Source: a virus
Length of the DNA: 47,892 nucleotides
Direction: 5' to 3' (one strand)
Virus record (IMG/VR): IMGVR_UViG_3300030098_006132
Location: 1-47,892 of that record
Both the position numbers and the translations under genes were made by a program. This document shows, piece by piece, positions 1-47,892 of the stretch (its first letter is position 1; every line of letters starts with the position of its first letter). The notes below the pieces were generated by a model. That model was not told where the DNA came from, made no database searches, and worked only from the letters and a program-made list of their open reading frames with translations.

Positions 1-132
1 AGGCGGGGTACTTATGGTAATGGTGATAAATACGATATCTCCCATACGGGGGAAGGCTTGGTGTTAAAGCATCAAAGCCAAAATCGTGGCGACAAAGACG
101 ATAGCTCTGGCGACAAAAGGGCTAGGGGTTAA
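1..132 (+). CDS. C-terminal end of an unidentified rightward gene (partial)
   Basis: The frame starting at base 1 is open from the left edge to a TAA at 130-132 and encodes 43 residues. The tail is hydrophilic and rich in Gly, Asp, Lys and Arg, ending in a short repeat-like stretch in which GDK occurs twice. It is a gene cut by the window edge. Its stop overlaps the stop of the convergent leftward gene by 11 bases, so no dedicated terminator fits between them. No family can be recognised from so short a tail. Confidence 0.55.
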   Translation, partial: RRGTYGNGDKYDISHTGEGLVLKHQSQNRGDKDDSSGDKRARG

Positions 133-586
133 GCCTCTTTCTTTTCATTTCTTTATATTCTTTATTAATCTTCACCATAGCATTGCGATATACTTTCTGC
201 ATATAGCTAAGGTCTTTTTTTCCTAAGGGGCTTCTACGCACATCTACTGAGAATCCCTCTTCACCAAGCAGCTTCTGATATATATTTTTAATAACGCCTT
301 TGGCTTTATGGCTCAGCTGATATATGGCCCCCTCGTTAAGGGAGTACCTATGTTCCCTGAACTTTACTATCCACCCCTGCGTTATAAGCCTTTGGAAGCG
401 GCGCTTCTCCCAGCTGACAATTTCGGCATATTCATCGAAATCGGATTTTTTAAAATATCTTTCGCTATACAGAAAAAGGAGTAGCTCCAAGTCCTGTTGG
501 CCTATACCATATTTCTCTTTAACCCAAAATCTTACTACGCGCCAGTATTTAAGGAAATCTTGTTTCGGTTGTTTCTGTTCATTCAT
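122..586 (-). CDS. Small basic protein, possible winged-helix DNA binder
   Basis: A 154-residue, Lys/Arg-rich soluble protein without signal peptide or membrane segment. The first two thirds read as helices followed by a short beta-hairpin-like stretch (residues about 75-86, with REHRYSLNEGAIYQL), followed by another helix and a basic tail ending MKRKRLNP. This order resembles a MarR-like winged helix, but I see no diagnostic motif, so this is inference. It is the only leftward gene in the left part of the window and is divergent from the long rightward block. Its ATG at 584-586 lies 21 bases downstream of a leftward TAATTTTG box. A DNA-binding role in controlling the divergent promoter region would fit its position. 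Confidence 0.6.
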   Translation of the reverse strand: MNEQKQPKQDFLKYWRVVRFWVKEKYGIGQQDLELLLFLYSERYFKKSDFDEYAEIVSWEKRRFQRLITQGWIVKFREHRYSLNEGAIYQLSHKAKGVIKNIYQKLLGEEGFSVDVRRSPLGKKDLSYMQKVYRNAMVKINKEYKEMKRKRLNP

Positions 587-607
587 TTTGATTGGATTGC
601 ATTAAAA

Positions 608-615
608 CAAAATTA
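608..615 (-). promoter_or_regulatory. Bacteroidetal -7 box for the leftward small gene
   Basis: On the minus strand this reads TAATTTTG, an exact match to TAnnTTTG. A TTG (minus strand, 640-638) lies 22 bases upstream, within the 17-23 base spacing known for the -33 element of flavobacterial promoters. The ATG of the 154-residue gene starts 21 bases downstream. This is the only box in the window with a convincing -33 partner. Confidence 0.5.
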
Positions 616-628
616 GTAAAAAATGTTT

Positions 629-636
629 TATCTTTG
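629..636 (+). promoter_or_regulatory. Bacteroidetal -7 box at the head of the rightward block
   Basis: TATCTTTG matches TAnnTTTG exactly. It ends only four bases before the ATG at 641, so a transcript starting at the usual distance would have almost no leader. No TTG lies at the expected -33 spacing. The box overlaps the -33 region of the opposing leftward promoter. Confidence 0.5.
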
Positions 637-640
637 TCAA

Positions 641-802
641 ATGAGAAGTAAGGGCTTGGGCGATACCATAGATAATATTACAAGCGCAACAGGAATAAAG
701 AAGACAGTGAAAAAAATTTTTAAAAAAGGTTGCGGCTGTAATAAAAGAAAGGAGACCTTAAATAATATGTTCCCTTACTCACAAAACAAAAAAGATAAAT
801 AA
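641..802 (+). CDS. Short basic protein with a CGC motif
   Basis: This 53-residue ORF starts MRSKGLGDTIDNITSATGIK and has a basic middle followed by a GCGCNKRKE motif (residues 30-38). Short proteins of the form GLGDTI...TGIKK...CGC..RK are familiar to me from phages of Bacteroidota and are usually left unnamed. The two cysteines two apart could bind metal, but this is not established. It is the first gene of the rightward block, directly behind a TATCTTTG box. Its TAA overlaps the ATG of the next gene by one base (TAATG), which argues for translational coupling and for the ORF being real despite its size. Confidence 0.75.
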   Translation: MRSKGLGDTIDNITSATGIKKTVKKIFKKGCGCNKRKETLNNMFPYSQNKKDK

Positions 803-1269
803 TGGCATATTTAAAACTACAAGTAAGCAAAGGTATTTCCGTTTCTCCCAGCGACTCGGTAGACATTCCCAACCCACAGTTTATAATGACCTCAGGCACC
901 ACGACAGCTACAACGGCTGATAAGCTGGTACAGGCAGGGGCTTCTTTTACCACTACGGTAGAGGTGGGAAACATTGTTATTAACACCACCGATGGCACTA
1001 AGACTACAGTGACCGCTGTGGATAGTGACACCACGCTAAGTGTTGCTGATAATATTATGGCTTCAGGAGAGGCTTATACAATATATAAGATAGGAGAAAC
1101 AGGAGGTGCAATATTATATGTTGGCGGAAGTGGAAACATAAAGCTAACAACAGCTAGTGGTAGCGTGTTAACTTTTAATGGATTAAATGCAGGCACCTTT
1201 GTTCCTGTGCAGACTATTAGAGTGTGGAACACAGGCACTACGGCAACAAACATTTTAGCACTTTGGTAA
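802..1269 (+). CDS. Probable virion surface or decoration protein with a shared 65-residue module
   Basis: This 155-residue, Thr/Gly/Ser-rich, beta-strand-type protein lacks a signal peptide. Residues 1-30 (LKLQVSKGISVSPSDSVDIP) and 97-155 (GGAILYVGGSGNIKL... and VPVQTIRVWNTGTTATNILALW) look like a small phage structural protein. Residues 31-95 form a distinct module, beginning SGTTTATTADKLVQAG and ending IMASGEAYTIY, that recurs in the protein encoded at 25382-26341. It sits in the tail-fibre/accessory cluster and its start overlaps the upstream stop by one base. A structural role is inferred from composition and context; the exact position in the virion is unknown. Confidence 0.7.
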   Translation: MAYLKLQVSKGISVSPSDSVDIPNPQFIMTSGTTTATTADKLVQAGASFTTTVEVGNIVINTTDGTKTTVTAVDSDTTLSVADNIMASGEAYTIYKIGETGGAILYVGGSGNIKLTTASGSVLTFNGLNAGTFVPVQTIRVWNTGTTATNILALW

Positions 1270-1279
1270 ACAATAGGTA

Positions 1280-1423
1280 ATGAGTAATTTCATCGGAGCA
1301 GCCATAGCAATCGCCATCCAGGATATCGGAGCCTCAGTAATAGAGATTTACGATAGGGTGACAGAGAATGGTACAGAACGAAGAAAAACAGAAGATGGTC
1401 TCGATGACCGAGAAACCGAGTAG
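1280..1423 (+). CDS. 47-residue amphipathic small protein
   Basis: The ORF begins MSNFIGAAIAIAIQDIGASV and ends in a strongly charged tail (TERRKTEDGLDDRETE). The first 23 residues are hydrophobic with Gly/Ala spacing and could form an amphipathic or membrane-associated helix. It fills the gap between the structural gene at 802-1269 and the tail fibre at 1453. It may be a small membrane-active protein, but I cannot assign it. Confidence 0.5.
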   Translation: MSNFIGAAIAIAIQDIGASVIEIYDRVTENGTERRKTEDGLDDRETE

Positions 1424-1452
1424 TGAAATTAATAATACTAGAATAGAAAACA

Positions 1453-4400
1453 ATGGCAGGTAAAAAGATATCACAATTAACAGCATTAGGAAGCACTTAT
1501 GCAGCTACCGATTTATTTGAAATCTCTAAAGATATGGGTGGTGGCACTTATGCGTCACGAAAAATTACAGGCTCTGAGCTTACCTCATCTATAGGTGCGG
1601 GCACCGTAACCTCAGTAGGAGGTACGGGTACGGTAAATGGCTTAACCCTTACGGGCACCGTAACAACATCAGGTAATCTAACTCTTGGAGGAACACTAGC
1701 AATTAACAATGGCGATTGGTCGGGTACAGACTTGAGTGTTGCCAATGGGGGAACGGGAGCGAGCACTTTAACGGCTAATGGTGTGTTGATAGGTAATGGC
1801 ACAAGCGCAATTACGGCTGTCGATATGAGCACTAAGGGCGACATACTTATAGGTGATGGAACAGGAAATCCACAGATGCTAAGTGTAGGAAGTGATACTT
1901 ATGTTCTTACTGCCGATAGTACAGAAGCAACAGGCGTTAAATGGGCAGCTGCAGGTGGCGGTGGTGCTACAGACTTAAATGGCTTAACAGATGCCGAGAT
2001 AGTAGCAAGCTCAGGAGGCTCGGCTTTACAATACAATATATTTTTAACTAATGGCACAAGTGCAGGTGCGGCAACTCAGCATGGCACATTAAGTGATGCA
2101 AGAGCTAATTTAGCTATCGGTCCAAATGCTTTGGCATCATTAACTCAAGGAGACTACAACATAGCTATTGGTTATCAAACTTTAGATGCTATTACAACAG
2201 GATTATCAAATATAGCCATTGGATATGCGGCTGGAAGTACTTTGTCAGATACAAGTGCCAATGTACATATAGGTTATGCTTGTGGAATTTCTTCTACGTC
2301 TGCTGGAAGTGTTGGAATAGGGTATGATGCTATACGTTCTTCGCATAGTGGTGTAGATTGTGTGGCGATAGGTAAAAATGCAGGATATACTATGGCTGCG
2401 GCAAATGATAATACTCTTATTGGCATGGATGCTGGTAAGCTTATTTCAAGCGGTGATGGAAATACTACATTAGGCTTTGAAGCAGGAGATACAATTAGTA
2501 CAGGAAGTAATAACACTATATTAGGAGTAAGTGCAGATGCGGCTGCAACTGCAAATTACCAGATTGCTATTGGTGGTGGAATGGCTACAACTCAGGCTAG
2601 TTCATTAGCACTAGGAGAAAGTGGCAAGATGTTGTTACATGGAGAATTTTCAACAGCGGGAGAAACAAGTTTAGGTATAAATTTAGGAAATACTTGGACA
2701 GCACCACAAGCAACACTTCATGTTAAAGCAGCCGATGATGACATAAATACTATTGCTTTCTTAATACAAGATAATGCTGATAGAGTAATGACGCGTTTTT
2801 ATGATAATGGAGAAACCATTCATATAGGAAGAAATGCGGGATATACTGACCCTGATACTTTAAATATATATCTAGGTAGTAGTGCAGGATTTTATCCAAC
2901 TGGTGCAAATAATATAGCAATAGGAACAAATGCTCTAGCTGGAGCTTCGGGTGCTGGTGCAAGTGGCAACAATGTCGCAATAGGTTGGAACGCCATGAAA
3001 GACAATACTGATTCAAGAAGAAATGTTTGTATTGGCTATGATTCAGGTAGAAATATGGAAACGTCTGATGATAATATTTGTTTAGGCTATCAAGCTGGAG
3101 ACAACTTAACTACTGGCGACAATAATATAATTATAGGTGTAGGTGTTGATGCTAGTTCTGCTAGTGTGTCTAATGAGTTAAGAATAGGGCATGATGCAGT
3201 CATTCCTATTTCAGCAGACCTTTCTTCAGGGGCGGTAACTATTAATGGTGCTTATACTCTACCTACGGCAGTAACAGGCTCTAATGACTATGTATTAACA
3301 GCACAGACTGATGGTACTACTGCATGGGCAGCCGCTTCAGGAGGAGGTGCAAGTGCGTTAGGAGATTTAAGTGATTGTACAACTCCCGCTACTGACAATT
3401 ATGGTATTGGCACAAATGCTATTGACTCTATTACAACGGGGGATTATAATATTGGCATAGGGTTAGATGCTGGTACGGCAATTACAACATCAGCTATGAA
3501 TGTTTGTATCGGTAGAGGTGCTGGTGCTAAAATTTCTACGGGAACTGGAAGAAATGTTTGTATTGGAGGTTATGATGCTGGTGGAGAAATAACCACACAA
3601 ACTGACAATGTGTGTATAGGTTATGAAGCGGGTGCAGCTTTAACATCTTCTAATAATGTTGCTATTGGCTATGGAGCGGGAAAAGCTAACTCAACAGGTG
3701 GCTGTAATACTTTTGTGGGTAACAATGCTGGTATTGGCGCAACGGGTCAGCAAAATGTGGCAATAGGATATTTAGCAGCTAATAGTGCTAGTTTTAGCGG
3801 GAGTTACAATGTTGTTTTGGGTAGGTCAGAAGATTTGACAAGTGGTGCTGGTAATACAATACTAGGAGTATCCTATAGTGTTGCTAATATTACTACAGGT
3901 AATTACAATACAATAGTAGGTCATCAAGCACTTGGTGCGCCAACCGTTTCTAATCAAATAGCAATAGGTTACAAAGCAGAAGCTACGGCACAATATGCTA
4001 TTGCCATTGGAGATGATGTTTCGGCAGCAGGGAATGATGTTGTAATAGGAAGAAGCGGTAACACTATAACGTGTGATTTTGATACCGATGGGACATGGAC
4101 ACAAAGTTCTGATGAAAGAAAAAAGAATGTTATTGGAGCTTCTACTTTGGGGCTAGACTTTATAAGTGCTTTAACGCCTAAAACATATACATGGAAGCCT
4201 GCTGAAGACTATCCTGAAGCGTGGGGTTATTTCCATTATAATGACCAAGGTGAGAAAGTCTACGACCAAATGAATACTACGACTGTAATGTATGGACTTA
4301 TAGCCCAAGAGGTAAAGGCGGCTCTTGATGCAGCAGGGGTGAGTGATTTTAATGGATGGTCAGAAACACCTGAAGGAGAGCAACAAATATCAAAAACAAT

Positions 4401-4491
4401 GTTTGTTATTCCATTAATATCAGCAGTAAAAGAGTTAAAATCTCAAATTGATTCATTAACGGCACGACTTGAGGCATTAGAAAACGCATAA
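1453..4491 (+). CDS. Tail fibre with YadA-like repeats and S74 self-cleaving chaperone
   Basis: This 1,012-residue protein has a clear fibre build. Residues 1-42 form an anchor-type module (KKISQLTALGSTYAATDLFE) shared with proteins at 6487 and 24063. Residues 50-190 are Gly/Thr-rich shaft (NGGTGASTL, VLIGNGTSAI). Three blocks of short repeats of the NIAIGYxAG kind follow (about 219-365, 459-590, 650-870), like the head of YadA-type trimeric adhesins. The C-terminus is a peptidase S74 intramolecular chaperone starting around SSDERKKN (885-892). In this family the chaperone trimerises the fibre and cuts itself off just before a serine using a Ser/Lys pair; S886 and K890/K891 fit, which would release about 127 residues. 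The last 25 residues form a coiled coil. The role is host recognition. Confidence 0.9.
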   Translation: MAGKKISQLTALGSTYAATDLFEISKDMGGGTYASRKITGSELTSSIGAGTVTSVGGTGTVNGLTLTGTVTTSGNLTLGGTLAINNGDWSGTDLSVANGGTGASTLTANGVLIGNGTSAITAVDMSTKGDILIGDGTGNPQMLSVGSDTYVLTADSTEATGVKWAAAGGGGATDLNGLTDAEIVASSGGSALQYNIFLTNGTSAGAATQHGTLSDARANLAIGPNALASLTQGDYNIAIGYQTLDAITTGLSNIAIGYAAGSTLSDTSANVHIGYACGISSTSAGSVGIGYDAIRSSHSGVDCVAIGKNAGYTMAAANDNTLIGMDAGKLISSGDGNTTLGFEAGDTISTGSNNTILGVSADAAATANYQIAIGGGMATTQASSLALGESGKMLLHGEFSTAGETSLGINLGNTWTAPQATLHVKAADDDINTIAFLIQDNADRVMTRFYDNGETIHIGRNAGYTDPDTLNIYLGSSAGFYPTGANNIAIGTNALAGASGAGASGNNVAIGWNAMKDNTDSRRNVCIGYDSGRNMETSDDNICLGYQAGDNLTTGDNNIIIGVGVDASSASVSNELRIGHDAVIPISADLSSGAVTINGAYTLPTAVTGSNDYVLTAQTDGTTAWAAASGGGASALGDLSDCTTPATDNYGIGTNAIDSITTGDYNIGIGLDAGTAITTSAMNVCIGRGAGAKISTGTGRNVCIGGYDAGGEITTQTDNVCIGYEAGAALTSSNNVAIGYGAGKANSTGGCNTFVGNNAGIGATGQQNVAIGYLAANSASFSGSYNVVLGRSEDLTSGAGNTILGVSYSVANITTGNYNTIVGHQALGAPTVSNQIAIGYKAEATAQYAIAIGDDVSAAGNDVVIGRSGNTITCDFDTDGTWTQSSDERKKNVIGASTLGLDFISALTPKTYTWKPAEDYPEAWGYFHYNDQGEKVYDQMNTTTVMYGLIAQEVKAALDAAGVSDFNGWSETPEGEQQISKTMFVIPLISAVKELKSQIDSLTARLEALENA

Positions 4492-4514
4492 AAAAACAAA
4501 AAAAAACAAAAAAA
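4489..4514 (+). promoter_or_regulatory. A-rich translation leader
   Basis: The spacer before the ATG at 4515 consists almost only of A with two C's (AAAAAACAAAAAAAAACAA and similar). Bacteroidota genes rarely use Shine-Dalgarno pairing, and A-rich, unstructured leaders raise translation there. Similar A/T-rich leaders precede the capsid (13960-13990) and other structural genes, so this probably acts as the start signal for the 106-residue gene. Confidence 0.4.
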
Positions 4515-4835
4515 ATGGCATTAGAAATTTCAAAATCAGACGAGGCAAAGTTAACTATCTCAGGCACAAGCATTGAGCTAGATAGTATATACGCAAGAAT
4601 CTCTTTATCGGCAGCAGCTAATGGTGTGAATATGCAAATGGGAATGTACTACTACGAGAACGCAGCAACATTTGAAGCAGGAGGTGGAGTATTAAACATT
4701 GAAGAGATGAAAGCTGTTTATCATGGACAAGCTGACATTGAACAAGGACAGACGCAAACTATCTTACTTGCTTCTGAGAAAGTAAAAGAAGATTTAGAGG
4801 CACAAGGATATACTGTCTCTATCGTAGAGTTATAA
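4515..4835 (+). CDS. Conserved-type small phage protein behind the tail fibre
   Basis: The gene encodes 106 residues beginning MALEISKSDEAKLTISGTSI. It has no signal peptide, membrane helix or catalytic motif. The sequence alternates short beta-type stretches (ELDSIYARISLSAAANGV, MQMGMYYYENAATF) and ends with a helix and the strand YTVSIVEL. Its place directly behind the fibre gene suggests a fibre-associated or baseplate-type structural role, but this rests only on neighbourhood. Its TAA overlaps the ATG of the spanin-like gene by one base. Confidence 0.65.
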   Translation: MALEISKSDEAKLTISGTSIELDSIYARISLSAAANGVNMQMGMYYYENAATFEAGGGVLNIEEMKAVYHGQADIEQGQTQTILLASEKVKEDLEAQGYTVSIVEL

Positions 4836-5068
4836 TGAAACAGATAAAGCTTGACGTACAATATCTAGGAACTATTGGGGTGTTTGTGTGCACCCTGGTA
4901 GGGTTCTATTATACTACTACCTATAGATTGGATGCCCTAGAAAAAAAAGTCACAGAGCTTGAGGGCAATAATGAGGCGGTGATTAGATTGGAGGAGCGAT
5001 TAAAAAATGTACAAACCAAGACCGATGAGATATATCAGCATATTATTGAGTTTATTAGCCACGAGTAG
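4835..5068 (+). CDS. Inner-membrane spanin-like protein (i-spanin candidate)
   Basis: The 77-residue protein has a short basic N-terminus (MKQIKLD), one membrane helix at about residues 9-28 (YLGTIGVFVCTLVGFYY), and then a charged coiled coil to the C-terminus (LDALEKKVTELE, RLEERLKNVQ). That is the build of an i-spanin: N-in, with a periplasmic coiled coil. A lipoprotein gene starts inside its 3' end in another frame (overlap 5007-5068), and an endolysin follows. This matches the overlapping Rz/Rz1 arrangement that spans the envelope at the last lysis step. A holin-like role cannot be excluded from sequence alone. Confidence 0.6.
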   Translation: MKQIKLDVQYLGTIGVFVCTLVGFYYTTTYRLDALEKKVTELEGNNEAVIRLEERLKNVQTKTDEIYQHIIEFISHE

Positions 5069-5243
5069 TTGTAGCGTTGATGCTCCTTCTGCTGACGAGC
5101 CAATGCGAGATACGGTGGTTATCGAATATCCCACCACAAAAGATACTCTTATAGTTTTAGATACCGCTCAGGCAGTAAAAAAAAATGCCAAAAATCTGTG
5201 GACTCCCAAGTGCGTAGCTTACGGCAAATGGAGAACAAGCTAG
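5007..5243 (+). CDS. Lipoprotein overlapping the i-spanin candidate (o-spanin candidate); possible -1 frameshift
   Basis: The frame-0 product has 78 residues. Residues 1-22 form a lipoprotein signal: basic start (MYKPRPMR), hydrophobic core (YISILLSLLA) and lipobox-like TSSC with Cys22, so the mature protein should sit in the outer membrane. An alternative start is the ATG at 5025. The first 62 bases overlap the i-spanin candidate in a different frame, as in Rz/Rz1 pairs. After nine A's at 5177-5185, frame 0 runs only 19 more unremarkable residues. The -1 frame continues to a TAG at 5309-5311 and encodes a basic, heptad-like helix (SLRQMENKLDRLKRKLKER). The full functional protein may therefore be about 101 residues, made by slippage, or the homopolymer may be miscounted. 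Confidence 0.65.
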   Translation: MYKPRPMRYISILLSLLATSSCSVDAPSADEPMRDTVVIEYPTTKDTLIVLDTAQAVKKNAKNLWTPKCVAYGKWRTS

Positions 5244-5373
5244 ACCGCCTAAAACGTAAACTTAAAGAACGAAAGCAACGCAGAAACAAAAACCGAAGAC
5301 ATAGAGAATAGTGTTTATTTTGCACGGACATATAAAAAGCATTATCGGCGAGATGATGTTAAAAGTGAAATCA

Positions 5374-5985
5374 ATGAAGAAAAGCAAATATACGTGGCTT
5401 CTGGACCCAGGACATGGAGGCATGATAGATGGAGAATACCAAACAGCGGGAAAGCGTAGCCCAGAGTTTGAGTTTGGTCAATATTTTGAGGGCGTAGGCA
5501 ACAGAGAGATAGTAAAAAAAATGCTAGCTCAATGCAAAGCTTTAGGCATAGACGCAATAAATATTGCTGATTCTGAAGAAGACATCCCTTTAGGAGAAAG
5601 GGTAAGAATGGCTAACAACCTTCATAGGCACAAAAAAAATTGCATCTATGTTTCTATGCACAGCGATGCGTTTTCTGACCCTAGAGCTCATGGATATAGC
5701 ATATATACTTCGGTAGGTGAAACCTCTAGCGATGCTATAGCTAGTATGTTTTTAAATACCATGAAAGACTATTTTCCAGACCATAAATTGAGACATGATA
5801 ATACCGATGGTGATGAGGATAAAGAGGCACATTTTTATGTCCTTAAAAAGACTCATTGTCCTGCTATACTTATAGAAAATTTCTTTTATACAAATCCCAA
5901 AGAGTGTCAGCTACTTCTTAATGAGTCCTTTCAAGATAAGATTGTAGCATGCCACATGGATAGCATCAAGAGATTAGAAAGATAA
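5374..5985 (+). CDS. Endolysin, N-acetylmuramoyl-L-alanine amidase (Amidase_3)
   Basis: The enzyme cuts the bond between MurNAc and L-Ala in peptidoglycan. Counted from the ATG at 5374 (203 residues), the zinc-site residues are visible: H14 in LLDPGHGG, E45 in GNREIV, H96 in VSMHSDAF, and the catalytic E168 in ILIENFFYTN. This is the Amidase_3 pattern. No signal peptide or extra binding domain is seen, so export probably depends on a holin. The frame is open upstream, with a GTG at 5311 and ATGs at 5353 and 5356. I chose 5374 because the catalytic core starts eight residues later and an A-rich leader precedes it. It follows the spanin-like pair and precedes two holin-like genes. Confidence 0.9.
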   Translation: MKKSKYTWLLDPGHGGMIDGEYQTAGKRSPEFEFGQYFEGVGNREIVKKMLAQCKALGIDAINIADSEEDIPLGERVRMANNLHRHKKNCIYVSMHSDAFSDPRAHGYSIYTSVGETSSDAIASMFLNTMKDYFPDHKLRHDNTDGDEDKEAHFYVLKKTHCPAILIENFFYTNPKECQLLLNESFQDKIVACHMDSIKRLER

Positions 5986-5992
5986 TTTTTGT

Positions 5993-6000
5993 TATCTTTG
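5993..6000 (+). promoter_or_regulatory. Bacteroidetal -7 box before the holin-like genes
   Basis: TATCTTTG lies eight bases after the amidase stop and 23 bases before the ATG at 6024. The 12-base context GTTATCTTTGTA closely resembles the boxes at 16697 and 26349. No -33 TTG is seen at the expected spacing. Confidence 0.5.
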
Positions 6001-6023
6001 TAGTTAACAACAAAAGATATTTT

Positions 6024-6308
6024 ATGTTAAAGAAAATATTCGCAGAAGCATTACCTAGTTTAGCAAAAGCTACAGCTAGTGTAGTAAAAGACCACAAAGG
6101 GAAAGTATCTTCAAAAAGAGTATTTAGTGTCCTTGGTGGAGGCTCACTTATCACTGCTGGATTAACAGTAATCGACAGCGGTTTAGAAAGTGGCGATGAC
6201 AAAGTATTATTAGTAGGTCTAGGACTTGTAGGACTAGGAGTAGCGGCAGGCTACTTAGCTTCCTTTAATATTAAGGAGATTTCTACGAGTGCTGACGACA
6301 AAGAGTAA
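6024..6308 (+). CDS. Small membrane protein, holin candidate
   Basis: A 94-residue protein with a basic amphipathic N-terminus (MLKKIFAEALPSLAKATA), a Gly-rich hydrophobic stretch at about 35-52, a charged turn (DSGLESGDDK) and a strong hydrophobic helix at about 61-81 (VLLVGLGLVGLGVAAGYLAS), with a charged tail. Two membrane segments, small size and position right behind the endolysin fit a class II-type holin. Phage holins share no sequence signature, so the call rests on topology and context. It has its own TATCTTTG box. Confidence 0.5.
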   Translation: MLKKIFAEALPSLAKATASVVKDHKGKVSSKRVFSVLGGGSLITAGLTVIDSGLESGDDKVLLVGLGLVGLGVAAGYLASFNIKEISTSADDKE

Positions 6309-6310
6309 AG

Positions 6311-6499
6311 ATGACGATGGTTGACATACAAGACAGGGTGATAGGCTTTATAGGTGGAAACACTATGACCATGCTATCAGGCGTAGTTACAGGTGCCGAG
6401 GTAGGAAAAGTGGTGATATTAGGGCTTATTGGCGGAGTCGTAGGTATGTTGGGCAAAGACATCTATCAATTTATAAAAACCAAGACATGGCAAAGATAA
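6311..6499 (+). CDS. Second small membrane protein, holin or holin partner candidate
   Basis: The 62-residue product starts MTMVDIQDRVIGFIGGN; a second ATG six bases inside (6317) gives a two-residue shorter form. One Gly/Val-rich membrane segment covers about residues 32-47 (GKVVILGLIGGVVGML), followed by a basic end (IKTKTWQR). It begins two bases after the previous gene and overlaps the next by 13 bases. Together with the 94-residue neighbour it may form a holin/antiholin or pinholin pair. This is inference from size and topology. Confidence 0.45.
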   Translation: MTMVDIQDRVIGFIGGNTMTMLSGVVTGAEVGKVVILGLIGGVVGMLGKDIYQFIKTKTWQR

Positions 6500-6753
6500 G
6501 CACATACGCAACAGCTACCCCTACTTTAACTGATATCTTATTGGGTTCAGATGTAGGTTCTAGCGATGCAACTAAAAACTTTACTGTTCAAACAATATTA
6601 GCGTTAGCATCCTCTGCGGTTATAACATTGCCAAAGCATCAAGATGAGGCGGCTGCAACGGCTGCAGGGTTAGTAGCAGGTCAACTATATCAAACAACAG
6701 GTGGAGGAGCCGCTCCATTAAATGCGGCTGGCATCGTTATGGTAAAACAATAA
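6487..6753 (+). CDS. Short protein with a fibre-type N-terminal module
   Basis: The 88-residue protein begins MAKISTYATATPTLTDILLG, which matches the N-terminal module of the tail fibre (1453) and of the tail protein at 24063. The C-terminal half (DEAAATAAGLVAGQLYQTTG) is of a kind common at the ends of small phage virion proteins. It looks like a minimal fibre: a virion-anchoring head with a short tip. It lacks shaft repeats and a chaperone. A structural accessory role is inferred. Confidence 0.6.
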   Translation: MAKISTYATATPTLTDILLGSDVGSSDATKNFTVQTILALASSAVITLPKHQDEAAATAAGLVAGQLYQTTGGGAAPLNAAGIVMVKQ

Positions 6754-6780
6754 TTATTAATCAAATTAAATTAAATCACA

Positions 6781-7020
6781 ATGTCAGAAGAAATTAAATT
6801 ATCAGAAGAAGAGTTAGAAGCAAGAAATGACTTTCAAATGAAGCTACAAAGAAACCTATTAGCAATAGGAGATATTGAAGCTGCAATAGAAAGACTAAAA
6901 GCTCAAAAGCAAACTCACATAGGAGAACACATGTCGCTTACTAAAGACATTCAAGAGTTTAATGCTACATTAAATTCTAAATATGCTCCTAAAGAATCCG
7001 TTCTTAGCGTAGAAGAATAA
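6781..7020 (+). CDS. Small acidic coiled-coil protein
   Basis: The product has 79 residues (MSEEIKLSEEELEARNDFQM). Almost the whole sequence is predicted-helix material with heptad spacing (LLAIGDIEAAIERLKAQ), so it is probably a coiled coil or helical bundle. No known family is recognised. The leader before its ATG (AATTAAATTAAATCACA) is AT-rich as elsewhere in this phage. Its TAA overlaps the next ATG by one base. Confidence 0.65.
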   Translation: MSEEIKLSEEELEARNDFQMKLQRNLLAIGDIEAAIERLKAQKQTHIGEHMSLTKDIQEFNATLNSKYAPKESVLSVEE

Positions 7021-7247
7021 TGTATATTCGCAAGGTATCTATAGGTCCAGACTATAAATCTGGAGCCATGCACTATGTGCAGGGGAATCCTATATCTAGG
7101 CACTCCGATGATGTTATAGACACCATTGAGGTTTTAGATGATGGAACTATTAAGATATGGGTGAGAAATAAAGAGGGAATAGTCTTATGGAAAGAGTTTA
7201 ATAAGAATATGCCCTACTCCGTAGAATATAATGTGGATTTATTATAA
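7020..7247 (+). CDS. Small protein of unknown function
   Basis: A 75-residue protein starting MYIRKVSIGPDYKSGAMHYV. It alternates beta-type stretches with short turns (DTIEVLDDGTIKIWVRN, EGIVLWKEFN) and has no signal peptide or membrane segment. It overlaps both neighbours by one base (TAATG on each side), so it belongs to a tightly coupled string from 6781 to 10313. No family recognised. Confidence 0.65.
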   Translation: MYIRKVSIGPDYKSGAMHYVQGNPISRHSDDVIDTIEVLDDGTIKIWVRNKEGIVLWKEFNKNMPYSVEYNVDLL

Positions 7248-7822
7248 TGAGGTCTCCATCTCAATTTATAGTTAAGCCTCTTGGTGGCAGGAGGTATGAC
7301 AATATACGAAAGTATGGGGGTGTAGACTTCATTATAAGTTCCGACCAGGAAGACCACACGGTTACTAATAGGTTCGCTGAGGTTATTGCTGTTCCCGCTA
7401 ATTATAAAGGGGAAATAGAAAAGGGTGATATATTGGTAGTACATCATAATGTTTTTAGAAAATATTATGACATGAAAGGCAGAGAGAGAGATAGCTTTTC
7501 GTTTTTTAGAGATGACACATATCTTATAGATGATGTGCAGTTTTTTTTGTATCAAAAAGATGGAGCATGGAAAGCTCCTAATCCATACTGTTTTGTTAAG
7601 CCTATAAAAAATGAAGACTATAATATTTTTACTGCTAACCTTGAAAACCATCAAACACTTGACCTTATGGGAGAAATTAAGTATATTAATGACGAGCTTA
7701 GTGGGTCGGGGTTAAAAGAGGGAGATATCATAGGGTTTACTCCAGAGAGCGAGTATCAGTTTAAAATAAATGGCGAGACATTATATAGAATGATGACACA
7801 AAATATATGCGTAGCGATATAA
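7247..7822 (+). CDS. GroES-like co-chaperonin with two Cpn10-type halves
   Basis: This 191-residue protein resembles GroES twice over. In the first half, NRFAEVIAVPANY (41-53) and IEKGDILVVHHNVF (57-70) match the strands of the Cpn10 barrel, where GxV.....G..... GD.V.... is typical. The second half repeats this: GEIKYINDEL (142-151), LKEGDIIGFTP (156-166), then INGETLYRMMTQNICV (174-189), like the C-terminal strand of GroES. Cpn10 is about 95 residues, so 191 fits a tandem. Phage co-chaperonins such as T4 gp31 adapt host GroEL to fold capsid protein. It sits directly before the packaging and head genes. The match is by fold pattern, not strong identity. Confidence 0.55.
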   Translation: MRSPSQFIVKPLGGRRYDNIRKYGGVDFIISSDQEDHTVTNRFAEVIAVPANYKGEIEKGDILVVHHNVFRKYYDMKGRERDSFSFFRDDTYLIDDVQFFLYQKDGAWKAPNPYCFVKPIKNEDYNIFTANLENHQTLDLMGEIKYINDELSGSGLKEGDIIGFTPESEYQFKINGETLYRMMTQNICVAI

Positions 7823-8094
7823 AGAAAATAAAACAACGTATTATTTCTGCAGGCGAAAAAGCAGTTGCAGAGCTTATAAAGGTTGCTGAAGAAAATATTA
7901 TTAATTTCAATAGCGATGACGACCTTGCTGCAGACAGGTTGAAAAATGCGGCAGCTACAAAGAAGCTGGCGATATTTGACGCTTTCGAAATACTGCAACG
8001 CATAGAAGAAGAGAGAGCCGCCCTCAATGGCGAGGAGCTGCCCCATGTAGTAAATACCAATCAAGGCTTTGCAGAAAGAAAATCTAAAAAATGA
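7807..8094 (+). CDS. Probable small terminase subunit
   Basis: The 95-residue, all-helical protein starts MRSDIKKIKQRIISAGEKAV and contains DDDLAADRLKNAAATKKLAI (residues about 37-56) followed by a helix and a basic tail (AERKSKK). Small terminase subunits bind the packaging start site and are short helical proteins encoded just ahead of the large subunit. This gene overlaps the GroES-like gene by 16 bases and the large terminase by four (ATGA). Position and helical build support the call; there is no direct DNA-binding motif to confirm it. Confidence 0.55.
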   Translation: MRSDIKKIKQRIISAGEKAVAELIKVAEENIINFNSDDDLAADRLKNAAATKKLAIFDAFEILQRIEEERAALNGEELPHVVNTNQGFAERKSKK

Positions 8095-10313
8095 TAGACC
8101 GTGGACTATATCGGATTATAGATGTAGACATAAAGCCTGTTACCATCCACAACAAAAATAAAGCTAAGTCATGGAAATATGGCTATGATAAAGACTATGA
8201 CATTGTTATTATCTCTAAAGATGGCACTTTAGGTGAAGTGTATGAGATAAATAACGTAAAAATAGGCTTGCCAAAGGCCCCAAAAAAAGTTGATAACACC
8301 GAAAATGTATGGAGTCCCCACGAATACCCTAAAACACTCTCTAGGCTAAAATCTATTTTCGATTGGAATAAAAGGGATAATGCTTTTAAGGCTAAATGGG
8401 TAGATTATATAGAGCGAGAATTTAACAGGCGCGAAGAAGGGCATTGGTTTATGAACAACAAAGTGCCTACATACATTACAGGCACGCACTACATGTATTT
8501 GCAATGGACAAAAATAGATGTAGGAAAGCCAGAGTTTCGCGAAGCCAACAGGATATTTTTTATTTTTTGGGCTGCTTGTGTTGCTGACAGCAGATGTTTT
8601 GGTATGTGCTACCTAAAAAACAGGAGGTCAGGATTTTCTTTTATGAGCTCCGCAGAGGCCGTAAACAGAGGGACTATAACTCGTGATGCTCGTATCGGAA
8701 TATTGTCTAAGACAGGAGCAGATGCTAAAAAAATGTTTACAGACAAAGTAGTTCCTATATCTATTAATTATCCTTTCTTTTTCAAACCCATACAAGACGG
8801 TATGGATAGGCCAAAGACAGAGATATCTTATAGAATTCCTGCTTCTAAGATTACACGCAATAATATGCACGATACAGACACTAGTGAGTTGGAGGGATTG
8901 GATACTACCATCGACTGGAAGAATACTGATGACAACTCCTACGATGGAGAGAAGTTGTTTTTGTTGGTGCATGATGAGTCGGGTAAGTGGCTGAGTCCTA
9001 ACAATATATTAAACAACTGGCGCGTAACAAAGACATGTCTTAGGGTGGGTAGGCGTATTGTAGGCAAATGTATGATGGGCTCTACCTGTAATGCTAAAGA
9101 CAAAGGGGGTGGTAGCTTTCAAAAGCTTTTTGAGGATTCCGACCCTGCAAAAAGAAATGCCAATGGTCAAACAAAGTCGGGACTATATTCTTTATTTGTG
9201 CCTATGGAATGGAATTTTGAGGGATATATGGATAAGTATGGTTTCCCTGTTTTTAATACTCCTGAAAAACCTATAGAAGATGCTTATGGTGAATATATAG
9301 ATACAGGAGTAATTCCTTATTGGGAAAATGAGGTTATTTCTTTGAAAGGAGACCCTGATGCGTTAAATGAGTTTTATCGCCAGTTTCCTCGCACCACCTC
9401 TCATGCTTTTAGAGATGAAAGCAAAGCATCAATATTTAACCTTACTAAAATATATAATCAAATAGACTATAACGATAGTCTTATTAAAGAGCGGTTTTTA
9501 ACAAGAGGAGGGTTTCACTGGAGAGATGGCATTAAAGACTCAGAGGTTATATGGACTCCTGACAAAAGAGGGCGCTTTCTTATTTCTTGGATGCCTCCTG
9601 TAGAAAAGAGAAATAATGTAATAAAAAGAGGCGAGAAGTTTTATCCTGGCAATGAACATATAGGAAGTTTTGGTTGCGACCCCTATGATATATCATCTAC
9701 AGTAGATGGTAGAGGTTCAAAAGGCGCTTTGCACGGAATGACTAAATTTAATATGGACGATGCCCCTGCTAACGAGTTTTTCTTAGAGTATATCGCTAGA
9801 CCACAGACTGCAGAAATATTTTTTGAAGATGTGTTGATGGCTTGTGTTTTTTATGGCATGCCGATACTTGCGGAGAACAATAAGGCTAGGCTATTATATC
9901 ACTTTAAAAATCGAGGCTATAGAGGATTTTCTATAAATAGACCTGACAAGCAAAAGCGCTTTTTAAGCAGAACAGAAAAAGAGTTGGGAGGGATGCCTAA
10001 CACTTCCGAAGATATTAAGCAGGCACACGCTTCAGCAATAGAGGCATATATAGAAAAATATGTAGGCTTAGATGCTGAAGGTACCTATAGAGACCCTGAT
10101 GAAATTGGGAGGATGTATTTTAATAAGACCTTAGAAGATTGGGCAAAATTTGATATAAATAAACGTACAAAGCATGATGCTTCTATAAGTTCAGGCTTGG
10201 CTATTATGGCGAATCAGAAACATTTATATCAGCCACAAAAAAAAGAGTCAAAAATAAGCATTAAATTTGCAACATACTCTAATAAAGGAAATATAAGCCA
10301 AATACAAAGGTAA
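8091..10313 (+). CDS. Terminase large subunit
   Basis: A 740-residue motor-nuclease that packages DNA into the prohead. The ATPase Walker A variant is YLKNRRSGFS (about 174-183, R179/S180/G181), of the K/R-rich type seen in phage terminases. Walker B with its catalytic acid is LFLLVHDESG with D295 and E296. The C-terminal nuclease begins around SFGCDPYDIS with D530, the first RNase H-like metal ligand. The start overlaps the small subunit by ATGA, and the portal follows with no gap. The length is in the upper range for terminases because of an extended N-terminus (residues 1-100). Confidence 0.9.
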   Translation: MIDRGLYRIIDVDIKPVTIHNKNKAKSWKYGYDKDYDIVIISKDGTLGEVYEINNVKIGLPKAPKKVDNTENVWSPHEYPKTLSRLKSIFDWNKRDNAFKAKWVDYIEREFNRREEGHWFMNNKVPTYITGTHYMYLQWTKIDVGKPEFREANRIFFIFWAACVADSRCFGMCYLKNRRSGFSFMSSAEAVNRGTITRDARIGILSKTGADAKKMFTDKVVPISINYPFFFKPIQDGMDRPKTEISYRIPASKITRNNMHDTDTSELEGLDTTIDWKNTDDNSYDGEKLFLLVHDESGKWLSPNNILNNWRVTKTCLRVGRRIVGKCMMGSTCNAKDKGGGSFQKLFEDSDPAKRNANGQTKSGLYSLFVPMEWNFEGYMDKYGFPVFNTPEKPIEDAYGEYIDTGVIPYWENEVISLKGDPDALNEFYRQFPRTTSHAFRDESKASIFNLTKIYNQIDYNDSLIKERFLTRGGFHWRDGIKDSEVIWTPDKRGRFLISWMPPVEKRNNVIKRGEKFYPGNEHIGSFGCDPYDISSTVDGRGSKGALHGMTKFNMDDAPANEFFLEYIARPQTAEIFFEDVLMACVFYGMPILAENNKARLLYHFKNRGYRGFSINRPDKQKRFLSRTEKELGGMPNTSEDIKQAHASAIEAYIEKYVGLDAEGTYRDPDEIGRMYFNKTLEDWAKFDINKRTKHDASISSGLAIMANQKHLYQPQKKESKISIKFATYSNKGNISQIQR

Positions 10314-12746
10314 ATGAAAAAATCTATAGACGTAATAATAAATCCCGTCAGTTTCCCAGGTCAGGTGGCAACAGACGCAGAAAAAGCAACAGATGAGTAC
10401 GGATTAAGAATTGGGCAGGCCATACAAACTGAATGGTTTAACAGGGCTGGAGGTTCGTGCAGATATTATAATAACTGGATAGAATACCATAAGCTTAGGC
10501 TCTATGCTCGTGGAGAGCAGCCTATAGGTAAGTATAAGTCTGAGCTTGCTGTAGATGGAGACCTTTCATACCTGAACATGGATTGGACTCCCGTGCCTAT
10601 TATTCCTAAGTTTGTAGATATTGTCGTTAATGGTATGAACGATAGGATGTTTGATGTAAAAGCTTATGCTCAAGATGCTATGTCTGCAGAAAAAAGATTA
10701 GCACATCAAGAGATGATAGAAGCGGATATGGTTGCAAAAAATTTCCTTTTACAAACTGAAGAGCAGTTTGGTGTAGATGCTTTTAATGTTCCCCCCGATT
10801 CTCTTCCCAACAGCGACCAAGAGCTGGCCCTATACATGCAGCTGCAATACAAGCCAGGAATAGAGATAGCAGAGGAAACGGCTATAAACACTATTTTAGA
10901 TGAGAACCATTATAGTGATACGCGCAGGCGCGTAGACTATGACATCACAACTTTAGGTATAGGAATGTGTAAACACACCTTTTTACCAGCGGCGGGAGTA
11001 AAAGTAGAATATGTAGACCCCGCCAATGTGGTATATAGTTATACTGAAGACCCTTATTTTAAAGATTGCTTTTATTGGGGAGAAGTAAAACGTATTCCTC
11101 TAACCGAGTTATATAAAATAAAGCCTGACCTTACAGATGAAGATATAAAGCAGATACGAGAGTATGCTGCTGCATGGTATAACTATTATCCTACTATTAG
11201 ACAATACGAGGGAGATTTATTTGATAAAGATGCTGTTACTCTATTATATTTTAATTACAAGACTACTAAAAACATTGTCCATAAAAAGAAACGATTATCC
11301 ACGGGTGGCGATAAGGTTATTAGAAAAAATGGAGAGTTTAATCCAGAAGGCGACCACGATGGGCGTTTTGAAAAGCTGGAGAAAAGAATAGACGTATGGT
11401 ATGAGGGTGTTATGGTAATGGGCAGTAACTACCTTTTAAAATGGTCTCTTTCGAAAAATATGGTACGACCTAAATCTGCTTCTCAACAAGCTATGCCAAA
11501 CTATATTGCGGTGGCCCCTAGAATGTATAAGGGTGTTATTGAGTCTCTCGTTAGAAGGATGACTACTTTTGCCGACTTAATACAGATAACGCATTTAAAG
11601 TTACAGCAGGTAATAGCGCGTATGGTTCCTGATGGTGTATTTATTGATGCCGATGGGCTCAATGAGGTAGACCTCGGTAATGGCGGTGCTTATAACCCCG
11701 AAGATGCTTTAAGGCTTTACTTTCAAACGGGTAGTGTTATTGGTAGAAGCTTCACCCAAGATGGAGAGTTCAACCACGCCAGAGTTCCTATCCAAGAGCT
11801 AAATTCTAGCAGTGGGCAAGCAAAAATATCTAGTTTAGTGGGTACCTACAATCATTATATGAATATGCTTAGGGATGTTACAGGATTAAATCAAGCTAGA
11901 GACGGTAGCACCCCTGACCCTAATGCGTTGGTGGGAGTACAAAAGCTAGCGGCTTTAAATTCCAATACCGCTACAAGACACATTTTAGAGGGAAGCCTTT
12001 ATATGACCAGAGCTCTATCAGAAGCCTTATCATTAAGAATATCCGATATATTAGAATATGCTGACTTTAAAGAAGAATTTGCGAGTCAGATAGGCAAATA
12101 TAACGTATCTATACTTGAGGAAGTAAAAAATCTATATCTCCACGATTTTGGTATCTTTATTGAAGTGTCTCCCGATGAGGAGGAGAAAGCACAGCTAGAA
12201 GCCAATATCCAGATGGCGTTAAGTAAGGAGATGATAACCTTAGAAGATGCTATAGATATTAGAGAGCTAAAAAACCTAAAGCTTGCCAATGAACTTTTAA
12301 AGGTTAAGCGCCAAGACAAAGAAAAGAAAGACCAAGAAAGGGAGCAACAAAAAATGCAGATGCAGGCAGACGTTAATATGCAATCTCAGCAGGCAGCGGC
12401 GCAGGCGAAGATGGAGGCTATTCAGGCTGAAACGCAGGCGAAGATACAGATAGAAAAAGCAGAGTCCGATTTTGCTATTCAAAAACTGCAAGTAGAAGCA
12501 GAGCTTAAAAAGCAGCTTATGCAAGAGGAGTTCCAAATGCAGATGCAAATTAAAGGCATGGAGGCAGATGCACTAAGCACGAGAGAAGATTCCAGAGAAA
12601 CGGCTAAGGCAGAGAGGATATCGCAGCAGAACACGCAGCACTCCAAGCTTATACAGCAGAGGCAAGATAAAACTCCTGCTATAAATTTCGAATCTAATGA
12701 GGATAGTTTAGATGGCTTTGACTTGGCTGAATTTGAGCCTCGCTAG
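10314..12746 (+). CDS. Portal protein with long glutamine-rich C-terminal coil
   Basis: The 810-residue protein follows the terminase directly, the standard place for the portal. It forms the ring through which DNA enters the head. Recognisable features are the N-terminal region with SYLNMDWTPVPIIPKFVDIV (about 82-101), the acidic wing, and a long helix region toward the C-terminus. Residues about 660-790 are very rich in Gln, Lys, Glu and Ala (QQKMQMQADVNMQSQQAA and on), a continuous coiled coil that probably lies inside the head as a barrel. The call rests on order, length and overall build. Confidence 0.8.
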   Translation: MKKSIDVIINPVSFPGQVATDAEKATDEYGLRIGQAIQTEWFNRAGGSCRYYNNWIEYHKLRLYARGEQPIGKYKSELAVDGDLSYLNMDWTPVPIIPKFVDIVVNGMNDRMFDVKAYAQDAMSAEKRLAHQEMIEADMVAKNFLLQTEEQFGVDAFNVPPDSLPNSDQELALYMQLQYKPGIEIAEETAINTILDENHYSDTRRRVDYDITTLGIGMCKHTFLPAAGVKVEYVDPANVVYSYTEDPYFKDCFYWGEVKRIPLTELYKIKPDLTDEDIKQIREYAAAWYNYYPTIRQYEGDLFDKDAVTLLYFNYKTTKNIVHKKKRLSTGGDKVIRKNGEFNPEGDHDGRFEKLEKRIDVWYEGVMVMGSNYLLKWSLSKNMVRPKSASQQAMPNYIAVAPRMYKGVIESLVRRMTTFADLIQITHLKLQQVIARMVPDGVFIDADGLNEVDLGNGGAYNPEDALRLYFQTGSVIGRSFTQDGEFNHARVPIQELNSSSGQAKISSLVGTYNHYMNMLRDVTGLNQARDGSTPDPNALVGVQKLAALNSNTATRHILEGSLYMTRALSEALSLRISDILEYADFKEEFASQIGKYNVSILEEVKNLYLHDFGIFIEVSPDEEEKAQLEANIQMALSKEMITLEDAIDIRELKNLKLANELLKVKRQDKEKKDQEREQQKMQMQADVNMQSQQAAAQAKMEAIQAETQAKIQIEKAESDFAIQKLQVEAELKKQLMQEEFQMQMQIKGMEADALSTREDSRETAKAERISQQNTQHSKLIQQRQDKTPAINFESNEDSLDGFDLAEFEPR

Positions 12747-12775
12747 CCTTAAAAAAATATAATATACTTTTTTAT

Positions 12776-12783
12776 TAACTTTG
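12776..12783 (+). promoter_or_regulatory. Bacteroidetal -7 box before scaffold and capsid genes
   Basis: TAACTTTG matches TAnnTTTG and lies in a 61-base intergenic gap, 24 bases before the ATG of the scaffold gene. The leader that follows (TTAATTAAATCTAATCAA) is AT-rich. It probably drives the scaffold and major capsid genes, up to the terminator at 15419. Confidence 0.5.
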
Positions 12784-12807
12784 TAAAACTTAATTAAATC
12801 TAATCAA

Positions 12808-13959
12808 ATGGCTGAATTTAAAGTTAGAGCTGTAGATTTCGAAGAGAAGTCTACGCAAGAAATAGAACAACAACTGGTAGATAAGCACGCAAAAGAAAAC
12901 GGCTTAGAGGACCAAGAAATAAAAATAGAAACCACTGTAGACGCACAGGGAAATGTTGTGGATACCACAACGACAGCTGTAGAAACAGAGGAAAAGGAAG
13001 AGAAAACGGAGGAGACTCCATCGTTGAATGACGAAAGCGTTCTTTCATTTATTAAAAATAAATTTGGAAAAGAGATTGATTCTCTTGACAATATTTTTGA
13101 AACTCAAGAAGCTGAAGCCCCTGAATTACCAGAGGATGTTGCGGCTTACTGGAATTTCAAAAAAGAAACGGGGCGTGGAATCAATGATTTTGTTGCAATA
13201 AACAGAAACTTTGATGACATGAATCCTGACAACCTCTTAACGGAGTATTATAAGGCTATGAATCCTGACTTAGATGCGGATGATGTTGCCTTTGAAATAG
13301 AGAGCCAGTTTGGCTATGACGAAGATTATGATGAGGAGAAAGAGGTTAGGCGTGTAAAAATCGCCAAAAAGAAAGAGCTTGTTAAAGCAAAGGAATATTT
13401 TGAGAAGCAGAAAGAGCAATACAAGATGCCACTTGAGTCAAGGGCTGACGGTGCTACTGGAGCAGAATCGGAAGATTACTTGGCTTACAAGAAATATGTC
13501 GAAGAGTCGAAAGGTGCTCAGGCAGAAAATGAGAAGAGAAGGAAGTTTTTCGAAGAGGAAACCAGTAAGGTTTTTGGAAAAGAGTTCGAAGGTTTCGGAT
13601 TTGAAGTCGAAGATAAAAAACTTGTTTACAAGCCAGCGGAAGCTGCGAAATTGAAAAACAACCAATCTGACATTAATAATTTTATAAACTCTCATCTGGA
13701 TGATAAGGGTTTTTTAAAAGATGCCAAAGCGTACCACCGTTCTTTAGCTGTGGCTATGAATCCAGAAGCATTTGCTAAGTTCTTTTATGAGCAAGGCAAA
13801 TCAGATGCTGTTGGAGATTACTCTAAGGAGTCTAAGAATATTGATATGAATGTTCGTAGTGTTCCAGAGTCATTAACAAAAGGAGGATTTAAAGTTACTG
13901 CGACATCAACGGAAAATTTTGGCAACCGACTACGGATTAGAAGTCCGAAAAATAAATAA
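12808..13959 (+). CDS. Scaffolding protein
   Basis: This 383-residue protein is strongly acidic and helical: Glu/Thr-rich at residues 20-75, acid and coiled-coil rich in the middle (ESQFGYDEDYDEEKEVRR), with a short basic C-terminus (NFGNRLRIRSPKNK). Scaffolding proteins are helical, charged, and bind the coat protein through a basic end. It lies between portal and major capsid, the classical place for scaffold. No protease motif is seen, so this is scaffold rather than a protease-scaffold fusion. Confidence 0.7.
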   Translation: MAEFKVRAVDFEEKSTQEIEQQLVDKHAKENGLEDQEIKIETTVDAQGNVVDTTTTAVETEEKEEKTEETPSLNDESVLSFIKNKFGKEIDSLDNIFETQEAEAPELPEDVAAYWNFKKETGRGINDFVAINRNFDDMNPDNLLTEYYKAMNPDLDADDVAFEIESQFGYDEDYDEEKEVRRVKIAKKKELVKAKEYFEKQKEQYKMPLESRADGATGAESEDYLAYKKYVEESKGAQAENEKRRKFFEEETSKVFGKEFEGFGFEVEDKKLVYKPAEAAKLKNNQSDINNFINSHLDDKGFLKDAKAYHRSLAVAMNPEAFAKFFYEQGKSDAVGDYSKESKNIDMNVRSVPESLTKGGFKVTATSTENFGNRLRIRSPKNK

Positions 13960-13990
13960 TTTATAAAACAAAAATTTAAAACATAAAAAA

Positions 13991-15403
13991 ATGGGTGTAT
14001 TAGCAACTCCTGGTTTTGACCTGACTCCTTCATCAGTGAAGGCGGCATTACCAACTAACTATATTACCAGCTTCGATTTCACCACTCAGTATCTACCAGA
14101 TACTCACGAGAAAGAGTTCGAAAGATATGGTAATCGCTCTATCAGTTCTTTTTTAAGAATGGTAGGAGCAGAAATTCCTTCAAACTCAGACCTTATCAAA
14201 TGGGCAGAGCAAGGAAGGTTACATACTAAATTTACGGGTGTTACTGCAGGTACTTATACTGGCGCAGAAACTACTCAAGTATTAACATTCACAGCGGCTC
14301 ACAATTTGAGAGTAGGTCAGACTATTTTTATTTCTGATGAAACTGCAGGTTCTAGTTTTAGCAATAAAGCTATTGTTACAGATGCTGCCCCAGGGGGTGT
14401 CACTACAAACGCATCAATAGCTTATTACGAGGCTACGCAGGCTGCTTATGCTGCTGCAAGTACACTAACTGTATTTGTATATGGCTCTGAATTTTCTAAA
14501 GGCTCTAATGGAATGGGTGGCTCTTTAGAATCTGAAGATGTATTTTTCTCTAACAACCCTATCATTATCAAAGATAGATATGCTGTTTCTGGTTCTGACA
14601 TGGCTCAAATCGGATGGGTAGAAATAACTACTGAAAATGGAGCTACTGGATACCTGTGGTATTTAAAGTCTGAGCATGAAACTAGACTTCGTTTTGATGA
14701 CTACCTTGAAATGGCAATGGTTGAGGCTATCCCAGCCGCTGCTGGTTCTGGTGTTGCTGCATTAGGAACACCTGTTGCTGCAGCTCAAGGTGAGTTAGGA
14801 AATAGAGGTACAGAGGGTTTATTCTATGTTCTTGAGAACAGAGGAAACGTATTCTCAGGTACTCCTGCTGCTTTATCTGATTTTGATGCTATCATCCAAA
14901 GATTAGACAAGCAAGGAGCTATCCAAGAAAACGCTATGTTCTTAAACAGAGCAACTTCTTTTGCTATAGACGATATCTTAGCTGCACAGAACTCTTATGG
15001 TGCGGGTGGCACTTCTTACGGATTGTTTGACAATGACGAAGAAATGGCTCTAAACCTTGGGTTCTCAGGCTTCAAGAGAGGTTATGAGTTCTATAAAACT
15101 GACTGGAAATACCTTAACGATGCTACTCTTAGAGGAGGAATCGTTGGAGGTGCTATAAATGGAGTAATTGTTCCTGCGGGTTCAACGTCTGTTTATGACC
15201 AGGTTATGGGTAAGAACGCCAAGAGACCTTTCTTGCACGTTAGATATAGAGCTTCAGAGGCTGAAGACAGAAGATTCAAAACATGGATTACTGGTTCTGC
15301 TGGTGGCGCTGCTACTAGCGACTTGGATGCTATGGAGGTGAACTTCCTGTCTGAGCGTTGCTTGTGTACTATGGGTGCAAACAACTTCTTCTTAATGAAG
15401 TAG
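13991..15403 (+). CDS. Major capsid protein
   Basis: A 470-residue protein directly behind the scaffold gene, preceded by an A-rich leader and followed by a strong terminator, as expected for the most highly expressed virion gene. The N-terminal part (NYITSFDFTTQYLPDTHEKE, EIPSNSDLIKWAEQGRLHT) is of a type I associate with HK97-fold capsids of marine Bacteroidota phages. A Thr/Ala/Gly-rich insertion at about 85-165 may be a surface-exposed domain. The remainder is mixed alpha/beta with an acidic and aromatic C-terminus. The exact fold is inferred. Confidence 0.85.
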   Translation: MGVLATPGFDLTPSSVKAALPTNYITSFDFTTQYLPDTHEKEFERYGNRSISSFLRMVGAEIPSNSDLIKWAEQGRLHTKFTGVTAGTYTGAETTQVLTFTAAHNLRVGQTIFISDETAGSSFSNKAIVTDAAPGGVTTNASIAYYEATQAAYAAASTLTVFVYGSEFSKGSNGMGGSLESEDVFFSNNPIIIKDRYAVSGSDMAQIGWVEITTENGATGYLWYLKSEHETRLRFDDYLEMAMVEAIPAAAGSGVAALGTPVAAAQGELGNRGTEGLFYVLENRGNVFSGTPAALSDFDAIIQRLDKQGAIQENAMFLNRATSFAIDDILAAQNSYGAGGTSYGLFDNDEEMALNLGFSGFKRGYEFYKTDWKYLNDATLRGGIVGGAINGVIVPAGSTSVYDQVMGKNAKRPFLHVRYRASEAEDRRFKTWITGSAGGAATSDLDAMEVNFLSERCLCTMGANNFFLMK

Positions 15404-15418
15404 TAGTTGACAATTAAG

Positions 15419-15444
15419 GGGGAGCCTTCGGGCTCCCCTTTTTA
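15419..15444 (+). terminator. Rho-independent terminator after the capsid gene
   Basis: An 8-bp GC-rich stem (GGGGAGCC 15419-15426 / GGCTCCCC 15431-15438) closes an extra-stable TTCG loop and is followed by a T-run. It lies 15 bases after the capsid stop. It likely limits read-through from the capsid transcript into the tail genes. Confidence 0.9.
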
Positions 15445-15472
15445 TAATTAAATCGAATTAAATCTTAATAAA

Positions 15473-16219
15473 ATGAAAAAGTTAGAAGTAAAAACCAGAG
15501 TGTATAGGCTTGTATCTAAAGCTGCTCCTCTTAGCTTTATGCTACAAAACAGGAACACTCAATATAACCCTTTAATGTATTTTGACGGAGAAACCAACAG
15601 AGCTCTCCGCTATGCTAGAAACCAAAAGACTCCTTTTGAAGATGAGCAAGATGAAAATCCTATCTTAGAGCCTATAGTGTTTGTGGATGGATTTCTTACT
15701 GTTGAAAAATCCAACAGAGTGCTACAGGCATTTTTAGCGTATCACCCACAAAATGGCGGTGTCTTTGAAGAAGTAGATAACGAGAGAGATGCTAACGAAG
15801 AGGTAAATATTTTAGAAATGGAAATAGATGCTTTAGCTAGCGCTAAGAGCTTAGATATTTCTAAAGCAGAGGCAGTCGCTAGAGTTCTTTTGGGAAGCCG
15901 CGTAGAAACTATGACAACGGCGGAACTTCGCAGAGACATTATGGTTTATGCTAAGCAAAATCCAGCGCAGTTTTTAGACATGCTGGATGACCCTGATTTA
16001 GACTTGCAAAATTTAGCTGAAAGAGCTATAAGTGAGGGCATGTTTTCTGTAAGGAATAATGGAAGGGATATACATTATAATTTCCCTAAGAATAAAAAGA
16101 AGCTTCTTACGGTTCCTTTTGAGGAGACCGCAGTATCGGCATTATGTGGATATTTAAAAACTGACAAGGGAATAGAGTTGATGAAAACTCTTGAGACTAA
16201 GTTGGGTATAGAGGCATAA
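15473..16219 (+). CDS. Unidentified protein between capsid and neck genes
   Basis: The 248-residue product (MKKLEVKTRVYRLVSKAAPL) is soluble and alpha/beta. Residues 1-95 contain several short strands (NTQYNPLMYFDGETNRALRY, PIVFVDGFLTV); residues 105-185 are helical and acidic (DDPDLDLQNLAERAI); the end is helical (LKTDKGIELMKTLETKLGI). No catalytic motif is visible. Neighbourhood suggests a head or head-completion protein, possibly a minor capsid or decoration protein. It is closed by its own terminator at 16241. Confidence 0.65.
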   Translation: MKKLEVKTRVYRLVSKAAPLSFMLQNRNTQYNPLMYFDGETNRALRYARNQKTPFEDEQDENPILEPIVFVDGFLTVEKSNRVLQAFLAYHPQNGGVFEEVDNERDANEEVNILEMEIDALASAKSLDISKAEAVARVLLGSRVETMTTAELRRDIMVYAKQNPAQFLDMLDDPDLDLQNLAERAISEGMFSVRNNGRDIHYNFPKNKKKLLTVPFEETAVSALCGYLKTDKGIELMKTLETKLGIEA

Positions 16220-16240
16220 TATTTCATAATCTTAGCCAAG

Positions 16241-16270
16241 AAGCACTCCAATATGGGGTGCTTTTTTTTT
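16241..16270 (+). terminator. Rho-independent terminator upstream of the moron-like gene
   Basis: A 9-bp stem with one G-T pair (AAGCACTCC 16241-16249 / GGGGTGCTT 16255-16263) and loop AATAT is followed by nine T's. It comes 21 bases after the stop of the 248-residue gene and is fused to a TATCTTTG promoter box starting at 16272. The same design recurs at 16665-16704. Confidence 0.85.
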
Positions 16271-16271
16271 G

Positions 16272-16279
16272 TATCTTTG
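16272..16279 (+). promoter_or_regulatory. Bacteroidetal -7 box for the moron-like gene
   Basis: TATCTTTG starts directly behind the T-run of the preceding terminator and ends 27 bases before the ATG at 16307. There is no -33 TTG at normal spacing. Confidence 0.5.
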
Positions 16280-16306
16280 TTTCTTTTAACCATTAAATTT
16301 TTTATT

Positions 16307-16639
16307 ATGCAAAAGTTTTTAAAATTATACGTTTCTCAAGCCGATGAGACAGGAGGAGATAGATTAGTTGCTATTGACGGTATTTTGCAAGTGATACAAG
16401 CTAGTACTACTACCGTTACTATTAGTTACAACACAGGTATATCTGATACTGATGTTCTTACCATTACGCATGGTACTCTTGCCGCTAATTCGCATGAGAT
16501 GAGAGATTATATTGTAAACCAAATCGACAAGGCTCTACAAACGAGTTGGCAAACTCCAATTTATACTGTAGATGAAGTACTTCCAGACAATGTTGGAGGC
16601 ACAGCTCCTATTACCATTGTGGATATTTCGCTTGCTTAG
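16307..16639 (+). CDS. Single-gene transcription unit, small beta-rich protein (moron-like)
   Basis: The product has 110 residues from the ATG at 16307 (MQKFLKLYVSQADETGGDRL). The frame is open further upstream to 16253, but that start would lie inside the terminator stem and the promoter, so I reject it. The sequence is rich in Thr, Ile and Val with alternating strands (TTTVTISYNTG, DVLTITHGTLAA), helix IVNQIDKALQTSWQ and a strand-rich end. No catalytic motif, signal or membrane segment is seen. It may be a small capsid decoration or fibre protein. It has its own promoter box and is enclosed by terminators on both sides. Confidence 0.7.
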   Translation: MQKFLKLYVSQADETGGDRLVAIDGILQVIQASTTTVTISYNTGISDTDVLTITHGTLAANSHEMRDYIVNQIDKALQTSWQTPIYTVDEVLPDNVGGTAPITIVDISLA

Positions 16640-16664
16640 TATCTAATCTTATTAATGACTAAGA

Positions 16665-16694
16665 AGAGCACTCTAAAAGGTGCTCTTTTTTTTT
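16665..16694 (+). terminator. Rho-independent terminator downstream of the moron-like gene
   Basis: Stem AGAGCAC (16665-16671) / GTGCTCT (16680-16686) with an eight-base loop, then a run of T's to 16694. It is near-identical in plan and partly in sequence to the terminator at 16241 and, like it, is fused to a TATCTTTG box. Confidence 0.85.
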
Positions 16695-16696
16695 GT

Positions 16697-16704
16697 TATC
16701 TTTG
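16697..16704 (+). promoter_or_regulatory. Bacteroidetal -7 box before the neck/tail genes
   Basis: TATCTTTG lies immediately behind a terminator T-run and ends 16 bases before the ATG at 16721. It probably starts the transcript for the neck and tail genes from 16721 onward. Confidence 0.5.
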
Positions 16705-16720
16705 CATAAAGGGTTATTAA

Positions 16721-17443
16721 ATGATTAACGAGGTAAGAAACACAGTGATGGCGGTCTTGAATAAAGACAACAATGGTTATGTCACTCCCGAAGAGTTTAA
16801 CCTATTTGCCAGACAAGCACAATTAGAGTTATTTGAAGAGTATTTTTATGACTACAGCAGGTCTGTAGTTTTAAGAAACAACAGAAGATATAATAGCGGA
16901 TATAGTGATATTCCTAAGCAAACAGAAGAGGTCATAGACACTTTTACTTTGGAATCTACCGCCTTGTCTTATGCAGGGGGTGTATTTACTTTACCATCAG
17001 ATTGGTACACTATCAATGCAATACGATATAATAGCCTTAACGTAGAGAGGGTGTCACAAACGAAAATCCTTAACCTTATTAACTCACACCTTACTACACC
17101 AACTACTACATACCCTGCGTATTTTCAAAATGGAGCTTCTTCTACAGCTACGGGAAACACTATTACCGTGTATCCTAATACTGGCACGGATGCCATTGTT
17201 GCGGGTGTGACAGCATTATATGTGAGATACCCTTTAAGTCCTAAATGGACCTATAGCACCGTAGGGGGTTCTCCCGTATTTAATCAATCGGCAGCAGACT
17301 ATCAAGACTTTGAACTGCCTGAATCGGATGCCCCTACTTTAGCATTAAAAATATTGCAGCTGGCAGGAGTCAACATACGTGAGCCTGAAGTGGTACAATA
17401 TGCGATGAATGAAGAATCTATTGAAGACCAAAAAGAAGGATAA
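16721..17443 (+). CDS. Probable neck/ring protein with an EF-hand-like loop
   Basis: The 240-residue protein starts MINEVRNTVMAVLNKDNNGY. Residues about 14-27 (NKDNNGYVTPEEFN) resemble a calcium-binding EF-hand loop followed by a helix (LFARQAQLELFEEYF). Proteins with this NGY.tP.EFN..a..Aq...fe.yf start occur, as I recall, among neck and ring proteins of crAss-like and related phages. The middle is beta-rich (NTITVYPNTG, VTALYVRYPLSP), the end helical and acidic. It lies in the head-to-tail junction gene group, so a connector role is likely. It overlaps the next gene by one base. Confidence 0.65.
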   Translation: MINEVRNTVMAVLNKDNNGYVTPEEFNLFARQAQLELFEEYFYDYSRSVVLRNNRRYNSGYSDIPKQTEEVIDTFTLESTALSYAGGVFTLPSDWYTINAIRYNSLNVERVSQTKILNLINSHLTTPTTTYPAYFQNGASSTATGNTITVYPNTGTDAIVAGVTALYVRYPLSPKWTYSTVGGSPVFNQSAADYQDFELPESDAPTLALKILQLAGVNIREPEVVQYAMNEESIEDQKEG

Positions 17444-18366
17444 TGGCGTATATAACTAACTATAAATATTACGAAAATGATGGCAATGTTCCTAAGGACG
17501 CTAATTGGGGCGAGTATCAATATGTTACGTTAAAAGATATTGTCAACAATTATATGTTGATGTATGTAGGGGAGGATAAGCTTGTTGATAATGTTAATAG
17601 ATATACGGTTCTGTTTCATGCCAAGAGAGGGATACAGGAAATAAATTACGATGCTTTAAATAATATAAAAGTATTAGAATTAGAAGTCGGAGATGACCTA
17701 AAATTTATTTTACCTCCCGACTATATAAACTATGTAAGAATATCGGTAGAAAACAATGGGGTTTTGTTCCCTTTACATTTAAACACTCAAGTAAATTATG
17801 CTAAAGAGTATTTGCAGGATAATAACGATGATTTTCTATTTGACCAAAATGGAGAGGTGTTAGAAGCAGAAAACTCTAAGCTAGACAGAAATCGCCTTGC
17901 AGGTCTTCCTAGACAACAGTATCTGGGAGAAGGAGATAGATATGGATATTGGGGGTGGTATATTGATGGATATTGGTATTTTGGGTATGGCATTGATGGA
18001 GGGAGAATGGGCCTCAATACTGAAAAAGCTAATGTCAACGATAATTTTAGAATAGATAAGAAGGCGGGGGTAATAAATTTTAGCTCAGGAGTAAAGAATA
18101 AAATGATTGTCATAGAGTATGTTTCTGATGGCATGGAGAATGGAGATGATGATAGCGTAGGAATAAATAAATTGGCTGAAGATTACCTATACAGCTACAT
18201 TTCTTGGTGTATATTAAATAGCAAAGTAAATATTCCTGAATACATTGTTAAAAGAACATCTAAAGAAAAGATGGCTAAGCTTAGAAATGCAAAAATAAGA
18301 TTAAGCAACTTACACTCTGGCAGGCTCCTTATGAACCTTAGAGGGCGTGATAAATGGATAAAGTAA
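17443..18366 (+). CDS. Probable tail/neck structural protein with an aromatic patch
   Basis: A 307-residue protein (MAYITNYKYYENDGNVPKDA). Residues 20-75 are helical (KDIVNNYMLMYVGEDKL), residues 80-105 strand-rich (ELEVGDDLKFILPPDYINYV), and residues 167-183 form a very aromatic Gly/Tyr/Trp stretch (YGYWGWYIDGYWYFGYG). The C-terminal half (KAGVINFSSGVKNKMIVIEY) resembles structural proteins of marine podovirus-type phages. It is coupled by a one-base overlap to the upstream ring candidate and is two bases from the next gene. A tail-tube or stabilising role is inferred from order. Confidence 0.6.
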   Translation: MAYITNYKYYENDGNVPKDANWGEYQYVTLKDIVNNYMLMYVGEDKLVDNVNRYTVLFHAKRGIQEINYDALNNIKVLELEVGDDLKFILPPDYINYVRISVENNGVLFPLHLNTQVNYAKEYLQDNNDDFLFDQNGEVLEAENSKLDRNRLAGLPRQQYLGEGDRYGYWGWYIDGYWYFGYGIDGGRMGLNTEKANVNDNFRIDKKAGVINFSSGVKNKMIVIEYVSDGMENGDDDSVGINKLAEDYLYSYISWCILNSKVNIPEYIVKRTSKEKMAKLRNAKIRLSNLHSGRLLMNLRGRDKWIK

Positions 18367-18367
18367 C

Positions 18368-21300
18368 ATGAGATTAAACAGGAGCTTTATTGCTGGCATA
18401 ATGAATAAAGACCTGGACGACAGGTTAATACCAGCAGGACAATATAGAGATGCTTTAAATGTCAGTGTAGGAACGTCAGAGAACTCTGATGTGGGGGCTG
18501 TAGAGAATACTCGTGGCAATGACAACGTGAGTAATCTAACTCTCGCTGCGGGAGCTAAATGTATTGGTGTTACTACAAATCCTGAAGAATTTAAAATATA
18601 TTGGTTTATTGCTTCTGATAGCAAGTGTTATATATATGAGTTCGATGAGCTCAATGACGTTATAGCTTTAGTATTAGAAGACGATAGGGCTGCTGGCAGT
18701 CAGGTGTTAAACCTACAGCTAGACTACCTTATTACAGGAGTCAACTATTACGATGGCTACCTGTATTGGACTGATGATTATAACCCTCCAAGAATGATAA
18801 ATGTCGGAAAGGCAAAGTTGCAGACACAAAACAACGGTGCCTCGTGGTTTGATGAAGACGACCTTAACCTTATTGTAAAGCCACCCCTCTCTGCGCCTTC
18901 TATAACTTTATTAAATACTGGCAACCAAGAAAATAATTTAGAAGAAAGATTTATTCAATTCGCATACCGATGGAAATATGAAGACGATACTTATAGTGCT
19001 CTCTCACCTTTTTCTGCTACTGCTTTTTACCCTGGCAATTACGCTGTGGATTATGTTGAACATATCAATGAGGCTATGGTCAACACTTATAACCGCGTTC
19101 AGGTAAATGTTGAAACGGGAGATGAGCTTGTCAAAGAAATTCAGGTAGTATTTAGAGATTCAGGGAAAGCCAACACCTATGTTATAGAAAATCTAAATAA
19201 AGAAAATTTAGCTTATGCTGACAATGATAATGCTAATTTGTTCTTCGACAACAACAAGATTTACGCTACTCTAGAGCCCACGCAGATAGCGAGGCTTTTT
19301 GATAATGTGCCTTTAAAAGCTAAAGCACAAGAGATTATAGGGCAGAGGTTAGTATTTGGGAACTATGTGCAGTTTAGAGACCTCACCAATGATGGGGATA
19401 GCATAGACCTTAACTACAGGCTAAAACTTAATAGTAGCGCAGCTGCGACACCTACCAATCCTATGCGTACTTTCCGTAGCGATAGAGACTACGAGATTGG
19501 CATTGCTTATCTTGATGATTATGGTAGGATGACTACGGTGCTTACAAATGTCGATGCTTTTTTAGGGACAAGAGGAAGCACTATATATATTCCTCCTGCT
19601 AATTCTATTACTGCTAATGACATTCAAGTAGAGATATCTAGTGTGCCCCCTGAATGGGCGACAAAATACAGGTTATTTATAAAACAGCAAAAGGGAGACT
19701 ATTATAATATCTTCCCCTTGTTTTACTTCCAAGATGGAGTGTATAGGTGGTTCAGACTTTCTGAGGCTGATAGAGATAAATTTGACATTGGAGATTATTT
19801 GATTTGTAAGTCAGATGCTAATGGTGCCACTCAGTCGGACACTGAATATAAAGTCTTAGATATCCAAGTTCAAGATAAAGATTTTTTAAGCGGGGGAGAA
19901 CCTGAAGGCTTGTATTTTAAAATAGGTGTAGATAATGGAGAGTTTAGTGAAGCAGACTTAGTTAATATTAGCAGTATGTCCAAAGGGGCAATAGGACCCA
20001 AAACTTCTAAATGGGCTGCGGGTAGTTTAGCGCCATTCCCTGAGTTTAACTCTTCGCTTTCTTTTTCATCCCTACCGTGGAAGCACTATCAAAATGTAGA
20101 AAGACCTATCCCTTATCCTAGAAATTCTAACAACCAAACATCTTTAGAAATAGTACCTCCTAGTAGCTCTCCTACGAGCAACATGTTTACTCAGGATAAA
20201 AGAATATATATCACTATTGTTGACCCAGGGACTAATAGCACTACAGCTAGATTTGATGCTACGGAATTAGATGGCACTAATTTAATTCAAGATGAGCCTG
20301 TTTCGAGTGCTCCTCAATCTATTCCTGGGTTGGGCAACTATAAGCTAAAGTTTGGCTCTACAACGGGATTTACTAAAGGGGATAGATGGGCAATAAATGT
20401 GCGAGCTAAATTAGCAATGGGCAACAAAACAGTAGATGGAGGAGTGTTTACTGAAGTGCGTCAAGGATGGAGTTCTACTCCTGCTTTTGGACAAGGGGGT
20501 TGGGCTATATTTCCTGACGATGACTGGGGTGTTAATGCTACTGATAGCTCTATTTCTGATAACACCAAGGATGGGAAAGATAGGCAAATTCAAGCAGGAG
20601 CAAAAATTAGAATTAATTTTGAAGAATCTAATCCAGCAGGGAGTGCTATTAATAATGGCACTCAAGAATGGGAGGCAAGTAAAACTTACGATAACATTGA
20701 AGAATGGTTTTATGAAGATGGCATTTGCCATCAATTTGAGCAAAAAGATGAAAATGGTAGTAATGTAGGATTTAAAAATGTTTTTTTTAGAAGATGCTAT
20801 GATTGGAGAACTAAAGATGTTGATAATGTAGGAATATGCAAAGCTACGATGCAGGGGTCAAATAGCGCTACACCTGTAAGGATGCTTATTCAAGGGGAAG
20901 GAAGATGGTCTAAAGATATTGGAGGGAAAAAAAGAAATATAATAGATATAAGATTTAGAATCATACAATCTGAAAACCCTCTTATATTTGAGACAGACCC
21001 TAAAGATGCAGATGTTGATATATTCCATGAAGCTTATAGAACCTTTAATATTACAGGAGGATACCATCAAGGAAATATTGCTAACCAAGCAGCGGGGGAA
21101 GTTGCTAAAGTTAGCCTTAATGATTTTTTAACTCCTGCATTTAATGTGCAGAACAATAACTTTAATGCCTACTGTTTTGGTAATGGCTTAGAGTCTAATA
21201 GAATAAAAGATGACTTTAATGCCGCTACTATAGAATATAGCCCACGAGTTAGCACTATAATTGAAGATTATAAGCAAGAAAGGAAAAAAGATTCTATAGC

Positions 21301-24043
21301 GTGGAGTTCTCCTACCAGTAGATTGTTAAATAGATTTAATGAATTTAATCTTTCTACAGCAAACTTTAAAGACTTAGATATATCGTTTGGTAGCATACAA
21401 AAATTATATTCACGAGACACTAACTTGGTAGTATTCCAAGAAGACAAGATATCGCAAGTACCGTGGAATAAAAATATATTAGTATCGGCATCGGGCTCTA
21501 TAGACATTACACAATCTTCTGATGTAGCAGGAACACAGATAAGCTATGCGGGAGAATATGGTATTAGCAACAACCCCGAATCTTTTGCTTCATGGGGTAA
21601 CACTTTGTATTTTACCGATGTGCGTAGAGGGTGTGTCCTCACGCTAGGGGGTAATGGTCTTTTTGAGATTAGCGGACAGGGGATGAGTGACTACTTTAAA
21701 GATTTATTTACTGACGACCCTCGAACATTTAACATAGGGTGTATTGACCCCTATAGTGAAAAATATGTGTTAGCACACACTGCTGATTCTTTGCCTTGTG
21801 AGTTTCAGGTAGAAAATTATGCAAGTGGCAATAGTATTATAAAAAATAACGCAGGTCAAAACTTTAACTTAAACATCACTGCTGATGTGGCGTGGGCAGT
21901 GAGCCTTGTAGACACAGGAGGAGGTACAGGATGGGCAACAGTAAGCCCTACTAGTGGTTCTGGAGATGGTGGTGTAAAAATTACATTGACTTCTAATGGC
22001 TCTACAAGTGCTCGGTCTATGACAGTAAGATTTACTGCGTGTTCTGTAAACACAGACCTTACACTACGACAAGAGGGGATTGCTTCCAAAATAGATAGAG
22101 AAATAGTTGTTATTACTAACCCTAAGGATGAAGGGTTATATAATAAGCCTGCATACGACTATGCTACCAATCCTGGCTCACCTATCGACATGGGAAATTA
22201 CATTTCGGGCACAGGCAATGTTAGAGACTTTGAAGGCTCTACTCATTATCCCCCTTCAGGAGGAGTGCCTACGCCAGGTGATGATGTAGAGATGCGTGGT
22301 CCTATTACAAGTAATAGCGGCTTAAATAAAAACTTTGAGGCAGGATTAAACAACAAGATGTACTATCTTGTTACCGACACAAGCTATGGTGTGGATGATA
22401 CTACAAGCCTTATAGCGGCAGCGAATCAGATAATTCCTGTATATGATGCTCTTACAGAATCGGAGCAGGCTACATTTACTTATAATAGACCATCCAACGA
22501 GACTTACCTTTACATGCTATGGGATTATACTGATAGCATAGATGCAGGAACTACAGGGACATCTAGTATGGAGCCACGAACATATAACGTAAACCTAAAT
22601 TATGGTGCCAATGTCGGTAAAGCATCCTTTGCCTATGATGCCAATAACACACCAAATAGGTTTGTCCTCAAATATAATAATGTCATTATATCAGACACAG
22701 GATATGTAGGCTTAAATAGTGCTGCCAACTACAACGCATTAATAGCAGCAGGGATTCCTACTTCGGAGATAAGCTTAGTGTCTCCCTATGATGGCACAGT
22801 AAATAATGGCATAGGAACTATAGAGTTCTCTAAATATTCATCGAGCATCACCACTGCTGAACTTACAGTGTATGCCCCTTTGGCTACAGAAGATGGATGG
22901 AGTGGTGGGGTGACAGCTGCCACCCTGACATCTTTCACCATATTTAATACAGGAAGAGATACCAGCGCATTAGCGTGTAGCGACACCGCTGCAACAACAT
23001 ATTATCACAATGGTGTGGCTGCGGACCCTGTAGCAGGAGATACCATATATACAGACTCTGCAGGAGCTACACTATTAGCGGGAGGTAATCTATATTACGC
23101 TTTAGGAACTGGAGTTAGCAATACTTGGGTGTATGTTGATAATAATGGAGTGGTATTAGAAAATGGTAGTTGTGCCTGTGCTGAGGTAGCCATACCTGTT
23201 ATAGACACTACCACTATAGAGCTTACCGAAGGAATGTTTATAAACTATGGGATTCAGGTTACTAATAATCCAACATCTTGGTCTATTATAAGTGGGTGCA
23301 ATAATTACACACTATATGGAGGCAGTGAAGGTGCCGTATTCTCAGGAACGCATTGTAAGGTAGCAGAGGCTAAGGTGGTGACTGTAGGAGCAAGAAATAC
23401 TGTACATAGTTGCTTTAGTGGTGCTACAGTAAGTCAACTATCAGGGTCATCAGATGCTACATTCTCTATATCGGGAGTTTGCATGGATGAACTTTTACCT
23501 GAAGGACTAAGCTTTGAAAATGGTGTTATTACAGGAACGCCTATGGAGTCGGGAGAATACTCTCTAACGATGACGGCAACGAACTGCTTTGGCACTAGCG
23601 TAGAAACAACGCTTACTATATCGGTAGACCCTGAAGGCTTGTTTAAATTTAAAATGGACGCTAATCAGCCTGAGGCTACAACGACAGCTGCGTGTGCTTT
23701 AACAGGTGTATATGACTTTTTCTTTCACAATGGAGATTTTGCATATCCTATATTAAATGATAGGGTGTTTACCATAACTGATAGCTTTGCGGACTTGAGG
23801 TCTCTTGAAGACCCTGTAGTTATTGAAGCTTCCACAGGCCATGTGTATGTAGCCTTCAATGGTCAGTCTAAGTGGTATCTCATGGACAACAACACTGTCA
23901 TAAAGATAGCTAGAGATGGCAGAGTGATAGATACCTATGAATGTATCGCGGGAACGACAAAAGTAACGGAAACAGGAGCAGGAGGATTTGCCCCAGGAAC
24001 AACGAAGACCACAGAGGGTGGCTCGAATAAAACATTAGAATAA
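18368..24043 (+). CDS. Large tail protein with BACON-like and Ig-like domains
   Basis: The product has 1,891 residues. The N-terminus (MNKDLDDRLIPAGQYRDALN, SENSDVGAVENTRGN; residues 13-57) is of a type I associate with tail/muzzle proteins of crAss-like and related phages. The first 1,100 residues are mixed strands with a propeller-like feel (YYDGYLYWTDDYNPPRMI). A BACON-like domain covers about 1150-1236 (TADVAWAVSLVDTGGG, ATVSPTSGSGDGGVKITL, ending DLTLRQEG). BACON domains are Bacteroidota-associated and thought to bind carbohydrate. A putative Ig (He_PIG) domain covers about 1690-1756 (LPEGLSFENGVITGTPMESG). The protein likely forms the tail's distal part and engages surface glycans. The domain calls are by pattern only. 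Confidence 0.75.
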   Translation: MRLNRSFIAGIMNKDLDDRLIPAGQYRDALNVSVGTSENSDVGAVENTRGNDNVSNLTLAAGAKCIGVTTNPEEFKIYWFIASDSKCYIYEFDELNDVIALVLEDDRAAGSQVLNLQLDYLITGVNYYDGYLYWTDDYNPPRMINVGKAKLQTQNNGASWFDEDDLNLIVKPPLSAPSITLLNTGNQENNLEERFIQFAYRWKYEDDTYSALSPFSATAFYPGNYAVDYVEHINEAMVNTYNRVQVNVETGDELVKEIQVVFRDSGKANTYVIENLNKENLAYADNDNANLFFDNNKIYATLEPTQIARLFDNVPLKAKAQEIIGQRLVFGNYVQFRDLTNDGDSIDLNYRLKLNSSAAATPTNPMRTFRSDRDYEIGIAYLDDYGRMTTVLTNVDAFLGTRGSTIYIPPANSITANDIQVEISSVPPEWATKYRLFIKQQKGDYYNIFPLFYFQDGVYRWFRLSEADRDKFDIGDYLICKSDANGATQSDTEYKVLDIQVQDKDFLSGGEPEGLYFKIGVDNGEFSEADLVNISSMSKGAIGPKTSKWAAGSLAPFPEFNSSLSFSSLPWKHYQNVERPIPYPRNSNNQTSLEIVPPSSSPTSNMFTQDKRIYITIVDPGTNSTTARFDATELDGTNLIQDEPVSSAPQSIPGLGNYKLKFGSTTGFTKGDRWAINVRAKLAMGNKTVDGGVFTEVRQGWSSTPAFGQGGWAIFPDDDWGVNATDSSISDNTKDGKDRQIQAGAKIRINFEESNPAGSAINNGTQEWEASKTYDNIEEWFYEDGICHQFEQKDENGSNVGFKNVFFRRCYDWRTKDVDNVGICKATMQGSNSATPVRMLIQGEGRWSKDIGGKKRNIIDIRFRIIQSENPLIFETDPKDADVDIFHEAYRTFNITGGYHQGNIANQAAGEVAKVSLNDFLTPAFNVQNNNFNAYCFGNGLESNRIKDDFNAATIEYSPRVSTIIEDYKQERKKDSIAWSSPTSRLLNRFNEFNLSTANFKDLDISFGSIQKLYSRDTNLVVFQEDKISQVPWNKNILVSASGSIDITQSSDVAGTQISYAGEYGISNNPESFASWGNTLYFTDVRRGCVLTLGGNGLFEISGQGMSDYFKDLFTDDPRTFNIGCIDPYSEKYVLAHTADSLPCEFQVENYASGNSIIKNNAGQNFNLNITADVAWAVSLVDTGGGTGWATVSPTSGSGDGGVKITLTSNGSTSARSMTVRFTACSVNTDLTLRQEGIASKIDREIVVITNPKDEGLYNKPAYDYATNPGSPIDMGNYISGTGNVRDFEGSTHYPPSGGVPTPGDDVEMRGPITSNSGLNKNFEAGLNNKMYYLVTDTSYGVDDTTSLIAAANQIIPVYDALTESEQATFTYNRPSNETYLYMLWDYTDSIDAGTTGTSSMEPRTYNVNLNYGANVGKASFAYDANNTPNRFVLKYNNVIISDTGYVGLNSAANYNALIAAGIPTSEISLVSPYDGTVNNGIGTIEFSKYSSSITTAELTVYAPLATEDGWSGGVTAATLTSFTIFNTGRDTSALACSDTAATTYYHNGVAADPVAGDTIYTDSAGATLLAGGNLYYALGTGVSNTWVYVDNNGVVLENGSCACAEVAIPVIDTTTIELTEGMFINYGIQVTNNPTSWSIISGCNNYTLYGGSEGAVFSGTHCKVAEAKVVTVGARNTVHSCFSGATVSQLSGSSDATFSISGVCMDELLPEGLSFENGVITGTPMESGEYSLTMTATNCFGTSVETTLTISVDPEGLFKFKMDANQPEATTTAACALTGVYDFFFHNGDFAYPILNDRVFTITDSFADLRSLEDPVVIEASTGHVYVAFNGQSKWYLMDNNTVIKIARDGRVIDTYECIAGTTKVTETGAGGFAPGTTKTTEGGSNKTLE

Positions 24044-24050
24044 AAAGTAT

Positions 24051-24058
24051 TAAATTTG
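24051..24058 (+). promoter_or_regulatory. Bacteroidetal -7 box with an almost absent leader
   Basis: TAAATTTG matches TAnnTTTG and ends four bases before the ATG at 24063, the same spacing as the box at 629. Transcription from it would yield a leaderless or near-leaderless mRNA. No -33 element is visible. Confidence 0.35.
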
Positions 24059-24062
24059 TGTT

Positions 24063-25382
24063 ATGACTAAAATTTCTCAATATACGGCAATGACCACTCT
24101 TCAGAGTGGAGACCTTATGGACATTTCTGAAGATTTAGGAGGTAGCTATGGTAGTAGGTCTATTACTTATGCCAACCTACTTACCAACCTAAATAGCGAC
24201 TTGGCAATACCTGCTTTTGGAGCGGCAAATCAGATGCCTTACATGAACCCTGGGGCTACAGACTTTATATATTCTGCTAACCTTACCTATGATGGTTCTA
24301 TTATGACAATAGTATCGCCACTTCTTATAAACACTAATAATGAGCTTAGGTTAGGTAGTAACACGGCAAACTATAATGCCCTAAAATCCCCTACAGGAAT
24401 GGGGTCAAACCTTACCTATACTTTACCATCGGCATATCCTACATCTACAGGACAAGTGCTATCGTCTACGACTACAGGAACGATGAGTTGGGCAAACAAC
24501 AGCGAGCCTGTTATGAAATATGTATCTTCAGAGGCAGAGCTTACTACTGCTCTTGCGGACTTCCAAGCAGCAGGCGAAGCAGGTATTGCAAAGCTAAATG
24601 GTAATATTACACTTACAGGAAACCTAACCCTAGACTTTTATACAGGCATTGAGATATGGGGTGGTAACAACCAAATTATTTGTGGGGCTAATAAAATTAT
24701 TGTTCAAGGTAGTAGAGGTGCATTTAGAGGGGTTAACTTTGCGGGCAACGTAACTATATCAGGAACAACCACAAATAGTCAAAACATTATAGAGATTAAC
24801 TCAGCGACCATGAGCAACTTTAGGTTCAATGAGTGTAACTTCAATGATGTGGTTGGAGGCAGTAGCCCTGCTAGTACAGCAGATTCTACATATCCTATAG
24901 TGATAACCGACACACAGGCGTACTTTAGATTCTACTTAGATGAGATTGGTATTGGCACAGCAGCAAGTGGTTCAACAAAACCTTATGGTCCTTTCTTAAT
25001 AAAGTGGAATGCAAGTGGCAAGTCAGGCGCAGCATTACTATTTAACGACTGGCACAACAGAAGCCCAGAACCTTTCTCTGAATCTACAAGATATCAGACG
25101 GCTAAAGATTCTATGGTCATCAAGATTGACAATGGTGCAGCATCACAGCCTAGCGTACAGAGGCAGTTTATTTATGACGAGAGCGTTACCCTTAACACTT
25201 CTAGTAGTATGACTCTTGATTTGTTTCCAACATTCTTTGGACCAACTACAAAGATAGCGGCAGTAAACCCTACATCGGCAGCGACATTTGGCAACCCTGG
25301 AGATATATTGATAAATGGTAGTGCTATCTATATGAAACATACAGGCATAGGCTCTGATACTAACTGGTCACAAATAAACTAA
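24063..25382 (+). CDS. Tail-surface protein with fibre anchor module and beta-helix
   Basis: The product has 439 residues. Residues 1-42 (TKISQYTAMTTLQSGDLMDI, SYGSRSITY) match the anchor module of the tail fibre at 1453. Residues about 45-155 resemble fibre shaft (LPSAYPTSTGQVLSSTTTG). Residues about 155-270 have repeated short strands of the parallel beta-helix kind (NGNITLTGNLTLDFYTGIEI, GNNQIICGANKIIVQG), like pectate-lyase-type tailspikes. The last 150 residues include a helix-poor region and a Ser/Thr-rich end. A second receptor-binding or capsule-interacting tail protein is plausible. Its TAA overlaps the next ATG by one base. Confidence 0.7.
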   Translation: MTKISQYTAMTTLQSGDLMDISEDLGGSYGSRSITYANLLTNLNSDLAIPAFGAANQMPYMNPGATDFIYSANLTYDGSIMTIVSPLLINTNNELRLGSNTANYNALKSPTGMGSNLTYTLPSAYPTSTGQVLSSTTTGTMSWANNSEPVMKYVSSEAELTTALADFQAAGEAGIAKLNGNITLTGNLTLDFYTGIEIWGGNNQIICGANKIIVQGSRGAFRGVNFAGNVTISGTTTNSQNIIEINSATMSNFRFNECNFNDVVGGSSPASTADSTYPIVITDTQAYFRFYLDEIGIGTAASGSTKPYGPFLIKWNASGKSGAALLFNDWHNRSPEPFSESTRYQTAKDSMVIKIDNGAASQPSVQRQFIYDESVTLNTSSSMTLDLFPTFFGPTTKIAAVNPTSAATFGNPGDILINGSAIYMKHTGIGSDTNWSQIN

Positions 25383-26341
25383 TGGCAGCATCAACACTGA
25401 CATATTCGCAAAAGATGGGAGGATGGACTTCGAGGTTTTCATATCTCCCTGAGTTTATGGTAAGCATGAACAACTACCTATATACTTTTAAAGATGGGAA
25501 CTTGTGGAGGCATAGGTCAGCTACTGCTAATAGAAACAACTTCTATGGTACCGATTATAACTCGGTAGTGACTCCTGTATTTAACGACTCACCCTTGGAT
25601 GCTAAGATGTTTAAAACCATCTCCTTAGAGGGTAATGCGTCATGGACAGCGGCAGTAACTACAGACTTGGATACAGGAAGCATAGACTCTACATATTTCA
25701 CTCTAAAGGAGGGGGAATACTACTCATATATACGTAGGGTAGCAGGGAATATTGACCTTGACCTTATGTCGGCACAAGGTATAGGAAATGTTACTACGGT
25801 AGCTACGGCGGTAAAAGATTCAGGAACGACAACAGCTACAACAGCCGATAAGTTAGTGCAGGCGGGACAGAATTTCACTACCACGGTGAGTGTAGGTGAT
25901 ACCGTAAACAATACTACTGACAGCACAGTGGCAATAGTTACTGCCGTAGACAGTGACACCCAGCTTTCTTTGGATTGCGATATTATGGCCTCAGGAGAGA
26001 CCTATACTATAAACGCCACTACCTTAACTTTTGCTTTTTCATTAGATAGCATTATAAGCATCGGCGATACTATATATTTTGGAGCCACGCCCACTTTGGG
26101 GGGAACGATAACAGCAATAGATGATAAGATATTAACTATTAGCTTGACAAGCAATGGCTCCTGTGGCACTATAGTAGGAACAGCACCAGTAAATGGAGAC
26201 TATATCTTGTATTTTAAAAATGCTGTTGCTGAATCTTATGGGGCACGAGGATACTATATGAAAGTCGAGCTTACCAATAGTAGCACCTCAGCAGTAGAGC
26301 TGTTTGCTATAGGCTCAGAGGTCTTTAAAAGTTATCCTTAA
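25382..26341 (+). CDS. Tail or virion protein carrying the shared 65-residue module
   Basis: A 319-residue protein starting MAASTLTYSQKMGGWTSRFS. The first 145 residues and residues 212-319 resemble a single phage virion protein (NSFYGT-type loop, SYIRRVAGNIDLDLMSAQGI; IISIGDTIYF; VGDYILYFKNAVAESYGARG-like end, here NGDYILYFKNAVAESYG). Between them, residues 147-211 hold a module beginning SGTTTATTADKLVQAG and ending ASGETYTIN, which also occurs in the protein at 802-1269. The flanks appear to read continuously without it, which suggests insertion into a loop. The protein precedes the ejection proteins and is probably an external tail component. Confidence 0.65.
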   Translation: MAASTLTYSQKMGGWTSRFSYLPEFMVSMNNYLYTFKDGNLWRHRSATANRNNFYGTDYNSVVTPVFNDSPLDAKMFKTISLEGNASWTAAVTTDLDTGSIDSTYFTLKEGEYYSYIRRVAGNIDLDLMSAQGIGNVTTVATAVKDSGTTTATTADKLVQAGQNFTTTVSVGDTVNNTTDSTVAIVTAVDSDTQLSLDCDIMASGETYTINATTLTFAFSLDSIISIGDTIYFGATPTLGGTITAIDDKILTISLTSNGSCGTIVGTAPVNGDYILYFKNAVAESYGARGYYMKVELTNSSTSAVELFAIGSEVFKSYP

Positions 26342-26348
26342 CTTTTAT

Positions 26349-26356
26349 TATCTTTG
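26349..26356 (+). promoter_or_regulatory. Bacteroidetal -7 box before the ejection-protein genes
   Basis: TATCTTTG ends 26 bases before the ATG at 26383. A weak AT-rich hairpin (AAAAGTTA / TAACTTTT, 26327-26346) overlaps the preceding stop codon just upstream. Confidence 0.5.
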
Positions 26357-26382
26357 CATAAACGCGTGTTAAAAGAAATACT

Positions 26383-27399
26383 ATGGCAATACCATTAGCA
26401 GTAAGCGCTGGATTGGGGCTCGTTTCAACGGGTCTTGGCATGTTTGACATGATTAAAGGTGGTCAACAGCGAAGACAAGCGGAGCAAGACGCTATTAAAT
26501 TCGGCAAAGAAATAGAAGAGATACAAGTAAAAAATGTTATGGGGGAGCTTGCTCTTCCTAAAAAAGCTGCAGAGCTAGAGCTGGAAGCCTCAAAGGAGGC
26601 GTTAGCTACAGGGGTAGAAGCCGCAAAGGCTGCAGGTGCTGAAGGAGTAATTGGCTTAGTGCCTAAATTACAGCAGCAGGCAGGTCGTCAGGCCTTAGGT
26701 ACGGCGGCACGTTTAGAGCAGCTAGAATATCAAAGAAACTTAGAAATGGCGCGTCAGGCTCAAGCTATAGAGAATCAAAATGTAAACGCCCAAAGGCAGC
26801 TTGGAATGATGAGGCTGCAAGGTGCTGGCATGGCAGCGGCAGAAGGCTCACGCAGGCAGCAGGCAGGGCTTCAGTCTATGATAGGTGGGCTAGGTCAAGC
26901 GGCGGCATTAGGGTTAGAATACTCCCCTTTATATCAAGAGGAGGCAGCAACGAGAAAAGCTAATAGACAAGCAAAAAGAGAAATGAAAGCTATACAGGGT
27001 GATAACGCTTTTGCTACCATAGAGCCGATAGCTCCTGTGGCTGGTTTAAGTCGACAAACTCCACAAATGCAGTTCCCTAGTCTTGGGCAGCCCGCAGCTT
27101 TAAATACAAGCATACCTGCTCCATTTCATCAACAGAGAGGAGGGATACCTAATGTAGGATTTAGCTTAGGGGTTCCTGGAGCGCAGAGGCAGCCTTTACA
27201 ACCTGTAATGGGGCAGTGGAATCCGCAGAGTGCTTTTATCAAAACTGGTTTTGAGCCTGAGTTTATGATGGAACGGGGCACACAGATGCAACCTTTGCAA
27301 CCTGCCATAGGGCAGTATGGAGGGATGTTTGCTCCTCCAAGTGGCACTTTTATCAAAACTGGTTTTGAGCCTGAGTTTTTTAATGTAGGATATTATTAA
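26383..27399 (+). CDS. Internal virion (ejection) protein, T7 gp14-like in build
   Basis: The 338-residue protein has a hydrophobic, Gly-rich N-terminus (IPLAVSAGLGLVSTGLGMFD), then a long Ala/Gln/Glu-rich helix (residues about 35-205), a disordered Pro/Gln-rich part, and a C-terminal tandem repeat ending twice in FIKTGFEPEF. Short proteins with a hydrophobic start and long helices, followed by two larger genes, mirror the gp14-gp15-gp16 order of T7, which enter the host envelope during DNA ejection. There is no sequence identity I can claim; the assignment is by build and order. It has its own promoter box. Confidence 0.6.
   Translation: MAIPLAVSAGLGLVSTGLGMFDMIKGGQQRRQAEQDAIKFGKEIEEIQVKNVMGELALPKKAAELELEASKEALATGVEAAKAAGAEGVIGLVPKLQQQAGRQALGTAARLEQLEYQRNLEMARQAQAIENQNVNAQRQLGMMRLQGAGMAAAEGSRRQQAGLQSMIGGLGQAAALGLEYSPLYQEEAATRKANRQAKREMKAIQGDNAFATIEPIAPVAGLSRQTPQMQFPSLGQPAALNTSIPAPFHQQRGGIPNVGFSLGVPGAQRQPLQPVMGQWNPQSAFIKTGFEPEFMMERGTQMQPLQPAIGQYGGMFAPPSGTFIKTGFEPEFFNVGYY
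27233..27264 (+). repeat. 32-bp direct repeat, copy 1
   Basis: The 32 bases from 27233 encode FIKTGFEPEF and are identical to those at 27347-27378. The flanking sequence (LQPVMGQ versus LQPAIGQ) is also repeated but diverged, so this is a tandem duplication in the coding sequence of about 114 bases with a well-conserved core. Confidence 0.9.
27347..27378 (+). repeat. 32-bp direct repeat, copy 2
   Basis: Exact second copy of the element at 27233-27264, in the same reading frame, 114 bases downstream. The motif FIKTGFEPEF may be a peptide that docks to another virion protein. Confidence 0.9.
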
Positions 27400-27411
27400 T
27401 AAATTATATAG

Positions 27412-29136
27412 ATGGAATACGCAGGTTACGTTCAGAGAAATCAGCCCACAGATTGGTCGAAAGTTACAGGAGAGGTAGCAAAAGAGCTCAAAGCAGTAGA
27501 GGAGGGTAGAGAGAAAAAAAGAGAGAGACTAGACAAGCTATATTCTGCTAATAGCAAGCTCGTAGGTGATGTGGAGATGGGCATGAACCCCAACTTTAAT
27601 AATGTAGTATTAAATAAAAGTACACAAGCGCGTTCCATGATTTATGATAGCTACCAGAAAATGAAGCGCGGAGAGATAACGCAGCGCCAGTATAAACTTA
27701 TGATGCAGAACATAGAGTCTGGATGGGGGGAGTTTGATACTGCAGTAAAACAGAAAAACAACAGGTTTGCTGAAATAGAAAAGATGCAGCAGGCAGGGAC
27801 ATTGGGTGGCAGAGCTGCATATCTAAATGAAGAGGCAGCGAAGATGTCTACATTTAATGGCTATGACCTTATTATAGGAGATATGGGTACTATGGCTATG
27901 GCAAAGATAGACCCTAATACAGGGAAAGCAATACCAGGCTCTATTACTCCTATGTCTGCTTTAAATATAGAGCAGAATGTTATAAATCAAAAATATGATA
28001 TCAGCGCAAGAGCGGCGGCATATAGCGCAAGGATAGGGAAGTTTACGGTGCAAGATGGAAAAATTACCAAGACAGGTACCTCTGCTTTGGAAGCAAAAGA
28101 AATGTGGGGAGATACCAAAAAGGCTATCAGCAGTGCCATGTTGGCAGGCCCCAATGACGTAGGGGATGCCTTAGTAGATAGCGGTCAGGGATATTATTTC
28201 TATCAGGAAGGTGATGGTCAGGAAGTTACCGATAAAGCCATTAAACTTGTGTTGCGTGATGACGGCACTAAAGTAGCTCAGCCAGAGCCTGAGCAGATAG
28301 CAGAAGCAAAAAAAATGATAGGCGCAGAGCTCGACAGGCAAGTGGGCTTAGGAGAGCTAGAAGATAGGAGCTCTAGGTATTCCGAGACCAAGCTAGAAAC
28401 GCGAGAAAACTATATGCGAAATTACATGTTGGCTGAAGATATGGCCCAAGGCATAGGTCTCGACAAATTAATAGGTAAAACAACACTCAAGGGGAATCGC
28501 ATCACCCAAAAACCTGAAAACCTAGGGGAAAATATCCGAGTATGGTTTGAGGCGGGAACAGCGGGGAAACCACGCACAGAATCTATAGACATTCCTAAAG
28601 ACCCTAAATATATAATTAAGCTTCTAACAGGAGATATGAAGTTAAGTGTTGCTGAGGAGGAGCGTGTTTATGATGTCGGCAGGGAGCATTATTACGAAAC
28701 CCAAGGAGAATATTACACTGCAGAAGAGGGAGAGAGCGATATACGGAAAGTAAATTGGAAGGATTGGCATGAAGATACCACAGAACAGTGGAGAAAGGAC
28801 TATTCCAACATAAACACTTCTGACAAAGATGATTTTGAGGCGACTAAAGAGACTATATTTAAAGATATTGAAGATAAATTTAAGGGCGCAACAGGCAGTG
28901 ATTTTAATAGGGATGACATTAGAGTGGAATTGGCTCCTGAAGATGATAGAATAGATATTAGCTTTACCAAACATACAGGTAAAGAAAGAGAAAAGAATAA
29001 AAAATCTATATACATAAATAATTTTTACACTGACAAGGAGGAATACACAAAAATAGGTGACATTTTAGATAGCTTTGTAAATAGCTATATTGAGGATATG
29101 AAAGTAGAATCGGAACTTGATTATGGAAAGCTTTAA
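27412..29136 (+). CDS. Internal virion protein, T7 gp15-like position
   Basis: A 574-residue, largely helical and hydrophilic protein (MEYAGYVQRNQPTDWSKVTG). Residues 20-130 are coiled-coil-rich (KELKAVEEGREKKRERLDKL), the middle is mixed (IIGDMGTMAMAKIDPNTGKA), and the last 130 residues are strongly acidic. It has no signal peptide or membrane segment. It lies between the gp14-like protein and the giant last gene, as gp15 does in T7-type phages. Function is inferred from order; no motif proves it. Confidence 0.6.
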   Translation: MEYAGYVQRNQPTDWSKVTGEVAKELKAVEEGREKKRERLDKLYSANSKLVGDVEMGMNPNFNNVVLNKSTQARSMIYDSYQKMKRGEITQRQYKLMMQNIESGWGEFDTAVKQKNNRFAEIEKMQQAGTLGGRAAYLNEEAAKMSTFNGYDLIIGDMGTMAMAKIDPNTGKAIPGSITPMSALNIEQNVINQKYDISARAAAYSARIGKFTVQDGKITKTGTSALEAKEMWGDTKKAISSAMLAGPNDVGDALVDSGQGYYFYQEGDGQEVTDKAIKLVLRDDGTKVAQPEPEQIAEAKKMIGAELDRQVGLGELEDRSSRYSETKLETRENYMRNYMLAEDMAQGIGLDKLIGKTTLKGNRITQKPENLGENIRVWFEAGTAGKPRTESIDIPKDPKYIIKLLTGDMKLSVAEEERVYDVGREHYYETQGEYYTAEEGESDIRKVNWKDWHEDTTEQWRKDYSNINTSDKDDFEATKETIFKDIEDKFKGATGSDFNRDDIRVELAPEDDRIDISFTKHTGKEREKNKKSIYINNFYTDKEEYTKIGDILDSFVNSYIEDMKVESELDYGKL

Positions 29137-29145
29137 GAATTAACT

Positions 29146-32100
29146 ATGAATGAAGAGGTAATAAAAGATTTGTATAACAAAGCAAAAGATAAAGGCTACA
29201 CTAAGTCTATGGATGCCTTTACTACTCTCTTGCAAAGCAATGAAGATGTTCAAAACGATATGTTTTCTTATGTTCAAGGAAAAGGATATAAAAAAGACAT
29301 CAACTCTTTTCACGAATTAATAGGTGTAAAAAAAAAAGAAACTGGGGCATCGGCTGGTCCAATGGTGGAAGACGCTACTATATCGGAAGACGCAAAAGTG
29401 GAAACCATTCCGCCTGGGGATTCTTCAGTTTCGGATAAAGGCGATAGCTCCAAAGTAAAACATGGCATTGCAAAAGTGGAGTCTTTATACAAAGGAAGCC
29501 CTTTTAAAGATAACCCTTATGCAGCTACTAACCCAAATAGTAGTGCGGCAGGGAAGTACCAAATATTATGGGATGAGCATAATAAAAAGATTACCCAAGT
29601 TACAGGGGTAAAAACAAAAGAAGAGTTTCTCAAAAATCCCGAAGCACAAGAAAAGTTTATGGATTGGTGGGTGCCTAATGTTTTAGAACCCGACTCTTTA
29701 AAGTTAAAAAAAGCCCTACCCGAACAAACAAAAAATTTAAGTGATGATGACCTTTTGGCGCTAGTACATTTTCAGGGACTCAAACGAGCTAAAAAGTTTT
29801 TAGAAGAAGGGTCTATGGCGGTAGCTGATGACCAAAACATTACTGTAGATGAATACCTAGAGAAATTTAGGAAAGGCACATTAGACTATGCTCCCGAAGC
29901 ACAAAAGGAATCTCCCGAACAGGAGCAACGCAGCTTGGAATATGAGAAGTTTCGAGGCTCTAAGCCTGTGACTGCCGAGCAGATGGAGGGTATAGTAAAA
30001 GAAGCCAAACAAGATATGGGATGGGTTGACCCTCTTGAACTTCCCAACACCTTTTTTGACATGATTCCAGATGAGGACACATGGAGTAAAACACAAGTAG
30101 CGTTGACACAAGCCTATGCCGACCTTAAAGACAGCATTAGTGAGGAAGATGACAAAACTAAGGGCACATTAATGGGGCGCGCATTGGAATTTGTAGAAGA
30201 CTTCTTACCAAAAACAGATAAAGAAATAGCTGCTAAGACTACCTACGATAGGTTGAAAAGCGAGGGTAAGGACCCTAAAACAATGTCACCTGAAGTGTTT
30301 GCTCAAGAGGTATTTAACACTCTAAGGCAGGAGGCTATTACAAGGAGAGAAGAGTACAATCAGGAAGAATACCTTAGCGCCTTAGAAGATGATGACGAAG
30401 GAGATATTAAAAAAGACTCTTTAGTGGAACAAAACCTCAAGGAATCTAAGAATTTGTCTATAGCAATAAAGCGCGACCTTGTAGAGCGGGCTAGTATAGA
30501 AGCCGCATATAAAGAAAACCTAAGTGTAGGTAAAGGGCTTGAAAAACAAATGGAAGCTGCCGATGGAGAGGATAGACTTCTTATCGCTGAGCAATATGCT
30601 CAGGTAATGGCGCAAGCAAAAAGGGATTATGATGCTGCCGTAAAAATTACCAAAAAGATAAATGAGAATACCAAAGACCTTCAGAGCTTTGAGACAGAGG
30701 CAGACCTGTTAAAACGAAACTATGACCACCTGATAAATAAAGGGGCGCAGTTAGGGTCGTCTATATTAAAGATAGGTCTTACTGGCGCTAAAGCTATTAA
30801 AGACGTAGGGGTAGCCATACCTATAGTAGGTCTTTTTGGAGACGTTCCTGTAGCTATGGCTCGCTATGGGGTAGAGCAGATAGAGGCAGGGTTTGGCATA
30901 GACATGGACATGGCCTTAAAAGCTATAAGCAAAGTAGAGGCAGGGTCTCAAAAACTAGAAGATAAGCTTGATGCTGCCGATAAGTGGGTGAACGAGAATA
31001 TGGTAGATAATATGAGGAAAGCTAGGCAGCTTGATGATTTAAGCTCATGGTCCGATTATGGGCAGTGGGCGGGTGATGTTTTAGCCACCAATATTAGTCA
31101 AGTAGCAATAGTTGCCTTGACAGGACCTGCAGGATTAGGAATATTATCGGCATCAGCCTATGGAGGAAAGCTTCAAGGCATGGAAGAGGAGCTGAAGCAG
31201 ATGGGGATATCTCACACTAAAATGCTAGAGCAGCTAGAGGGCATGGAGGAAGGCCCTGCTCGCCAAGCGTTAGAAGAAAAGATAAAAGAAAATCAAGTAG
31301 ACATAGAGGGTCACAACTTTGTACAGATGAGGGTAGCGTCTGCATTAGTAGCAGCGGGAGAATTTGCGTCAGAGAGAGTTACCTTGGGAATAATTAAAAG
31401 GGCAATGCCTTCAACACGATTTGTGAGGGTAATGCAGAAATACAAAGAGGGCAATATTGGGGAGCAGATACGCTTAGGAGCCAAGGCTGCATATAAAGAA
31501 AACGGCAAAAAGCTTGGTCGCTGGATGTTAGCACCCGCCGAAGAGGGAGGCTCAGAGGTTTTTGCTCAGGTAGTAGAAAACCTTGCCGACAAATATGTGA
31601 TGAATAAAGATGTAGGCATCTTTGACCACATCAATGAAGCCTTTTGGTCGGGAGCGCTGATTGGTGGCACCATAAACACTACAGGGTTAGTAGCAGGAGC
31701 GATAGCACAAAACACCCTTAGACAGGATAAGAAAACTATTGCCAACAACCTCCTTACTATAGAGAAATATGCTAAGCAGATAGAGGCTATAAACAACAGC
31801 TCTGCCGTGATGGATAAAAAGTCACAGACAGCACCGCTATATGAGGCGGCGCTAAACCTAGAGATAGAGAATGGGCTTCTTATAAGCAAGGGCATAGGGA
31901 TAGCTAAAAGGCTTACTCTCTCCGAGATGCAGCAGATAGGGAAAATAGACTCCGAATTTGGGCAGCTCGTAAAAAAATATAACGATGTAAAAAACAGCAC
32001 CGTACTTGACGATGGGGTAAAGAAAGCCCTGATAAAACAATACCAAGCGCAGTATAATCAGCTGGTAACACAAAAAGATAATTTGCTGACTAAGGGCGAA

Positions 32101-35100
32101 TCACAGGACCCTAGATATATTCTTAATGAACAGGAGGTCAGCAAGGAAGAGTTGCAGGCATATATAGCCGATGAGGCAAACCTGCAAAAGCTAGCCGAAG
32201 GGAAAGCAAGCGTAAGGATAGCTAACGACACATCCTTAGAAAATGAATTTGTTAAAAAAATAAAACCAATACAAGATGCCATTCAAAAGCCAAGCACAGA
32301 GGAGATGGATGTACGCCAACGAGCCAGAGATGGCGAAGAGGTGGGAGTCCGAGACACCAAAGAACCAGACGTTACCGAAGAGGTTGTGGTCGAAGTACAA
32401 GAACAAGATGTCCAACAGAAAGAAAAAGTAGATAAGACTGAAGAGTACCTTTCAAGAGAAGGGGGATTTCAAAATGTTTCTGCTAGGGTAGCAAAAAAAG
32501 AAAAAATCAATGAGAAAGAAGTAGACAGCGCCATTGATGAAGCCTACAACCTATTAGATGAGATAGAAAAAGACACCGATATATCTAAAGAAGATAAGGC
32601 AGCGCTTACAGAAATTATTGAAGAAGAGATAACAAAACTGGAAAACTATGAACTTATTACAGAAACTCAAACTCGCAAGATTGCCGAAGCAAAAACAGTA
32701 CGAGTTCCTAAAAAGGCTAAAGGAAAAACAGCAGAAGAAAAACAATTCGAAGGAAAGAAAGCAGACTACTCCGACAAGCAAGGTGGAGGCGGTAGAGGAA
32801 CAATAGTTCTTGTAGAGCGACCTGATGGCAAAGAATACTATGTCTTAGAGGGTGCTAAGCGGAATGTGTTGGGAGCACGCCCTACTGTGTCTTTTGTATT
32901 AGGAGAGAAAGGTAAGGTATTCCAAAATGCTACCATCAACTACAACGAAAACAATGAGCCTGTATCTATTACTACCCAAGAGAAAGGTGGTAAGCAGGTA
33001 ACAATAAAAGACCCTGAGATTGCCAAACAAGTATTTATAGAGCAAACAAAAGATGAGGACTTCGACCAGGAGTTCTTTGAAGAGACATACATAGAGTTTG
33101 TGGGTGAGGAAGATGTGGAGGTTTTAAAAACCGAACCTAGAAAAGCTAAGAAGGCAGAGCCTGTGGCTAAAGCGGAGCCTAAGAAAGCTGAGCCTAAAAA
33201 GGCAGAGCCTGCAAAACCTGTAGCTAAAGCAGAACCTAAGAAAGTAACAGAAGAAATAAAACAAAAGTTTAAAGAAGAAATAAACTCCCCTAAACTAAGA
33301 AGCACAAAGGGAGCCATCGAAGACATGGTTCGGTTTTTAAGGGATGAACTTGGGTTAGATGTAAATATGGGAGGGAAAGGGAAAGCTGTTTATGACGGAG
33401 CTAATTTTAATTTTATAATAGACGGAGTTGAATTTAGTGTACAAGGTACGGGCAATATTTTAGGTGGAGGGTTTACATCCTTGGATATTACGCTAGACGA
33501 AATATTAGAAGCCAAAGAAAAAGCTCAAGGGCCTGTTCAGTTTAGGAAAAAGCCTCAATTTAAAACATTAAACATCCCTAAGCGAGGGGTTAAAGACGAG
33601 AAGGGGACAATAGAAAGGCTGTCAGAAAGGTATCCCGATGCAGAGGCGTTTGGAAATGCGCTAATTCCTTTTTTAGAGCAGGAGTTTGATAAGACTATTA
33701 ACAGCAAAATTTTAGAACAAGGCTTAAATAAATTACAAGAGAAAGGTGCGCCCCCTCAAATGATAAAGCAGGTCAAGTCTATGCTGCAAAAGAAACAACA
33801 ACAGCAAGAAGGTAAAGAAATTGAGCGCATAGAGACTGCGGAGACCAATCAAGCTGAAGCTGATTTAATAGAGAAAATAGATAATAGGAAGGTTGAGCTT
33901 CAAGAAGAGCATAAGAAAGAGGTGGTCTCTCAGGTTCAAGCAGATAATATAAAACCTAGAACTAAAATATTAGGAATAGGTAAAGCTACAGGAGCTAAAG
34001 CTAAAGCGTTGCCTGAAATGACATATACTTTTAGCATTAATCAAGCCACGGAAGGAATTAGAAGCCTAGAGGGGAGACGAGGGGTGTCGGTTAGCGGTGA
34101 GGGCGCTAATAAAACTATTTCTATTAAAGGCAAAGACCTCGTTAGATATGGCTTAGCACAACCCATATCCAAGGCAGAAAGACTGAAAGCACACGGAATT
34201 ATAGATAATGTATCACAATATTTTGGCAAGCAAGCCTATAACGAAATGTCTCCTGAAAGGAAAAAGTTTTTAGGAATGTTCCGCAAAGGTAAAGCCGAAG
34301 AGGTGGAAGCCGAAGTTGTCGATGAGGTTGCTGTTATTGCCGAAGAGATGAATAAGATGGAGGGACTGGTTATTGAAGATGTACCCTTTGAGGCACTCAA
34401 GGGTAAAGGGAAAATGGATACCAAAACCTTTAAGAGAAAAGGAGTAGCAAAAAAACCTAAGATAGTAGGCATAGCAGACTTTGCTAACATGCCTGTGATG
34501 GTGACGATATCTGATGAGCTTACCACTGGTGAAGTTACAAACCCACAGACAGGGGAAGTTATTGACAACCTCCGAGGGGGAATACTAGGCCCCTATACCG
34601 AAGGCATGGAAGATGTGGCGTGGTCTTATACTGGGATTAGCCCAACACAGGAGACATGGAATACAGCACTAAAGGTATATGAAAAAAATAAAGCGCTATT
34701 TGATAAGCTATGGAAAGAGGGTAAGCTTCCCGACCAACATATTCCCGTAGCCGTTGTTAAGATGGGTAAAGATGCTATGAAGTCTAACGAAGCTATGGTA
34801 CGTCAGGTGGTGCAGAACCTAGCGACCTTCCCTGCTAAAAATAAAGCGGCAGCATATAAGGCGCTTATGCCAGATATAAAGAAGCTTAGGAAGACAATAG
34901 ACAATAGGATAAAGAAAAGAGAAGAAGCGGGAAAGGAAGGTAAAAGAGCTGACAAAAATTTACTCAAGGATTATAACAATATCATTGACTTTCTTGAGAA
35001 ACATAAAACATTGGATGCTGTATTAGAAAATCTAACCGACCTCAAGATAAGAGAAAGGCCATTATTGATTAACAGGTTTACCACAGGAAAAATGAGCTTG

Positions 35101-38100
35101 GTCCCTGCCAAAGATTCTGCGCTAAGAGCACAATCAGCTGCCGCCAAAGCTTTAGTGAAAGGACTTCCTCAGTCCGAGATAAAGAAAATACATTTAGGGC
35201 ATCTTGCACAAACTCTCGCTGACCCTGCTCTTAAAAATATTCCCGACAGGCACATTGTTGCTATGGTAGGCATTGACATATCCTCAGAAGGACCTGTACG
35301 TACTGATGTTCACCCCAACTATCCGTGGGTGCTTAAAGGACAGGGGCTAGGAATTATGGGCGAGACCGTGCATCTAGCTCAGGCTATGCCTGCGGCTTAT
35401 GCCAATATCATCGACAAGCTGCTGAAGGCGCAAGCTCAGGGGAAGGAGGTTGCCTTAGGAAACATTATACGAGACGCACTTCCTAGTGCTTTAAATAATG
35501 ACATATTAAAGGGAAGGCCTCTCACCACTCGTGAAGACGATGCTGTGAGAGTGATAGCTGCCTTGCAACTATCATTCCCAGACTCGCAGTTCTTTACAGA
35601 CCAAGCGACATGGGAGGAAATCATGGCTTCGGATAATGTGCAGAAAAGAATATCTGAGGGAGATGTAGTCTATGGGTTTACCGTAGATGGAGACGTATAT
35701 CTCAATCCTGAGTTTATGGATTTCAACACACCTATCCACGAGGCGGGACACCTATGGGTAGACTTCATAGAGCAAAACAACCAGAAGTTATTCCAGAAAG
35801 GGATAGAGCTTGTAGAGGGAACAAAAGAGTTGAAGGAAGCTATAGCTGAGTATGGCGACAACATCTTTGCGAGAAAGGAAGCTTTGGCTATTCTTATTGG
35901 TAATAAGGGAGAAACTATCGTCAACGCCTCGCAGCAGAGCAAGTTTGAAAACTGGCTTATGGCTGTAATGAAATACATACAGCAGAAGTTTCCATCACTA
36001 CGGAAGCTTACTCCTCAGCAGGTGTCTGAGCTTACGCTACAGGAGTTTGTTGGCGGTGCCATTAAAGAAGTGCTGGGAGGTAAACCTATAAGCCCCACAA
36101 AGGTAGTATCTAAAAAGGGAGAGGTGCAAGCCAGAAAATCCCCGCAAGCAGAAAAGGAAGCTTTGTTGAAAGAGATTAAATCGCGTAGGAATGTACTCAA
36201 TGCGCGCTATATAAAAGACCCTAAGGGTAAAGACAAGGTTAAGAAATCTAAGATAACAAAAGCAATAGCCGAAGAGATAGATGCCATAAATGAAAAATAT
36301 CGTGGCAAGTGGAGTGATTTGGGAGTGGTAGAGCTGGAAGCTATACGAGATAAATTAATTGAATTAGAAAGGAAAGGAAAAGAAGCTCGTAGAGAAGAAA
36401 CAAAAAAAATTGAAGAGGAAAGGAAATCACTAAGGGCTGAGGCATCGACAATTATAGGTAAAGATAAAAAAGGTATAGGCTCGACTATAGTTATAGAAAG
36501 TGCTCGCTCCATAGAGCAAGAGCCTGCGAGGGAGCTGTATCGCCAGTCTACAAAAGGTAGCACCTTTATTGTTGATGGGGTTTCAAGAACTAAGTCGCAA
36601 TTTAAAGAAGACCTTAAAAAGGGATTGCCGCAAGGGACCGTAGTACAGTATGTGCCAGGTGCCTTAAATGTGGATGCGGTAGAGGCACAAAAGAAATTTA
36701 GACTGCGCTTTTTTAGGCATGACGTAAAAGACCTATTTACATTAATACATGACCTTTTTGGGAAAGGGTATAAAGGCATGAACTTTTTTAGAAAGAACTT
36801 CATAAAGCCTATGCTGACTGCTGAGAAAATATATCGCTCTTTATCTGACAACTTCAACACTGAGTTCTTAGCAATGAAGTACAAAGCCCTATATCCTGAA
36901 GGTAAATCGCTGCTGTCGCGTTTTAAAAATAGGATAAATATGAGTGCCAAGACAGGAATAAAAGTTACCACAGATTTTGGTACCAAAGTAGATATAACCA
37001 ATGACGAAGCAGTGCTGCTGTATAACTACATAAAAAACCCTAAGCTTATTGATAAAATGAGAGAAGGGGGGATTAAAGAAGGTGCTATTACTTTTGAGAT
37101 TATGAAAAAAATAGTAGACTATGTAAACGCAAACCCTAAGCTAAAAAATTATGCTGATGGCATAGTAAAGGTCTATGAAAAATATAAAGAGCCTGTAGAG
37201 ACGGCCCTAGACAAAGAGGGCTACACTACTTTTGGGTATCCCACATACACCACTTACGATGAGTATGTAGAAAAGAAGACTAAGGATTATATGAAAAAAG
37301 GAAGGTCAGAAAGTGATGCCCTAGACATGGCTATTAAAGATGCCGATGAAACCTTTAGCCTGCTTATAGACATTTATGGTAGCATAGATAATATTCCTAG
37401 ACTGATTCCTTACACTCCTACAAAGGTCGATAGCTTTGCTGATGATATGAGCGTAGACACCTTGATTGACCCTAAAGCTGACATTAATGCCATCACGGTA
37501 ATGACGGGGAATTTGGTGGCAAGGAAAGCGGGTGGTGCGTTGAAGTGGAGAGATATATCTCCCCAGGAGTTAGCCCTAAATTATTCTAGGGGAGCACTAA
37601 GAGCAGCGGCATACTTGAAGTTTTTTAAAGATAGCAATGCTATTTTTAATAAAACCAATATGGATAAGATAGAAGCATTAAAAGGTAAAGGCTTTGTTAA
37701 AGAGTTAAAACAAGCTATAGCTAGAGTAATTACAGGACAGAGGAGAGCAGGCATGGGAGAGATGTCAGGGGCTGTTAAATTTTTATATGATTATGTTAAT
37801 ATGTCTCAAGGACTTATAATGTTCTTAAATAAAAAATCTGCCCTCTTGCAGCAGCTATCAATATTAAACTTTGCCCTACACACCAACCCTGTAGATTATG
37901 TAGCAGGGACAGCTTCTTTAGCCACAAAGAAAGAGATGGCAAAAACGCTACAGGAAATATGGAATAGCAAATATATGGTAGGCAGAAGGAAAGGTGCGGC
38001 GGGAGATATCTCTATGGCTGAAGTCATGGATATGAAAGGCTCGTGGTTTAAAAATATAATAAAGGTACCCCTTGAAAAAGGATATTCCTTCACACAATGG

Positions 38101-39084
38101 GGAGATTCTATAGCTATAGCAATAGGAGGGCTGCCATATTACGCTGCTAGAAAAAGAGTTTATGAGAAGGAGGGTCTTAGTGAGGCTGAAGCTAAAGAAA
38201 AAGCCATGCTGGATTTTGAAGAAGTGTCAGAAGGGACCCAGCAGTCTGCTATTATGGCTCGTATCAGCTCACAGCAGGTGACAGCTTTAGGGAGAACGAT
38301 ATTGACATTTGCTAACATTCCTATGCAATATAATAGGTTAATGTATCAGTCGTTTTTAGATATAAAAGATGGCAGAGGAAATCTTGCTACCAACATATCC
38401 AAGATAGTGTATTATGGTGCGGTGCAGAACTTCCTTTTCTCTGCGCTACAGCAGGGATTGTTTTCTTTATTCTGGGATGATGATGATGAGGAACAGGAGA
38501 TAGGAAAGACAACAAGGACTATAAACTCTATGGCTAACACGTTATTAAGAGGTACAGGAGTGTATGGAGCTATTGTCGCAGGCGTAAAAGATGCCGCCAT
38601 GAATTGGCTTATGAAAGAAAAGCCTGATTTTTGGAAAGATGGAGTTATGTCTATTGCCTCTATTGCTCCTTCGGTAGGATATAAAGTTCATCAGGCACGT
38701 TCAGCATATAAAGAAATAGAGTTTGCCAAAGAGGAGGATTGGGACCAATTTTCAAACCTAGAAATTGACGAAGAGTTTTTAGACAATCCCTATGTGCGCG
38801 GTATTTCTAAAAGTATTTCTACAGGATTAAATACGCCTATAGAAAGAATATTCCAGCATATAGATGATGGGGTGGATGCGGCAAACGAAGAATATGATGG
38901 TTTATTGAGAATATTAAGAGCGGCTGGATGGAGCCGATACGCTTTGGGCATGGATGCAAAATGGGAAGAAGAAAAAGAGGTAGAAGGATATATGAGAAAA
39001 TCCTTTAGAGCAGTCCCTCCTCCACCTCCTCCACCTCCTCCACCTCGCAGAGCAGCTCCTCGCAGAGCAGCTCCTCGCAGATAA
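29146..39084 (+). CDS. Giant polyvalent ejection protein: transglycosylase-like and zincin-like segments
   Basis: The product has 3,312 residues. Residues 1-65 hold two related repeats (DLYNKAKDKGYTKSMDAFTT and MFSYVQGKGYKKDINSFHEL). Residues about 104-240 look like a lysozyme/transglycosylase domain (HGIAKVESLYKG with candidate E112, SSAAGKYQILWDEHNKKI). Hydrophobic segments occur near 650-690 and 820-850. A Lys/Ala/Glu/Pro repeat lies around 1333-1366. A zinc-peptidase motif HEAGH is at 2198-2202 in TPIHEAGHLWVDF. Long helices fill much of the rest. The C-terminal part (GGLPYYAARKRVYEKEG) is helical, and the end is ten prolines plus RRAAP repeats. It takes the gp16 position of T7-like phages. 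The protein is probably injected: it may cut the wall, cross the membrane, and act inside the cell. Confidence 0.8.
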   Translation: MNEEVIKDLYNKAKDKGYTKSMDAFTTLLQSNEDVQNDMFSYVQGKGYKKDINSFHELIGVKKKETGASAGPMVEDATISEDAKVETIPPGDSSVSDKGDSSKVKHGIAKVESLYKGSPFKDNPYAATNPNSSAAGKYQILWDEHNKKITQVTGVKTKEEFLKNPEAQEKFMDWWVPNVLEPDSLKLKKALPEQTKNLSDDDLLALVHFQGLKRAKKFLEEGSMAVADDQNITVDEYLEKFRKGTLDYAPEAQKESPEQEQRSLEYEKFRGSKPVTAEQMEGIVKEAKQDMGWVDPLELPNTFFDMIPDEDTWSKTQVALTQAYADLKDSISEEDDKTKGTLMGRALEFVEDFLPKTDKEIAAKTTYDRLKSEGKDPKTMSPEVFAQEVFNTLRQEAITRREEYNQEEYLSALEDDDEGDIKKDSLVEQNLKESKNLSIAIKRDLVERASIEAAYKENLSVGKGLEKQMEAADGEDRLLIAEQYAQVMAQAKRDYDAAVKITKKINENTKDLQSFETEADLLKRNYDHLINKGAQLGSSILKIGLTGAKAIKDVGVAIPIVGLFGDVPVAMARYGVEQIEAGFGIDMDMALKAISKVEAGSQKLEDKLDAADKWVNENMVDNMRKARQLDDLSSWSDYGQWAGDVLATNISQVAIVALTGPAGLGILSASAYGGKLQGMEEELKQMGISHTKMLEQLEGMEEGPARQALEEKIKENQVDIEGHNFVQMRVASALVAAGEFASERVTLGIIKRAMPSTRFVRVMQKYKEGNIGEQIRLGAKAAYKENGKKLGRWMLAPAEEGGSEVFAQVVENLADKYVMNKDVGIFDHINEAFWSGALIGGTINTTGLVAGAIAQNTLRQDKKTIANNLLTIEKYAKQIEAINNSSAVMDKKSQTAPLYEAALNLEIENGLLISKGIGIAKRLTLSEMQQIGKIDSEFGQLVKKYNDVKNSTVLDDGVKKALIKQYQAQYNQLVTQKDNLLTKGESQDPRYILNEQEVSKEELQAYIADEANLQKLAEGKASVRIANDTSLENEFVKKIKPIQDAIQKPSTEEMDVRQRARDGEEVGVRDTKEPDVTEEVVVEVQEQDVQQKEKVDKTEEYLSREGGFQNVSARVAKKEKINEKEVDSAIDEAYNLLDEIEKDTDISKEDKAALTEIIEEEITKLENYELITETQTRKIAEAKTVRVPKKAKGKTAEEKQFEGKKADYSDKQGGGGRGTIVLVERPDGKEYYVLEGAKRNVLGARPTVSFVLGEKGKVFQNATINYNENNEPVSITTQEKGGKQVTIKDPEIAKQVFIEQTKDEDFDQEFFEETYIEFVGEEDVEVLKTEPRKAKKAEPVAKAEPKKAEPKKAEPAKPVAKAEPKKVTEEIKQKFKEEINSPKLRSTKGAIEDMVRFLRDELGLDVNMGGKGKAVYDGANFNFIIDGVEFSVQGTGNILGGGFTSLDITLDEILEAKEKAQGPVQFRKKPQFKTLNIPKRGVKDEKGTIERLSERYPDAEAFGNALIPFLEQEFDKTINSKILEQGLNKLQEKGAPPQMIKQVKSMLQKKQQQQEGKEIERIETAETNQAEADLIEKIDNRKVELQEEHKKEVVSQVQADNIKPRTKILGIGKATGAKAKALPEMTYTFSINQATEGIRSLEGRRGVSVSGEGANKTISIKGKDLVRYGLAQPISKAERLKAHGIIDNVSQYFGKQAYNEMSPERKKFLGMFRKGKAEEVEAEVVDEVAVIAEEMNKMEGLVIEDVPFEALKGKGKMDTKTFKRKGVAKKPKIVGIADFANMPVMVTISDELTTGEVTNPQTGEVIDNLRGGILGPYTEGMEDVAWSYTGISPTQETWNTALKVYEKNKALFDKLWKEGKLPDQHIPVAVVKMGKDAMKSNEAMVRQVVQNLATFPAKNKAAAYKALMPDIKKLRKTIDNRIKKREEAGKEGKRADKNLLKDYNNIIDFLEKHKTLDAVLENLTDLKIRERPLLINRFTTGKMSLVPAKDSALRAQSAAAKALVKGLPQSEIKKIHLGHLAQTLADPALKNIPDRHIVAMVGIDISSEGPVRTDVHPNYPWVLKGQGLGIMGETVHLAQAMPAAYANIIDKLLKAQAQGKEVALGNIIRDALPSALNNDILKGRPLTTREDDAVRVIAALQLSFPDSQFFTDQATWEEIMASDNVQKRISEGDVVYGFTVDGDVYLNPEFMDFNTPIHEAGHLWVDFIEQNNQKLFQKGIELVEGTKELKEAIAEYGDNIFARKEALAILIGNKGETIVNASQQSKFENWLMAVMKYIQQKFPSLRKLTPQQVSELTLQEFVGGAIKEVLGGKPISPTKVVSKKGEVQARKSPQAEKEALLKEIKSRRNVLNARYIKDPKGKDKVKKSKITKAIAEEIDAINEKYRGKWSDLGVVELEAIRDKLIELERKGKEARREETKKIEEERKSLRAEASTIIGKDKKGIGSTIVIESARSIEQEPARELYRQSTKGSTFIVDGVSRTKSQFKEDLKKGLPQGTVVQYVPGALNVDAVEAQKKFRLRFFRHDVKDLFTLIHDLFGKGYKGMNFFRKNFIKPMLTAEKIYRSLSDNFNTEFLAMKYKALYPEGKSLLSRFKNRINMSAKTGIKVTTDFGTKVDITNDEAVLLYNYIKNPKLIDKMREGGIKEGAITFEIMKKIVDYVNANPKLKNYADGIVKVYEKYKEPVETALDKEGYTTFGYPTYTTYDEYVEKKTKDYMKKGRSESDALDMAIKDADETFSLLIDIYGSIDNIPRLIPYTPTKVDSFADDMSVDTLIDPKADINAITVMTGNLVARKAGGALKWRDISPQELALNYSRGALRAAAYLKFFKDSNAIFNKTNMDKIEALKGKGFVKELKQAIARVITGQRRAGMGEMSGAVKFLYDYVNMSQGLIMFLNKKSALLQQLSILNFALHTNPVDYVAGTASLATKKEMAKTLQEIWNSKYMVGRRKGAAGDISMAEVMDMKGSWFKNIIKVPLEKGYSFTQWGDSIAIAIGGLPYYAARKRVYEKEGLSEAEAKEKAMLDFEEVSEGTQQSAIMARISSQQVTALGRTILTFANIPMQYNRLMYQSFLDIKDGRGNLATNISKIVYYGAVQNFLFSALQQGLFSLFWDDDDEEQEIGKTTRTINSMANTLLRGTGVYGAIVAGVKDAAMNWLMKEKPDFWKDGVMSIASIAPSVGYKVHQARSAYKEIEFAKEEDWDQFSNLEIDEEFLDNPYVRGISKSISTGLNTPIERIFQHIDDGVDAANEEYDGLLRILRAAGWSRYALGMDAKWEEEKEVEGYMRKSFRAVPPPPPPPPPPRRAAPRRAAPRR
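33141..33243 (+). repeat. Lys-Ala-Glu-Pro coding repeat in the giant gene
   Basis: The sequence encodes about 35 residues built from AKAEPKK and KAEP units (for example AKAEPKKAEPKKAEPAKP). Such KAEP tracts behave as stiff, extended linkers (TonB is a known case) and separate the helical middle of the giant protein from the following globular parts. Confidence 0.8.
39013..39081 (+). repeat. Poly-proline and RRAAP repeat tail
   Basis: The last 23 codons of the giant gene encode ten prolines (CCT CCT CCA triplet-repeats, three and a third units) followed by RRAAP RRAAP RR. Copies are near-identical at the DNA level, so the length could change by slippage. Confidence 0.9.
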
Positions 39085-39086
39085 TA

Positions 39087-40208
39087 CTAAAACAGGTGAG
39101 TGAGTCTAGCTATCTGCCCATGCTTAGGGTGATGAAGGAATCCTTCGATAGCTTTGGGGGCATGCTGATGGCCCATCTTGTGGTGCCAAGAGTCGGTGCC
39201 TGATGGAGAGCGCAGGCTCTCTACATTTACAGAGCCATAGTCTTTAGATGTTTTGTGATGTACGTGGTGAGTATATACGTATCGGTGTTTTGATTTAGCC
39301 CACTCCTCTTTAGCCTCATGTGCCATAAGTAGTGGCAGGTCAGTAGCCTTAGCGGCATCGCCGTGAGTGGTGCCAATAAGGTTGTTGCCATAATGATAAT
39401 ATTTTCTGTGAGCAATACTTACATCAAAAGTAATATGTGGGCATTTATGGAACCATGAGGTTATGGTATCGGCAAGAAAGAAGCCGTTGGTATAGTCGTG
39501 GTTGCTGGGATTATACATGAAATGTACATCAGCAATACGCATAAGCTTCTCTAGGGTCTCTACATATATTTTCTTTGCCATGAGGAAGTTCTCATACCAC
39601 ATCCTATCAGTATCTTGTGAGGTGCCCTTAGTAGTTTTCCTGTCGGGAGTATCTATATGTAAGATGTCGTTGCCCCCAATAAATAATATCTGTTCTATGT
39701 TGTAGCCTATAGTCTTATCTAAGATGCCCTGCACGCCCTCGCGTACTCGCTTTACTGCTATATTGGAGTCGTAATCATCGCCACTTTCCATAGCTGTAGC
39801 CAGCTTGCCTATATGCACATCAGCAGGGTCTATAACAAGGAGGTGCCCGTCAGGCATATCGCTCCTCACGATAGTGGGATATTCAGGAGCATGTTCCTTC
39901 ATGGATTCTATGAGCTCCTCACGAATCTCTTCATAGCTGACACCATCTTCACCTTTGACGTTGATAGAGTAGTGCTGCCCTTTGTACCAATAGTATTTAA
40001 CTTTATCAAAAGGGATGCCGACTTTTTCACACTCCTCCAACAGCCCTGTGCTTTCCTGCTCATAGATATGTCTATCTAACTTCTTGCGTATAGAGTCAAT
40101 AGAGTTAGGAATATTATAGGTCTTTTTAATAATTCTCGATACCTCACTTTTATTATTCGTAACAGTTTTATATAAACTATACGCGTGTTCCAGCTGCTCC
40201 TTCGTCAT
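39087..40208 (-). CDS. Calcineurin-like metallophosphoesterase with N-terminal helical region
   Basis: The product has 373 residues. The two-metal site is complete: D130 and H132 in IDPADVHIGK, G178-D181 in FIGGNDIL, N236-D238 in PSNHDY, H282-D284 in THGDAA, and HHVHH (314-318). Residues 1-60 look like a helix-turn-helix (SEVSRIIKKTYNIPNSIDSI), suggesting DNA contact. Mre11/SbcD nucleases have this fold and process DNA ends, but a phosphatase or cyclic-nucleotide role is also possible. It is the last gene of the leftward arm, stopping two bases from the giant gene's stop; its start overlaps the small upstream gene by 32 bases. Confidence 0.8.
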   Translation of the reverse strand: MTKEQLEHAYSLYKTVTNNKSEVSRIIKKTYNIPNSIDSIRKKLDRHIYEQESTGLLEECEKVGIPFDKVKYYWYKGQHYSINVKGEDGVSYEEIREELIESMKEHAPEYPTIVRSDMPDGHLLVIDPADVHIGKLATAMESGDDYDSNIAVKRVREGVQGILDKTIGYNIEQILFIGGNDILHIDTPDRKTTKGTSQDTDRMWYENFLMAKKIYVETLEKLMRIADVHFMYNPSNHDYTNGFFLADTITSWFHKCPHITFDVSIAHRKYYHYGNNLIGTTHGDAAKATDLPLLMAHEAKEEWAKSKHRYVYTHHVHHKTSKDYGSVNVESLRSPSGTDSWHHKMGHQHAPKAIEGFLHHPKHGQIARLTHLF

Positions 40209-40386
40209 GGATGTGATTAATTTTTATCTGAGACATTAAAAAGGAAAGATGACGCAAAGCTTTTTTCAAGCCCGCATCATCTTCGTCCATAAGGGAATCA
40301 TATATATCATCAGTGCTATTATGAATGTTGTCCATAAGAAGATTGATGTACCTTATCTTATTATGGTCTCCCTTCTGCACTGCCAT
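40177..40386 (-). CDS. Small helical protein upstream of the phosphoesterase
   Basis: The 69-residue product (MAVQKGDHNKIRYINLLMDN) is helical and acidic in the middle (DDIYDSLMDEDDAGLKKALR). No family is recognised. Its 3' end overlaps the phosphoesterase start by 32 bases in another frame. Three bases upstream of its ATG a minus-strand TATATTCG (revcomp of 40390-40397) resembles the -7 box with one mismatch, giving a possible near-leaderless start, but this is weak. Confidence 0.55.
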   Translation of the reverse strand: MAVQKGDHNKIRYINLLMDNIHNSTDDIYDSLMDEDDAGLKKALRHLSFLMSQIKINHIHDEGAAGTRV

Positions 40387-40422
40387 GTGCGAATATAAAC
40401 AATTATATCACATAAAACAATA

Positions 40423-42282
40423 CTACATATTAACAACTTCACAGGAGCCGCCAGCACATGCAATCTCGCCACTAAGGTCGGTGTTGTCATCATTCTCAGC
40501 AATACCCGTGAGGTCTATAGTTTTTAACTGCGTATATAGCTTATTGAAATGCTGCTCATCAATAGATTCAAAAGGAGCTTGCTTATATGTTCCTCCATCA
40601 TAAGGCAATACCGATAACCCATTAAAGGTATCCTTGTGGTGCCACATCCATTCACACACCTCTTCCCACTCATCATCTTTTATAGATATAGTAGCAGAGA
40701 CATTGTTGGTGTTAGAGCCTGAAGCATGACCATTCTTTACCCACTCGGTATTAAACTTAGAGACTCTCTCTAGCAGAGAAAAGGCTGTCTCGTTGTCGCG
40801 AACAATAGCGCCCTCAGGTGCTGCCTGTGGAATCTCTATGACTGCTGTGTTAGGAATAGCCTCGTAGTCGGTGACAAGTTCAGGGTGATGCTCAGCAAGG
40901 TAAAGATATAAAGGCTCATCTTTAGTGCATTGCATACGCCTTATATAGTATGGTGCATGCCACGCATGAATACCACTAGAAGTGCCTACCACGCAGCTAG
41001 TCGTGCCTGAAGGTTTTATAGTCGTCTGCCTCGCTGCTGTATTGATGCCCAATATATCAGACACTTCTTTATTCTCGCTGTTAACAACAGCTGCTGCTTC
41101 GGTAAGGTCATACCCTAATATATTGCCGTTGCAGATACCTGTAATGCCTACACCAATAAGGGCATCTTTTTCAGTGGTGTTCTGCCATATAGGGCGTAAG
41201 TAGTGGAAGTTAGTAAATCCTGCCTGCAAGGTGCCAAAGAAAGCCGCTACTCTAGCTCTTTCATTAAGGTCTTCTTGAGACTCTATGTTGCCGCCATTTA
41301 TCTCTGTAAGGTTGCAGAACTGATAGGGACGTAGGGCTATCTCGCAACAAGGGTTGCATCCCCAATCTTTATCATTAGAAAAATATACCCCAGGCTCCCC
41401 AGAGCCGCTATCTTTGATACGATTCCATATCTGCGTAAAGAACTTCTTCGTTACCCTATGTCTTAATATAACTGCAGAGTTGTTGGCTCTACCACGTTGA
41501 GGATTTTTTTCCCACCACATGCCAGCCTTTGCCCCTAACATAGCTTCATCGTCAGCAGAGAACAAAGAGATAAGTGCCGCCCTACGGATGCCTCCTGCAA
41601 GTACAGCGTCAGCGATATGGCATACAATGTCATGCACCTCAAGAGAAGTAAGCTTAGCGCCATCGGTTTTTCTTTCTAAGATAAGCTCTATATTAAATAG
41701 GCATCGCTTTAATGGCTCAGGGCCTGGAGCTTTCCCTCCCGCCGTGACAAGCCTAGAGCCCTTAGGTCTTATGTCGCTGAAGTCAAAGACAGGTTTAGTT
41801 TTGCGGTAGCCAAAATATGAAGACAAGAGATGCCTAACAGAATCTGCCCATCCCTCTATGCTATCGCCCACTAAATACTTCTGCTTCTTTAGTGGCTTCC
41901 TAATTTCAGGGAGTTGTTCTATATGGTGATATTGCACCGAGAAGCCCACACCTGTTCCTCCCAAAAGCAAGAACATAATCTCCGAAAAAGACCTGTAATC
42001 ATCAAGGGGTAAATAGGCGCAATTATAAATGCGCGATTCATTCTTTACTATAGCAGGACCTGCAAATTGAGCAGCGCGCATAGACATCAAAACTTTCTTG
42101 TTACGTATAAGCTCCATATTGGAGTGGATGCTCGCACTTAGCATAGGATATCTTTCCATCATCATGTTCTCATAACGCGTACATATTTCCCCCCAAGTCT
42201 CTCTGCGCCCCTGGTGGTGTAAAAATTTTGCGTACTTATTAAAGACTACGATGTCACTAAGAATCTGATTGTTCTTTTTCAT
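40423..42282 (-). CDS. nrdJ: Class II (B12-dependent) ribonucleotide reductase
   Basis: The 619-residue enzyme makes deoxynucleotides using adenosylcobalamin and needs no oxygen or small subunit. Active-site residues match the monomeric triphosphate reductase of Lactobacillus leichmannii by spacing: C88 in YNCAYL; N310, C312 and E314 in CNPCCEIAL; C323 eleven residues later; and the C-terminal shuttle pair C609/C614 in ACAGGSCEVV. PSGTTSCVVG (424-433) is the expected substrate-phosphate loop. The Lactobacillus enzyme has about 739 residues, so this one is compact. Host cobalamin would be required. It supplies dNTPs for the replication arm. Confidence 0.92.
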   Translation of the reverse strand: MKKNNQILSDIVVFNKYAKFLHHQGRRETWGEICTRYENMMMERYPMLSASIHSNMELIRNKKVLMSMRAAQFAGPAIVKNESRIYNCAYLPLDDYRSFSEIMFLLLGGTGVGFSVQYHHIEQLPEIRKPLKKQKYLVGDSIEGWADSVRHLLSSYFGYRKTKPVFDFSDIRPKGSRLVTAGGKAPGPEPLKRCLFNIELILERKTDGAKLTSLEVHDIVCHIADAVLAGGIRRAALISLFSADDEAMLGAKAGMWWEKNPQRGRANNSAVILRHRVTKKFFTQIWNRIKDSGSGEPGVYFSNDKDWGCNPCCEIALRPYQFCNLTEINGGNIESQEDLNERARVAAFFGTLQAGFTNFHYLRPIWQNTTEKDALIGVGITGICNGNILGYDLTEAAAVVNSENKEVSDILGINTAARQTTIKPSGTTSCVVGTSSGIHAWHAPYYIRRMQCTKDEPLYLYLAEHHPELVTDYEAIPNTAVIEIPQAAPEGAIVRDNETAFSLLERVSKFNTEWVKNGHASGSNTNNVSATISIKDDEWEEVCEWMWHHKDTFNGLSVLPYDGGTYKQAPFESIDEQHFNKLYTQLKTIDLTGIAENDDNTDLSGEIACAGGSCEVVNM

Positions 42283-42308
42283 GGTGTGGTGAAATTTAAA
42301 AGTTAATA

Positions 42309-42608
42309 TTAAAATATACTCCTTACCTTTCGGGTATGTGTTTCCACAAGATTGCCCTTCAACATAAGGTCAAGATAGCGGTCTGAATCTATCTCTTCAA
42401 TATCATAGAGATAGACCTCCCACGGGTTTACAGAATTAAAATGAATCTCAAAAAATCTAGCGTTACTTTTGTCGTCATTAAAAGTCATGCCCAAAGATAC
42501 ATCTTCTTCAATGACATTAGCAAGTCTTTCTAATGATTCAAATAAATAAGCTGATACATATTCTCGATGGCTCTCAATGCTATTGATAACCTCTTTGTCT
42601 ATAAGCAT
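42309..42608 (-). CDS. Small acidic protein of unknown function
   Basis: From the ATG at 42608 the product has 99 residues (MLIDKEVINSIESHREYVSA). A longer frame opens at 42662 but would overlap the nuclease gene by 50 bases, and its extra 18 residues are low-complexity Lys/Ser/Thr sequence. The shorter form leaves four bases after the nuclease stop. The sequence has a helical first half (YLFESLERLANVIEEDVSLG) and a strand-rich second half (FFEIHFNSVNPWEVYLYDIE). No catalytic motif. It may be an immunity- or replication-associated small protein; I cannot say which. Confidence 0.6.
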   Translation of the reverse strand: MLIDKEVINSIESHREYVSAYLFESLERLANVIEEDVSLGMTFNDDKSNARFFEIHFNSVNPWEVYLYDIEEIDSDRYLDLMLKGNLVETHTRKVRSIF

Positions 42609-42612
42609 CACC

Positions 42613-42858
42613 TTACTCGCCTTTGTAGATTTCGGTTGTGATTCCGTGTTTTTCAAGCTCATCCATTCTATATTTTTGTAAGCTACTAAGACGGCCTTTA
42701 GAAGTTTTTACCTCACAAAATACTACACCACAATTCGGGGGTATAGCAATAAGGTCAGGTATTCCGTTCTTGTTCGTCTTCATTAATTTAATAACATAAT
42801 AGCCTTCTTCTTCTAGTTGCTTAATTTTTTTTTGTTGAATTTTTCCTTCTTCAGTCAT
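42613..42858 (-). CDS. VRR-NUC family nuclease
   Basis: An 81-residue stand-alone VRR-NUC domain. The catalytic residues of this PD-(D/E)XK clan member are visible: G32-D35 in NGIPDLIAI, E49 and K51 in VFCEVKTSKG, and Q61 in LSSLQ. Stand-alone VRR-NUC proteins of phages are Holliday-junction resolvase-like and act on branched DNA. Its ATG shares one base with the helicase stop (TGATG), so the two are co-translated and probably work together on replication or recombination intermediates. Confidence 0.9.
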   Translation of the reverse strand: MTEEGKIQQKKIKQLEEEGYYVIKLMKTNKNGIPDLIAIPPNCGVVFCEVKTSKGRLSSLQKYRMDELEKHGITTEIYKGE

Positions 42859-44099
42859 CAGAACAAAGTTAACAAATCCTCTCTAAAGTGTTTGAGGGTA
42901 TAGTTCTTCTTGTCTATCACTGCTTTATATATTTTGTCTTCGATTCCATCTTCGGCAAATATCCAATAAACCTTATTATAGGTCCTGTCTTTGGTATTCA
43001 TTCTATCTCTGCTCTGCCAATAACTTGTAGCGGAAAAATCTATGTTGTAATATACAATATATTTTGCCTGCTTTAGGCTTATCCCTTCGCGTCCACTTAC
43101 AATCTGTAAAGCAATACTTTTATCGGGGTCGTTATTAAACTCGTCAATGTCAGTAGTAAAAAGCCTTTCTGGATATACTTCTTTTAAAGCCTCCAGCTCT
43201 TGCTTAAACTTATAGAATATCGCTATCTTTTGTTCATAAAATCTTTGGGCAATAAACTCTGCCTTAGAATAGTCTATAGTCTTAGCATTGCCCGATTCAA
43301 ATATAGCCGTACCGCTATAAAGCTGATGGAGCTTACTCATAAGCTTAGCTCCTGTGTCCGCAAGAATAACCTCTTCATTGCCTGTAATAACCCTATCATT
43401 CCTTAACATGTTGCTCATCCTATATGTAAGGTGGCTCATCTTAACATGCAAAATCTCTTCCTCAACCTCTGATTTAAAGCCCGCCTCTTTTTGGGTGTAG
43501 TTGATAGTATAAGGAGCTACCGCGGCAAGTATCTTTTTTTCTATGCCATTAGAGTAGTCATTGATTCTATTACCGCCTATCATCTTCTGCTTGACAATAA
43601 CATAGTCGTCAGCCCATCTATAGAAGTTTTTATACTGAGCAAAAGGGTTGTTGGGGTGGCCATACATCTGATGATATATCTGGGAAAAGCTCTCAGGAGT
43701 AGGTGTCCCTGATAACAATATAAGAGAGCAGCCATGTTTAGAGATAAGCTCCTTGACTTGCTTGGCTCTTTTGTTAGGGGGAGCAAAAGCTCCCATGCTA
43801 TGGGCTTCATCACAGATAATGATATCCCACTTATGCTCAGGGATTTTATGTAGGCTCTCATAGTTGATGACATCCATAGTATATGAGGGAGCATAGGCAT
43901 CATAGTCTGCCTGAATAGAAGATATAGCCTTTTTCTTGGTGATAAAAAGGATAGAGGTAGCCTTTACTTGCTCACATATCCCCAATGCGGTAAGGGTTTT
44001 GCCTGTACGCACCTCCATAGCTAAGTATAGTAGCCCCTTATCTCGCAAGATATGCGTTCCCTTTTCAATTATTTCCTTCTGATAATCTCTAAATTCCAT
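42858..44099 (-). CDS. SNF2/SF2-type DNA helicase
   Basis: The 413-residue protein carries a complete SF2 motor: Q-like start (MEFRDYQKEII), motif I EVRTGKTLTA with K34, motif II IICDEAHSM (97-100), motif III LLSGTPTPES, and the second lobe with SGREGISLKQAKYIVYYN and motif VI YWQSRDRMNTKDR. This is the compact DEAH/SNF2 helicase type common in phages, which remodels forked or branched DNA. It lies directly upstream of VRR-NUC and overlaps the gene before it by 11 bases. Confidence 0.9.
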   Translation of the reverse strand: MEFRDYQKEIIEKGTHILRDKGLLYLAMEVRTGKTLTALGICEQVKATSILFITKKKAISSIQADYDAYAPSYTMDVINYESLHKIPEHKWDIIICDEAHSMGAFAPPNKRAKQVKELISKHGCSLILLSGTPTPESFSQIYHQMYGHPNNPFAQYKNFYRWADDYVIVKQKMIGGNRINDYSNGIEKKILAAVAPYTINYTQKEAGFKSEVEEEILHVKMSHLTYRMSNMLRNDRVITGNEEVILADTGAKLMSKLHQLYSGTAIFESGNAKTIDYSKAEFIAQRFYEQKIAIFYKFKQELEALKEVYPERLFTTDIDEFNNDPDKSIALQIVSGREGISLKQAKYIVYYNIDFSATSYWQSRDRMNTKDRTYNKVYWIFAEDGIEDKIYKAVIDKKNYTLKHFREDLLTLF

Positions 44100-44307
44100 T
44101 TTTAATTATTTTTTGTAGTTCTTTATGAGTATATTTTTTGCCCCAATTCATTTTTTTATCTAGCCTTTCAAACTTCTCACACAATTCATCGAGGGTTTCA
44201 CAAGACATGAGCGTTCTCCATCCAAAAGTAAAAGGCTTCTGTATCTGAGGCTCAGTGTTAAAATGAAACTGATTTTGTTCTTCATTATATTCTAAGTGAT
44301 ATAACAT
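44089..44307 (-). CDS. Small basic protein of unknown function
   Basis: From the ATG at 44307 the product has 72 residues (MLYHLEYNEEQNQFHFNTEP) and begins one base after the upstream stop. A longer start at 44343 (84 residues, MEFRNYQTKTTK) overlaps the upstream gene by 35 bases; its first residues look like the helicase N-terminus. The C-terminal part is helical and basic (LDKKMNWGKKYTHKELQKII). No motif is recognised. It overlaps the helicase start by 11 bases. Confidence 0.55.
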   Translation of the reverse strand: MLYHLEYNEEQNQFHFNTEPQIQKPFTFGWRTLMSCETLDELCEKFERLDKKMNWGKKYTHKELQKIIKNGI

Positions 44308-44308
44308 C

Positions 44309-44518
44309 TTAGTTGTTTTGGTCTGATAATTCCGAAATTCCATATTCTTTAGCTTTTTGTTTTTTTAATTCTTCTAACTCATCACCATCCACAATATTGT
44401 TAGACTCCCATGTCTCTACAAGTGCATCATTAACATAGATGCGAACCTCTGTGCATATCTTTCCCGCCTCATCAAATGAAAAAGGATAGTAGTATGTCAG
44501 GTATCTTATCGTTTTCAT
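44309..44518 (-). CDS. Small protein of unknown function
   Basis: A 69-residue product (MKTIRYLTYYYPFSFDEAGK) with a strand-rich start, a short turn (NDALVETWESNNIV) and a charged helix (DELEELKKQKAKEYG). It overlaps the upstream gene by four bases (ATGA). No family recognised. Confidence 0.6.
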   Translation of the reverse strand: MKTIRYLTYYYPFSFDEAGKICTEVRIYVNDALVETWESNNIVDGDELEELKKQKAKEYGISELSDQNN

Positions 44519-44757
44519 AGTAGCGTGATATGAACAGGTGTATATTCTCCAACGTATGCACAGAAGACGTTAAAGTTTAAATACTCTATAGCATCTTCAA
44601 TAGTCATGCCGTCTCTTTCCATAAGTATCTTAATCATCTTATCTTCATCATAGACTACCTTGCCATCGCGGTGGTATCCAATTACTGCATCATTAAAGCC
44701 GTCCCATAAGATAGCTTCGTGATTTAATTCTGCTATAGTATCTATTATATTACTCAT
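44515..44757 (-). CDS. Small phage protein with LWDGFNDAVIG motif
   Basis: The 80-residue protein (MSNIIDTIAELNHEAILWDG) is acidic. The pattern A.LWDG.ndAviG...DGkvVYDe.k.I..l...gm..edA.ey...n....yvGeytP is one I know from many unnamed small phage proteins. Its function is unknown to me. It is linked to the gene downstream by an ATGA overlap and separated by four bases from the one upstream. Confidence 0.65.
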   Translation of the reverse strand: MSNIIDTIAELNHEAILWDGFNDAVIGYHRDGKVVYDEDKMIKILMERDGMTIEDAIEYLNFNVFCAYVGEYTPVHITLL

Positions 44758-44761
44758 TGTT

Positions 44762-45145
44762 TTACATTTTAAGGTTAAATAATTCTTTTACAGGCACCAA
44801 CACGATGACGTTATTGTTATCACCGCAGTGTTTTATATTGCCCAATTTGTATTGCTTACGAGCTAGCTCCTTGAGCTTCTCAGTGGGGACAATGACATAG
44901 ACTACATCTTCGCCATTTTTATGGAAAATATAGCACCAATGGGTAGCCTCTGTGGTAGCGATACCACTAGGCCTGCCCTGTTGCATATATTCTATAGCCA
45001 TATTGCCTGTGCTTAACGCAGCTCTGTCGCGCTTAACCTCAATCTTTTCGTTCTTAAAGATATTGTAAAGCTTCTCCTCCCCTATCTGTCCAAAGGCAAG
45101 GTCTATATCCCAATCGTATTTGTTGCTAAATAAATCTCCCATCAT
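44762..45145 (-). CDS. PD-(D/E)XK-like nuclease or recombination-associated protein
   Basis: The 127-residue protein (MMGDLFSNKYDWDIDLAFGQ) has an acid motif EVKRD (36-40), then TGNMAIEYMQQGRPSGIATT (46-65) and TEATHWCYIF, followed by strand VVYVIVPTEKLKELARKQYK. The EVK plus NMAIEY / GkPSGI.tTeAd.W pattern is that of small PD-(D/E)XK-fold endonuclease-like proteins found in phages. The order E, xK, then IE is compatible with a two-metal active site, but the first catalytic Asp is not unambiguous (D13 or D15). It overlaps the 57-residue ORF by four bases (ATGA). Confidence 0.6.
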   Translation of the reverse strand: MMGDLFSNKYDWDIDLAFGQIGEEKLYNIFKNEKIEVKRDRAALSTGNMAIEYMQQGRPSGIATTEATHWCYIFHKNGEDVVYVIVPTEKLKELARKQYKLGNIKHCGDNNNVIVLVPVKELFNLKM

Positions 45146-45315
45146 GGTATATTATCAACGTCATCAGGCACCTTCCAAACAGATTCCTGCTCATCGCCTG
45201 GGTCTGAAATAATATAAGACTCTATGCGCTTTAAGGACGAAGCAATAGATGTCAAAGCATCAGCAATTTTCGCTTCACTATCCTTCTCAAGGGTGTAATT
45301 AGTGTTCTCATTCAT
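45142..45315 (-). CDS. 57-residue small helical ORF coupled to the nuclease-like gene
   Basis: The ORF from the ATG at 45315 encodes MNENTNYTLEKDSEAKIADA and continues with a helix (LTSIASSLKRIESYI) and an acidic Pro-containing tail (DPGDEQESVWKVPDD). Its stop TGA shares bases with the ATG of the nuclease-like gene (ATGA). Acidic short proteins can inhibit or stabilise a partner, and this arrangement would give equal translation, but the role is unknown. Confidence 0.6.
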   Translation of the reverse strand: MNENTNYTLEKDSEAKIADALTSIASSLKRIESYIISDPGDEQESVWKVPDDVDNIP

Positions 45316-45342
45316 TAGATTAAAATATTTAAAGTTAAAAAA

Positions 45343-45435
45343 TCAGCTATAGCGTGCATTGATATATACTAAAAGCATTAGCATTAAAAATAAAATGGTT
45401 AATATCCAGCTCAATGGTGGGTCATCGTCTCTCAT
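45343..45435 (-). CDS. 30-residue single-pass membrane microprotein
   Basis: The ORF encodes MRDDDPPLSWILTILFLMLM and ends LLVYINARYS. Residues about 9-25 are hydrophobic enough to span a membrane; the short N-terminus is acidic. The stop codon is TGA at 45343-45345. Its ATG overlaps the stop of the upstream 75-residue gene by ATGA, a common sign of real phage microproteins. No relative is recognised. Confidence 0.55.
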   Translation of the reverse strand: MRDDDPPLSWILTILFLMLMLLVYINARYS

Positions 45436-45659
45436 AACATAAGGTTTTGGTGGTCTAATTTTTTATCTAACTTATTTATCTCCTTAAAAGCCCACTCATA
45501 AGCCTCAACAGGAGACACGAAATCAGATTTTGTTTTCTCAGTAACCCAATAATTTTTACCTTCTTTATAAATACCACAAATCCATTTCCGTTTTGAAGAT
45601 AGCGGCTGCACTTGCACCCACCATCCTTTTTTTACAAGGTTTATTAAACTATTCATCAT
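45432..45659 (-). CDS. Small Trp-rich protein of unknown function
   Basis: The product has 75 residues (MMNSLINLVKKGWWVQVQPL). It is basic with several tryptophans and tyrosines (KWICGIYKEGKNYWVTEKTK), which looks like a compact beta domain followed by a helix (EAYEWAFKEINKL). The ATG at 45656 is an alternative start. It overlaps the upstream zinc-ribbon gene by 11 bases and the downstream microprotein by four. Confidence 0.6.
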   Translation of the reverse strand: MMNSLINLVKKGWWVQVQPLSSKRKWICGIYKEGKNYWVTEKTKSDFVSPVEAYEWAFKEINKLDKKLDHQNLML

Positions 45660-46014
45660 CTACAATTAAGTTATCAATATTACATTTATGGCATATCCAA
45701 TGTTCTTCAGGGTTGTTTCTTTTCCCATCAGTTTTATATATGCCGAGGAAATGTGCCTCACTAGTATTAAAATATCCGTAACACCAACGACAGCTTATAG
45801 AAATATATCCCCTATTTAAAGACCTGATAAAGGTCTTAATATTGGCATCGTTATAAAAACAATCTGCGCTAGTACCCGCCAATGATTCCCATAAATCATA
45901 ATCCATATCTTTAAGGGCGTTCATATACGCCTCCCCAGGCCTCTCCCCTTGCTTGTAGCGCAAAACAAAGGTAGAGGTTAGGGTAATCCATTCAGTGTCA
46001 CTTAGTTTTCTCAT
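45649..46014 (-). CDS. Zinc-ribbon-like small protein
   Basis: The 121-residue protein (MRKLSDTEWITLTSTFVLRY) has a helical first half and two CxxC pairs: C75/C78 in ISCRWCYGYF and C108/C111 in WICHKCNID. The 29-residue spacing is compatible with a zinc ribbon, used for nucleic-acid or protein contact. It lies between the helicase-like gene and a run of tiny ORFs in the replication arm. A transcription or replication accessory role is inferred. Confidence 0.6.
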   Translation of the reverse strand: MRKLSDTEWITLTSTFVLRYKQGERPGEAYMNALKDMDYDLWESLAGTSADCFYNDANIKTFIRSLNRGYISISCRWCYGYFNTSEAHFLGIYKTDGKRNNPEEHWICHKCNIDNLIVDDE

Positions 46015-46023
46015 ATATATAAT

Positions 46024-47892
46024 TTAAAAGGGCACACTTACAGGGTCATTCTCGTGTAAAATAAAATACTTGCCATTGCGGTCTTTGCCAATGGTGGCAT
46101 CAAAGCCTGTCTTATAATAGGCATACTCTTGAATCCATTTGCCAAACCTCTGTGGGGTAATCTTCAGCTTATCGAAGTTGGTGTATTCCGAAGTAAAGCT
46201 ATGCCACAAGGTGTGCTGATACACTTTAACCCCTACACCAATATCCTCAACATTAAGAGGGTTGGTTATCCACTCATAGAACACACTGCTTGTTGCGGTC
46301 TGCAGCTTTCTGTCTTCCATATTTTTAAACTCACCCTGAATAAATCCTGTGCGTAAATAATTCTTTAGAGCATCTATCATATAGTTATCAAACCGCATCC
46401 ACTCCTCAGTATCCCAATCGGTAAATAAAAGCCTACCAAATTCATCTAAAGGCGTAAAGTTTTTGTGATAGAACTTTCTAAACTCCAGCTCCCACTTCCT
46501 TCGCTCAAAGCTATTACCCTTACCGACTATAGCATAGTTGGTGGTAATAATAATCTTAGGGCTCTGAGCAAAAGGAATCTTTATGGCATCTTTGTTTTTC
46601 TTCTCCAAAGTAATACCCTCCGTGACCACACTAAACAATCGCTCAAAATGAAAAGACTTTCTCACATCATCAAAGCATAAGGTCTGCGTATCTTGAGAGA
46701 GGGTCTGATAGGCAAAGCTCTTCTCAAAGCTAAAGGCCTTTCCATCTATGGTAACAAGCTTCTTCATCTGTGAGATGCCATTAACAAACAATCCCTTTCC
46801 TGTGCCTCCCTCAGGGTTTTCCGAAAGTATTTCATCATTGATAATAACAGCGGGGCAATACGATTGATTCTTAAAGCCATGCAGCAAGAATCCTATAGTG
46901 CTTTCCACAGATAATATATTCTTATCAGAGCCCGCAACATTATGAATGAACTTCTTAAAGTCGCACTCTATGTCATTGGTGAAGTCAAAGTCCCTGTCTA
47001 TTACTTGGTCTTTCCATACATAGCCACCGAGGTCGATATAGTCTACAAGCTCAACATTTGCTTTAGTAACCTTAACCGCACAATTATTATAATATATATA
47101 AGCACTGCGCTTATCGTCTTTAATAAAGTAAGCGTCTATGCTTTTAATCATTCCCAAAAAGTCCTCTTTGAAGTATCGCGTCTTATCAGCAAAATGATTA
47201 TAGACTACCATATCCCCCTTAGAATACAACCAATGCAATACAAAGTCTTTGATATATTCTACAGCAATGTTCTCAATGAGGTTGTCTTTAACACGCACAA
47301 AAAGAAAAGCCGTAGAGCCTGGAGGTGAATACTTATATATACCATTATCCTCCAAAAATTCTTTGAAGAGATTATGTACTATACTTACCCCTCCATTAGA
47401 GCTAATAGTCCAAAACTGAATCTTATGTGCTTCTTGTTTTATTTCCCCGATGACCTCTTCTAGGTCATGCTCCCCCACTCCTTTTTCCTTTAGCTCATGC
47501 CGAATCTCTTTATCTGTAGCTCCTGATTTCATCTTTACCTTGATGTCCTCTACTGCTGCGTTGTCCTCAAAAAACCTAGTGTTATGCTCTGCAAAGTTCT
47601 TATATGCGGAGTTGATAGTAGTACGTATCTCCTCTTCACTAAAGCCCTTAGTAGTATAATTCCCTAACACATAGAGCGCAAGAGATTTGTCTACTCCAAA
47701 CTTATTAAAGGCGCTTGCGATAACAAACATATTATTGTTGCGTTCCCCTTCAACCATTGGGAAGTTATCTTCCCACCACTTCAAAAGCCTCCGCACTACC
47801 TCCCCGTGGTCGCTAATGCGTATCGTTGGCCTCTCCCCTACAACGAGGTATTCACTCTCATCAAACTCTTTCTTCTCTGTCCATACCTCAGA
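46024..47892 (-). CDS. SF3/DUF5906-type replicative helicase (5' end beyond the window)
   Basis: The frame is open to the right edge, so the gene is cut; the first visible residues are SEVWTEKKEFDESEYLVVGE. At least 622 residues are present. The ATPase core is clear: Walker A ENPEGGTGKGLF (DNA about 46788-46815), Walker B TLCFDDVRKS (about 46655-46680), and the sensor segment KIIITTNYAIVGKGNSFERR (DNA about 46490-46560). This set is typical of DUF5906/D5-type helicases of Bacteroidota phages. The upstream part (WWEDNFPMVEGERNNNMFVI) resembles the helical region between a BT4734-like primase and the helicase, so the missing 5' part may encode a primase. It probably drives phage DNA replication. 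Confidence 0.85.
   Translation of the reverse strand, partial: SEVWTEKKEFDESEYLVVGERPTIRISDHGEVVRRLLKWWEDNFPMVEGERNNNMFVIASAFNKFGVDKSLALYVLGNYTTKGFSEEEIRTTINSAYKNFAEHNTRFFEDNAAVEDIKVKMKSGATDKEIRHELKEKGVGEHDLEEVIGEIKQEAHKIQFWTISSNGGVSIVHNLFKEFLEDNGIYKYSPPGSTAFLFVRVKDNLIENIAVEYIKDFVLHWLYSKGDMVVYNHFADKTRYFKEDFLGMIKSIDAYFIKDDKRSAYIYYNNCAVKVTKANVELVDYIDLGGYVWKDQVIDRDFDFTNDIECDFKKFIHNVAGSDKNILSVESTIGFLLHGFKNQSYCPAVIINDEILSENPEGGTGKGLFVNGISQMKKLVTIDGKAFSFEKSFAYQTLSQDTQTLCFDDVRKSFHFERLFSVVTEGITLEKKNKDAIKIPFAQSPKIIITTNYAIVGKGNSFERRKWELEFRKFYHKNFTPLDEFGRLLFTDWDTEEWMRFDNYMIDALKNYLRTGFIQGEFKNMEDRKLQTATSSVFYEWITNPLNVEDIGVGVKVYQHTLWHSFTSEYTNFDKLKITPQRFGKWIQEYAYYKTGFDATIGKDRNGKYFILHENDPVSVPF

Follow-up and report, generated by a model that had tools for sequence, protein, structure and literature searches.

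A candidate slip site in a phage o-spanin gene that may yield short and long forms of the lipoprotein

Organization of the lysis locus

The window – the whole stretch of 47,892 nucleotides analysed here, taken from a virus record (IMGVR_UViG_3300030098_006132) – carries on its plus strand an i-spanin-like gene, a lipoprotein gene containing a run of nine A's, and an endolysin gene:

4835–5068, plus strand: i-spanin-like gene (77 aa), an ORF with an N-terminal transmembrane helix and an acidic periplasmic coiled coil, partly overlapping the lipoprotein gene
5025–5243, plus strand: putative short o-spanin form in frame 0 (signal peptide, lipobox Cys, linker and alternative tail KKNAKNLWTPKCVAYGKWRTS); the ORF is open from 5007
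5177–5185, plus strand: candidate slip site, nine A's, read in frame 0 as GTA AAA AAA AAT and holding A_AAA_AAA
5175–5209, plus strand: 35-base block GTAAAAAAAAATGCCAAAAATCTGTGGACTCCCAA, invariant in an alignment of seven close members
5183–5311, plus strand: predicted long-form tail, encoded in the -1 frame (KCQKSVDSQVRSLRQMENKLDRLKRKLKERKQRRNKNRRHRE), a basic helix; L009, L030, L032 and L035 carry the same segment fused in a single frame
5311–5985, plus strand: endolysin (N-acetylmuramoyl-L-alanine amidase) with a GTG start (Amidase_3, 1.8e-24; PHROG endolysin, 4.8e-27)

The positions given in the first-pass annotation for the A-run, for the frame-0 stop (TAG, 5241–5243) and for the -1 frame stop (TAG, 5309–5311) match the sequence. 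The second of these stops shares one base with the endolysin start (junction TAGTG), the position of which is backed by the homologue in L050. The lipoprotein gene had been taken to begin at 5007, where its frame opens with an ATG; the real start is probably ATG 5025 (residue 7), because this is the only methionine kept among relatives, most of which have no ATG upstream of its equivalent.

The proposal that the lipoprotein is an o-spanin fits its architecture, on which the identification rests, profile matches being weak. An invariant S-C follows the hydrophobic stretch of the signal peptide in all members, and the gene overlaps the i-spanin-like gene in the +1 register (5025–5068), with the amidase following at 5311. 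The i-spanin-like protein combines an N-terminal transmembrane helix (hydropathy peak 1.57, borderline) with a periplasmic coiled coil and has only weak PHROG matches, to holin and to Rz-like spanin (E 0.004); its gene is conserved next to every relative found. The layout resembles that of two-component spanins such as lambda Rz/Rz1, in which a lipoprotein gene lies over a transmembrane/coiled-coil i-spanin gene in the +1 register with the endolysin adjoining (PMC6139136). Slippage is not mentioned in that survey; the o-spanin described here would itself change frame and exist in two lengths.

The host is probably a flavobacterium, because the terminase is nearest to those of phages of Flavobacterium, Cellulophaga, Tenacibaculum and Maribacter. 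No comparable spanin was found in the inspected parts of the lysis regions of elemo phage and MW202828. The latter (MW202828.1, the nearest terminase relative, L052) has an annotation gap at 4038–4481 with an open frame that contains hydrophobic segments and has a holin-like look. Elsewhere in the window, oligo-T followed by TATCTTTG occurs at 16262, 16686 and further positions (four seen, about zero expected under a Markov model), an arrangement similar to the Bacteroidota -7 promoter element TAnnTTTG.

Recurrence of the A-run and of the tail among relatives

After the A-run the -1 frame is open for 41 codons, which by length alone is not remarkable: another run in the window, of seven A's, has a -1 frame of 57 codons. 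The slip site rises above chance because 12 further distinct sequences have kept it. With the short protein, the transframe protein and the i-spanin as queries, 13 contigs with the site were recovered beyond the window (L001–L007, L015, L023, L024, L049, L050 and L051), from many different metagenomes; L004 and L005 are identical at the site, leaving 12 distinct relatives, or 13 distinct sequences with the window. The run consists of nine A's, or ten in L023 and L024, always in the same phase and never fewer than nine, while the surrounding sequence in L015, L023, L049, L050 and L051 differs from that of the close members. All 13 distinct members thus have a homopolymer of the kind expected at a transcriptional slippage site (about nine or more A or T, kept regardless of its flanks), and the basic helical tail is present in the -1 frame of all 13 other contigs. 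The ATG formed where the A-run meets TGCC (5185–5187) was considered as a functional element in its own right and rejected, since the +1 frame that it opens is just 10 codons long and L015, L023 and L049–L051 lack it.

In four distinct relatives (L009, L030, L032 together with L033/L034, and the distant L035) the long protein – anchor, linker and tail – is encoded in a single frame lacking an A-run, and because of this the long form is, judged by these homologues, the real o-spanin. The view that the -1 frame is real coding sequence with a basic helix is thereby upheld, the same tail recurring in 12 distinct relatives and fused in four more, and none of the relatives found stops at the frame-0 stop without the tail. 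The tree of relatives is poorly resolved and compatible with one or with several gains or losses of the slip site. No homologues were found among isolated phages or bacterial genomes.

The first-pass annotation had left a choice between programmed slippage and a run one base short in the assembly, with the gene in a single frame. Long homopolymers are error-prone with some sequencing methods, yet 13 further contigs, drawn from different metagenomes and with differing flanks, also have nine or ten A's in phase and with the same consequence, and both frames are constrained (below). The recurrence of the run with its -1 tail, together with the long protein shared by the fused relatives, leaves an assembly error with next to no credibility and favors programmed slippage. 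Hardly more plausible is that the -1 tail constitutes a separate small gene: a GTG or ATG does lie within it at the conserved V/M of SQ[VM], but the tail is carried on the lipoprotein in the fused homologues and conservation begins at the A-run, upstream of that start codon.

The layout of the locus is also set by the long form, because the next gene starts at the long-form stop rather than at the short-form stop. Its start lies between -38 and +2 bases from the long-form stop in each of the 13 distinct slip members; the short-form stop lies 53–122 bases ahead of the long-form stop and never coincides with the start of the next gene. The identity of this next gene is swapped among L001, L004, L015, L049 and L002 (Amidase_3, Amidase_2 and several proteins with no assignment), and the stop/start junction is retained. 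The most distant of the fused o-spanins, that of L035, is followed downstream by a CrAss_Ring_1 tail protein (L035: 5506–6273; Pfam, 1.7e-25), which provides a link to crAss-like phages.

An AlphaFold model of L009, one of the fused homologues (built on a four-sequence alignment; mean pLDDT 68), shows a signal helix followed by a disordered linker and a single helix (residues 53 to 94, mostly pLDDT > 90); the point at which slip members switch frame maps to the start of this helix. The -1 tail carries a charge of +14.8 and the periplasmic part of the i-spanin -4.4, and the basic helix of the long form may pair with the acidic coiled coil of this i-spanin, whose gene lies immediately upstream.

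Constraint on both reading frames

In the overlap the third base of each -1 codon is the second base of a frame-0 codon, so that silent third-base changes in the -1 frame alter frame 0. Among the seven close members, codon identity per column at positions with the same -1 amino acid is 0.85 in the overlap vs. 0.38 past the frame-0 stop (p about 1e-5); seven divergent members give 0.71 vs. 0.36 (p 8e-4). The p values come from a permutation test with columns as units; kinship is common to both parts, and the contrast is therefore internal. In addition, the frame-0 tails of divergent members are open and share an aromatic-[TS]-x-K-[CW] pattern (WTPKC, FSPKC, YTIKC, YTSKC and YTSKW) that random synonymous codons produce at that place in 0.3–14% of cases per sequence; as the pattern was picked post hoc and the sequences are related by descent, it is supporting evidence only. 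The same frame in two fused homologues meets a stop after five codons.

Because the -1 synonymous codons are frozen in the overlap and the aromatic-[TS]-x-K-C pattern is shared, the frame-0 tail is, on this comparative evidence, under constraint and not junk; the 19 residues first described as undistinguished are conserved. A constraint on the RNA rather than on the frame-0 protein might also have frozen the block, and the two cannot be fully separated. The same data bear on the idea that the long form alone matters, the A-run being a tolerated indel rescued by slippage and the short form waste. Fused relatives do encode the long form only, and A-rich genomes offer known examples of rescue by slippage (PMC5009743, PMC4256274); given the strong depletion of silent -1 changes, a shared pattern improbable under random synonymous codons, and the early stop in the matching frame of fused homologues, we regard this idea as unlikely.

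Slippage and its possible role in lysis

Together these data point, with a probability of roughly 0.78, to an o-spanin gene in which a programmed slip site gives rise to a short and a long lipoprotein. Reading straight through the nine A's would give the short lipoprotein, consisting of an outer-membrane anchor, a flexible linker and an alternative tail of about 20 residues with a Cys; a slip equivalent to -1 (through an additional A in the transcript or a one-base backward step of the ribosome) would give the long one. Both proteins would then be produced, and the slip would be mainly the work of RNA polymerase. Slippage by RNA polymerase, which is efficient at nine A's (PMC5009743), is moderately favored, though unproved, over ribosomal -1 frameshifting, because the run is never shorter than nine and no conserved RNA structure accompanies it. 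Single-sequence z-scores 3' of the run are near 0 except in L023 (-2.2) and the consensus is -1.3 kcal/mol (pseudoknots being outside the model), so that the downstream stem-loop of a ribosomal -1 frameshift site was not found; nor was a conserved Shine-Dalgarno-like stretch seen by eye ahead of the run. Ribosomes could make the same two products, and this is the less probable route, although a substantial contender: the heptamer A_AAA_AAA or A_AAA_AAG is present in the right phase in all members, and -1 shifting at such heptamers is established in E. coli (PMC4066793). Apart from the missing structure and Shine-Dalgarno-like stretch, what speaks against ribosomes is that seven A's would be enough for them, yet all members have nine or ten.

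A counterpoint to slippage is provided by a run of ten A's (29328–29337) tolerated in an apparently ordinary gene of the same phage. It lies 61 codons into an ORF of 3312 aa (29146–39084), and slipped frames end after 32 (-1) or 39 (+1) codons; the phage either tolerates long A-runs or makes some truncated product. A further run of nine A's (42825–42833, nine T's on the plus strand) lies close to the 5' end of a minus-strand ORF of 81 aa, where slipped frames close immediately.

Slippage at poly-A as a source of two lengths of an envelope protein is already known. In tssM1 of Citrobacter rodentium, transcriptional slippage at 11 A's yields 20–25% long form, and both forms are needed (PMC4256274). 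As here, the poly-A lies near the end of the shorter frame and slippage leads to a longer envelope-spanning protein (PMC4256274); tssM1, however, belongs to Type VI secretion, with its run sporadic in the family, whereas the present case concerns a phage lysis lipoprotein with nine or ten A's in 13 distinct sequences and constraint on both frames. In Shigella spa13, slippage likewise adds a C-terminal extension, the coding end of which runs into the next gene and influences how that gene is expressed (PMC5009743); spa13 is a Type III secretion component rather than a lysis gene, and coupling in the phage is suggested by gene layout only. The lambda tail chaperones gpG/gpGT offer a phage precedent in which a -1 product gains a C-terminal domain and the ratio matters, although by ribosomal frameshifting and in a tail gene, not in lysis (PMC4256274, PMC5009743). 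No slippage in a spanin is reported in the literature covered (which leaves out most subscription papers) on spanin frameshifting or slippage and programmed frameshifting in lysis cassettes.

Phages time lysis by means of dual-start holins and antiholins. As the slipped product ends exactly at the next lysis gene, slippage may couple the level of o-spanin to translation of the endolysin. The slip ratio could, tentatively and with the odds against it, be a further built-in regulator of lysis: the short form, anchored in the same membrane with its own Cys but lacking the pairing helix, would restrain or titrate the long form, while the stop/start overlap would let slipped messages promote translation of the endolysin as well. 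If this is true, outer-membrane rupture would be tied to wall digestion.

Automatic gene calling registers the short protein only. Slip-type and fused relatives form a natural set for testing the role of the short form. If the slip site is what it appears to be, programmed slippage would reach the last step of lysis, and phages of flavobacteria would supply the new case.
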